Position numbers and translations under genes: made by a program | Shown here: one piece after another, positions 1 through 41,083 of the stretch | Numbering within the stretch: the stretch's first letter is position 1 | Layout: each line of letters starts with the position of its first letter | Origin: Bacillota bacterium | Lineage (GTDB): Bacteria > Bacillota > Limnochordia > DTU087 | Length of the DNA stretch: 41,083 nt | Assembly: GCA_012798955.1 (NCBI GenBank) | Contig: JAAZMF010000060.1 | Coordinates: 1 to 41,083, forward strand | Direction of reading: 5' to 3' | The notes under the pieces: model-generated | Database searches by the model: none | What the model saw: only the letters and a program-made list of their open reading frames with translations | What the model was told of the DNA's origin: nothing

Positions 1-206
1 CACTACATGCTTACCATCTAGGACTTACCCACCCTCGCACGGGGATTGATATGGAATTTGTTGCTCCTCTGCCCCAGGATTTGCGTTCAGCCCTTGAGAC
101 TTTGCGGCGGAGAACCGGTACATTAGGCCGAGGGGTATCAAAGGAGTTTACGACCAAAGGCACGACATGGGTGTTGCCGGAGATTGACAAAGCCGGAATG
201 CGGTGA
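1..206 (+). CDS. RluA/RluD-family 23S rRNA pseudouridine synthase, C-terminal end (partial)
   Basis: The reading frame enters from the left edge and stops at TGA 204-206, so only about the last 67 residues are present. The visible part carries LHAYHLGLTHPRTG followed by MEFVAPLPQDL. This is the usual C-terminal signature of RluD-type enzymes, which isomerise uridines in the large-subunit rRNA. The catalytic Asp region lies outside the window. Its position just before pyrR and uraA matches the rluD-pyrR order common in Firmicutes. The exact target uridines cannot be told from this fragment. Confidence 0.85.
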   Translation, partial: LHAYHLGLTHPRTGIDMEFVAPLPQDLRSALETLRRRTGTLGRGVSKEFTTKGTTWVLPEIDKAGMR

Positions 207-235
207 TAAAATTGGTTTGAATTCCATGCCTTTAA

Positions 236-883
<648 letters not shown>

Positions 884-907
884 GTATAAATCCTATACTC
901 TTTAAGC

Positions 908-982
908 CAGTCCTGTGAGACTGAAAAGGGCAACGTATTCCCAAGCTAGATGCTGCTGCTCTTTTCGGGTGGCAGTTTTTTT
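908..982 (+). promoter_or_regulatory. PyrR-binding transcription attenuator upstream of uraA
   Basis: AGTCCTGTGAGACTG at 909-923 is an almost perfect PyrR-binding loop. A terminator follows: CTGCTGCTC (953-961) pairs with GGGTGGCAG (967-975) around a 5-base loop, with G-U pairs in the middle, and seven T bases follow at 976-982. The arrangement repeats that in front of pyrR and resembles the pyrR-pyrP intergenic attenuator of Bacillus. It indicates uracil-nucleotide repression of the permease gene. Confidence 0.85.
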
Positions 983-1098
983 ATGCCATGAGTGAAGGAC
1001 GCTGGGTATTGGCTCACATGAAAGGGGGCCCGGAAACCAAAAACTACTAGTGGATAAGGGTGCTTGAGGTAATTTACATAACAATGGGAGGCAGGAAA

Positions 1099-2397
1099 AT
1101 GGCACAACCAGCGATTGGTGTTCACGAAAGACCGCCTTTAGCTCAGATGATACCTTTAGGTTTACAGCATTTATTTGCGATGTTTGGTGCGACAGTTCTG
1201 GTGCCTTTGTTAGTCAATGGTGGCACAGGTATGATGGTGATCCCACCAGGTGTAGCTTTACTGACGGCCGGTTCAGGTACACTATTGTTTTTGGCAATCA
1301 CGCAGTTTAAGGTTCCAGCTTATCTTGGGTCATCTTTCGCATTTATTGCACCACTTATAGCGGTGGCCAGTCAATTCGGTCCGGGGTATGCTTTAGGTGG
1401 CGCGGTGGCTGTGGGTTTGCTGTACGCCCTGGTCGCTCTTGTTATCCATCTAGTTGGTGTTAACTGGCTTGATCGGGTATTACCACCGGTTGTGATTGGG
1501 TCGGTAATTATAGTGATTGGACTTGGGCTTGCTGGAACAGGTGTGAATATGGCAGGGTTAGCCGGTGATTCGGTGAGCTTTGCCAATGTGGATGTACGGG
1601 TCTCTGTCTTCACCCTTGCAGTGGCTATCTTGGCATCGGTGTTCTTTAAAGGCTTCTTGGCAGTTATCCCTATTTTGATCGGTGTTGTGGCCGGCTACCT
1701 ATTTGCTCTCTTGCAGGGGGCAGTTGATCTGGAACCAGTCAAGGCGGCGGCTTGGTTTGCTTTGCCGGTGGGTCATCGGGTAGCCTTCTCTTGGCCTGCC
1801 ATTGCCATGATCTTGCCTGTTGGACTAGTTACCATTGCCGAGCACCTAGGAGATGTTCTAGTGCTTAGCAGGGTTGTTGATCGGGATTTTTATCGGGATC
1901 CGGGTCTGCATCGCACGATTTTGGGTGATGGTTTGGCAACATTGCTCGCGGGCTTACTAGGTGGGCCGCCTAACACAACCTATGGTGAAAACATAGGAGT
2001 AATGGCGATTACTGGAGTCTACTCAGTTTGGGTTATAGCTACGGCCGCGATTATGGCCATACTGTTATCTTTTATGGAGAAATTCGGAGTGTTGATCCAA
2101 ACTATTCCTGAGCCGGTGATGGGGGGCATTAGCATCATGCTATTTGGTGTGATCGCCTCTTCAGGTATCAGGACCTTGGTGGAAAGCGGCATTGATTTTG
2201 GAAATAAACGCAATCTAATTATCTCCTCAGTGATCCTAGTTTTAGGCATTGGTGGGGCCAAGCTTCAGCTGGGTGCCATTGTGTTAGAAGGTATGGCTTT
2301 AGCCGCCATTGTAGGAATCGTGCTCAATCTTGTGCTTCCAGTAGGTTTTAGGGAGGAAGAGACAGAAAGCAAAAAGGTAAAGTCGGCCCGGCGATAG
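1099..2397 (+). CDS. uraA: Uracil permease (UraA/PyrP, nucleobase:cation symporter-2 family)
   Basis: This is a 432-residue polytopic membrane protein that imports uracil with protons. Family signatures visible include LQHLFAMFGATVLVP near the N-terminus, the re-entrant region TIAEHLGDVLVLS, and GGPPNTTYGENIGVMAIT in the substrate-binding core. The long chain of hydrophobic segments fits the 14-helix NCS2 fold. I chose ATG 1099 because GGGAGG at 1086-1091 lies 7 bases upstream; an in-frame GTG at 1060 lacks such support. The PyrR attenuator just upstream marks it as part of the pyrimidine regulon. The C-terminus is a short lysine- and glutamate-rich tail. Confidence 0.95.
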   Translation: MAQPAIGVHERPPLAQMIPLGLQHLFAMFGATVLVPLLVNGGTGMMVIPPGVALLTAGSGTLLFLAITQFKVPAYLGSSFAFIAPLIAVASQFGPGYALGGAVAVGLLYALVALVIHLVGVNWLDRVLPPVVIGSVIIVIGLGLAGTGVNMAGLAGDSVSFANVDVRVSVFTLAVAILASVFFKGFLAVIPILIGVVAGYLFALLQGAVDLEPVKAAAWFALPVGHRVAFSWPAIAMILPVGLVTIAEHLGDVLVLSRVVDRDFYRDPGLHRTILGDGLATLLAGLLGGPPNTTYGENIGVMAITGVYSVWVIATAAIMAILLSFMEKFGVLIQTIPEPVMGGISIMLFGVIASSGIRTLVESGIDFGNKRNLIISSVILVLGIGGAKLQLGAIVLEGMALAAIVGIVLNLVLPVGFREEETESKKVKSARR

Positions 2398-2405
2398 GCT
2401 GGGCC

Positions 2406-2699
2406 TTAGGGCGTGATTTGGCGGTGGGGATCGTGGCGTGGTGCGCTATTTACTTGTCTAGTGGCTTGGATGATGACCTTGAAAACATCTAATTGCACCT
2501 GCTTGCTTTGCAGTTCAAACCCTGCCAGTAAACGACCTTCGGTAGATGCAGTATATCGTGCAGGCAGTCGGTTAGCGGCTAGTGCGATTATGTCGTTACG
2601 GCATTGCTGGCATGGACAAGCAAGAGCCTCAGGTTCTTGTGCTAAGTATGTCTGCAGTTGGCGGTTGATCTCATCTAAAACACAGTTGTGCACTATCAT
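2406..2699 (-). CDS. ComFB-like (late competence) small cysteine-containing protein
   Basis: The 97-residue product begins MIVHNCVLDEINRQLQ and contains CPCQQCRNDIIALAANRLPARY. This matches the ComFB family pattern of an N-terminal helix, a CxCxxC cluster that could bind metal, and a conserved LNRLPPRY-like segment. On the minus strand AAGGAG lies 8 bases before ATG 2699, which fixes the start. The gene faces uraA tail to tail and diverges from the purH promoter, so it is an independent unit. ComFB is encoded beside DNA-uptake genes in Bacillus, but no competence genes are seen here. In other bacteria ComFB-like proteins have been linked to cyclic-dinucleotide signalling and pilus function. 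Its role here is unknown. Confidence 0.75.
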   Translation of the reverse strand: MIVHNCVLDEINRQLQTYLAQEPEALACPCQQCRNDIIALAANRLPARYTASTEGRLLAGFELQSKQVQLDVFKVIIQATRQVNSAPRHDPHRQITP

Positions 2700-2883
2700 A
2701 TGATCAACTCCTTTGTATGGCAGTACCTTTCGGCATGGGGGGCTTGGTTTCCTCTGCACTTCTAGGTAATTGCAGGAAAGTTTGTAGGCAAACCGGCCCG
2801 TCTTGTTTTGGCTTTATCATATAGGAGTTAAGGCCTAGATCCCAGATGATGGATAAATCACTTTGCTTTGTCTAAAGCTTTGT

Positions 2884-2912
2884 TTGACAAGGCTCGATAC
2901 TAAGTCTACAAT
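2884..2912 (+). promoter_or_regulatory. Consensus sigma-A promoter for the ZTP riboswitch-purH transcript
   Basis: TTGACA at 2884-2889 and TACAAT at 2907-2912 are separated by 17 bases. This is close to an ideal housekeeping promoter. The predicted start near 2919 lies just before the riboswitch aptamer. Confidence 0.85.
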
Positions 2913-2929
2913 AAAGGCATAAGATAATA

Positions 2930-3029
2930 TCACCCCTGCAACTGGCGGATAAAGGTGGATAACCACTGGGGAGCAGGAGTTTGTTGTGATTAGCCGACCG
3001 CCTGGGCATCTTTAGCCCAGGTGGTTTTT
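2930..3029 (+). promoter_or_regulatory. ZTP (pfl motif) riboswitch with overlapping intrinsic terminator, upstream of purH
   Basis: The leader carries the conserved pieces of the pfl/ZTP aptamer in order: GGCGGAT (2944-2950), GGTGGATAACCAC, GGGGAGC (2968-2974), and the 3' block GCCGACCGCCTGGGC (2993-3007). The last block doubles as the 5' arm of a terminator: ACCGCCTGGGC (2997-3007) pairs with GCCCAGGTGGT (3015-3025), one G-U pair, followed by T bases. In the known mechanism, ZTP or ZMP binding stabilises the aptamer and disrupts the terminator, turning on one-carbon and purine genes. Placement directly before purH, whose substrate AICAR is ZMP, strongly supports the call. Confidence 0.9.
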
Positions 3030-3138
3030 GTGTTTGCTAGGTCAAACTAAGGCTTAAGCAAGAGGACGCTTGGGCAGTACAATTTTGGTGGCAAAGAGAG
3101 ACCAAAGATGTCGACAAAACAGGGAGGAGTAGACAATC

Positions 3139-4722
3139 GTGATCAAGCGAGCTTTGATTAGTGTTTCCGATAAGCAAGGGATAGTAGAGTTTGCACAAGG
3201 TCTATCTGATTTAGGAGTGGAGATTGTCTCCACTGGCGGCACATACGCTGCCCTAAAGGAGGCCGGGATTTCTGCAATACCCGTTCAAGATATTACGGGA
3301 TTTCCTGAGTGTCTAGGTGGCAGGGTGAAGACGTTGCATCCCCACATCCACGGAGGTTTACTTGCAAGAAGAGATGTGCCTAGTCAGCTAGATGAACTGA
3401 AGGAGCTAGGCATTAGTCCCATCGATCTTGTGGTTGTTAACCTTTATCCGTTTGCCAAGACCGTGGCCAGGGAAGATGTCACTATCATGGAGGCCCTAGA
3501 GCATATTGATATAGGTGGTCCTACCATGATCCGGGCCGCAGCTAAAAATTACCCTGGAGTGGCTGTTATTGTCAATCCCCAGCGCTATCCGGAAATCCTG
3601 CAGTTACTTCAGCAAAATGCTGGAGCCCTGCCAGAGGCTACCCGCAGGGACCTAGCCATGGAGGCTTTTGGACATACAGCCCAATATGACGCCCTTATTC
3701 ATAGTTACCTAGCCCAGGTGGCGGGGGAGGCGAATCGGCCACTTGGTACAGATGCTACCGGTGCTACGGTATTTCCCGGGCAGGGCTTTATCCCCATGGT
3801 ACTACAACAAGAGTTGCGCTACGGGGAAAATCCCCATCAAAAGGCAGCGTTCTATAGGGATCTATATCCTGCTCCTGACTCCTTGTGTAAGGCTAGACAG
3901 CTACACGGTAAGGAGCTATCCTTTAATAACATCAATGATGGGGCGGCCGCGGTGGAGATGGCGAAGGTGTTTGGCGAACCTGCGGTGGTTGCCATCAAGC
4001 ATGCCAACCCCTGTGGCTGGGCTGTGGCCGATACTTTGGTCGAGGCCTACCAGAAGGCCTATGATGGGGATCCCGTTAGTATATTTGGTGGGATTATCGC
4101 TTGTAACCGCAGGGTGGATGCAGCAACTGCTACCAAGATGGCGGAGATTTTCTTAGAGGTTATCATCGCCCCGGGTTTTGCACCTGAGGCTTTAGCTATA
4201 CTTCAAGAGAAGAAAAACCTGCGCTTACTGGAGCTACCAGGTTTGGCTTCCCCTAGGAAAGAGGGCTGGTGGGACTTCAAACGGGTCAAAGGTGGCTGGC
4301 TAGTTCAGGAAGCCGACACAGTGGCAGATGATGAAGCAAACTGGCAAGTGGTTACCGAGGTTGCACCCTCCAAGGCAATGCTGGCAGACCTTAGATTTGG
4401 GTGGCAAGTGGTGAAATTCGTAAAATCAAATGCCATAGCCATAGCTAAAGACGGCATGTCCCTGGGGATCGGGGCCGGTCAGATGAATCGTGTTGAGGCG
4501 GCCTCCATTGCTCTAAGGCAAGCTGGAGATCAGGCTAAGGGAGCTATCTTGGCTTCGGATGCTTTTTTCCCCTTTGATGACGTGGTGAAAGTAGCTAAGG
4601 AGTATGGTATTGCAGCCATTATCCAGCCCGGGGGCTCCATTCGAGACAAAGACTCTATTGCCGCATGTAATGAGGCTGGTATTGCCATGGTCTTTACAGG
4701 ACGCCGGCATTTTCGTCACTAA
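3139..4722 (+). CDS. purH: PurH, bifunctional AICAR formyltransferase / IMP cyclohydrolase
   Basis: PurH performs the last two steps of de novo purine synthesis: formylation of AICAR with 10-formyl-tetrahydrofolate, then ring closure to IMP. The N-terminal MGS-like cyclohydrolase half starts [17 protein letters not shown] and carries STGGTYAAL and [16 protein letters not shown]. The C-terminal transformylase half carries [21 protein letters not shown] and [11 protein letters not shown]. The 527-residue length is normal. The start is GTG 3139, preceded by GGGAGGAG. It is controlled by a ZTP riboswitch and stands alone here; no other pur gene is adjacent. Confidence 0.97.
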
Positions 4723-4737
4723 TAAACACGAAAATGC
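4707..4737. repeat. Perfect 10-bp inverted repeat straddling the purH stop codon
   Basis: GCATTTTCGT (4707-4716) is the exact reverse complement of ACGAAAATGC (4728-4737), with an 11-base spacer that contains the TAA stop. No T run follows on either strand, so it is not a standard intrinsic terminator. It could stabilise the 3' end of the purH message or act as a protein-binding palindrome. Confidence 0.6.
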
Positions 4738-4766
4738 TGATTTCACGATAAATTAACTTTGTCAAG

Positions 4767-4796
4767 GCAGGAAACGGCTATTCTAGCCAGAATACT
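4767..4796 (+). promoter_or_regulatory. Putative sigma-H promoter with no protein gene downstream
   Basis: GCAGGAAAC (4767-4775) and CCAGAATAC (4787-4795) match the sigma-H pattern RnAGGAwWW-N11/12-RnnGAAT. GAAT begins 21 bases after the A of AGGA, the same geometry as the site before spo0A in this window. The first base of the -10 block is C rather than a purine. On this strand the next protein-coding gene is more than 3 kb away. Confidence 0.4.
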
Positions 4797-4799
4797 TCA

Positions 4800-4990
4800 G
4801 TCAAACGTCAGGATGATCAGGCTAAGGCTTGCTGGCGTAGATAATAGGTGGTGCCTGGGAGGTACTAGCCTACATAAGACAGAGGGTGGGTGCAGATGGC
4901 CGTAAAGCTGTAGGAATCCCTTGGCAACGGAGAACTCGCCCATTTTCTGGAGAAGAGCAAAGCCTCACCTGTGCATAGGGTGGGGCTTTG
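4800..4990 (+). ncRNA. Candidate small RNA in the purH / flippase intergenic region
   Basis: About 190 bases lie between the sigma-H-like promoter at 4767-4796 and a strong hairpin at 4958-4990. I find no convincing ORF; the best is ATGGCCGTAAAGCTGTAG at 4896-4913, five codons. No known RNA family was recognised. The call rests only on a promoter-like motif and a terminator-like end, so it is tentative. Confidence 0.25.
4958..4990. terminator. Strong hairpin between convergent genes, probable bidirectional terminator
   Basis: CAAAGCCTCACC (4958-4969) pairs with GGTGGGGCTTTG (4979-4990), about 12 base pairs with one G-U pair, around a short loop. The stem starts and ends with A/T triplets, but only short T runs follow on either strand. 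It lies between purH reading rightward and the minus-strand gene whose stop codon is at 4996. Confidence 0.6.
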
Positions 4991-4995
4991 TCGCG

Positions 4996-6078
4996 TTATT
5001 TACTATCGATACCTGTTTTTCCAAGGAGTGGGCCTCTACGCATGATCTCGATTGCCATGAGCGTGCCTCCTGCAATTAGGTTGAGATAATAGGTAAACCC
5101 ACGCCATATGGCAACAAATAATCCAATCAGGCTATGGGGGACCATACTGCTAAACAAGAGACCAAAGCCCAGTTCCGCTACACCGCTAGAGCCTGGGGTT
5201 GGGGCATAAGAGGCACCTAGATAAAATACTAGGGTGATTGCCATCACCTCCAGCAGGCTTGGCTCCATGCCAAGGCCCACTAAGATCACGGCGGGGACCA
5301 TGGTGACAGCGGCCCACCAAACATAACTTAACATGATGACAATCCAGAGGGTGGCTCGCTTTTGTTTGAGAAGTGCTACTAGTGCTTTACGAAACTCCCT
5401 AATCTCCCCATCAATTCTCCCAAGCAGGGCATCTATTTGATCGGGTCGAGCAAACCGTAGAGTGAACTTGTTGCTTACAACTGGAACAATCAGCACCTTG
5501 ATCTTGTCTGGGTAGATGATTAGGTATAAAGATATGGTTAGCATGGCGCAATAGAGCAAGATACCAATTATCAAGACAATGTGCATGGCTTTGGGTATAG
5601 CCCAGGACTCGGGGAAATAAAACAGCCATACTGACGCGGCCGTACCCAGCGTAAAACGGCTAAAGGTGTTACAAAGGGTATTGGTGGCAACAACTGCCGT
5701 GGATTGGCCTACGTTTAGACCATTTTCAGCGAGTAGGTATACTTGAGTGGGTCCCCCGGCTGAACTAAATGGGGTGATATTGGCCCCAAAAACTCCAAGG
5801 ATGGATATGCGTATGGCCTTTACGAGACTTAGGCTACCACCCAGCGAACAGGTAAGGAGCTTCATGCGCACAGCATCGATGCATCGTATAAGTAGCATAA
5901 GGCCACAGGCTAAGATAAGCATAGAAGGTTTTATGGCTACTATCTCCGTCCAGGAATGGGGGTTTTCAGTAAGGCGGAGGATAGCATAAAGTCCAAGCAA
6001 GCTAAGGCCTATGCCCGCAAAGGCACCCCGTGCAAACCGGGATAAGCTGGCGGGATTGGCTTGCTGCTTTTGGCCCAT
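4996..6078 (-). CDS. Flippase-like integral membrane protein (UPF0104 / LPG synthase TM-region family)
   Basis: The 360-residue protein has about eight hydrophobic segments and the conserved core GANITPFSSAGGPTQVYLLA, with a later SYAPTPGSSGVAELGFG block. Both are hallmarks of the family that includes AglD and the membrane part of MprF. Members move or scan lipid-linked substrates, but the substrate cannot be read from sequence. No C-terminal aminoacyl-lipid synthase domain is present, so this is not a complete MprF. On the minus strand AAGGAGA lies about 9 bases before ATG 6078. It follows rqcH after a 93-base gap and may share its transcript. Confidence 0.8.
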   Translation of the reverse strand: MGQKQQANPASLSRFARGAFAGIGLSLLGLYAILRLTENPHSWTEIVAIKPSMLILACGLMLLIRCIDAVRMKLLTCSLGGSLSLVKAIRISILGVFGANITPFSSAGGPTQVYLLAENGLNVGQSTAVVATNTLCNTFSRFTLGTAASVWLFYFPESWAIPKAMHIVLIIGILLYCAMLTISLYLIIYPDKIKVLIVPVVSNKFTLRFARPDQIDALLGRIDGEIREFRKALVALLKQKRATLWIVIMLSYVWWAAVTMVPAVILVGLGMEPSLLEVMAITLVFYLGASYAPTPGSSGVAELGFGLLFSSMVPHSLIGLFVAIWRGFTYYLNLIAGGTLMAIEIMRRGPLLGKTGIDSK

Positions 6079-6171
6079 GGGCTATGTCTCCTTTTGTGAT
6101 TTGCCAAGTCATGTCTAGCCGTTCCGTTTTCTGGTATGCCTGCTACTATGCACGAGGTTAGTTTTACCATT

Positions 6172-7947
6172 TTAATCTCTTACTATTCGAGCTCTAATCG
6201 GTTCAATGGTGTTGGGTTTAGGTGATACGTACAAAGTCCTCTGGTGGTCATAGATCACCATACCGGGCCTAGCTCCCCGGGGCTTACGAACGTGTTTGCG
6301 TAACGTGTAATCCACCGGGACATTTTCTCCATCCTGAGCTTTACTGTAGTAGGCTGCTAGTAGGGCGGCTTCCTCCATGGTCTGACTAGGTATCTCCCCG
6401 CCGTGGCTCTTGATGATGACATGGGAGCCAGGAATTTCTTTGACATGGAGCCATATGTCATCGGGACGACCGATTTTGAAGGTTACATGATCATTTTGTC
6501 GGTTGTTGCGCCCCACATAGATGTCTAGCCCGTCCTGGGATCTGAACCGCAAGGGCAGTGATGGTGCTGGAGGACGCCGCTTGCGGGAATCCGCCTGCTT
6601 GGCTTTCATATAGCTTTCTTCGATTAGCTCTCTTGCAATTTCTTTGATATCTCTGGAATCTTGGGCCAAATCAATGGTCGCCTGTACTTGTTCGAGGTAT
6701 TTCTTTTCCCGTAATGTACGGTTGTACTGGCGCTGACCGGCTATTTTCGTCTTCTTGGCCTTATCATAGCGGCGAAAATACGCTTGAGCATTCCCCGATG
6801 GAGTTAATCTTGCATCTAGCGGTATCTCGATTTCCCCTTGATCTGGCGCGTAGAAATTGGGTACAGTGATGGATTCCATGCCCTTTTCCACTCGATAGAG
6901 ATTTGCTGTCAGTAGCTCACCGAAAATTCTGTGGGTATCGGCCGCCTCAGCCTGATCCAATGCCTCTTTCTGTATGGTTAATTTTCTATCTACTCGCCGG
7001 AGATGACCGCCGACAACCCGGGATAGATTCGCTTTAGCGGAGGCCATCTTACTATGAGCGGCCCTTGTGCCGTAAAACAACTCTAGCGCCAAAGAGATAG
7101 AGTCAAAGGTTTGCCTATGCTCGGCGGGGCAATGGGTTAGGGCTATAGCTGATACATCTATGAGTTTTCCTTCGGCATCCTTTAGAAGTTCGGGACTATG
7201 GGCCCCTTGCTCAATGCTTTTGGCCAGATCGACGATGGTCTTATAGAGGGCTTCTAGACCGGCTTCATCTAGGTCTTGCCGCGTTGAAGTCGTATCATGT
7301 CCTGACCTATACACGAGCTCTTTGGCAGTGAGGGGTCCTATGCCTCCGATACTATCTAGTACAAGCCTTGTTAGGCGGGCTCTGGGCTCTGCGGGGGCCA
7401 AACGGGTGAGAAAAGTCTGCCAAGTTAAGTCCATAGGATATGTTTTGTCTTGCTTTGGTGGCAGGACATACGGTACACCGGGCAGAATCTCCCTATGACG
7501 GTTGATGCGACTATCTACTCGGGTGATGGCGTCAAGTACTATATTGAGTTCGTTTACCAAGATGATATTGCTATGGCGCCCCATCATCTCGACAATTAAG
7601 CGATAGTTGGTTAGTTCACCCCTTTCCCCCAGATTTTCTATGCTAAATTCTAGGATCCGCTCCAAGCTAGGCTGAGCGATGGCCACGATGCGGCCGCCTT
7701 CGAGGTATTTGCGCAGCAACATGCAAAAAGCAGGGGGGCTCGGTGGATTCTCTGGCAAAATTGTGGCCAAATGTGCCCTAGCGTTCTGGACGTCACTAGA
7801 TAAGACTAAGGGCAGACTCGCCCCCGGCTGACGACAATGTACGATGATCTCCCGTCGCTCCGGTTGGTATATTTTTGTGATGCGGGAATTTGCAAGACCC
7901 TGTAACTCAAGGGCAACAGCCGCTATACTAACCCCATCTATTGCCAT
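6172..7947 (-). CDS. rqcH: RqcH / NFACT-family ribosome quality control factor (formerly FbpA-like)
   Basis: RqcH binds stalled 50S-peptidyl-tRNA complexes and recruits tRNA-Ala to add C-terminal alanine tails. The 591 residues show the three expected regions. The NFACT-N domain starts MAIDGVSIAAVALELQ and carries FCMLLRKYLEGG and MMGRHSNIILVN. A charged helical middle part spans roughly 290-460. The C-terminal NFACT-R domain has DDIWLHVKEIPGSHVII. The residues at the position of the Bacillus Asp-Arg pair appear as Glu96-Arg97 (PSLERILEF). The start ATG 7947 has only a modest ribosome binding site, but the N-terminus matches the family start. Older annotations call such proteins fibronectin-binding. 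Confidence 0.92.
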   Translation of the reverse strand: MAIDGVSIAAVALELQGLANSRITKIYQPERREIIVHCRQPGASLPLVLSSDVQNARAHLATILPENPPSPPAFCMLLRKYLEGGRIVAIAQPSLERILEFSIENLGERGELTNYRLIVEMMGRHSNIILVNELNIVLDAITRVDSRINRHREILPGVPYVLPPKQDKTYPMDLTWQTFLTRLAPAEPRARLTRLVLDSIGGIGPLTAKELVYRSGHDTTSTRQDLDEAGLEALYKTIVDLAKSIEQGAHSPELLKDAEGKLIDVSAIALTHCPAEHRQTFDSISLALELFYGTRAAHSKMASAKANLSRVVGGHLRRVDRKLTIQKEALDQAEAADTHRIFGELLTANLYRVEKGMESITVPNFYAPDQGEIEIPLDARLTPSGNAQAYFRRYDKAKKTKIAGQRQYNRTLREKKYLEQVQATIDLAQDSRDIKEIARELIEESYMKAKQADSRKRRPPAPSLPLRFRSQDGLDIYVGRNNRQNDHVTFKIGRPDDIWLHVKEIPGSHVIIKSHGGEIPSQTMEEAALLAAYYSKAQDGENVPVDYTLRKHVRKPRGARPGMVIYDHQRTLYVSPKPNTIEPIRARIVRD

Positions 7948-8100
7948 GATAAGCTCACATCCTTGGTATATTCCGTCAGATTTTCCCTTTCAGTATAACA
8001 CAAAGGTTGGAGGAAGTCCGAGACCAATGCCGAAGTAAAAAGGGTGTATTGAACTCACCATGTGCGAATACATGGAGGTTAGTTGATTGGCGAATTCCTA

Positions 8101-8118
8101 GGCTCCCGTTGGGGAGCC
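8101..8118 (+). repeat. Perfect GC-rich hairpin just before the TPR gene
   Basis: GGCTCCC (8101-8107) pairs with GGGAGCC (8112-8118) around the tetraloop GTTG. It ends 7 bases before the probable ribosome binding site AGAGG of the TPR gene at 8139. It may influence translation or mRNA stability. No T run follows, so it is not a terminator. The 191-base region 7948-8138 between rqcH and the TPR gene should hold divergent promoters, but I could not pick one out convincingly. Confidence 0.5.
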
Positions 8119-8138
8119 ACAGTTTAGAGGTGTATAGA

Positions 8139-8912
8139 TTGCGAAGATATGTGCTGTTTTCCTTGGCAGGATTGTTAGCGATTGTCGCGATACTAAACCC
8201 CACTGCCATTGCCGACGGGGAGTCAACAGATGTACACTTCACTAATGGGTTAGTTTACTATGCTTTAGGATTTACAGATATGGCCACAAGGGAGCTAAAG
8301 CGGGTGTGTGACTTGGCGCCTAGCAATATTGAGGCCCGGATGGCTTTGGGAATGGCTTACCAAGCGAAGGGTGATCTAGACAATGCCCTAAAGACTTATC
8401 AAGAGATACTAGATCTAGATAATAGCCTGCTTTATGTTCACGGCCTACTAGGTGATGTCTATAGAGGTAAGGGCGATGGTGAGCAGGCTAAATCCCATTA
8501 CCTCAAAGCTAAGGAAGATGAGGAATTAGTAGTAGTACCAACATATGGCCTCGGTGTTTTGGCAGAAGAGTCCGGTGACATAGATTTGGCAGTGGGTTAT
8601 TATAGAGAGGTTTTGGAGATTGGGCCGGATCACGTGGATACTGCTCTGCGATTAGCTGATCTGCTAAGCCATACCGGAGACGTGGAAGGTGGACTGCAGG
8701 TGCTCACTGAGGCGAATCGGTATAATCCCAGGGAGCCAGAATTGCACTATAAATGGGGTCTTTTGCATATGCAAAAAGCTAACTATAGTGAGGCTTTGCA
8801 TGAATTCGACCGGGTACTGCAGTTAGAAGGTGGTCATAGGGGGGCTAGGCAGGAGTTGCGTAAATTGGAGGCTTTACTCAAGAAAGAGGGAGCCAATTTA
8901 CCAACTAATTGA
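8139..8912 (+). CDS. Secreted or membrane-anchored tetratricopeptide repeat protein
   Basis: I place the start at TTG 8139, 8 bases after AGAGG, giving 257 residues. The first 27 residues (RRYVLFSLAGLLAIVAIL, then a small-residue stretch to IADGE) look like a signal peptide or N-terminal anchor. The rest is about six tandem TPR units, for example ARMALGMAYQAKGDLDNAL and LHYKWGLLHMQKANYSEAL. TPR domains act as protein-binding scaffolds; no catalytic domain is present. GTG 8130 and an upstream in-frame start at 8007 are possible but less well supported. The gene ends before a terminator, so it is probably transcribed alone. The partner is unknown. Confidence 0.8.
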   Translation: MRRYVLFSLAGLLAIVAILNPTAIADGESTDVHFTNGLVYYALGFTDMATRELKRVCDLAPSNIEARMALGMAYQAKGDLDNALKTYQEILDLDNSLLYVHGLLGDVYRGKGDGEQAKSHYLKAKEDEELVVVPTYGLGVLAEESGDIDLAVGYYREVLEIGPDHVDTALRLADLLSHTGDVEGGLQVLTEANRYNPREPELHYKWGLLHMQKANYSEALHEFDRVLQLEGGHRGARQELRKLEALLKKEGANLPTN

Positions 8913-8967
8913 TCGGGACATAGGTTTGAGGTCATATGTGTAAATCAAAGAGATGTCGTAGCTAGCG

Positions 8968-8992
8968 AGAAGTCCCTTCAGGGGCTTCTTTT
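8968..8992 (+). terminator. Intrinsic terminator after the TPR gene
   Basis: AGAAGTCCC (8968-8976) pairs with GGGGCTTCT (8981-8989) around TTCA with one G-U pair, followed by T bases to 8992. Confidence 0.85.
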
Positions 8993-9135
8993 GATCTTAC
9001 CCACTATAGTCTTCCCCGAGGGTTGAAGCATGTTTCCCATACCTGGAGAATATGGATTAGCGACGGAAGATGCTCGGGTTAGTACTGGGCGGTTTTTCTG
9101 AAAGATGCCATAGTTAGTGGGGAGGACATTAGTAC

Positions 9136-11979
9136 ATGGCTACATCAGAATACTATAAGCAGTCGGTGACCGCCGTGCTCAGGCACTTCGATGTTGATGA
9201 GACGGTGGGGCTTTCTGCAATGGAAGTGAGTCAAAGAGTAGGCCAGTACGGCCCTAATCGTCTAGCGGCGCCATCTCGCCCTTCACTGTTGGTGAGTTTC
9301 CTTGGGCAATTTCAGGATTTTATGGTGATGGTCCTACTCGGAGCCACTTTGATCTCCGCCCTATTGGGAGAAACCGTTGATGCCCTAGCGATCATGGCAA
9401 TTGTGCTTTGTAATGCTTTCTTGGGCTTTGTTCAAGAGTATAAGGCAGAGCGATCATTGGAGGCGTTACAAGATTTGGCGGCTCCTACCTGTGTGGTGTT
9501 GCGGGAAGGCAGGGAGACAGTTGTAGAGGCTAATGCCTTGGTTCCAGGAGATATTGTGTTTCTCCTTGGAGGGCAGCGAGTTCCTGCGGATGGCCGGCTT
9601 GTGGATGCCAATCTCTTGACAATAGAAGAAGCAGCTCTTACCGGTGAATCCCACCATGTCAAGAAGACAGCAGATTTCGTGGCAAACCGCAGTTTGCCCA
9701 TGGGTGATCGGGGAAACTGCGTCTTTATGGGTACTACTGTAACCAATGGTAATGGTCGTTTTGTCGTGACTGCCACCGGTATGGATACAGAAATTGGCAA
9801 GATAGCAGACATGATCCAAGCTGTCCCTTTGGAGACTACACCTTTGCAGAGGCGTTTACAGCAGCTTGGCCAATGGCTGGTAGTTAGCTGCTTAATGGTG
9901 GTTTTTCTGGTGTTTGTGGCGGGGGTTTTCCGGGGTTTTCCTGTATATCGCATGTTTCTCACTGGTGTCAGCTTAGCTGTGGCTGCCATTCCTGAGGGGT
10001 TGCCCGCGGTGGTAACTATTGCGCTAGCCATTGGGGTGCAGCGCATGAGTAGGCGGAACGCCATTGTTCGGCATTTGCCGGCTGTGGAAACCCTTGGTTG
10101 TGCGACAGTGATTTGCTCGGATAAGACAGGCACTTTGACCCAGAACGTGATGACTATCCGGCAAATCCATATGGCCAGTGGTGAGTATGAGGTGAGTGGG
10201 GCTGGGTACAGTTCCTATGGTGAGATTTCGCCTAAGGATGGTACTGCGGACCCTCGAGGTGCTTGGGGGCGAACCAGTCTGGTAGCAACATCACCTATGA
10301 CAAGACAAGGTGATTTGCAGAGGATTCTAATGGCCGGGGCCCTTTGCAATAATGCCCGCATTTATCCCGCCCAAGGGCCGGAGGGTGGCATTAGAGGTAT
10401 TTGGCGCAAGATAAGGAGGGGCAATACTTCCTCGGCGTCGAACACTGATTTAAGCCTAGTGGGCGATCCCACCGAAGGCGCACTGCTTGTGGCCGCTGCT
10501 AAACTTGGCATCTATCGGGAAGAACTTGAGCAATCCCATACCTTTGTGGCAGAATTACCTTTTGATTCTAGGCGCAAGCGTATGACGGTGATTACTAGCT
10601 CGGCTAGGGAAGGTACTGTGGCATGGGTTAAGGGCGCCCCCGACGTGATATTGGGGCTGTGCACTCATTTCCTAAAAGATGGTGAAGTTCTGCCCCTTAG
10701 TGTCCGAGACAAACAGGCTATTCGCAGTCAATATGAGAATATGTCTAGCTCAGCCCTGCGGGTCTTGGCTGTGGCATGTAGGCAATACAAGGCCTTGAGT
10801 AGAGAAAGTCGTCGTCGGCTACAAGAGGGTGAAGTGGAAAGAGAACTCATTTTCTTGGGTTTGGTGGGTATGATCGATCCCCCTAGGCCCGAGGCAGTTA
10901 AGGCCATTGCATCGGCGCGCCGGGCGGGGATTCGGACAATTATGGTGACCGGGGATCATGCCAATACGGCAGTGGCCATTGCCAGGGAGCTAGGCCTCTT
11001 GGTAAGAAGCGGTAAAGCACTTACCGGGGCTGATTTGGACCAAATGGATGACGGGCAGCTTGCCCATGCCGTGAGTTGGGTAGATGTATTTGCAAGGGTA
11101 CAACCGGAGCATAAGGTGCGTATCGTGCGGGCTCTGCAAGCCAATGGTGAAATAGTAGGCATGACAGGTGATGGTGTCAACGATGGGCCCGCGGTAAAAG
11201 AGGCAGATATCGGTATTGCCATGGGCAAAACCGGTACCGATGTGACCAAAGAGGCCTCGGATATTGTTCTAGCCGATGACAATTTCGCAACAATTATAGC
11301 GGCCATTGAGGAAGGTAGGATCATCTACGATAATATCCGCAAGTTTATCCGCTATTTACTGGGGTGCAACGTTGGTGAGGTACTTACTATGTTGTTGGCC
11401 GCTTTGATCGGATTACCCTTGCCACTTTTGCCAATTCAGATATTATGGATGAATCTTGTTACCGATGGTCTACCGGCCATTGCTCTAAGTGTGGATCCTG
11501 GGGATCAGGATATAATGGAGAGGCCTCCACGGCCACCCAAAGAAGGGATCTTTGCCCGGGGCTTGCATGTACGGATTGCTGCCCAGGGGACCTTAATCGG
11601 CATGTGTACATTATTGGTCTTTGTTTTGGAGCTTTTCTGGGGTACGGGCAGTTTGGATAGTGCTCGAACAATGGCTTTTACTACTTTGGTTTTGTCGCAG
11701 CTGCTGTTCGTATTCCAATGCCGCTCAGAGGAGCATAGGGTGTGGGAAGTAGGGATTTTTGGGAATCCGTGGCTGATGGGGGCAGTATGCCTTTCTATTG
11801 CCATGCATATGGGCGTTGTCTATATCCCCATCATACAGCCGATTTTCAAGACAGTGGCCCTTTCCTGGGGGCAATGGGCAGTAGTTGCCTTTTTCTCTGG
11901 CTGGTGCGCAATCTTCGCAGATGTTGTGGTATACGTGGCCCGCAGGGCTAGAAGGCGATTGGCTTGGATTAGGGTCTAG
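9136..11979 (+). CDS. P-type cation ATPase, calcium-transporting (P2A) type
   Basis: The 947-residue protein has the full P2A layout. There is an N-terminal cation-ATPase domain and an actuator motif TGES at about 169-172. The M4 ion-site motif PEGLPA precedes the phosphorylation motif SDKTGTLT with Asp329. The nucleotide domain carries KGAPD, and the hinge has MVTGDH and MTGDGVNDGPA. M6 contains WMNLVTDGLPAIALS, resembling the SERCA site, which favours calcium over sodium or heavy metals. It would pump cations out of the cytoplasm using ATP. ATG 9136 follows GGGGAGGAC. It stands alone between a terminator and yicC, with no adjacent regulator. Confidence 0.9.
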   Translation: MATSEYYKQSVTAVLRHFDVDETVGLSAMEVSQRVGQYGPNRLAAPSRPSLLVSFLGQFQDFMVMVLLGATLISALLGETVDALAIMAIVLCNAFLGFVQEYKAERSLEALQDLAAPTCVVLREGRETVVEANALVPGDIVFLLGGQRVPADGRLVDANLLTIEEAALTGESHHVKKTADFVANRSLPMGDRGNCVFMGTTVTNGNGRFVVTATGMDTEIGKIADMIQAVPLETTPLQRRLQQLGQWLVVSCLMVVFLVFVAGVFRGFPVYRMFLTGVSLAVAAIPEGLPAVVTIALAIGVQRMSRRNAIVRHLPAVETLGCATVICSDKTGTLTQNVMTIRQIHMASGEYEVSGAGYSSYGEISPKDGTADPRGAWGRTSLVATSPMTRQGDLQRILMAGALCNNARIYPAQGPEGGIRGIWRKIRRGNTSSASNTDLSLVGDPTEGALLVAAAKLGIYREELEQSHTFVAELPFDSRRKRMTVITSSAREGTVAWVKGAPDVILGLCTHFLKDGEVLPLSVRDKQAIRSQYENMSSSALRVLAVACRQYKALSRESRRRLQEGEVERELIFLGLVGMIDPPRPEAVKAIASARRAGIRTIMVTGDHANTAVAIARELGLLVRSGKALTGADLDQMDDGQLAHAVSWVDVFARVQPEHKVRIVRALQANGEIVGMTGDGVNDGPAVKEADIGIAMGKTGTDVTKEASDIVLADDNFATIIAAIEEGRIIYDNIRKFIRYLLGCNVGEVLTMLLAALIGLPLPLLPIQILWMNLVTDGLPAIALSVDPGDQDIMERPPRPPKEGIFARGLHVRIAAQGTLIGMCTLLVFVLELFWGTGSLDSARTMAFTTLVLSQLLFVFQCRSEEHRVWEVGIFGNPWLMGAVCLSIAMHMGVVYIPIIQPIFKTVALSWGQWAVVAFFSGWCAIFADVVVYVARRARRRLAWIRV

Positions 11980-12112
11980 CAATATTGACTATGTGGGCAG
12001 GAAGTGGCTACCTACGGGAAGAAGGTAGAGATCCGAATCTCATCGAGTGATGGGATTGAGTCTATCACCGGAGTTTGATTTCCACTGAAGTGATATGAAG
12101 TGAGGCGGAAGC

Positions 12113-12994
12113 ATGGGTTTATGTAGTATGACAGGTTATGGACAAGGACAAGCGGGGGATGAACTAGTAGTACGGGTTGAGATGCGTTCTGTCAATCATC
12201 GTTACACCGATTTTGCCATACGGTTGCCCCGGGAATATGCCTTTCTAGAGGAGACTATACGCAGTGTTCTATCGGCAAACGTACAGCGTGGCAGAGTGGA
12301 AGTTTTGGTAACCATAGAGGATTTTAGGGAAGACCCTAGAACCGTGAAGATAGATTGGGGACTGTTGCATGGATATGACGAGTCTATTTCCAGCATAACC
12401 AAGCGCCTAGGCCTTGAGCCCACCAATCGTGTCGATTATCTGCTTACCTTGCCAGGGGTGTTACAGCCCATGGCCATAGATGATGGGGAACAGGCATTCC
12501 TTGAAGGCCTTGTCGGCGAAGCTGCTAATGCCGCGGCTCGGGCACTGGTGGACATGCGTCAAGCAGAAGGGCAAAGGTTAACGGTGGTGTTAAATCAGTA
12601 TCTTGATGATCTGGATCGAGGCCTTGGGGAAATTGCCACTCTTGCCAAAACGTTACCTTTGGAATACCGGGAGCGGCTAGAGAAGCGCATATCGGATTTG
12701 GTCGGAGATATTCAGGTAGATCCCAATCGATTGATCACCGAAATTGCTATTTTGGCTGATCGATCCAGTATAGACGAGGAGTTGGTGCGCCTCGATAGCC
12801 ACATAGTTGAGTTTCGCTCCGCTCTGATGGAGGACGAGCCAGTTGGCAGAAAACTTGATTTTCTCTTGCAAGAGATGAATCGGGAAGTCAACACCATTGG
12901 CTCCAAGACTACCCATGTATCTATCGCTAAATGGGTAGTCGAGGCGAAGAGCACAATTGAGAAGCTGAGGGAGCAGATCCAGAACGTGGAGTAG
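12113..12994 (+). CDS. yicC: YicC-family endoribonuclease-like stress protein
   Basis: This 293-residue protein begins MGLCSMTGYGQGQAG, a YicC_N signature, and ends with the conserved C-terminal block FLLQEMNREVNTIGSKTTH followed by VEAKSTIEKLREQIQN. YicC family proteins have been reported as endoribonucleases acting on small RNAs in E. coli. In Firmicutes the gene usually precedes remA, gmk and rpoZ, as it does here apart from the inserted mihF. The SD-like AGGCGG lies just upstream of ATG 12113. The 133-base gap before it (11980-12112) has several weak inverted repeats but no recognised element. Confidence 0.92.
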   Translation: MGLCSMTGYGQGQAGDELVVRVEMRSVNHRYTDFAIRLPREYAFLEETIRSVLSANVQRGRVEVLVTIEDFREDPRTVKIDWGLLHGYDESISSITKRLGLEPTNRVDYLLTLPGVLQPMAIDDGEQAFLEGLVGEAANAAARALVDMRQAEGQRLTVVLNQYLDDLDRGLGEIATLAKTLPLEYRERLEKRISDLVGDIQVDPNRLITEIAILADRSSIDEELVRLDSHIVEFRSALMEDEPVGRKLDFLLQEMNREVNTIGSKTTHVSIAKWVVEAKSTIEKLREQIQNVE

Positions 12995-13038
12995 TGGCCT
13001 AAGGGCAAGTGGAAAAATGAAACGAGGAGGTGGACAAT

Positions 13039-13347
13039 TTGGCTCTACCAAAACTTACGCCCGATGAGAAGATGCAAGCGTTAGCTAAAGCGCAACAGAT
13101 GCGGAGCCAGCGGGCGGACATACGAGTGAAACTAAAGTCTGGCATGATCACTTTACAGGAAGTGCTTAATGACGCCGATGATGAGGTAGTGGGGCGTATG
13201 CGAGTCTCGTATCTCTTGCAATCCTTGCCTCAAGTTGGTAAAGTAACTAGTAGACGCATCATGGACGAGATTGGTATTCACGAGAATCGCAGAGTGCGGG
13301 GTCTAGGCAAACGCCAAGTGGAGGCCCTAGTCAAGAGATTTGAGTAG
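13039..13347 (+). CDS. mihF: MihF-type integration host factor (actinobacterial IHF family)
   Basis: The 102-residue product starts MALPKLTPDEKMQALAKA and has the helix-two-turn-helix region LLQSLPQVGKVTSRRIMDEI followed by ENRRVRGLGKRQVEAL. This matches the mycobacterial integration host factor family, a monomeric nucleoid protein unrelated to E. coli IHF. I chose TTG 13039, 8 bases after GAGGAGG (13024-13030), because it gives the canonical MALP start; GTG 13030 overlaps the ribosome binding site. In Actinobacteria mihF also sits just before gmk and rpoZ, so the context supports orthology. It probably bends DNA and influences chromosome organisation. Confidence 0.85.
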   Translation: MALPKLTPDEKMQALAKAQQMRSQRADIRVKLKSGMITLQEVLNDADDEVVGRMRVSYLLQSLPQVGKVTSRRIMDEIGIHENRRVRGLGKRQVEALVKRFE

Positions 13348-13374
13348 GGGTAAGGTAGTTGGGGGGTAGGTTAC

Positions 13375-13641
13375 TTGAATATTAAACTCGCTAATATAGG
13401 ATTTGGTAATATCGTTGCGGCCAATCGGATAATCGCCATTGTCAGCCCTGAGTCGGCACCAATTAAGCGGACAATTCAGGAAGCCCGTGAAAAAGGGATG
13501 TTAGTTGATGCTACATACGGTCGACGCACACGGGCGGTTATTATAACAGATAGTGATCACGTGATCTTATCAGCTGTGCAGCCGGAGACTGTAGCTCATA
13601 GACTATCTGGTAAGGGAACTGCGACAGAAACGGCTGACTAG
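13375..13641 (+). CDS. remA: RemA / DUF370 family DNA-binding regulator
   Basis: The 88-residue protein is very close to Bacillus Rem[21 protein letters not shown], then [26 protein letters not shown] and [18 protein letters not shown]. RemA forms ring-like oligomers that wrap DNA. In Bacillus it activates matrix and osmoprotection genes. The start is TTG 13375 after a G-rich ribosome binding site (GGGGGGTAGG). It lies 27 bases after mihF and 26 before gmk in one co-directional run. Confidence 0.95.
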
Positions 13642-13667
13642 ATACGTAGATTGGTGGAGGGCTATCG

Positions 13668-14342
13668 GTGCAAAAACGGGGTTTCCTTCTGATTCTTTCG
13701 GGCCCCTCAGGGGCTGGCAAAAACACAGTGCTAGATGCAACCCGGGACTGTTGTCCTGACTTACAGTATTCAGTCTCAGCTACTACCCGCCCTCGGCGCC
13801 CGTTGGAGCAAGAAGGTGTGGATTATTTTTTCCTGACTGAGACGGAGTTTAGGCAACGGATAGAGGCAGGGGAATTCTTGGAGTGGGCGGAGTTTTGCGG
13901 CCATCTATATGGTACACCACTAGCTTATGTAAATGAATGTCTGGAGCAGGGTCAAGTGGTGGTCATGGATATTGATATCGCAGGTGCCCGCCAGGTCCAG
14001 GCGAAAATGCCAGAGGCCATTTTTGTTTTTCTATTGCCACCTAGTATGTCTGAGCTGGAACATCGCCTAAGGACCCGCTCTACCGAGACCGATGAAGCCA
14101 TTCGTCATCGGTTAGGCAAGGCCTTAGAAGAGCTAAGAGCCGGCATTGACTATGATTATGTTATACAAAATGATGAAGTTGCCCAAAGCGCTGCGAAGCT
14201 GAAATCCATCATCATGGCTGAGCGTTGCCGTGTTAGGCGCAGTGAATATTTTGAGCAACTAAAGGATATAGTGGGGGAAACGGGGAGGAAGATGACAGAT
14301 GATGAATCAACCGCCAATCGAGGACCTGTTGACAAAGGTTGA
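13668..14342 (+). CDS. gmk: Guanylate kinase
   Basis: Guanylate kinase converts GMP to GDP with ATP. Motifs visible are the P-loop LSGPSGAGKNT, SATTRPRRPLEQEGVDYFF, and GTPLAYVNECLEQGQVVVMDIDI. The start is GTG 13668 after GGTGGAGG. At 224 residues it is slightly longer than the usual 205. The C-terminal extension runs into the start of rpoZ, with a 44-base overlap, suggesting translational coupling. Confidence 0.96.
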   Translation: MQKRGFLLILSGPSGAGKNTVLDATRDCCPDLQYSVSATTRPRRPLEQEGVDYFFLTETEFRQRIEAGEFLEWAEFCGHLYGTPLAYVNECLEQGQVVVMDIDIAGARQVQAKMPEAIFVFLLPPSMSELEHRLRTRSTETDEAIRHRLGKALEELRAGIDYDYVIQNDEVAQSAAKLKSIIMAERCRVRRSEYFEQLKDIVGETGRKMTDDESTANRGPVDKG

Positions 14343-14505
14343 TAGCCGTTACACTTTGGTGGTAAGTACTGCGCGACGTGCCCGCCAACTTTTGGAAGGT
14401 TCTCCCCAGTTCGCTGATGCTAACACTACTAAGCCAGTGACCATTGCTCTTTGGGAGATCGGAGAGGGCAAGGTGGTACCCACTAAGGAGAAGCGGAAAG
14501 CGTAG
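14299..14505 (+). CDS. rpoZ: RNA polymerase omega subunit
   Basis: Omega stabilises the beta-prime subunit of RNA polymerase. The 68-residue product contains PPIEDLLTKVDSRYTLVVSTARRARQL and KPVTIALWEIGEGKV, the usual omega pattern. ATG 14299 or the adjacent ATG 14302 follows GGGGAGGAAG at 14282-14290. It overlaps the end of gmk, as in many Firmicutes. A terminator follows, and the coaBC gene that often comes next is absent. Confidence 0.93.
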   Translation: MMNQPPIEDLLTKVDSRYTLVVSTARRARQLLEGSPQFADANTTKPVTIALWEIGEGKVVPTKEKRKA

Positions 14506-14513
14506 CGGCAACC

Positions 14514-14544
14514 AAGCCCCAGCCACCTCGGCTAGGGGCTTTTT
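14514..14544 (+). terminator. Intrinsic terminator after rpoZ
   Basis: AAGCCCC (14514-14520) pairs with GGGGCTT (14535-14541), extended inward by AGCC (14521-14524) with GGCT (14530-14533) and a single bulged A. T bases run to 14544. It separates the yicC-rpoZ unit from priA, only 35 bases before the priA start. Confidence 0.88.
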
Positions 14545-14579
14545 AGTTCTTGTGTTGGGCTTAACGGGGAGACGATTTG

Positions 14580-17069
14580 ATGAATTTCGACATATCCAAA
14601 AAGCGTTACGGTGAAGTCGTAGTAGATGTGCAAAACAGGGCCGTAGATCGGCTTTTTCATTACTCTATTCCACCGGATCTACAGTCAAGTCTAAAACCAG
14701 GGCATAGGGTGATAGTTCCCTTTGGGTCCATGACAGTTGTGGGCTATGTGATTCGTCTTGTTGATTGGACCCCGGTAGATGAAGTTAAGCCAATCTTGCG
14801 GATTCTCGATGAGGAGCCCCTCTTAACAAAAGAGCTGCTAGATTTGGCCCTATGGCTTGCCAAAACCACATATAGCCGGCTCATAGATGCGGTGCGCTGT
14901 GTGTTACCTCCAGGCATTCATATTAAAGAGGAAAGATATCTTTCCCTATCTATCCCGGTGGAGGAGACTAGGAGGTTGATGGAGGAGCTAGGATCTCGGG
15001 CACCTAAACAGGGAGCGATTTTACATTACCTGATGGAGGTGGGAGGCGAGGCCACCTGCGATTCCATTATGGAAGTTACGGGGGCAGGCATGGGTAGCAT
15101 AACTGCATTGGTAGATAAAGGCTATGGCCGCATTCTGCACCGTTGGACTGATCCTTCCGTCAAGCCCAAGCAAATTCAGGTTTTTGAGCTCCATGTCTCG
15201 ATAGATGAAGCCATGGCGTGGTTAGGGGAAAATCATAGGCGCGCACCTAAGCAAGCCGCCATCGTAGATGTGCTCGTTAGTGAAAGCAGAAAAGGAGAAG
15301 TTTTCACCGCGGCTATGCTGGCTGATCTTGCCGAGACATCACCTAGTACAGTGTACGCTCTGGAAGCTAAGGGATTGCTTCGGCGACGCCTTGTGGAGGT
15401 TTATCGGGATCCCTATAGAGCCATTACCTCGATGAAGCGTCCTCTCACTCCGAATCTTGATCAGGCCAAAGCTCTCAAGGAACTTGAAGTGGCTCTAGAA
15501 AAAGGTCGACACCAAGTGTACCTTTTGAGGGGTGTCACTGGTAGTGGTAAAACGGAGGTATATTTGCAGGCCATAGGTAATGCCTTACAATTAGGTAAAA
15601 GGGCCATTGTGCTAGTCCCTGAGATCTCGCTGACTCCCCAGACGGTAAAACGCTTTAAGGATCGATTTGGTGAGGGTGTCGCCATCCTGCATTCTCGCCT
15701 GAGCATGGGCGAGCGGTTTGATGAGTGGCGGCGTATTCGTAGTGGTGAAGCCGATATTGTGGTGGGGGCCCGCTCTGCTATCTTCGCTCCCTTGATGAAT
15801 CTAGGCCTTATCGTAATAGACGAAGAACATGATCAAAGTTACAAGCAAGATGAAATGCCTTGCTACCACACTCGGGATGTGGCCATTTGGAGGGCGAAGG
15901 AGCACAAGGCATTGGTTATCTTAGGAAGTGCTACTCCCGATATAGAGTCTGCTTACCGAGCATCTGTGGGTAAGTATCAGCTATTGCAGTTGCCCCATCG
16001 TGTTGAGAACCGGCCTTTACCCCAGGTGAGAATTGTAGATATGCGTGAGGAGCTCAAAGGTGGCAATCGTACTATTCTGAGTCGTGACTTAAGAGCGGCT
16101 ATCCAAAAAAGGTTGGAGCAAGGCGAGCAAATGATGATTTTGCTCAATCGCCGGGGTTATGCTACGTGTGTACTTTGCCGGGGATGTGGTCTTGTCATGG
16201 AATGCACCAATTGCCGAGTATCCTTAACATACCATGAACCTGATGCAAGTGTTGTATGTCACTACTGCGGGCTCACTATGCCTTTGCCTAAACTCTGTCC
16301 CCAGTGTCGGAGTCGGTACTTGCACCGCTTTGGTGTGGGTACGCAAAGAGTAGAAGAAGTGCTCAAACAGGAGTTTTCTGGGGCGAGGCTCCTGCGTATG
16401 GATTTTGATACCACTCGGCGGAAGGGTGCCCACGCCTCTATTTTGAGTCGATTTCGGCGAGGTGAGGCGGATATCTTGTTGGGCACTCAAATGATCGCCA
16501 AGGGTCACGATTTTCCCGGTGTTACACTGGTGGGGGTGATAACCGCCGATACCGCCTTGAATATTCCGGATTTCCGTGGGGGAGAGCGCACTTTCCAACT
16601 TCTAACCCAGGTGGGGGGCAGAGCGGGTCGGGGGGATAAGGAAGGTGAAGTGATTATTCAAACCTATACACCGGAGCATTATAGTATCCAAGCCGCCGCC
16701 CGCCAAGACTATGTGGCCTTTTATCACGAGGAATTGGCCTTTCGCCGGGACTTAGGCTACCCACCCTTCAGTTTTCTAGCCCGTTTGCTGATCACAGGGC
16801 CTGTAGAAAAAGATGTAATCGATACCGCCCATCAAGTTACTCAAGAGGTAGAGCTAGTGACCCATACCCAAGGTTTGCAGACTGAGTTTACTACCCTTGG
16901 TCCCTCCCCGGCCCCGCTGTCGCTGGTGAGAAGCAGATATCGATGGCATGTTTTACTTAAGGGTAGCGAAAGTGCCATTCGGGAAGTACTCGACGGATTA
17001 GTTGAAGTACTGCCAACTGGCTCTGATTGCAGTGTCAGTGTTGACGTTGCTCCCTCGTCTTTGTTATGA
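14580..17069 (+). CDS. priA: PriA, primosomal replication-restart helicase
   Basis: PriA recognises stalled forks and reloads the replisome with a 3'-5' helicase. The 829 residues show the N-terminal DNA-binding and winged-helix part. The ATPase core has Walker A GVTGSGKTE (Lys324) and the DEEH box at about 414-417. Between the helicase lobes is the zinc region with CVLCRGCG, CTNC, CHYC and CPQC, eight paired cysteines. Helicase motifs LGTQMIAKGHDFP and QVGGRAGR follow. ATG 14580 lies 7 bases after GGGGAG; an overlapping TTG at 14577 is less likely. It starts the priA-def-fmt run. Confidence 0.96.
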   Translation: MNFDISKKRYGEVVVDVQNRAVDRLFHYSIPPDLQSSLKPGHRVIVPFGSMTVVGYVIRLVDWTPVDEVKPILRILDEEPLLTKELLDLALWLAKTTYSRLIDAVRCVLPPGIHIKEERYLSLSIPVEETRRLMEELGSRAPKQGAILHYLMEVGGEATCDSIMEVTGAGMGSITALVDKGYGRILHRWTDPSVKPKQIQVFELHVSIDEAMAWLGENHRRAPKQAAIVDVLVSESRKGEVFTAAMLADLAETSPSTVYALEAKGLLRRRLVEVYRDPYRAITSMKRPLTPNLDQAKALKELEVALEKGRHQVYLLRGVTGSGKTEVYLQAIGNALQLGKRAIVLVPEISLTPQTVKRFKDRFGEGVAILHSRLSMGERFDEWRRIRSGEADIVVGARSAIFAPLMNLGLIVIDEEHDQSYKQDEMPCYHTRDVAIWRAKEHKALVILGSATPDIESAYRASVGKYQLLQLPHRVENRPLPQVRIVDMREELKGGNRTILSRDLRAAIQKRLEQGEQMMILLNRRGYATCVLCRGCGLVMECTNCRVSLTYHEPDASVVCHYCGLTMPLPKLCPQCRSRYLHRFGVGTQRVEEVLKQEFSGARLLRMDFDTTRRKGAHASILSRFRRGEADILLGTQMIAKGHDFPGVTLVGVITADTALNIPDFRGGERTFQLLTQVGGRAGRGDKEGEVIIQTYTPEHYSIQAAARQDYVAFYHEELAFRRDLGYPPFSFLARLLITGPVEKDVIDTAHQVTQEVELVTHTQGLQTEFTTLGPSPAPLSLVRSRYRWHVLLKGSESAIREVLDGLVEVLPTGSDCSVSVDVAPSSLL

Positions 17070-17127
17070 TGGCACTGATAAGCATTGTTAAGTAGTAGAA
17101 TTCAGCAGTGAAGTGGGGGTGGGACAC

Positions 17128-17601
17128 ATGGCGATTATGGAAATATTTGAAGACGGGGCTCCGGTGCTTAGGCAAAAAGCTCAGCCTGTGACCCAAGTGA
17201 CCAAGAAAATACGTAGGTTAGTCAAAGATATGATCGAGACCATGGGAGCGGCAGAAGGTGTCGGTTTAGCTGCGCCCCAGGTAGGCATCGGCCAACGAGT
17301 AATAGTTGTTGATGTGGGTGAAGGTCCCATAGCGATAATCAACCCTGAGATCCAAGAGACTGCAGGTACCGAAGTGGATGTAGAGGGGTGCTTGAGTATC
17401 CCTGGGGTGTATGGGTATGTAAACAGAGCTTTGCAGGTGGTTGTCACTGGTATCGATGAAATGGGTAAGCCGATTAGAGTTAAGGGAGAAAATCTGTTAG
17501 CTCGGGCTCTACAGCATGAGATTGATCACCTCGATGGTGTGCTTTTCATAGATAAGGTGCTGGATATCCAAGTGGATACCGATGATGACGAGCAGGTTTA
17601 G
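17128..17601 (+). CDS. def: Peptide deformylase
   Basis: Deformylase removes the N-formyl group from new polypeptides. All three metal-site motifs are present: GVGLAAPQ (44-51), EGCLS (86-90) and HEIDH (130-134). The start is ATG 17128; the upstream GTG 17113 is in frame but lies within a G-rich stretch that probably serves as the ribosome binding site. It gives 157 residues. The next gene, fmt, installs the same formyl group, and the pair is a classic neighbourhood. Confidence 0.95.
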   Translation: MAIMEIFEDGAPVLRQKAQPVTQVTKKIRRLVKDMIETMGAAEGVGLAAPQVGIGQRVIVVDVGEGPIAIINPEIQETAGTEVDVEGCLSIPGVYGYVNRALQVVVTGIDEMGKPIRVKGENLLARALQHEIDHLDGVLFIDKVLDIQVDTDDDEQV

Positions 17602-17624
17602 TGATCTATCGGGGAGGTGATAGT

Positions 17625-18566
17625 ATGCGATTAGTATTTATGGGTACCCCAGAATTTGCGGTGCCTAGCTTAAGGGCACTCATTGATGAGGGGTGGGACA
17701 TAGCGGCAGTAGTTACCCAACCTGATAGGCGTCGAGGACGGGGCCATAGGGTCAGCTATTCGCCTATCAAGGAGGTGGCCTTGGAAGCAGGCTTGCCCGT
17801 CATGCAGCCGGAAAAGGTGTCTGATCCCGAGTTTGTTGGCAAGCTGCAACAGATTGGGGCAGATGCCATAGTGGTTGTAGCCTTTGGCCAGATCATCCCT
17901 CCTAGTATAGTCCACATGCCCCCCCATGGTTGCATAAATGTCCACGCCTCTTTGCTGCCTAAATACCGGGGAGCATCGCCGATCCACAAGGCCATCATTG
18001 ATGGATGCCAAGAGACGGGGATCACCACCATGCTCATCGATGAAGGTTGTGACACAGGTTGCATTTTGCTACAGGAGCAGGTTGCTATCGCAGATTGCGA
18101 TACAGCTGGTACTTTAGAGGAAAAGCTAGCCCCTATTGGAGCTCGACTATTGGTTAAAACCCTAGCTAAGCTGCAAAGGGGTGAACTAGAACCAATCCCT
18201 CAAGATGAGGAAGGCGCCTGTTACGCCCACAAACTAAAAAGGGAAACGGGTGAGATCGATTGGAGTATGTCAAGCAGCGATATTGCGAATTTGGTTCGGG
18301 GATTGACTCCCTGGCCGGGGGCTTTTACCTGCCATAGAGGTCAGTTGCTCAAAATATGGGAAATAGAGTGCACCAAAAACCAGACAACCAAGGGTCCCGG
18401 TATGATCGTTGACATCGCCGATGACGGCTTAATCGTATCCGCTGGTGGGGAATTGGTTTGCTTGAGTGTGGTGCAGCCCCCTAATCGACCCCGTATGGCA
18501 GGCCGGGATTATGCCAACGGCTATCATGTTGTTCCTGGGGAGGTTTTGGGAGGCCCGCTTGCATGA
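17625..18566 (+). CDS. fmt: Methionyl-tRNA formyltransferase
   Basis: Fmt formylates Met-tRNA(fMet) using 10-formyl-tetrahydrofolate. Visible signatures are MGTPEFAVPSL at the N-terminus and NVHASLLPKYRGASPI, which holds catalytic Asn105 and His107. GCDTG with Asp143 follows, and LTPWPGAF is in the C-terminal tRNA-binding part. ATG 17625 has an excellent GGGGAGGTGA 7 bases upstream. The product is 313 residues, a normal length. It overlaps the next gene by 4 bases. Confidence 0.96.
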   Translation: MRLVFMGTPEFAVPSLRALIDEGWDIAAVVTQPDRRRGRGHRVSYSPIKEVALEAGLPVMQPEKVSDPEFVGKLQQIGADAIVVVAFGQIIPPSIVHMPPHGCINVHASLLPKYRGASPIHKAIIDGCQETGITTMLIDEGCDTGCILLQEQVAIADCDTAGTLEEKLAPIGARLLVKTLAKLQRGELEPIPQDEEGACYAHKLKRETGEIDWSMSSSDIANLVRGLTPWPGAFTCHRGQLLKIWEIECTKNQTTKGPGMIVDIADDGLIVSAGGELVCLSVVQPPNRPRMAGRDYANGYHVVPGEVLGGPLA

Positions 18567-19315
18567 AGTCTCATGGGAGAAAACGGCTTTTTTTAGGCCT
18601 AGTTCTCATAAGCCTAGTATTGGTCGCCGGAGCAGTGGCGACCACGTGGTACTTTATTCGGAGCGGTGCCCCGGTGGGGCGCTGGCTAGGGATTATTCTA
18701 ATTATCTTGTCAATAGCGTTTCTGATCTATGCCTTAGGCGGCATCTCTAGTCTGACAGTGTCACTGATAAGTGGTCACAACATCGCATTTCTAAGTCGGG
18801 GGAGGGAGCGGGTGGCCTTTGCTCTATTGCCTTTGGCATTGCGTGTTGGTGACTGGTTGGGATTAGACAAAGACCGAATCAGAGCTTCTTTTATTGAGGT
18901 CAATAACCAACTTGTAAGCCAAGGGCAAGTCAAAGTTCGGCCCGACGAACTATTGATTTTGGCTCCGGTATGCCTGCAAGAAGCCAATTGCTCCCGCAAG
19001 GTAACCCATGATATTCGGAATTGTCGGCGGTGTGGCCAATGCCCTGTGGGGGATCTCTTGGGATTAGCCCAGCGCTACGGTGTTCATCTCGCGGTGGCAA
19101 CTGGTGGGACCAAAGCTCGCCAGCTTATCAAAGAACTACAACCCCAAGTAGTTGTGGCCATTGCCTGTGAACGGGATCTAGTCAGTGGTCTGCAGGATAG
19201 TCGGCCGATTGTTGTCAAAGGCATCACCAATCAAAGACCACATGGTCCTTGCTTTAACACCCAGGTCGATCTTGCTGAAGTAGAGGCGACACTAGAAAGT
19301 TTTCTCGTTCCCTAG
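18563..19315 (+). CDS. DUF116 family membrane protein with cysteine cluster
   Basis: The 250-residue protein has two N-terminal membrane segments (about 10-32 and 42-70) and a cytoplasmic-looking domain. That domain is rich in cysteine: Cys137, Cys143, Cys154, Cys157, Cys160, Cys202 and Cys230. Segments LAPVCLQEANCSRKV, CRRCGQCPVGDL and the C-terminal HGPCFN are typical of DUF116. The spacing suggests a metal or iron-sulfur site, but the function is unknown. It is often found beside fmt and rsmB in Clostridia-like genomes. The ATGA overlap with fmt implies translational coupling. Confidence 0.9.
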   Translation: MKSHGRKRLFLGLVLISLVLVAGAVATTWYFIRSGAPVGRWLGIILIILSIAFLIYALGGISSLTVSLISGHNIAFLSRGRERVAFALLPLALRVGDWLGLDKDRIRASFIEVNNQLVSQGQVKVRPDELLILAPVCLQEANCSRKVTHDIRNCRRCGQCPVGDLLGLAQRYGVHLAVATGGTKARQLIKELQPQVVVAIACERDLVSGLQDSRPIVVKGITNQRPHGPCFNTQVDLAEVEATLESFLVP

Positions 19316-19320
19316 ATCTC

Positions 19321-19350
19321 TAGACAAGATCCCAGAGTGTAGGGTATAGT
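19321..19350 (+). promoter_or_regulatory. Possible promoter before the zinc peptidase gene
   Basis: TAGACA (19321-19326) and TATAGT (19345-19350) are spaced by 18 bases. The match is moderate, and the gene could also be reached by read-through from fmt. Confidence 0.35.
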
Positions 19351-19414
19351 ATTATATGGGTAAATGGGATGAGGTCCGTAAGCGCTTTATCGCGCAAGAA
19401 GGAGGTATTTTTCC

Positions 19415-20101
19415 ATGTTCTTCTACGATCCAACCTATGTTTTGTTGATCCCGGCACTAATCTTTGCTTTTTTTGCCCAGGCCAAGGTTCAATCAACATT
19501 CAGGCGCTTTTTGCATGAGCATTCACAGGTGGGTATGACTGGGGCACAGGTGGCTAGACAGTTGCTTGATGCCCATGGTTTGCATGATGTACCAGTGGAA
19601 CTAGTGGGAGGCACCTTATCTGATCATTACGACCCCCGCAGCAGGAGAATGCGCCTTTCTCCCCAGGTGTACCAGAGCACATCAGTGGCTGCCCTTGGTG
19701 TGGCCGCCCATGAGACGGGGCACGCTGTGCAACATGCACAAAACTATATCCCCCTAGGCATTCGCAACAATCTATTTCCGGTAGCCAATTTCGGTTCCCA
19801 GATGGCATTCCCTCTATTTTTTGTTGGACTTTTCGTGTCATCCAATGTCTTGATGAATGTAGGTATTTGGCTATTTATGGCGGCGTTAGCCTTCCAGTTG
19901 GTAACCTTGCCAGTAGAGTTTAATGCTAGCAGGCGGGCACTAGGGATGCTTGAGCAGGGTGGCTATTTGACTGCCCCCGAAGTACCTAAGGCCCGGAAAG
20001 TTTTGAGTGCTGCGGCCTTGACTTATGTGGCTGCTGTAGCCATGGCTGCTGCTCAGCTGTTGCGGTTGCTGGTTTTACGGGGCCACCGGCGGGACAACTA
20101 A
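19415..20101 (+). CDS. YugP-family zinc-dependent membrane peptidase
   Basis: The 228-residue protein has an N-terminal membrane segment and the zinc motif HETGH at 99-103 inside AAHETGHAVQHA. It has further hydrophobic segments around 130-165 and 198-222, and PVEFNAS with Glu168 as the likely third ligand. This is the neutral zinc metallopeptidase family of Bacillus YugP; physiological substrates are not established. AAGGAGG lies before ATG 19415. It is followed by a terminator, so the fmt-side unit ends here. Confidence 0.9.
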   Translation: MFFYDPTYVLLIPALIFAFFAQAKVQSTFRRFLHEHSQVGMTGAQVARQLLDAHGLHDVPVELVGGTLSDHYDPRSRRMRLSPQVYQSTSVAALGVAAHETGHAVQHAQNYIPLGIRNNLFPVANFGSQMAFPLFFVGLFVSSNVLMNVGIWLFMAALAFQLVTLPVEFNASRRALGMLEQGGYLTAPEVPKARKVLSAAALTYVAAVAMAAAQLLRLLVLRGHRRDN

Positions 20102-20111
20102 CAGATTTTGG

Positions 20112-20135
20112 CCCAGGCTTCGCCTGGGTTTTTTT
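20112..20135 (+). terminator. Intrinsic terminator after the zinc peptidase gene
   Basis: CCCAGGC (20112-20118) pairs with GCCTGGG (20122-20128) around TTC and is followed by seven T bases. It sits only 16 bases before the rsmB start. Confidence 0.9.
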
Positions 20136-20150
20136 GTGGGAGGAAGTTAT

Positions 20151-21527
20151 TTGGCGAGAACAGGAACCAAGGACTCTAGGGGGCCAAGATATGTAGCTTT
20201 GCAGGTGCTTTGTGCAGTTGACGTAGAGGGTGCCTATGTGCAGATAGCCCTAGATAATCAATTCAAGCGTTCAAGCCTTGTAAGGCGTGATCGGGGTTTT
20301 GCTACAGAGTTAGTCTATGGCACTTTGCGGCGGCGTTTGACCTTAGATTGGATATTGGCTCGATTTTCCCGTCGCCCCCTAGAGGCAATGCCTGCTACTC
20401 TTCGCAATAATTTACGCATGGCTCTTTACCAGTTGGTCTTCCTAAATAGCATTCCCCCAGCTATTGTCTGTAACGAGGCCGTGGAATTGGCCAAGAAAGT
20501 GGGACACCGGGGAACGGTAAGTTTTGTCAATGGTGTATTGAGGGCGATACTGCGTAATCCCGATAGGATGGATTACGTAAAGGCAGCTGAGTGCATGGCC
20601 ACAGCTGAATCCATTAGCCTGTTGCACTCCCATCCCTTGTGGTTAGTCAATACGTGGATCCAGGAACTTGGGACGGATGAGACCAAAAGGCTTTGCGCCT
20701 CCAATAATCAAGTTCCATCGACATTCTTTAGGGCTAATACGCTAAAGATCTCCCGAGATGAGCTGATCGAGGAGCTAACTAGTGCAGGTTTAAATGTAGG
20801 CCCTGGCCGTCTAGCTCCGGAAGCAGTCAAGGTAGAGGCTCCTTCGGGGATAAGCCGGCTTGCTTCCTTTGAGGCAGGCGATTTCGCCGTTCAAGACGAG
20901 GCTGCTATGTTGGTTGCCCACGCATTAGCACCGGCGCCTAGAGGGATAGTTTACGATCTGTGTGCTGGTCTTGGTGGCAAGACCCTGCATCTGGCTGCTT
21001 TAATGGAAAACAACGGGCAAGTGTTAGCCTTTGATATCCATGGAGGTAAATTACAGGCCCTCGGGAAGATGGCAGACCGCCTTGGTGTGAAAAATGTGCG
21101 TAGGGTGGAGGCCGATGCTACTCGCTTGCCACGAGAGTATTTGGGTAAGGCCGATGGTGTGCTACTGGATGCACCCTGTAGCGGTTGGGGTGTCATAGGG
21201 CGCAAGCCCGATATTCGCTGGCGTATGCGACCAGAACATTCAGAGGGCCTTGTTATGCTCCAGCGTCAACTATTGGAAACAGCGTATGCATGTTTACTCT
21301 CCGGGGGTAGGTTGGTGTATAGCACGTGCACTATTCACCGCAAGGAAAACCAGGAAAATGTGGAGTGGCTTCTGGACAAGTACTCAGATCTGGAATTATT
21401 GATGGCTAGGGCGCAGTTGCCCTATAGCGCCTGGGATTATCTAGAGGAAGATGGTCCAATGCTGCAGCTCTTACCTCATAGGCATGGGACAGATGGATTC
21501 TTTATTGCTGTTTTGGAGAAAAGCTAG
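20151..21527 (+). CDS. rsmB: RsmB, 16S rRNA (cytosine-967-C5)-methyltransferase
   Basis: RsmB methylates cytosine 967 of 16S rRNA using SAM. The N-terminal NusB-like RNA-binding domain has RRDRGFATELVYGTLRRRL. The methyltransferase domain has the SAM loop DLCAGLGGKT, the PCSG motif in LLDAPCSGWGVIGRKPDI, and the catalytic-cysteine motif YSTCT. I chose TTG 20151, 7 bases after GGGAGG (20138-20143), giving 458 residues; GTG 20136 would bury the ribosome binding site. The transcript likely ends at the hairpins at 21550-21636. Confidence 0.95.
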   Translation: MARTGTKDSRGPRYVALQVLCAVDVEGAYVQIALDNQFKRSSLVRRDRGFATELVYGTLRRRLTLDWILARFSRRPLEAMPATLRNNLRMALYQLVFLNSIPPAIVCNEAVELAKKVGHRGTVSFVNGVLRAILRNPDRMDYVKAAECMATAESISLLHSHPLWLVNTWIQELGTDETKRLCASNNQVPSTFFRANTLKISRDELIEELTSAGLNVGPGRLAPEAVKVEAPSGISRLASFEAGDFAVQDEAAMLVAHALAPAPRGIVYDLCAGLGGKTLHLAALMENNGQVLAFDIHGGKLQALGKMADRLGVKNVRRVEADATRLPREYLGKADGVLLDAPCSGWGVIGRKPDIRWRMRPEHSEGLVMLQRQLLETAYACLLSGGRLVYSTCTIHRKENQENVEWLLDKYSDLELLMARAQLPYSAWDYLEEDGPMLQLLPHRHGTDGFFIAVLEKS

Positions 21528-21549
21528 ATACTTGCGATAATCCAATAGC

Positions 21550-21574
21550 GGCAGAAGGAAGGCATCCTTCTGCC
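21550..21574 (+). repeat. Perfect 10-bp hairpin after rsmB
   Basis: GGCAGAAGGA (21550-21559) pairs with TCCTTCTGCC (21565-21574) around a 5-base loop. There is no T run, so alone it is not an intrinsic terminator. A second palindrome, GGTGGTGACCACC, follows at 21579-21591. Confidence 0.6.
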
Positions 21575-21607
21575 GTCGGTGGTGACCACCTAGCTGTCTA
21601 GTTGACG

Positions 21608-21636
21608 GGCCGGCATGGCGAAGTGACCGGCCTTTT
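21608..21636 (+). terminator. Probable intrinsic terminator of rsmB
   Basis: GGCCGG (21608-21613) pairs with CCGGCC (21627-21632), followed by TTTT. The loop is 13 bases. The rest of the 387-base gap to spo0A holds TGGGATG / CATCCCA (about 21651-21673) as another inverted repeat and the sigma-H-like promoter at 21801-21828. Confidence 0.6.
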
Positions 21637-21800
21637 CTACGTAACCTCGCTGGGATGCGTCCGGGCCATCCCACCCGTTCATGGCTAGACAAGCCTACAT
21701 ATAACATTACCGATTTTTCGGAGGAGTATGCAGATCCTAGGTAACCTTTACGGCAAAAGGATCATTAAAACACCAATAATTGGTAAATTCACTTAAGTCT

Positions 21801-21828
21801 GCAGGAATGCCCCAATATCTGGAGAACG
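21801..21828 (+). promoter_or_regulatory. Putative sigma-H promoter of spo0A
   Basis: GCAGGAATG (21801-21809) and GGAGAACG (21821-21828) fit the sigma-H pattern RnAGGAwWW-N11/12-RnnGAAT with a T-to-C change in the last -10 base. In Bacillus, spo0A has a sigma-H-dependent sporulation promoter, which makes this placement credible. It lies about 85 bases before the ATG. Confidence 0.5.
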
Positions 21829-21914
21829 ACTTACGAGGGAAGTTGCCCACGGAACAGCGATCGTTGCCGGACACAGATTTTGCTTTGCCAAAATGATATT
21901 GGGAGGCAGGAGCG

Positions 21915-22712
21915 ATGCTTAAGATCCTCATAGCGGACAATAATGTAGGACTTTGTGAAACTTTGGAGACCTTCTTGGATCGACAGGAATCCATGGAAGT
22001 GGTGGGTGTTGCCTATGACGGAGAAGAGGCCTTGGTTTTGATAGAGCAGAAGCAGCCGGATGTTGTACTCCTAGACATTACCATGCCCCATCTAGATGGT
22101 CTTGGTGTTATGGAAAGGTTAGCTGAGCTAGAGCTTGAGCCTCGCCCAAGGATCATCGTACTAACGGCCTTTGGCCGAGAAGAAATTATTCGTCGCTTCA
22201 CGGATTTGGGTGCAGACTATTTTGTGGTAAAGCCCTTTGACCTCAATGTATTGGCTGATCGCATTCGCCAATTTGCTGGAGATGCATCAGAGGCTCCTGT
22301 CACAAGAATAGCAGACACTGAAACTAGTTCGAATCCCCGTCTTGTAGCCCGTCCCGGGGCCAATAAAGAGGCCATGGTCACAGAACTATTACATAGAATA
22401 GGAATTCCAGCTCATTTTAAGGGTTACAATTATCTTCGTGATGCTGTGCTTACTGTCATGGAGGAGGAGGGGCTATTAGGGGGCTCCTTAACAAAAGAGC
22501 TCTACCCCCGCCTTGCCGACAAATATAAGACGACCCCAGGAGGTGTGGAGGCAGCCATCCGTAATGCAGTAATTACGGCCTGGGATCATGGCAACCGCCC
22601 TTACCTAGAAGAATTGACCGGTAGAATTAGTCGGGGAAGATTTCCGACCAATTCGCTGATCATTGCCAAACTAGCCGATCAGTTAAGGTATAAGTCGAGG
22701 CTTAGTAGCTGA
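21915..22712 (+). CDS. spo0A: Spo0A, sporulation master response regulator
   Basis: Spo0A is the phosphorelay-controlled transcription factor that starts sporulation. The receiver domain (1-125) has ILIADNN, the phosphorylation site Asp54 in LLDITMPHLDG, ILTAFG and VKPFDL. The C-terminal DNA-binding domain has LHRIGIPAHFKGYNYLRDA, LTKELYPRLADKYKTTPGG and AIRNAVITAWDHG, all diagnostic of Spo0A. The product is 265 residues. GGGAGGCAGG precedes ATG 21915. The usual upstream partner spoIVB is absent; rsmB lies upstream instead. It has its own terminator. Confidence 0.97.
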   Translation: MLKILIADNNVGLCETLETFLDRQESMEVVGVAYDGEEALVLIEQKQPDVVLLDITMPHLDGLGVMERLAELELEPRPRIIVLTAFGREEIIRRFTDLGADYFVVKPFDLNVLADRIRQFAGDASEAPVTRIADTETSSNPRLVARPGANKEAMVTELLHRIGIPAHFKGYNYLRDAVLTVMEEEGLLGGSLTKELYPRLADKYKTTPGGVEAAIRNAVITAWDHGNRPYLEELTGRISRGRFPTNSLIIAKLADQLRYKSRLSS

Positions 22713-22828
22713 GCAAAACGTCAGTTAAGTGCCAATCAGACCAGTACCGCAAAGCTATGGAGAAGCGCTTGCTGAATCTCCTAGATGATTCCTATGACGG
22801 AGATTTCCATAGTGACACTAACTCTGGA

Positions 22829-22861
22829 CCTAGTAGAGTTCACTACTCTGCTAGGTTTTTT
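22829..22861 (+). terminator. Intrinsic terminator of spo0A
   Basis: CCTAGTAGAGT (22829-22839) pairs with ACTCTGCTAGG (22845-22855), 11 base pairs with one G-U, followed by six T bases. Confidence 0.92.
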
Positions 22862-22872
22862 CATATGCAAAA

Positions 22873-23112
22873 ATGGGAGCCACCCTTCCTCTGCCTGCCA
22901 TGCCAGTTCAAGGCTATTCTCCTTGCCGTTACGGTCTGAGTGACCTTCGGCAAGGCGTTACTGCATCTGGACCGGCGCATATTGACATTGGAGATCATGT
23001 TACTGCAATCGGAGAGGATATTATAGCGGCCGGGTTGGACAGTGCTGCAATTGGAAGCAATACGCAGACTGCAAACGAGAACACTGTAGCGATAGGTTGG
23101 AACGCCAACTGA
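22873..23112 (+). CDS. Small ORF with YadA-head-like heptad repeats (possible gene remnant)
   Basis: This is an open frame of up to 79 codons with possible starts at ATG 22873 or ATG 22900. Neither has a clear ribosome binding site. From about residue 38 the protein follows a strict seven-residue pattern, (A/D)-(I/A)-(G/N)-x4: DIGDHVT, AIGEDII, AAGLDSA, AIGSNTQ, TANENTV, AIGWNAN. That is the sequence rule of the left-handed beta-roll in YadA-type trimeric autotransporter heads. The ORF stops at once after six units, with no stalk or anchor. It may be a fragment of a larger surface or phage tail-type protein. It is not clear that it is expressed. Confidence 0.35.
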   Translation: MGATLPLPAMPVQGYSPCRYGLSDLRQGVTASGPAHIDIGDHVTAIGEDIIAAGLDSAAIGSNTQTANENTVAIGWNAN

Positions 23113-23235
23113 TACAAGTAATCAATAAGAGGTGAAGGTGGCTCTAAACAATGGGCTTCTTAGCGGAATCGCAGGGCAGACCGTTTGGACAGAAGTTTGC
23201 TAGGAGCTGTGTACGGGTCTGTAGGCACGGTTCCA

Positions 23236-23273
23236 ATAAAAGGGTGACGCCAGTGGATCACTAGGCGTCACCC
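23236..23273 (-). terminator. Intrinsic terminator of tRNA-Pro (minus strand)
   Basis: GGGTGACGCC (23242-23251) and GGCGTCACCC (23264-23273) are perfect complements. Read on the minus strand, the hairpin lies 7 bases after the tRNA CCA end and is followed by TTTTAT. Confidence 0.9.
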
Positions 23274-23280
23274 TGCTTGA

Positions 23281-23357
<77 letters not shown>

Positions 23358-23372
23358 TAGTGCGATACAAAT

Positions 23373-23402
23373 ATTATAACCTGGGACTTTGATAATTGTC
23401 AA
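23373..23402 (-). promoter_or_regulatory. Promoter of tRNA-Pro (minus strand)
   Basis: On the minus strand TTGACA (23402-23397) and TATAAT (23378-23373) are consensus hexamers with an 18-base spacer. The predicted start is a few bases before the tRNA 5' end. Confidence 0.88.
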
Positions 23403-23462
23403 ACCTTCCGCTACTCGCGCCGATAGTTTTCTGGCCGAGGGGACTTTAGCCCTTACCTCTCT

Positions 23463-23729
23463 TTACACTTGCTTCAGTGCGTCATTGCTTATATCAAGCT
23501 CAGCCTCGGCGAAGGCGTAAAACTTCCGGAGTGTCTTCTTTAGTCGCTTCTGATATGATGGTGAAGAAGACTGCACGAAGGCGTTTATGTCACTGGTCTC
23601 CACTCTGCCGAGCAAAAACCGTAGGAATCGGCTGGCATCCCCTAAATAATATTCCTCCGACTTGATCCCTTCGCCAAGAAGATATTCAATATAGGATGTG
23701 AGAAAATACACTTTACCTTTTTTGCTCAC
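23463..23729 (-). CDS. Small protein resembling the N-terminal (SAM-like) domain of tyrosine recombinases
   Basis: An 88-residue protein starts at GTG 23729 with AAGGAGG exactly 7 bases upstream, so it is very likely translated. The segment YFLTSYIEYLLGEGIKS, then YYLGDASRFLRFLL, SDINAFVQ and LKKTLRKFYAFAEAEL follows the helix pattern of the core-binding domain of XerC/phage integrases. No catalytic domain with R-H-R-Y residues follows. It could be a stand-alone DNA-binding protein or the remnant of an integrase. It lies 105 bases upstream of tRNA-Pro on the same strand, but that tRNA has its own promoter. I rate it a real gene with an uncertain family. Confidence 0.6.
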   Translation of the reverse strand: MSKKGKVYFLTSYIEYLLGEGIKSEEYYLGDASRFLRFLLGRVETSDINAFVQSSSPSYQKRLKKTLRKFYAFAEAELDISNDALKQV

Positions 23730-23816
23730 AGGCTCGCCTCCTTAGGGTTATATGTATTAGTCTGTCCCAAAGGTAGTAAAGTAACGGCGAGTTCTTTAGA
23801 ATGGTGTCATGGGTCT

Positions 23817-23845
23817 TTGGCATAGTTTGCCATTGCTTATATCAT
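23817..23845 (+). promoter_or_regulatory. Possible promoter of the rlmN-rpe cluster
   Basis: TTGGCA (23817-23822) and TATCAT (23840-23845) are separated by 17 bases and lie 29 bases before the rlmN start. One mismatch in each hexamer keeps this moderate. Confidence 0.45.
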
Positions 23846-23874
23846 ACTACAAGTGAGAGTAGGGGTTGGATCTT

Positions 23875-24912
23875 ATGTTACCTGCACCCATAATCTTGGT
23901 TGGAAAAACCCTAGGTGAACTGGAGAATTTGCTCTTAACATGGGGTGAGCCACGTTATCGAGGCGAACAGATTGCCCACTGGTTATATGGGCAAATAGTG
24001 GACGATGTAGGAAGTATGAGTAATATTCCGGGCATACTTAGGACTCGGCTTGCCGAAGAAACAGTGTTGCACCCAGCCAGGGTGGAAACTGTCAGGCATT
24101 CAGTAGACGGTACACGAAAGTACCTGCTCTCTTTGGGGGACGAGGCCTTAATCGAAACGGTGTATATTCCTGAAATCAGTCGCACGACTGTTTGTATCTC
24201 TACTCAGGTTGGCTGCGGGATGGGTTGCACTTTTTGCGCGACGGGTTTGGGGGGGCTTACCCGTAACCTAACCTCCGGTGAAATCGTGGATCAGATCTTG
24301 CAGGTTGCCCTAGATGTGGGGGCGTTACCTAGTAATGTCGTGTTTATGGGAATGGGTGAGCCTCTAGCCAACTATGAGCAATTGTTGAAAGCTATCGCTA
24401 TAATCAATGCACCTTGGGGTCTTGATATCGGGATTCGTCATTTGACTATATCGACCTGTGGAGTAGTGCCTGGCATTCGGCGTCTGGGCAAGGAAGGATT
24501 GGGCCTTACTTTGGCTGTGTCTTTGCATGCTGCAGATGATGAAAAGCGGAGTCAGATCATGCCCATCAATAACATCTACAGTATAGGAGAACTCATGGGA
24601 TCGTTGCAGGGATATGTAAAAGATACAAGTCGCCGCGTTACCATAGAATACGCTCTGATGGCCGACTTCAATGATAGCATGGCAGATGCCCGTAACCTAG
24701 TAGGGCTACTCGAAGGACTCTTATGTCACGTTAATCTCATCCCTATCAACCCGGTGCAGGGAGGGCCCCACACAAAACCACGGGATAGCCAAGTGGAGAA
24801 ATTCCTGGGTGCATTAAAGCGAAGTGGCTTGGCTGTTAGTATTCGCAAGGAACGTGGACAGGATATTGCCGCGGCTTGTGGACAGCTAAGGGGGCAATGG
24901 GAGGCAGAGTAG
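23875..24912 (+). CDS. rlmN: RlmN, 23S rRNA A2503 / tRNA A37 C2-methyltransferase (radical SAM)
   Basis: RlmN methylates adenine 2503 of 23S rRNA and A37 of some tRNAs by radical SAM chemistry. The iron-sulfur motif CGMGCTFC supplies Cys114, Cys118 and Cys121. MGMGEPLANY is the SAM-binding GEP region. The resolving cysteine is Cys335 in AAACGQLRG near the C-terminus. ATG 23875 is preferred over TTG 23866 because AGGGG (23861-23865) then sits 9 bases upstream; the product has 345 residues. It is the first gene of a long co-directional cluster, with only 2 bases to the next start. Confidence 0.96.
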   Translation: MLPAPIILVGKTLGELENLLLTWGEPRYRGEQIAHWLYGQIVDDVGSMSNIPGILRTRLAEETVLHPARVETVRHSVDGTRKYLLSLGDEALIETVYIPEISRTTVCISTQVGCGMGCTFCATGLGGLTRNLTSGEIVDQILQVALDVGALPSNVVFMGMGEPLANYEQLLKAIAIINAPWGLDIGIRHLTISTCGVVPGIRRLGKEGLGLTLAVSLHAADDEKRSQIMPINNIYSIGELMGSLQGYVKDTSRRVTIEYALMADFNDSMADARNLVGLLEGLLCHVNLIPINPVQGGPHTKPRDSQVEKFLGALKRSGLAVSIRKERGQDIAAACGQLRGQWEAE

Positions 24913-24914
24913 CT

Positions 24915-25703
24915 ATGGAATTCCTTGGCAGAATAGAGATTTTCTTGGAACGGCTATTGGGCCGCTTTGCAGGATCAAGCCGCCAACGCAGTGTTCAGCC
25001 AGTGGAAATCGGCAGACACCTAGTGAAAATCATGCTAGCTGATCGAAGGGTCAGTACTGTTGATGTTTATGTTCCCAATCAATATAGAGTCTATCTCTCA
25101 GAGAAGGATTGGGAAAAACTAGAGCCGTTACGCAGGACCATCACTGACGATATCCGGGCATATCTGAGTAATCGCGCCAGTCGTCAAGGAGTCAAATTCG
25201 CGGCTCCTGTTCAGATTGAGTTCGAGATAGAACATGGGATGCAGGCAGGCACGCTTCGGGGGGAGGCACTTTTTAAGGAGACTGTGGCAGAGCCCTGCAA
25301 GACCCAGGGATGGGGCGGATGTAGCCCTAGTAATAGTACCAATGGCACTCAGGTGTATACTTTGCCTGAAGTAGCAGAATCAGATAGCAGGGCTAGCTGT
25401 GGATTAGCTGAGCTGGTGGTTTTAGATGGCCCTGATCGCGGGGGGAAATGGGCACTTGGCACCAAACCCGTCCTTTTGGGCAGAGGCTTGGATCAAGATG
25501 TGCAATTGCGGGATCCCGGTGTTTCCCGTCACCATGCTGTGATTCGCCTGGTACAAGGACGATATTGGATTGAGGATAGTGATAGCAAAAACGGCATAGG
25601 CGTCAATAGTAGTTTGATCAAGGAGACTGTGTTGGCTGATGGAGATGTAATACAGGTAGGCAATAATCGGCTGCAGTTTCGTATGGTGAACCAAAATGGG
25701 TAA
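24915..25703 (+). CDS. fhaA: FhaA-like protein: DUF3662 domain plus C-terminal FHA domain
   Basis: The first 120 or so residues (FLGRIEIFLERLLGRFAG, then VQPVEIGRHLVKIM and VPNQYRVYLS) match the DUF3662 domain of mycobacterial FhaA. The C-terminal third is an FHA phosphothreonine-binding domain with LGRGLDQDV, VSRHHAVI and KNGIGVNS. The two are joined by a low-complexity linker. ATG 24915 starts 2 bases after rlmN, with GGGAGG inside the end of rlmN. In mycobacteria FhaA binds phosphorylated wall-synthesis partners. Here it most likely binds targets of the PASTA kinase encoded downstream. Length is 262 residues. Confidence 0.9.
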   Translation: MEFLGRIEIFLERLLGRFAGSSRQRSVQPVEIGRHLVKIMLADRRVSTVDVYVPNQYRVYLSEKDWEKLEPLRRTITDDIRAYLSNRASRQGVKFAAPVQIEFEIEHGMQAGTLRGEALFKETVAEPCKTQGWGGCSPSNSTNGTQVYTLPEVAESDSRASCGLAELVVLDGPDRGGKWALGTKPVLLGRGLDQDVQLRDPGVSRHHAVIRLVQGRYWIEDSDSKNGIGVNSSLIKETVLADGDVIQVGNNRLQFRMVNQNG

Positions 25704-26133
25704 ATGGCTATGGTGGCCATTGCACATAGTATTTTTGGGCATGCTTTTTGTGTTCCTATGGAGAGTGATCGGGGCATCTTCCTGGAACTTTTGTGGGACT
25801 CACAATTGGCCCCAAGCCTATGCGCTAGCCATATCGGATTTAGGCAAGGGAGCCACCCCAAAAGTGATCTCAATTGACGATGAAGTATATTTGGGTCGGG
25901 ATTCCCACAACGACATTGTCCTAGATGATCAGTTTGTTTCCACAGTGCACGCCCGCATCTATCTGAGGGGAGAAGAATATTGGCTAGAGGATTTAGGCAG
26001 TAGAAACCGTACATATGTAAATGGGGAGCTTGTGATTACGCCACAAAAACTAAGACAGGCTGCAATTATTAGCATGGGCAATGCTGTGGTCGTCTTCCAT
26101 ACATCCCCCAATTCTCCTGTGGGAAAAGGGTGA
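25696..26133 (+). CDS. fhaB: FhaB-like membrane-anchored FHA protein
   Basis: A 145-residue protein with one N-terminal membrane segment (LWWPLHIVFLGMLFVFLW) and a C-terminal FHA domain: YLGRDSHNDIVL, VSTVHARIYL, GSRNRTYVNG. It resembles FhaB/FipA of mycobacteria, which links phosphorylation to division and wall synthesis. The position that is often Arg in the SRxH segment is Thr here (STVH), though Ser and His remain. It overlaps fhaA by 8 bases, so the two are translationally coupled. Confidence 0.88.
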   Translation: MGKWLWWPLHIVFLGMLFVFLWRVIGASSWNFCGTHNWPQAYALAISDLGKGATPKVISIDDEVYLGRDSHNDIVLDDQFVSTVHARIYLRGEEYWLEDLGSRNRTYVNGELVITPQKLRQAAIISMGNAVVVFHTSPNSPVGKG

Positions 26134-26138
26134 CGGCG

Positions 26139-26834
26139 ATGCGGGTTGGCGTGATGACTCATATAGGGCAGGTAAGGGCAGTGAATCAAGATGCCTATCT
26201 TATGCGGGATTCCCTAGTGGCCGTGGCCGATGGCATGGGGGGGCATCAAGCTGGGGAAGTGGCAAGCCGATTGGCCATAGATGTGCTGGAGGATTGGTCT
26301 TTTGATAGAGAGCATCCTAATACTTCTTTGCACCAAGCTCTTGCCAAAGCTAATATGCGTGTCTTTGAAATGGCGGAAGAAAACCCTAATATGACAGGTA
26401 TGGGCACAACTTTATCTTTGGCATGGTTCTTAGACGATACGGTCCATATCGCCCATATAGGGGATAGCCGTGTCTATCAGCTTAGAAAAGGGGAGCTTCG
26501 GCAGATCACTTGGGATCATTCGGTCGTAGGGGAATTAGTTAGAAGTGGAGCCCTAGATGAGGAGGAAGCTCTTAGGCACCCACATCGCAACGTACTAACA
26601 AGATCCCTAGGAACTAGCCCCATTGCAGAATTCGATCTACATGAAATCTCTTTGCGGGATACCGAGGGGCTATTGCTTTGTACCGATGGGCTTTATTCTC
26701 TAGTTAGTCATCAAGAATTGGCAGCAACTATACAAGAAATAGAGGATCCGCAACTTGCTGTAGAGCAGTTGGTGGCATTGGCTAATGAGCGGGGAGGCCA
26801 TGACAACATAACGGCATTATTGGTTCTTCCGTAA
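26139..26834 (+). CDS. prpC: PP2C-family Ser/Thr protein phosphatase (PrpC/Stp/PstP)
   Basis: This 231-residue metal-dependent phosphatase reverses kinase phosphorylation. Metal-binding and core motifs are NQDAY (Asp18), VADGMGGHQAGE (Asp31, Gly32), IAHIGDSRVYQL, LLCTDGLYSLV and GGHDNITALLV. I chose ATG 26139, which gives the typical MRVGVMTHIGQVR start; a GTG at 26130 would overlap the fhaB stop. No transmembrane tail is present, unlike mycobacterial PstP. Its cognate kinase is encoded about 2.8 kb downstream. Confidence 0.95.
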   Translation: MRVGVMTHIGQVRAVNQDAYLMRDSLVAVADGMGGHQAGEVASRLAIDVLEDWSFDREHPNTSLHQALAKANMRVFEMAEENPNMTGMGTTLSLAWFLDDTVHIAHIGDSRVYQLRKGELRQITWDHSVVGELVRSGALDEEEALRHPHRNVLTRSLGTSPIAEFDLHEISLRDTEGLLLCTDGLYSLVSHQELAATIQEIEDPQLAVEQLVALANERGGHDNITALLVLP

Positions 26835-26873
26835 TTGGAGTCTTTTCTAGTTTGAGGAGAAGGACGCGATCCG

Positions 26874-28187
26874 ATGGGCAAGGATGCCTGGAGATCTTAT
26901 CGGTTTGGCCTGATCGCTCTTCCCGCCTTGGGCCAATCGAGAAAACGAGAACGTGGCCAGTTAGTTGGGGTAATGGTGATCGCCTTCTTTGGCATATTCT
27001 TGGCTGTGCAAGGACATGGACAGCCCTTGTATTGGGCTATGCTAATTGGTGGTAGCCTAGGACTAGCTTTGCTGTGCTTGCATGGGCTATTTTGTCTGGC
27101 CAGTTTTACTGGGGATGAATATCTTTTGCCTCTTTGCGGTTACTTGTGTGCATTAAGCCTTGTTATCTTGGGTGGTGGCTCCCCACATCTAGCCCTAAGA
27201 CAGTTACAGTGGGTATTGATAGGACTTGGCCTTGTACCCTGGTTTGCTTTGCCTAGGTATTGGGTGCAGTTAGGTGAATACCGCTATCTATCGGCTATTA
27301 TGGGATTGGCGTTGCTTCTGCTTACTGCTATTTTAGGCAAAGAGCAAGGTGGTGCCAAGCTATGGCTTGCGGTGGGACCTCTTCAGTTTCAGCCGGGAGA
27401 GATTGTCCGCTTAGCACTGGGTATCTTTCTTGCTGCGATGTTTAGTGAAAACCAACGCCTGTTTTCCCATCCCACTGCTCGGTTAGGACCCATAAGCATC
27501 CCTGAGCCTAGATATCTTGTGCCACTCTTGGTTATGTGGGCCTTGTTTTTGTTCGTCTTGGTTGTGCAGAAAGATTTGGGGTCTGCCTTGCTTTATTATT
27601 CCCTATTTTCGTGCCTTGGTTTTGTGGCAACTGGCCAAGGAAGTTACCTAGTTGTTCCCACAGTTTTAGGGGGCATAGGCGGAGTTCTGGTTTGGATGAC
27701 TTTTGCCCATATTCGGCTAAGATTCCTTGCTTGGCTTGATCCGTGGAAAAGCCCTTTGGGATCAGGATATCAGATTATTCAAGCCATGTTTGCCCTGGCA
27801 AATGGTGGCTGGCTTGGAAGAGGACTAGGACGGGGATACGCCCATACCCTGCCTGCAGCCCATACCGATTTGCCGTTAGCTATAGTAGGTGAAGAATTGG
27901 GGTTTGCCGGCCTAGTAGCCGTGCTCACCTGTCACTTTCTACTAGTCAGTAGGGGTCTAGTGGTATCTTACCGCTGTGGGCATGGGTTTTTCCGTCTACT
28001 GGGGCTATCTATTGTTGTGAGCTGGGGCTTAAGCGTGTTTCTTGTAAATGGTGGTATGTTGCGCCTATTGCCGTTAACGGGGTTAGTTACACCCTTTGTA
28101 AGCTATGGGGGCAGTGCCATGATTACGAACTTCCTCTGTTTAGGTCTGCTCTTGAATGTCTCCCGGGAGGAGCTATGGCGGGCATGA
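26874..28187 (+). CDS. rodA: SEDS-family peptidoglycan glycosyltransferase (RodA/FtsW type)
   Basis: SEDS proteins polymerise lipid II at the cytoplasmic membrane. The 437 residues form many hydrophobic helices with family signatures KLWLAVGPLQFQPGEIVRLA, VQKDLGSALLYY and FLAWLDPWKSPLGSGYQI. The last contains Asp289, the likely catalytic residue by analogy with Thermus RodA. Near the C-terminus is LLPLTGLVTPFVSYGGSAM. The QPSE motif reads QPGE here. ATG 26874 follows GAGGAGAAGG. The pairing with a class B transpeptidase in the next gene favours a RodA-PbpA elongation complex over division, though FtsW cannot be excluded. Confidence 0.92.
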   Translation: MGKDAWRSYRFGLIALPALGQSRKRERGQLVGVMVIAFFGIFLAVQGHGQPLYWAMLIGGSLGLALLCLHGLFCLASFTGDEYLLPLCGYLCALSLVILGGGSPHLALRQLQWVLIGLGLVPWFALPRYWVQLGEYRYLSAIMGLALLLLTAILGKEQGGAKLWLAVGPLQFQPGEIVRLALGIFLAAMFSENQRLFSHPTARLGPISIPEPRYLVPLLVMWALFLFVLVVQKDLGSALLYYSLFSCLGFVATGQGSYLVVPTVLGGIGGVLVWMTFAHIRLRFLAWLDPWKSPLGSGYQIIQAMFALANGGWLGRGLGRGYAHTLPAAHTDLPLAIVGEELGFAGLVAVLTCHFLLVSRGLVVSYRCGHGFFRLLGLSIVVSWGLSVFLVNGGMLRLLPLTGLVTPFVSYGGSAMITNFLCLGLLLNVSREELWRA

Positions 28188-29599
28188 ACACTGCCAAGTA
28201 TCTAAGATATGCCATTCTGATTGGCTTTTTGGCACTTGTAGGAGGAGCTTTTTACTGGCAGATCGGGCAGAGGGAGACGCTGGTTGCCCACCCATCTAAT
28301 CCCCATGTGCTATACCAGCGGCGTTGGCTCGAAAGGGGAGGGATATTGGACTCCCGTGGAGAAGTGATAGCGGATAGCGTGGAGGGGTCCCACGGTTTTC
28401 GCCGTGTTTACCAGGGTACCCCAGGACTTGCACCAATTATTGGGTATTACAGTCTGCGCTATGGCGTTGCTGGAATAGAAAAGACCTTTGATGGTGTTTT
28501 GATGGGGCAAAAATATCCTGGAACTTCGCTATTGGGTCGTGCTAAGCATAGCCTGTTTAGGCAGGCCAAGGGATATGATCTGGTTACCACCATAGATCTA
28601 CGATTGCAAAGGGAGATTGAACGCATCTTTGGCAATCACAGGGGCGCGGTGGTGGTCATGGAGGTTAGGACTGGCCGTATACTAGCAGTTGCGAGTACTC
28701 CTGGCTTTCTGCCCAATGATATAGATGCCCACTGGCAAGATATTAGTACCCATGATGGTAGCCCATTGTATAACCGGGCCTTTGCCGGGTTCTACCCTCC
28801 GGGCTCAACATTCAAATTGGTGGTGTTAGCTGCCGGGTTGTCCCGGGGAATCACCCATCTAGAAAGCGTATTCGATGATCGTGGCATGATCAAGATCGAG
28901 GGGCACCAAATCGCTAATGTCGGTGAGCGCAGATGGGGGCAGATTTCCTTAATAGATGCTTGTGCAGTCTCTTCTAATGTGGTTTTTATCGAGTTAGGTC
29001 AAAAAATCGGAGCCCGCAATGTGTTGGAGATGGCCGCTGGGTTTGGCATTGGGCAAGAGCCGCCCCTTGTCGCAGATAGCTTGAGAGCGGGGAAGCTACC
29101 TAGTGGGGATATCTCGAATTTGGAGTTAGCCGAAGTCTGTATCGGTCAGCATGGGTTAGTTACTACGCCATTGCAGCTAGCTATGGTGGTTCAAGCAATT
29201 GCCAATGATGGGTTGATGATGGAGCCCATGTTAATCGATGCCATACTTGATAACATCAATGATATGCGGTGGAACAATGCCCCGAAGCCCATGCGCTATG
29301 TGATTACCCCAACGGTGGCTCGGGATATCAAAGAAGCCATGACCGCTGTCGTATCCCGGGGTACAGGTCGACGGGCGGCTTTGCCCGAGGTGTCTGTGGC
29401 TGGTAAGACGGGATCGGCGGAGAATCCCCAGGGCTCTGCCCACGCTTGGTTTGTGGGGATGGCGCCAGCCATGTACCCGGAGATTTGCCTTGCTGTGATA
29501 GTGGAAAACGGTGGTAGTGGTGGCGATGTGGCGGCACCACTAGCCCGTGACATATTTAGGGCCTATTTTCGTGGCGAACCTAGGGCCCTTAGCAAGTGA
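28184..29599 (+). CDS. pbpA: Class B penicillin-binding protein (PbpA-type transpeptidase)
   Basis: This 471-residue transpeptidase crosslinks peptidoglycan made by its SEDS partner. It has an N-terminal membrane anchor (about 8-26), the ERGGILDSRGEVIADS motif of class B enzymes, and a short N-terminal module. The active-site triad is STFK (Ser208, Lys211), SSN (263-265) and KTG (408-410). I favour ATG 28184 because its ATGA overlaps the stop of the SEDS gene by 4 bases. ATG 28175 is in frame but lies only 4 bases from GGGAGG. The compact length resembles actinobacterial PbpA more than long PBP2. Confidence 0.93.
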   Translation: MNTAKYLRYAILIGFLALVGGAFYWQIGQRETLVAHPSNPHVLYQRRWLERGGILDSRGEVIADSVEGSHGFRRVYQGTPGLAPIIGYYSLRYGVAGIEKTFDGVLMGQKYPGTSLLGRAKHSLFRQAKGYDLVTTIDLRLQREIERIFGNHRGAVVVMEVRTGRILAVASTPGFLPNDIDAHWQDISTHDGSPLYNRAFAGFYPPGSTFKLVVLAAGLSRGITHLESVFDDRGMIKIEGHQIANVGERRWGQISLIDACAVSSNVVFIELGQKIGARNVLEMAAGFGIGQEPPLVADSLRAGKLPSGDISNLELAEVCIGQHGLVTTPLQLAMVVQAIANDGLMMEPMLIDAILDNINDMRWNNAPKPMRYVITPTVARDIKEAMTAVVSRGTGRRAALPEVSVAGKTGSAENPQGSAHAWFVGMAPAMYPEICLAVIVENGGSGGDVAAPLARDIFRAYFRGEPRALSK

Positions 29600-29652
29600 C
29601 AGGGCCTTGGGTGAGTTTAGCTGTGTGTTCCTAGTTGGTGTGAGGTGAGAAG

Positions 29653-31680
29653 TTGGAAGGGGAAGTCTTATCTAACAGATATGAGATAGAAGAGTGTATT
29701 GGCGAAGGCGGTATGGCTTTAGTTTACAAAGCCAAAGACCGACTTTTGCATCGGCGGGTGGCAGTGAAAGTCCTACGGGATCAGTATGCCAGTGACGCCG
29801 ATTTTGTCGAACGATTTCGCCGGGAGGCCCAAGCGGCGGCTAGTTTGTCACACCCCAATGTGGTCAATATTTACGATGTGGGTGAAGTAGCTAATACCCA
29901 TTATATAGTGATGGAGTATGTGCGGGGTATTAACCTCAAAGAATTGATTCGCAAAGAGGGGAAGCTAGGCCCTAGCCAAAGTGTGGATATTGCTTTACAG
30001 GTGGCCGCGGCTTTAGGCCATGCCCACCGCAACCGATTGGTGCACCGAGACATTAAGCCTCACAATATCCTAATCACCGAAGATGGCAGGGTGAAGGTTA
30101 CCGACTTTGGTATCGCCCGGGCTGTAAGTAGTGCAACTCTAACCCAAACCGGCTTGGTGATTGGTTCTGTACATTATTTCTCCCCAGAACAGGCCCGGGG
30201 TGGCTTAACCACCGATCAATCAGATTTATATTCTCTAGGTATAGTCCTATACGAAATGCTGACCGGGCAAGTGCCTTTTACCGGGGAAACTCCCATCGCT
30301 GTAGCCTTGCAGCAATTGCAGGATCCCGTTCCTTCCCCCCGGAAGCTCGATCCGAGTATACCTAAGGCGCTAGAAAATGTGATAATTAGGGCCTTAGCCA
30401 AAGAGCCAAGGGACAGATTTGCCTCCGCGGACCAGTTTATCATCGCCTTACAGAAGACAGGGGTGGCTACTGGGGGGGCCATTGACTGGTATGAAGGGGA
30501 AGTCACCGATGTAACTGAGGATTGGGACTTGGCCACCCGGAGGGTGGCTAGAACCAGTGCAGAGGAGGCTACCCGTGTCCACGGATTGGAAAGGGAGGAA
30601 AAAGTGACTAAGAAGAGAGAGGGCCCTTCTCCCAAGCGGCGCCGGGCTAGAACCTTCCTGTTCTTGTTTGTTATAGCATTTTTGGGTGGCCTATTTTGGG
30701 CGATCTCATATCTGCCCCAATTGATTTTCCCGGCGGAGGTTAGTGTGCCTGATATTGGTGGCTTCACTGTAGTTGAAGCCCGGATAGCTTTGGAAAAACA
30801 AGGGTTAAAACTAGCCGTAGATAAAGAAGTGGAAGACCCTGAGGTGCCGGCAGGAAGGGTAATCAGGCAAGATCCTTTGGCCCATCGCCGTGTTAAGGAA
30901 GGCCGGACAGTATGGGTGATTGTTAGTCGTGGCCCTAAGCTAAATCTAGTTCCGGATGTAGTAGGCATGCATCTAGATGATGCTAAAGAGGCAATTCGTC
31001 AAGCAGGATTGGTTGTTGGTATGGAGACACCGGTATTTGAGCCAAGTGTGCTTAGGGACTATATCGTTAGTCAGAGTCCAAAGCCTGGCACTTTCCTCGA
31101 AGCGGGGCTTGCAGTAGACTTGATGGTAAGTCAGGAAGATACTGGTAGGCCTTTGGTGGTCTTGCCGGATTTACGGGGAGAGTCCCTAGAGGATGCCAAG
31201 GCTAGGGTGAGGCGTCTTGGGCTTACGATTGGGAATATCTGGGGTGAGGTCCACCGTTCCCTACCGGCCTGGGAAGTGACTGCTCAAAACCCTGCCCCCG
31301 GTGCAAAGGTACCCCAAAATAGCGCAGTGGATTTTGTATATAATAGCTGGGGTACAGGACAGCCGGCGCAAAGGCCGCCAGAGGGAGTATTCAATGGTCA
31401 GGTAGATGGTGGAGACACCGCTGGCACCAACGAAGATGAAGTAGCGGGAGCTACCACAAGTGATATGAAGGAAGCTAGTGTGCAGATTACTATTCCTCCT
31501 GGACCTGAGCAAGAGGTGGTCGTGGTTGTAATCGATGCTCTAGGGGCCCGAGAGGTCTACCGTGGTAAGCATGCTGGTGAGACAACTATCACTCGCCATG
31601 TGCGAGGATATGGCAAGGACCCTAAGATCCAGGTCTATATAGACAACTTTAAGGTATCGGAAAAGGGGTTTCCTGATTGA
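29653..31680 (+). CDS. prkC: PASTA-domain transmembrane Ser/Thr kinase (PrkC/PknB family)
   Basis: This 675-residue kinase senses muropeptides or lipid II and phosphorylates wall, division and translation targets. The kinase domain (9-270) has GEGGMALVY, Lys39 in VAVKVL, Glu58, HRDIKPHN (Asp133) and DFG (151-153), with threonines in the activation loop near 162-167. One membrane segment spans about 334-354. Three PASTA repeats follow, roughly 363-427, 430-496 and 501-565. A Gly/Glu-rich linker and a C-terminal beta-rich domain (608-675) like that of Bacillus PrkC end the protein. The start is TTG 29653 after GAGGTGA. Its phosphatase and two FHA readers are in the same cluster. Confidence 0.96.
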   Translation: MEGEVLSNRYEIEECIGEGGMALVYKAKDRLLHRRVAVKVLRDQYASDADFVERFRREAQAAASLSHPNVVNIYDVGEVANTHYIVMEYVRGINLKELIRKEGKLGPSQSVDIALQVAAALGHAHRNRLVHRDIKPHNILITEDGRVKVTDFGIARAVSSATLTQTGLVIGSVHYFSPEQARGGLTTDQSDLYSLGIVLYEMLTGQVPFTGETPIAVALQQLQDPVPSPRKLDPSIPKALENVIIRALAKEPRDRFASADQFIIALQKTGVATGGAIDWYEGEVTDVTEDWDLATRRVARTSAEEATRVHGLEREEKVTKKREGPSPKRRRARTFLFLFVIAFLGGLFWAISYLPQLIFPAEVSVPDIGGFTVVEARIALEKQGLKLAVDKEVEDPEVPAGRVIRQDPLAHRRVKEGRTVWVIVSRGPKLNLVPDVVGMHLDDAKEAIRQAGLVVGMETPVFEPSVLRDYIVSQSPKPGTFLEAGLAVDLMVSQEDTGRPLVVLPDLRGESLEDAKARVRRLGLTIGNIWGEVHRSLPAWEVTAQNPAPGAKVPQNSAVDFVYNSWGTGQPAQRPPEGVFNGQVDGGDTAGTNEDEVAGATTSDMKEASVQITIPPGPEQEVVVVVIDALGAREVYRGKHAGETTITRHVRGYGKDPKIQVYIDNFKVSEKGFPD

Positions 31681-31705
31681 GACAGAGATAGGAGAGGGCA
31701 ATAGA

Positions 31706-32587
31706 GTGGGATTGGCAACTGGCATAGTGTTGCGGGGGACGGGTGGTTTTTATGATGTGCGAGATGACTATGGGGGTATGATTCGGTGCCGTCCCCGGGG
31801 GCGGATGCGACTAGACAACCTAACGATTCTAGCAGGAGATCGGGTGTCATACACTCTCCTAGAACAAGGCCTAGGAGTCATCGAGGAGATACTTCCCCGA
31901 AGGAGCGTTTTGACAAGGCCTTCAGTGGCTAATATCGATCAGCTGATAGTTGTAAGTGCTTGTGCTAGGCCTAATCCGCAACTAACTTTGATCGATCGCT
32001 TGATGGTGCTGGCAGAAAGCAATGGTATTGAGCCAATGCTTTGCCTCAACAAGATCGATCTAGTGACTAATGATGTTGCCCAGAATTTGGCCACGACATA
32101 TGAAAGAGCCGGATACGAGGTGCTCAAGTGCTCGGCAAAGATGGGGACAGGCATCGATGAACTGCGCCTTGCTCTCATGGGTCGAGTTAGTAGTTTCGCT
32201 GGCCCGTCGGGAGCGGGCAAATCTTCGCTTTTAAATGCCATTAAGCCCACCCTTAGTCTAGTTACCAGTGCAGTGAGTGAGAAAACCGGTCGGGGCAGGC
32301 AAACTACCCGGCAAGTTGAACTGATAGAGCTAGAACATGGGAGCTATGTAGCAGATACTCCGGGATTTAGCCAGCTTCAGCTAGACGGGATTGACATATT
32401 GGACCTAGGGAGTTATTTCCCCGAAATAGACAGGCGCAGTAGTGACTGCCGGTTTAGCAGTTGCCTCCACCGCAGTGAACCAGATTGCAGTATCCTAGAG
32501 GCAGTGGAAGTGGGAGAGATTGCCCAAAGCAGGTTTGATAGCTACCTGCTATTCTTGGAGGAGTTAGAGCAGGCTCGGATCTATTGA
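31706..32587 (+). CDS. rsgA: RsgA, ribosome small-subunit GTPase (circularly permuted)
   Basis: RsgA helps 30S maturation with its ribosome-activated GTPase. The 293-residue protein has an N-terminal OB fold and then GTPase motifs in permuted order: NKID (115-118), GPSGAGKSS (166-174), DTPGFS (217-222). The C-terminal zinc site uses Cys248, Cys253, His255 and Cys261. The start is GTG 31706; TTG 31712 is an alternative. The prkC-rsgA-rpe order is conserved in Bacillus, where the RsgA homologue is a known PrkC substrate. Confidence 0.96.
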   Translation: MGLATGIVLRGTGGFYDVRDDYGGMIRCRPRGRMRLDNLTILAGDRVSYTLLEQGLGVIEEILPRRSVLTRPSVANIDQLIVVSACARPNPQLTLIDRLMVLAESNGIEPMLCLNKIDLVTNDVAQNLATTYERAGYEVLKCSAKMGTGIDELRLALMGRVSSFAGPSGAGKSSLLNAIKPTLSLVTSAVSEKTGRGRQTTRQVELIELEHGSYVADTPGFSQLQLDGIDILDLGSYFPEIDRRSSDCRFSSCLHRSEPDCSILEAVEVGEIAQSRFDSYLLFLEELEQARIY

Positions 32588-32632
32588 TGGATTAATCATA
32601 TACTAGGTTTCACACTATGAAAGGTGAATGGT

Positions 32633-33301
32633 ATGTTGAAAATAGCGGCTTCCCTTTTGGCTGCGGATTTTGCTTGCCTTAAGCGGGATATTGGCAGGGT
32701 AGAAAAGGCAGATTACCTACATGTGGATGTGATGGATGGCCTGTTCGTACCCAATATAAGTTTTGGGCCTCCTGTGATCGGGGCTGTAGCCGATATCACC
32801 CCTGTGCCCTTGCACTTGCACCTTATGGTTTGGGAGCCAGGGCGATTGCTGGATGTTCTATATGCGGCGGGTGGGGGCCAGATCGACTGCATTACCGTCC
32901 ATGCCGAAGCTTGTACCCACCTACATAGAACCCTGCAAGAGATCAAAAACCTAGGGGTCAAAGCCGGTGTTGCACTTAACCCGGCTACATCTACCGATGG
33001 TATCAGGCATGTACTTGGCTTGGTAGATCGAGTCTTAGTGATGACTGTTAACCCCGGTTTTGGAGGACAGCAATTCCTATGGGAAATGGTGCCGAAAATT
33101 CGTGCTACCAAAGAGCTGATGGATTCGGCCGGGGTAGAGTGTGAGATTGGGGTGGATGGCGGCATAGATATGGTAACGGCTCCCGAAGTGGTGGAGGCAG
33201 GAGCTAGGTTTCTGGTAGCGGGCTCTGCGATTTTTAAAGCTGACCGACCTGAGCAAGTTATAGCTGGCCTCCGGGGTGTTAATCGGGAGAACCGCGGTTA
33301 A
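32633..33301 (+). CDS. rpe: Ribulose-phosphate 3-epimerase
   Basis: Rpe interconverts ribulose-5-phosphate and xylulose-5-phosphate in the pentose phosphate pathway. Signatures are IAASLLAADFACL, HVDVMDGLFVPNISFGPP, HLMVWEP, MTVNPGFGGQQF and the C-terminal VDGGI and VAGSAIF, which form the phosphate-binding end of a TIM barrel. ATG 32633 follows AAAGGTGA. The product is 222 residues, typical in length. It closes the rlmN-led cluster before a terminator. Confidence 0.96.
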   Translation: MLKIAASLLAADFACLKRDIGRVEKADYLHVDVMDGLFVPNISFGPPVIGAVADITPVPLHLHLMVWEPGRLLDVLYAAGGGQIDCITVHAEACTHLHRTLQEIKNLGVKAGVALNPATSTDGIRHVLGLVDRVLVMTVNPGFGGQQFLWEMVPKIRATKELMDSAGVECEIGVDGGIDMVTAPEVVEAGARFLVAGSAIFKADRPEQVIAGLRGVNRENRG

Positions 33302-33350
33302 GGAGCGTTTAACCGAAGGTAGGGTGTAACAGTATAGACAAAAGACATGA

Positions 33351-33384
33351 ACAGCTGGTCTGTTCCCAAGACAGCTGTTTTTTT
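33351..33384 (+). terminator. Intrinsic terminator at the end of the rlmN-rpe cluster
   Basis: ACAGCTG (33351-33357) pairs with CAGCTGT (33372-33378), with a further short stem TCT/AGA after one bulged G, followed by seven T bases. The rest of the gap to the first pilin gene holds the promoter at 33501-33528. Confidence 0.88.
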
Positions 33385-33500
33385 ATCGCTCAAACGGGCC
33401 TTGTCGCAATGTTATGGGGCTGAGATGGGTCATCTGTGATGACGAGTAGTATGATTCTTGCGCCCAAATAAAGCAGGCAGAACCCCGGGTAAACAAATAC

Positions 33501-33528
33501 TTGACAAATCGAGAATATGTGTTAAACT
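33501..33528 (+). promoter_or_regulatory. Promoter of the Tad/Flp pilus locus
   Basis: TTGACA (33501-33506) is a perfect -35 box; TAAACT (33523-33528) is a fair -10 with a 16-base spacer. It lies about 75 bases before the first pilin gene and just after the rpe terminator, so the pilus genes form a separate unit. Confidence 0.7.
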
Positions 33529-33603
33529 ATATTTGCCAGACGGGATGCAAGTATGGTCCTAGCCACAGTTATCCCAGACAAAAAAGGCAAAGGGGGTGGG
33601 ACA

Positions 33604-33783
33604 TTGTTGGCAATTAGGCAAACGAGACGGGGAGAGGCTGGTCAAGCCCTTCTAGAATATGCATTGGTTATGGCCTGTATCGCCCTTCCTTTGATACTGG
33701 TCGCCGATGGCATGCAAAGGGCTATGGCGAGGTTTCTCCGACACCTTTTAATGACTGTGGCGATATGGCCAATTGGTACTTAG
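33604..33783 (+). CDS. Flp-type prepilin, first copy
   Basis: The peptide contains AGQALLEYALVMACIALPLILVA. G followed by QALLEY fits the Flp prepilin rule G/XXXXEY, so processing would leave a mature pilin of about 43 residues with the hydrophobic assembly helix at its start. TTG 33604 or 33607 after the G-rich stretch GGGGGTGGG is the likely start, giving 58-59 residues. An in-frame ATG at 33553 is upstream but has no visible ribosome binding site. The C-terminal half (MARFLRHLLMTVAIW) is more hydrophobic than in a typical Flp. It may be a minor pilin. Confidence 0.7.
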   Translation: MLAIRQTRRGEAGQALLEYALVMACIALPLILVADGMQRAMARFLRHLLMTVAIWPIGT

Positions 33784-33819
33784 TACCCCTGGTTAATACA
33801 AGGCGGAAGGAGGGCAACG

Positions 33820-33999
33820 ATGGGTCTATTACTCTCCCAGCTATGGACAGACCAGAAAGGTCAGGGCATGGCTGAATACGGATTGTTGACAGCACTAATT
33901 GCCATTGCTGCTTTGGTAGCAGTGAGAACTCTGGGAGAGACACTCAAAGGCAAGTTTGAGGATCTAAATACATCATTGCAGGGCGTTTCAGCAAGATAA
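33820..33999 (+). CDS. flp: Flp-type major prepilin, second copy (59 residues)
   Basis: This very short gene starts at ATG 33820, with AAGGAGGG just upstream, and ends with TAA 33997-33999. The product runs MGLLLSQLWTDQKGQGMAEYG and then LLTALIAIAALVAV. GQGMAEY matches the G/XXXXEY cleavage site of Flp pilins, with Glu at +5 and Tyr at +6. The mature pilin would be about 45 residues, typical for Flp. The strong ribosome binding site and the hairpins after the gene suggest high expression as the major subunit. The prepilin peptidase is the next gene. Confidence 0.9.
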   Translation: MGLLLSQLWTDQKGQGMAEYGLLTALIAIAALVAVRTLGETLKGKFEDLNTSLQGVSAR

Positions 34000-34065
34000 A
34001 AAAATAAAAAATACCTCTTCAGGGCATGGCTGGTGATGAAGGACATACCTGGGTTAGGATAACCA

Positions 34066-34115
34066 GTGCCCCTTGGGCACACTGCCCCTTTGCGATAAAG
34101 GCATTGGGGCAGTTT
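34066..34115 (+). terminator. Tandem hairpins after the major pilin gene, possible partial terminator
   Basis: GTGCCC/GGGCAC (34066-34071 with 34075-34080) and ACTGCCCC/GGGGCAGT (34081-34088 with 34106-34113) stand side by side. Only TTT follows. Such structures after a pilin gene often give partial termination or protect the 3' end, raising pilin mRNA above the downstream genes; that role is inferred. Confidence 0.5.
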
Positions 34116-34157
34116 CCTTCCTAGCGAACTGATCAAGGCTGGTCAAAGGAGGTGCCC

Positions 34158-34691
34158 ATGAGACTAACGATATCCACAGCATTGTTTCAGGATACATACG
34201 GCATTGAATCTATAAGAAGTTGCATGTTGCTAGGGTTACTGATGGGTTCCATCTATTATGATTTGCGGTTTCGTATCATTCCAAACTGGTTGACTGCTCC
34301 GGGGCTGGTGATGGGCCTATTGATGCTTACCCTTGATGGTGTTAGTGGGTTTTTGCAGGCGGTTTGGTTAGTTTGCTTACTCACATATCCATTCGTTTTC
34401 GGTTTCCAGAGAGGCTGGGTAGGGGGCGGTGATGTTAAGTTGGTTGCGGCGGTTGGCCTTTTGTCAGGACTGGATTTAGCTATACCAATCTTTCTAGCGG
34501 GCACGATCATGGCGGGTGTGTTTAGCTTGTATTGTCTCGCAGGTGCGTCACCTAGGGGCCGTTGGGATGGTCGCAACACCATTGCAGAAAAAGTCTGGAT
34601 CCCGTATGGAGCATGCTATGCGTTGGGAGCACTTGTACTAAAGGGAATTCTTGCCTGGGGATTGATCCCATTGGCGGGTTTGCACAAGTAG
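34158..34691 (+). CDS. cpaA: Tad prepilin peptidase (CpaA/TadV, A24A family)
   Basis: This 177-residue membrane aspartyl protease cleaves Flp and TadE-type prepilins. Both catalytic aspartates are visible: YYDLRFRIIPNWLT near residue 36 and the GGGDVKL motif near residue 90. The protein has about six hydrophobic segments and lacks the methylase domain of PilD-type enzymes, which matches TadV/CpaA. ATG 34158 follows AGGAGG (34147-34152) by 5 bases; an in-frame GTG at 34152 overlaps that site and is rejected. Confidence 0.92.
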   Translation: MRLTISTALFQDTYGIESIRSCMLLGLLMGSIYYDLRFRIIPNWLTAPGLVMGLLMLTLDGVSGFLQAVWLVCLLTYPFVFGFQRGWVGGGDVKLVAAVGLLSGLDLAIPIFLAGTIMAGVFSLYCLAGASPRGRWDGRNTIAEKVWIPYGACYALGALVLKGILAWGLIPLAGLHK

Positions 34692-34708
34692 ATGGAGGTG
34701 GGATACAA

Positions 34709-35143
34709 ATGGATGATAAAGGCACGGTGATATTGGAATTCTCTATAATACTTCCGATATTATTCCTTTGTATTTGGGGGATTCTTGCCTTGGCCCTATA
34801 CGTGATTGAGTCCCAAATGCTGCATTTTGCCGCCTATACCGCGGCCCGTGTTGCCATACTGGACACAGATGAGGCAGGTCTAGACTCAGCAGCTGGCTTT
34901 CTGGTAGCGTCTCGGGGGGAGCTAAGCTGGGCATCGGAGGACCTTCGGGGGATTACTGGGCGTAAGCTATCTGTTAACAGGAGGGGGCGACGGGTAGATG
35001 TGGAGATTGGCAGAGAGTCTGACTTACTAAGCAAATTGACCAATTTTCTTGTGGGCAGGGGGCGTTCTAGTGCGCTCATAGTGGATCTTGCCAAGACATT
35101 TCGCCATCAAGAGGTATTTTACTCCATGGGGAGGTCTCGCTAA
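34709..35143 (+). CDS. tadE: TadE-like minor pilin
   Basis: The 144-residue protein begins MDDKGTVILEFSIILPILFL, a short charged leader with Gly before TVILEF, then one hydrophobic helix. This fits TadE-like pseudopilins, which are cut by the same peptidase as Flp. The rest is a soluble extracellular domain with AAYTAARVAIL, the common alanine-rich segment after the helix. ATG 34709 has GGAGGTGGG upstream. Its stop overlaps the next start (TAATG), so the two are coupled. Confidence 0.85.
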   Translation: MDDKGTVILEFSIILPILFLCIWGILALALYVIESQMLHFAAYTAARVAILDTDEAGLDSAAGFLVASRGELSWASEDLRGITGRKLSVNRRGRRVDVEIGRESDLLSKLTNFLVGRGRSSALIVDLAKTFRHQEVFYSMGRSR

Positions 35144-35820
35144 TGGCAGCACATTCTGTGATGGTGGAACTAGCTAGGGAAGACGGTCAAGCCATGATTT
35201 TCCTATTGGTGGCCGCCGGAGTGATTATGGCCTTTGCTTGTGGCTTGTATATTACATCTTCATATCTAGTGGCAAAAATCCAAGCGCAAAATGCTGCCGA
35301 CGCCGCCGCAGTGGCCGGGGCAGGGGCCTTGGCTGACACTTTGGACCTTTTAGTATTTAGCAACTGGGTACGTGGTGCGTCATATTTGGCGGCGGGCTTT
35401 GGAGCGCCCCTGCGGGCAGCAGTAGTTACTGTTGCGCCGTTGGCTGAGAAGAGTGGACCTGCATTGGCCGCCGCCCGTACTGTGGAAGTTGGACTGGCTA
35501 ATGGCGCCATAGCTGTTCCCTTAAACAAGCCTAATCTTGACGTGCGTCAAGGGATCTTTACAGGAATGTATAGGGAACGGATGTGGAATAGGACCAATGG
35601 TAGATACATGCGGGCGAGCACGACTGTTATGCCCGACATACCGGATTGGATAGCTGCACCTTTCCAAGAACACTTGTTTTTGGGGATTGTTCCCCCGGTT
35701 GGTGCTGTGGCGGAGGCCTCCGTTAGCGGTTGGGGATTGGGCCGGGCCCATTTTAAAGGAGTATTGGGTAGGACTCTTCAAATCGGCGGAGGTTTTTTTA
35801 GGAGGCTCTTTGGGTTATAG
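35143..35820 (+). CDS. tadG: TadG-like pilus-associated protein
   Basis: The 225-residue product has REDGQAMIFLLVAAGVIMAF near the N-terminus, then QAQNAADAAAVAGAGALAD. The latter is the NAADAAALAGA pattern typical of the putative Flp pilus-assembly TadE/G-like N-terminal domain. The remaining 150 residues are unlike any domain I recognise and lack the von Willebrand module found in many longer TadG proteins. The start codon overlaps the previous stop by one base. Confidence 0.75.
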   Translation: MAAHSVMVELAREDGQAMIFLLVAAGVIMAFACGLYITSSYLVAKIQAQNAADAAAVAGAGALADTLDLLVFSNWVRGASYLAAGFGAPLRAAVVTVAPLAEKSGPALAAARTVEVGLANGAIAVPLNKPNLDVRQGIFTGMYRERMWNRTNGRYMRASTTVMPDIPDWIAAPFQEHLFLGIVPPVGAVAEASVSGWGLGRAHFKGVLGRTLQIGGGFFRRLFGL

Positions 35821-35858
35821 GTTGGGCTAAGGAAGTTTTACGCTGTGGGGGTGGCTAT

Positions 35859-36320
35859 ATGAAGCTGCATCAAGTGATCGGTGGTAACTGTGCATCAGGG
35901 CAAGCCCTGTTGGAGCTAGCACTGATTATGCCGGTACTACTCATCTTGTTCGCGGGTATGATGCAATTGGCCCTTATATGTCAAACCAATCTTCTTGCTC
36001 ACATGGCAGTAAGACATGCTGTGCAGATCTACTGGCAGGGCGGTAGCAAGCGGCAGATTCAATCAGAGGTAGCGGACTATTTTAGGCGTTACCCCTTCAT
36101 GGCTGATCAGAATGTGCAAGTGTCTTGGCGAACCACTTTCCTAAACGAGACAGTGGAAGTAGCGTGTGAGCCACCCATGTTATTTCCCATGGCATGGCTA
36201 GGCAAACCCCCTGTGGTTCGAGCTTCCATGTGTTTAGCTAGGGAGCTATTTAGTCTGAGGCGGATTCCAACATTTTCCGACATTATGAGGTTCGGGGACA
36301 AATTACGAGAAAGCCGGTGA
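35859..36320 (+). CDS. TadE-family minor pilin, second copy
   Basis: The 153-residue protein has the segment CASGQALLELALIMPVLLILF, where G/QALLEL matches the TadE/F cleavage and helix pattern. It continues with AHMAVRHAVQIYWQGG and a soluble domain. It is clearly related in layout to the gene at 34709 but not a close duplicate. ATG 35859 lies after GGGGGTGG. It is 38 bases after tadG and 4 bases before the next gene. Confidence 0.82.
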   Translation: MKLHQVIGGNCASGQALLELALIMPVLLILFAGMMQLALICQTNLLAHMAVRHAVQIYWQGGSKRQIQSEVADYFRRYPFMADQNVQVSWRTTFLNETVEVACEPPMLFPMAWLGKPPVVRASMCLARELFSLRRIPTFSDIMRFGDKLRESR

Positions 36321-36324
36321 TTAT

Positions 36325-37224
36325 ATGGATAGGACAAAAGGCTTAAGAACTCCTGAGCGCTACCTTATCTTTGTTTACATGTTGGCACTTATTTGCCTAG
36401 GGAGTCTGGTAGGGCCTGCTGGATCGGTATACGCCTTACAGCCGCCAACAATTAATCATCCACCACTTTGGGTGTTTCAGGGGCGGCCTGATCCCTTTGC
36501 AGCGGGATGGCTATGGGAAGATGGCGTGTGGTCGCGAATTGAGGAGGGTGAAGTATTCTGGAAAGAGGATGAAGTGCGGGCAGAGCTTGCGAAACGGGGA
36601 TGGGCAGCGATTAGTATTGAAGAAATGGAAACCGAAATGGAGCTAGACGAATCGGGACTCACTGGAGGCATGTTAGAAGCAATTGGTGTGCCCATAATCC
36701 AACGTGGATGGGAAATCAAGGCAAGGCAAGGACCTTGGCGGGCTACGATTAGTGTCAGTAAGCTGGATACCGATGAGGGTGAGCTTTTTGACATCTCACA
36801 CCCCTATGGCGATGTGTATGCCTACTATGCAACCCTGAGCCATGTACCTCCCTTAAAGGCAGATGCTAAGCTTCCTTCCGGGGCAAAATGGAAGCCGGTA
36901 CCCGGTTCAAGCTTAGTTATGGTGAGACTTTATGATCAAACCCTTGTTCGTGGAGGCGCCTATGGTCTAAAAACTCCTTGGTCTTCCCGGGGGATTATTG
37001 ATTACTATGCTAAACATGGTGATTGGGTTTTTTATCCAGCCTTCGATTCCATCGTCATGGGATGTGGTGTGGAACATGGCTCTGTCTACTACATGTATAT
37101 TGAGATGATCCCATCCCACGATGGAGAGACAGTTTATCATGTAGTGGAAACCGGCGACATTCTACGGGACGAATTTCTGTATGAGTATGAGCGGGGGTTT
37201 GAGCACCAAGAAACGGACTGGTGA
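36325..37224 (+). CDS. Secreted protein of unknown function in the Tad locus
   Basis: I do not recognise this 299-residue protein. The N-terminus has a charged start and a hydrophobic stretch (YLIFVYMLALICLGSLVG) ending near VYALQPP, consistent with a signal peptide cleaved around residue 38. The mature part is acidic and rich in Trp, Tyr and Gly, with segments such as LWVFQGRPDPFAAGWLWEDG and VFYPAFDSIVMGCGVEHG, and no further membrane segment. It lies 4 bases after a TadE-type gene and 4 bases before cpaB, so it belongs to the pilus operon. It may be an envelope-located pilus factor, perhaps in the place of TadD-like or pilotin proteins, but that is only inferred from location. Confidence 0.8.
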   Translation: MDRTKGLRTPERYLIFVYMLALICLGSLVGPAGSVYALQPPTINHPPLWVFQGRPDPFAAGWLWEDGVWSRIEEGEVFWKEDEVRAELAKRGWAAISIEEMETEMELDESGLTGGMLEAIGVPIIQRGWEIKARQGPWRATISVSKLDTDEGELFDISHPYGDVYAYYATLSHVPPLKADAKLPSGAKWKPVPGSSLVMVRLYDQTLVRGGAYGLKTPWSSRGIIDYYAKHGDWVFYPAFDSIVMGCGVEHGSVYYMYIEMIPSHDGETVYHVVETGDILRDEFLYEYERGFEHQETDW

Positions 37225-37228
37225 TTAG

Positions 37229-38104
37229 ATGTTTCGACATAGATACTTACTCTTGGCCTTCTTTTTGGCTATCTTGGGCACTTGGCTGACGGGCATATAC
37301 ATTAAGAAACTGGAGCAAGAAGCCTCTGGTCAGGGCTTGCACAGGGAGGTGATTGTAGCTAAGGGTTCGGTGTCAAAGGGAGATAGGTTAGACAACAAAT
37401 TGGTTGATCTGAAAATGTGGCCTATTAACCTGATACCGCAGGGGGCTGTGACTCAGATTGAGGACATTCAAGACAAGTTCACCTCTGTGGATCTTGCCCC
37501 TGGGGAGGTCATTTTCGCAGATCGACTGCTTGAACAGGAAGAGCGAGGCCTTGTCTGGCGGCTAGATGGAGAACAGCGGGCTTTGTCAGTTCCGGTATCA
37601 CGGGTGGAGGGTCTAGAATCAGAACTGAGCCCTGGCACAAAAGTGGATATTCTTGGAACCATAATTGATTATCGTACGGGCATTGAACACAGCCTCATGG
37701 TCTTGGAGAATGTGACTTTGCTGGAACTTGTGACCGAGGTTGACCCCTATGGAGGCTCCATGGGTAAGCAAATGGTGGTCCTAGCCGTTACGCCTTGGCA
37801 GGCCCAGAAGTTGGCCCTATTTGATAGTAGTGGTGGTTTACAGTTGCTCTTGAGGTCGGTCCATTCCACTGAAGAAGGTCTAGATGGCGATAGGGCGCTC
37901 ACCACCCGGGACGTGCTTGGGTATGACGAAGATAACCTGATCTCCAGGGCATCTATTCCTAGACCTGAAGCAGCGGGGTCAATCATTGGGTCTTCGGCCC
38001 ATATCCAGCCTAGTTGGCAGGTGGAAGTTATTAGGGGGACTAGTTCATTTATCGCCACAGATGATTTTCCTGGTAATTGGACCGAGCAAACAAGGGGGAG
38101 GTGA
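37229..38104 (+). CDS. cpaB: CpaB/RcpC Tad pilus assembly protein (SAF domain)
   Basis: The 291-residue protein has one N-terminal membrane segment (YLLLAFFLAILGTWLTGIYI). A SAF domain at about 40-100 contains VIVAKGSVSKGDRLDN and VDLAPGEVIFADRLL. The RcpC-like C-terminal domain has LSVPVSRVEGLESELSPG and VDILGTI. CpaB is an envelope component that works with the CpaC secretin in Tad pilus biogenesis. ATG 37229 is 4 bases after the previous stop. It is followed after 4 bases by the secretin gene. Confidence 0.92.
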   Translation: MFRHRYLLLAFFLAILGTWLTGIYIKKLEQEASGQGLHREVIVAKGSVSKGDRLDNKLVDLKMWPINLIPQGAVTQIEDIQDKFTSVDLAPGEVIFADRLLEQEERGLVWRLDGEQRALSVPVSRVEGLESELSPGTKVDILGTIIDYRTGIEHSLMVLENVTLLELVTEVDPYGGSMGKQMVVLAVTPWQAQKLALFDSSGGLQLLLRSVHSTEEGLDGDRALTTRDVLGYDEDNLISRASIPRPEAAGSIIGSSAHIQPSWQVEVIRGTSSFIATDDFPGNWTEQTRGR

Positions 38105-38108
38105 AGTG

Positions 38109-41060
38109 TTGCCTAGCTCCAAAGTACTGTATCTCCAGACCGGGATAAGAAAGGCACAGGCGAATTTGGAGCGTCATAGACTTTCCAGGGTAGTGATGGT
38201 TATCTTCCTGGGGTTGATAACTTGGCCCTGTGCACAGGGTTCTACACTAGCTTTGGCAGCTCCTAGTATGGCGTTGCCTCTTGGGGAGCATGGGCCCGAT
38301 GACTTGATTTCTTTGTATGCTGGAGAAAGTGTGTTCCAGACGAGAAGTGGCCTTCAGCGGGTTGCAGTGGGCGATCCGGAGATTGCCGATCTTAAGGTCT
38401 TGGGCGAGGATGCCTTTCTCCTTATAGGAGTCAGCGCCGGACGCACGACTTTGATGGTTTGGACAGAACATGGTTTTTCTACAAGTGAGGTAACCGTAAC
38501 TAGTCGCCCACCGGTGGATCTTGAGTATGTGGAAAGGTTGCTTGAGGGGTGGGGGGTGGGGCTTAGTTGGTGGCAGGAGTATCTTGTCATCCAAGGTGTT
38601 GTGTCAAAAGAGGATGAGAAAGAGGCAGTGGCCCATTTGGCTAGGACAATTTGGGAACCGGTGATTGATCTTGTAAGGGTGAGCGACAATGTGGAGCCAT
38701 CCCTAGATGTGGAGACATCGGTGATGGTGGATGAAATCAGAGAGGCACTGAATCTGCCCGGTGTTTGTGTCCAGGTGATTAAGGACTTGGCTATTCTGGA
38801 GGGAACCGTAGATTTCATGACAGAGCAGGTGCGCGCCGGTGAGATCGCCCGCCAGTTTGTACCAGAGGTGCTTAATCTTATTCAGGTGGTGGAACGGTCG
38901 CCACTGGAAGTAGAATTTCTGGAAGTAGCTGCCAGACAGGGTGACCTTGTTGATGAAATGGCCAAAAAGCCGCCCATCACCTTGCAGGATGTTAACTTGC
39001 TCTGCCAAGAGTGGGGTTTTGATCTCAGATGGATAGGTGAGATCCTGTTACTAGAAGGCGTTGACCGGGATCCTAATCGAAAGGCAGCCATTGTAAGTCT
39101 TTTGGAGCTTCTGGATATTTATCATATCGATGCGACTGCTAGAAAGACCGTGTCGGTACTTGATTACCACAATGGGTTAGATGCGTTAAGCAAAACCCTT
39201 GAGGAGCTGCCGGGATTAAGCAATGTTGCAGTTCTCCACAAAGGCAAGCGCTTAATCATAGAAGGCGTTGGTGACCACCCCTCCAAAGTTGCACTAGCAG
39301 AAGCTTTGGCAGAAGATTACGCCAGCTCTCTGGGGCTAGAGGTATTTAGCCTATTGCAGCTTCCTACAGAGGAAGACGGGAGAATTCCCGCAAGATCCAT
39401 TCAGAATCAAATTGGTATCCCTGGACTTGTAGTGCGATGGGTGGGAGAAGACCTAGTGTTGCAAGGTACTTTGCCCCCTGGGGAACATGAGGCCGCCATT
39501 GCTTTGGCAAGTCAGTACAGCTTTCAGGTCATAGATCTAATTGAGGAAGTAGGCCTTACTTCCCTTGTTCTAGCCGATATAGATTCCCTATTGGATATGG
39601 AGGATATTTCGGTGGGGAGAGTGGGTAATACCGTGATTTTGCAGGGCGAAGTCCCGTCAGAAGAACAAAAACGAAGGGCAATGGCTCTAGCGAGTGCTTT
39701 TGGTTACCCAGTTGTGGATGCAATGATGGTGGCCCCTAGAGGTGAAGAGCGTAGTAGGGAGTTGAACATATCTGAAATAGAAACCGCCATTGGGATGGAC
39801 CAAGTTCAAGTAAAGCTAGTCAATGGATTTATCACCCTAGAGGGTGTTGTCAAGAGTCCGCTGGACAAGACTAGGGCCTCGCTTATCGCTGCTACCTTTG
39901 GTGAAGTTATCGATTTGGTTGAAGTAGCCTCTGTGGATGATGATTCGCTAAAAGATGAAGCAGATCATTGGGTGGCTTTGTTGCAGGAAGCAGCAGATCT
40001 GGGGGTTCGCCTATACAAGGTAGGCCAAAGTGTCGTGCTGGAGGGGATGGTGTCCCTCTCAGACGCCAACTATCTAGAGGCTCTTATGGATGGGGAATTT
40101 CCCCATTGGATTAATCGGCTTAGTATATCCGAGGCGCCTGCTGAGCCATTGCCAGCCTTATCTGAGGTGGAGCTCCTCATAGATAATCCCAGCATCTATT
40201 GCAGATACGTGGGAGATGTTTTGGTCATGCAGGGAACAGTCACATCTGAAGATGAAATCCGGAGAGCAGAAGCAGTTGTATCTATTTTTGAAGTTCCAAT
40301 TCATAATCTGTTGGTGGTAAAGGAAGCCAACCCTGAGCAGGTGTGGGTTGATGTATGCATGCTTGAGATCTCCCAGAGTGAAGGCAAGGAAGTGGGGCTA
40401 GACTGGCAGATTGGCCTTGGTAGGCAGGAGGGGGAACATGTTAGTTTGCCCATATACGAGATTGACCAGTGGCCTAGTTCCCCAGGGGCCAATTCCCACG
40501 CGTTCAATATAGTGGTAGGGCCCCTTTGGGCTAGGACAGAGCTACTCAATCTGATGCAGTCTGGAGATGCCCGGATTTTGGCTTCTCCATCCTTGCTTGC
40601 AGAAAATGCCCAGGTAGCCGAATTTCTAGCCGGAGGCGAGATTCCTGTACCTACTGAAGGGAGGATCGAATGGAAGCCCTATGGAGTCGGACTCAAGGTA
40701 CAGCCTACGTTGCGTGACAACGGCGATATCCATCTACAAGTGGAGCCTGAGGTGAGTTCGCTAGATTGGGAAAATGCTGTTCAGCTAGAGGATGCAATTA
40801 TACCAGGTGTTCGCACTCGGAGGTGGAAAACTCAGGCTGCTATCCAACCTGGTAAAGCTCTTGTCATAGGGGGTTTGCTTTCTGAGGAGGATACTAGGCG
40901 GGGCAGACATGTGCCTTTTCTGGGCGAATTGCCGATCTTAGGTACATTATTTCGCAGCGAAAACATAGCCAAACAAAAGACGGATCTAGTCGTTATTGTG
41001 AGTCCCAGATTGTTGCAGGATGATGATCCTCTGTGGACCGATGCATTGCTATCCCGGTAG
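38109..41060 (+). CDS. cpaC: CpaC/RcpA-type secretin with nine BON-like modules
   Basis: The start TTG 38109 lies 7 bases after GGAGG (38097-38101), overlapping the cpaB end; GTG 38106 is the alternative. The product is 983 residues. A hydrophobic N-terminus (about 27-51) is followed by a pilus-secretin N-domain (63-131, with VFQTRSGLQRVAVGDPEIADL). I then count nine modules near 135-190, 207-261, 291-343, 356-415, 429-481, 490-541, 554-607, 621-673 and 685-737. Each has a beta core such as LVIQGVV, LVLQGTL, VILQGEV, ITLEGVV or LVMQGTV, followed by a helix and a VIDLV-like strand. The C-terminal secretin domain spans 744-969, with LASPSLLAENAQVAEFLAGG and VPFLGELPILGTLFR. Secretins form outer-membrane pores; CpaC is the Tad pilus exit channel. 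Usual family members are roughly half this length. Confidence 0.9.
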   Translation: MPSSKVLYLQTGIRKAQANLERHRLSRVVMVIFLGLITWPCAQGSTLALAAPSMALPLGEHGPDDLISLYAGESVFQTRSGLQRVAVGDPEIADLKVLGEDAFLLIGVSAGRTTLMVWTEHGFSTSEVTVTSRPPVDLEYVERLLEGWGVGLSWWQEYLVIQGVVSKEDEKEAVAHLARTIWEPVIDLVRVSDNVEPSLDVETSVMVDEIREALNLPGVCVQVIKDLAILEGTVDFMTEQVRAGEIARQFVPEVLNLIQVVERSPLEVEFLEVAARQGDLVDEMAKKPPITLQDVNLLCQEWGFDLRWIGEILLLEGVDRDPNRKAAIVSLLELLDIYHIDATARKTVSVLDYHNGLDALSKTLEELPGLSNVAVLHKGKRLIIEGVGDHPSKVALAEALAEDYASSLGLEVFSLLQLPTEEDGRIPARSIQNQIGIPGLVVRWVGEDLVLQGTLPPGEHEAAIALASQYSFQVIDLIEEVGLTSLVLADIDSLLDMEDISVGRVGNTVILQGEVPSEEQKRRAMALASAFGYPVVDAMMVAPRGEERSRELNISEIETAIGMDQVQVKLVNGFITLEGVVKSPLDKTRASLIAATFGEVIDLVEVASVDDDSLKDEADHWVALLQEAADLGVRLYKVGQSVVLEGMVSLSDANYLEALMDGEFPHWINRLSISEAPAEPLPALSEVELLIDNPSIYCRYVGDVLVMQGTVTSEDEIRRAEAVVSIFEVPIHNLLVVKEANPEQVWVDVCMLEISQSEGKEVGLDWQIGLGRQEGEHVSLPIYEIDQWPSSPGANSHAFNIVVGPLWARTELLNLMQSGDARILASPSLLAENAQVAEFLAGGEIPVPTEGRIEWKPYGVGLKVQPTLRDNGDIHLQVEPEVSSLDWENAVQLEDAIIPGVRTRRWKTQAAIQPGKALVIGGLLSEEDTRRGRHVPFLGELPILGTLFRSENIAKQKTDLVVIVSPRLLQDDDPLWTDALLSR

Positions 41061-41083
41061 GGTTCCGGGGTTTTGTGTGCAGG

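Follow-up and report, generated by a model that had tools for sequence, protein, structure and literature searches.

The window, the 41,083-nt stretch of DNA analysed here, is the whole of contig C184 of the source genome and ends just 3′ of the gene for a CpaC/RcpA-type Tad secretin of 983 residues. The gene and its two terminal domains lie in the following order within a Tad pilus locus.

33553..33783, + strand: Flp-type pilin 1 (sequence; GQALLEY motif, spotted by eye)
33820..33999, + strand: Flp-type pilin 2 (sequence; GQGMAEY motif, spotted by eye)
34152..34691, + strand: prepilin peptidase, Peptidase_A24, TadV/CpaA type (Pfam, 4.1e-14)
34709..35143, + strand: TadE-like pseudopilin (Pfam, 4.7e-9; likely ATG inside an ORF opening at 34562)
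35143..35820, + strand: TadE/G-like protein (Pfam Tad, 4.2e-6)
35859..36320, + strand: second TadE-like pseudopilin (Pfam, 7.3e-7)
36325..37224, + strand: secreted protein of no recognised family (synteny in the family; no Pfam match; AF2 pLDDT 55)
37229..38104, + strand: CpaB/RcpC alignment-ring protein (NCBIfam TIGR03177, 116 bits)
38109..41060, + strand: CpaC/RcpA Tad secretin, 983 aa (ORF, Pfam domains, AF2)
38307..38495, + strand: pil_N (VirB9-like) N-domain of the secretin, residues 67–129 (Pfam PF13629, 1.3e-13)
40551..41015, + strand: secretin domain, residues 815–969 (Pfam PF00263, 3.3e-40)

The Tad locus and its secretin

The secretin ORF starts with TTG at 38109, with an in-frame GTG at 38106, and stops at 41060; it is preceded by a strong ribosome-binding site, GGGGGAGGTGA, and opens four bases past cpaB. 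The PF00263 and pil_N matches and the Tad gene context identify its product as a CpaC/RcpA-type Tad secretin. The N-domain aligns with those of RcpA and 8jvb, and the secretin domain is 28% identical to that of P. aeruginosa RcpA (PDB 8odn) over the structural match. The protein thus has in common with RcpA and with C. crescentus CpaC the N-terminal pil_N/VirB9-like domain, the C-terminal secretin domain and the Tad neighbourhood, but whereas RcpA has only the N-domain and CpaC possesses a single N3 domain besides (PMC10499894, PMC13170226), nine BON-like modules separate the two ends of the secretin described here.

The last part of the window (40655–41083) overlaps a second contig of the source genome, C62 (8086–8514), over 429 nt at 98.1% identity, suggesting that strain variation within the metagenome bin has split the Tad locus across contigs. 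C62 continues the locus with a fused CpaE-CpaF followed by TadB and TadC. Judged from sequence, the window and C62 together make up a Tad locus that is complete save for a recognisable pilotin; none of the locus genes that were scanned could be assigned to TadD or CpaD. The apparent fusion of CpaE (ParA-like) and CpaF (T2SSE ATPase) is a 731-aa ORF on the minus strand of C62 (5957–8149), downstream of the secretin, and the relative G004 likewise has a 700-aa ORF resembling fused CpaE-CpaF downstream of its secretin. The secreted protein at 36325–37224 carries a VPGS motif and occupies the same position in every family relative checked, while evolving fast (~25% identity). Following the earlier note, it is a putative partner of the secretin.

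Nine BON-like modules and their conservation

From the N-domain, the secretin continues through nine BON-like modules (residues 134–740) to the C-terminal secretin domain. The modules start at residues 134, 205, 290, 352, 424, 486, 552, 617 and 681, giving a mean period of ~68 aa, and each was called from profiles and an AF2 model.

38514..38690, + strand: BON-like module 1
38721..38897, + strand: BON-like module 2
38976..39152, + strand: BON-like module 3
39183..39371, + strand: BON-like module 4 (sequence marginal, model clear)
39384..39554, + strand: BON-like module 5
39564..39737, + strand: BON-like module 6
39762..39935, + strand: BON-like module 7
39963..40136, + strand: BON-like module 8 (lowest on sequence, model clear)
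40155..40328, + strand: BON-like module 9 (where ordinary Tad secretins have their one N3/BON-like domain)

With a leave-one-out profile, seven of the nine modules scored 15–42 bits, compared with at most 9 bits in 500 shuffled regions; modules 4 (11.0 against 9.2 for the best shuffle) and 8 (7.6 against 7.2) were marginal. Profile-profile comparison over ten orthologs ranked them in the same way, with seven modules mutually strong, module 4 moderate, module 8 weak and control segments close to zero. In the AlphaFold2 model, built from a 17-sequence alignment, all nine modules, including 4 and 8, have the order alpha-beta-beta-alpha-beta with core pLDDT of ~75–92. The pTM of this model (0.29) means that it does not inform the mutual placement of the modules, their stacking or ring formation, and the linkers between them are of low confidence, as at residues 277–288 between modules 2 and 3. 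Foldseek matched the modules to the BON proteins OsmY, DolP and BonA and to the ring-building proteins YscD and CdsD, and the whole protein to secretins; these module neighbours share the alpha-beta-beta-alpha-beta fold, but have one to three modules and no secretin fusion. Pfam BON matched the secretin in two stretches (56.9 bits) and, with the modules taken singly, only four of nine at E<=1, so that domain annotation alone would undercount them.

An earlier note made from the DNA letters had claimed nine BON-like repeats with a period of roughly 69 residues and had proposed structure prediction and a BON profile search as checks. The repeat positions, profiles, AF2 model and Foldseek matches bear out both the count and, closely, the period, and the predicted monomer contains nine consecutive folds rather than one or two. 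The profile search came out mixed: the Pfam profile recovers fewer than half of the single modules and the custom profile is clear for all except modules 4 and 8.

Identity between modules inside the secretin is just 14–35%. This divergence, together with same-position orthologs in relatives, rules out a recent tandem duplication or an assembly artefact as the origin of the array. All ten family relatives have an ortholog of the secretin, with nine modules in nine of them and eight in the remaining one. When modules were matched position by position in five relatives from different genera, 44 of 45 best matches fell at the same position, and the nine-module array is kept at ~50% identity across genera. 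This positional orthology argues that the array is ancient and kept by selection. The source genome has another Tad locus, which also encodes a long secretin, with eight detected modules and a 721-aa spacer (N-domain end to secretin-domain start), and across the source family this second locus has eight detectable modules and spacers of 700–730 aa. Just downstream of it in the source genome (C153, 1579–5016, minus strand) lies a gene whose product (1146 aa) combines beta-helix/NosD and FlgD Ig-like domains and may, going by these, be a secreted adhesin.

Across the phylum, Tad secretins contain from 1 to 12 such modules: twelve in family f3, seven in f7, four to six in f64, f128, f17 and f2, and one to two in f40, f54, f118 and further families. 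The same module profile found no module at E<0.01 in the reversed sequences of 181 proteins, and none or one in named proteobacterial Tad secretins. The earlier statement that ordinary CpaC/RcpA proteins carry very few such units therefore stands. Its companion, that the length is unusual, holds against those proteins and at the level of the phylum, with its spread of 1 to 12, but not within the family, where eight or nine modules are the rule. A search of the open-access literature for multi-BON Tad secretins gave one paper, in which Tad secretins are credited with just one BON domain; no paper came up that treats BON domains of secretins from Firmicutes, or Tad pili of Limnochordia. The variation from 1 to 12 modules thus seems to be unreported so far, perhaps because domain annotation misses modules, and the secretin of the window is a well-conserved long variant that is ordinary in its own family and apparently undescribed.

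Envelope type, the coiled-coil strut and secretin length

The source genome encodes Omp85/BamA with POTRA domains, LpxD, an OmpH-like protein and LptF/G, and an outer membrane is visible in thin sections of Limnochordia members (PMC11456536); the host is a diderm, LPS-bearing member of the Bacillota, its class probably being Limnochordia. A short (~400 aa) STN/Secretin_N secretin is also encoded in this genome, implying that a secretin can do without a long tail in this envelope.

A gene on contig C46 (3062–4600) encodes a protein with an SLH domain (7.3e-8), a coiled coil of ~390 aa and a C-terminal hydrophobic anchor. The coiled coil comprises 387 residues with one proline, and its heptad periodicity is pronounced (z=6.2). 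By this architecture, the protein is an Omp-alpha-like strut, predicted to connect outer membrane and peptidoglycan and to span the periplasm. Thermotoga Omp-alpha, which is a periplasmic rod of 45–50 nm (PMC9388160, PMC5082667), similarly has an SLH domain, a long coiled coil and a C-terminal transmembrane anchor; it belongs to another phylum, and the strut described here has ~390 coiled-coil residues. An OmpM porin was also considered as envelope ruler and was rejected, the SLH candidate in the source genome being an Omp-alpha-like rod without a barrel. Homologs of the strut turned up in every one of the 43 genomes of a first search and in 11 of 18 added later; the first set includes two genomes without this Tad secretin, which argues that the strut is not a part of the pilus. 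Over the whole phylum, the shortest homolog has 218 aa and the longest 1490 aa. Giant struts of ~743–1457 aa, counted from the SLH domain, occur on G031:C130, G028:C15, G014:C68 and G140:C223, and that of G031 has internal repeats.

In 48 genomes, strut length correlates with the length of the secretin spacer (Spearman 0.73 by genome). Over 18 families the coefficient is 0.69 (permutation P 0.00085), in the 12 families outside the class of the window it is 0.94, and within family f64, in which two genera differ together, it is 0.87. The test was exploratory and unplanned. For frameshifted secretins (G031, G140, G227 and one of G330), the spacer length is an estimate made after the frames had been joined, and with intact ORFs only the family-level coefficient drops to 0.54. 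Independent contrasts, calculated on a secretin-domain tree and not a species tree, gave 0.31 with all tips and 0.64 without struts of >700 aa, a cut picked after the data were seen. In the class to which the window belongs, no such correlation is seen (0.15 by genome, −0.43 by family) because families f5 and f11 pair giant struts (798–1457 aa) with mostly short secretins; G014 and G028, for instance, have struts of 798 and 1394 aa beside one-module Tad secretins. A control with CpaB length in 18 genomes gave 0.04 with strut and −0.64 with spacer length, but is uninformative since spacer and strut are themselves unrelated in those genomes (0.09). For the suggestion in the earlier note that the secretin is a conduit across a wide periplasm, the outcome is divided: the Omp-alpha-like strut and the length correlation agree with it, while the clear exceptions and the failure in its own class do not.

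A model for the long secretin

Altogether, we favour, with modest confidence, a model whereby the module stack forms a pilus channel over a wide periplasm and the number of modules is loosely fitted to the width of the envelope. In this model, the secretin subunits would form a ring of ~12–14, as in RcpA/CpaC, and the terminal N-domain would dock at the inner membrane on the CpaB/RcpC ring, as in Pseudomonas, where the CpaB homolog RcpC is an inner-membrane-anchored dodecamer that binds the RcpA N-domain (PMC12307814). The nine modules would be stacked as rings, or would at any rate make a regular sleeve, from the N-domain to the outer-membrane barrel; assuming 2.5–3 nm per ring, this stack would be roughly 23–27 nm long and could guide the pilus over the wide periplasm. 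The SLH/coiled-coil strut would keep the periplasm wide, its ~390 coiled-coil residues corresponding to near 57 nm if continuous, and a longer secretin may be one answer to a rod of this length. Evolution would then adjust the number of modules to the envelope width. RcpA by itself is too short for the periplasm (PMC12307814), and the Caulobacter Tad machine narrows the gap between the membranes from 53 nm to about 33 nm (PMC13170226). A parallel in working is PilQ of Thermus thermophilus, in which several stacked N-domain rings have been proposed to cross a wide periplasm (PMC5745081). PilQ is a type IVa and not a Tad secretin, its N0–N5 rings are of the beta-alpha-beta-beta-alpha type, and it has six of them, compared with a putative nine plus the N-domain here.

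In the main alternative, the modules would form a flexible string of BON domains with equal reach, acting as a loose tether or as peptidoglycan- or lipid-binding beads that anchor the gate in the envelope. We regard this as unlikely but worth serious attention: the AF2 model fixes no geometry between modules and is of low confidence in their linkers, the N-domains of secretins are often flexible, that of RcpA for this reason being unresolved in cryo-EM (PMC10499894), and DolP, a BON protein, binds phospholipid according to the title of its PDB entry (7a2d). Against it, the fold neighbours include the ring-building type III secretion proteins YscD and CdsD, the N-domains of known secretins stack as rings (PMC5745081), and both the number and the order of the modules are conserved. 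The length correlation does not separate such a string from a ring stack, as a tether could equally be matched to width. It does bear on the idea that module number merely drifts through duplication and loss in each lineage, with no functional fit to the envelope. Counts that run from 1 to 12 and differ between families, together with the exceptions G014 and G028 and the lack of a relation within the class, are what drift would leave behind; yet the array is kept in position across genera at about half identity, and the correlation persists in independent contrasts and within f64, making drift improbable as the explanation.

That the long sleeve is a specialised device for export, gating or selectivity, and not a width spacer, we consider very improbable. 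The conserved secreted protein of the locus could be read in this way, but the pilins, CpaB and the genes for motor and platform are what an ordinary Tad machine has, and no cargo gene was recognised. The channel across a thick Gram-positive peptidoglycan, as raised in the earlier note, is almost certainly wrong: only phylum affiliation speaks for it, whereas secretins require an outer membrane, and the encoded BamA, LpxD and LptF/G as well as the diderm nature of the class (PMC11456536) contradict it.

Extending the preferred model of a ring stack fitted to the envelope, we tentatively propose, as a rather doubtful generalisation, that in diderm Bacillota the number of rings in the Tad secretin, one from the N-domain and 1 to 12 from BON modules, has evolved hand in hand with the length of the Omp-alpha-type strut, which would set the spacing of the outer membrane. 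If so, few known secretin channels would match the 9- and 12-module forms in length, and a series of 1 to 12 modules alongside an independent rod of readable length would make envelope width predictable from sequence alone. Such a natural series would allow one to ask whether the number of secretin N-domains is tuned to envelope width, and thereby bears on the question of how the channel of a pilus machine stays unbroken in envelopes of differing width.
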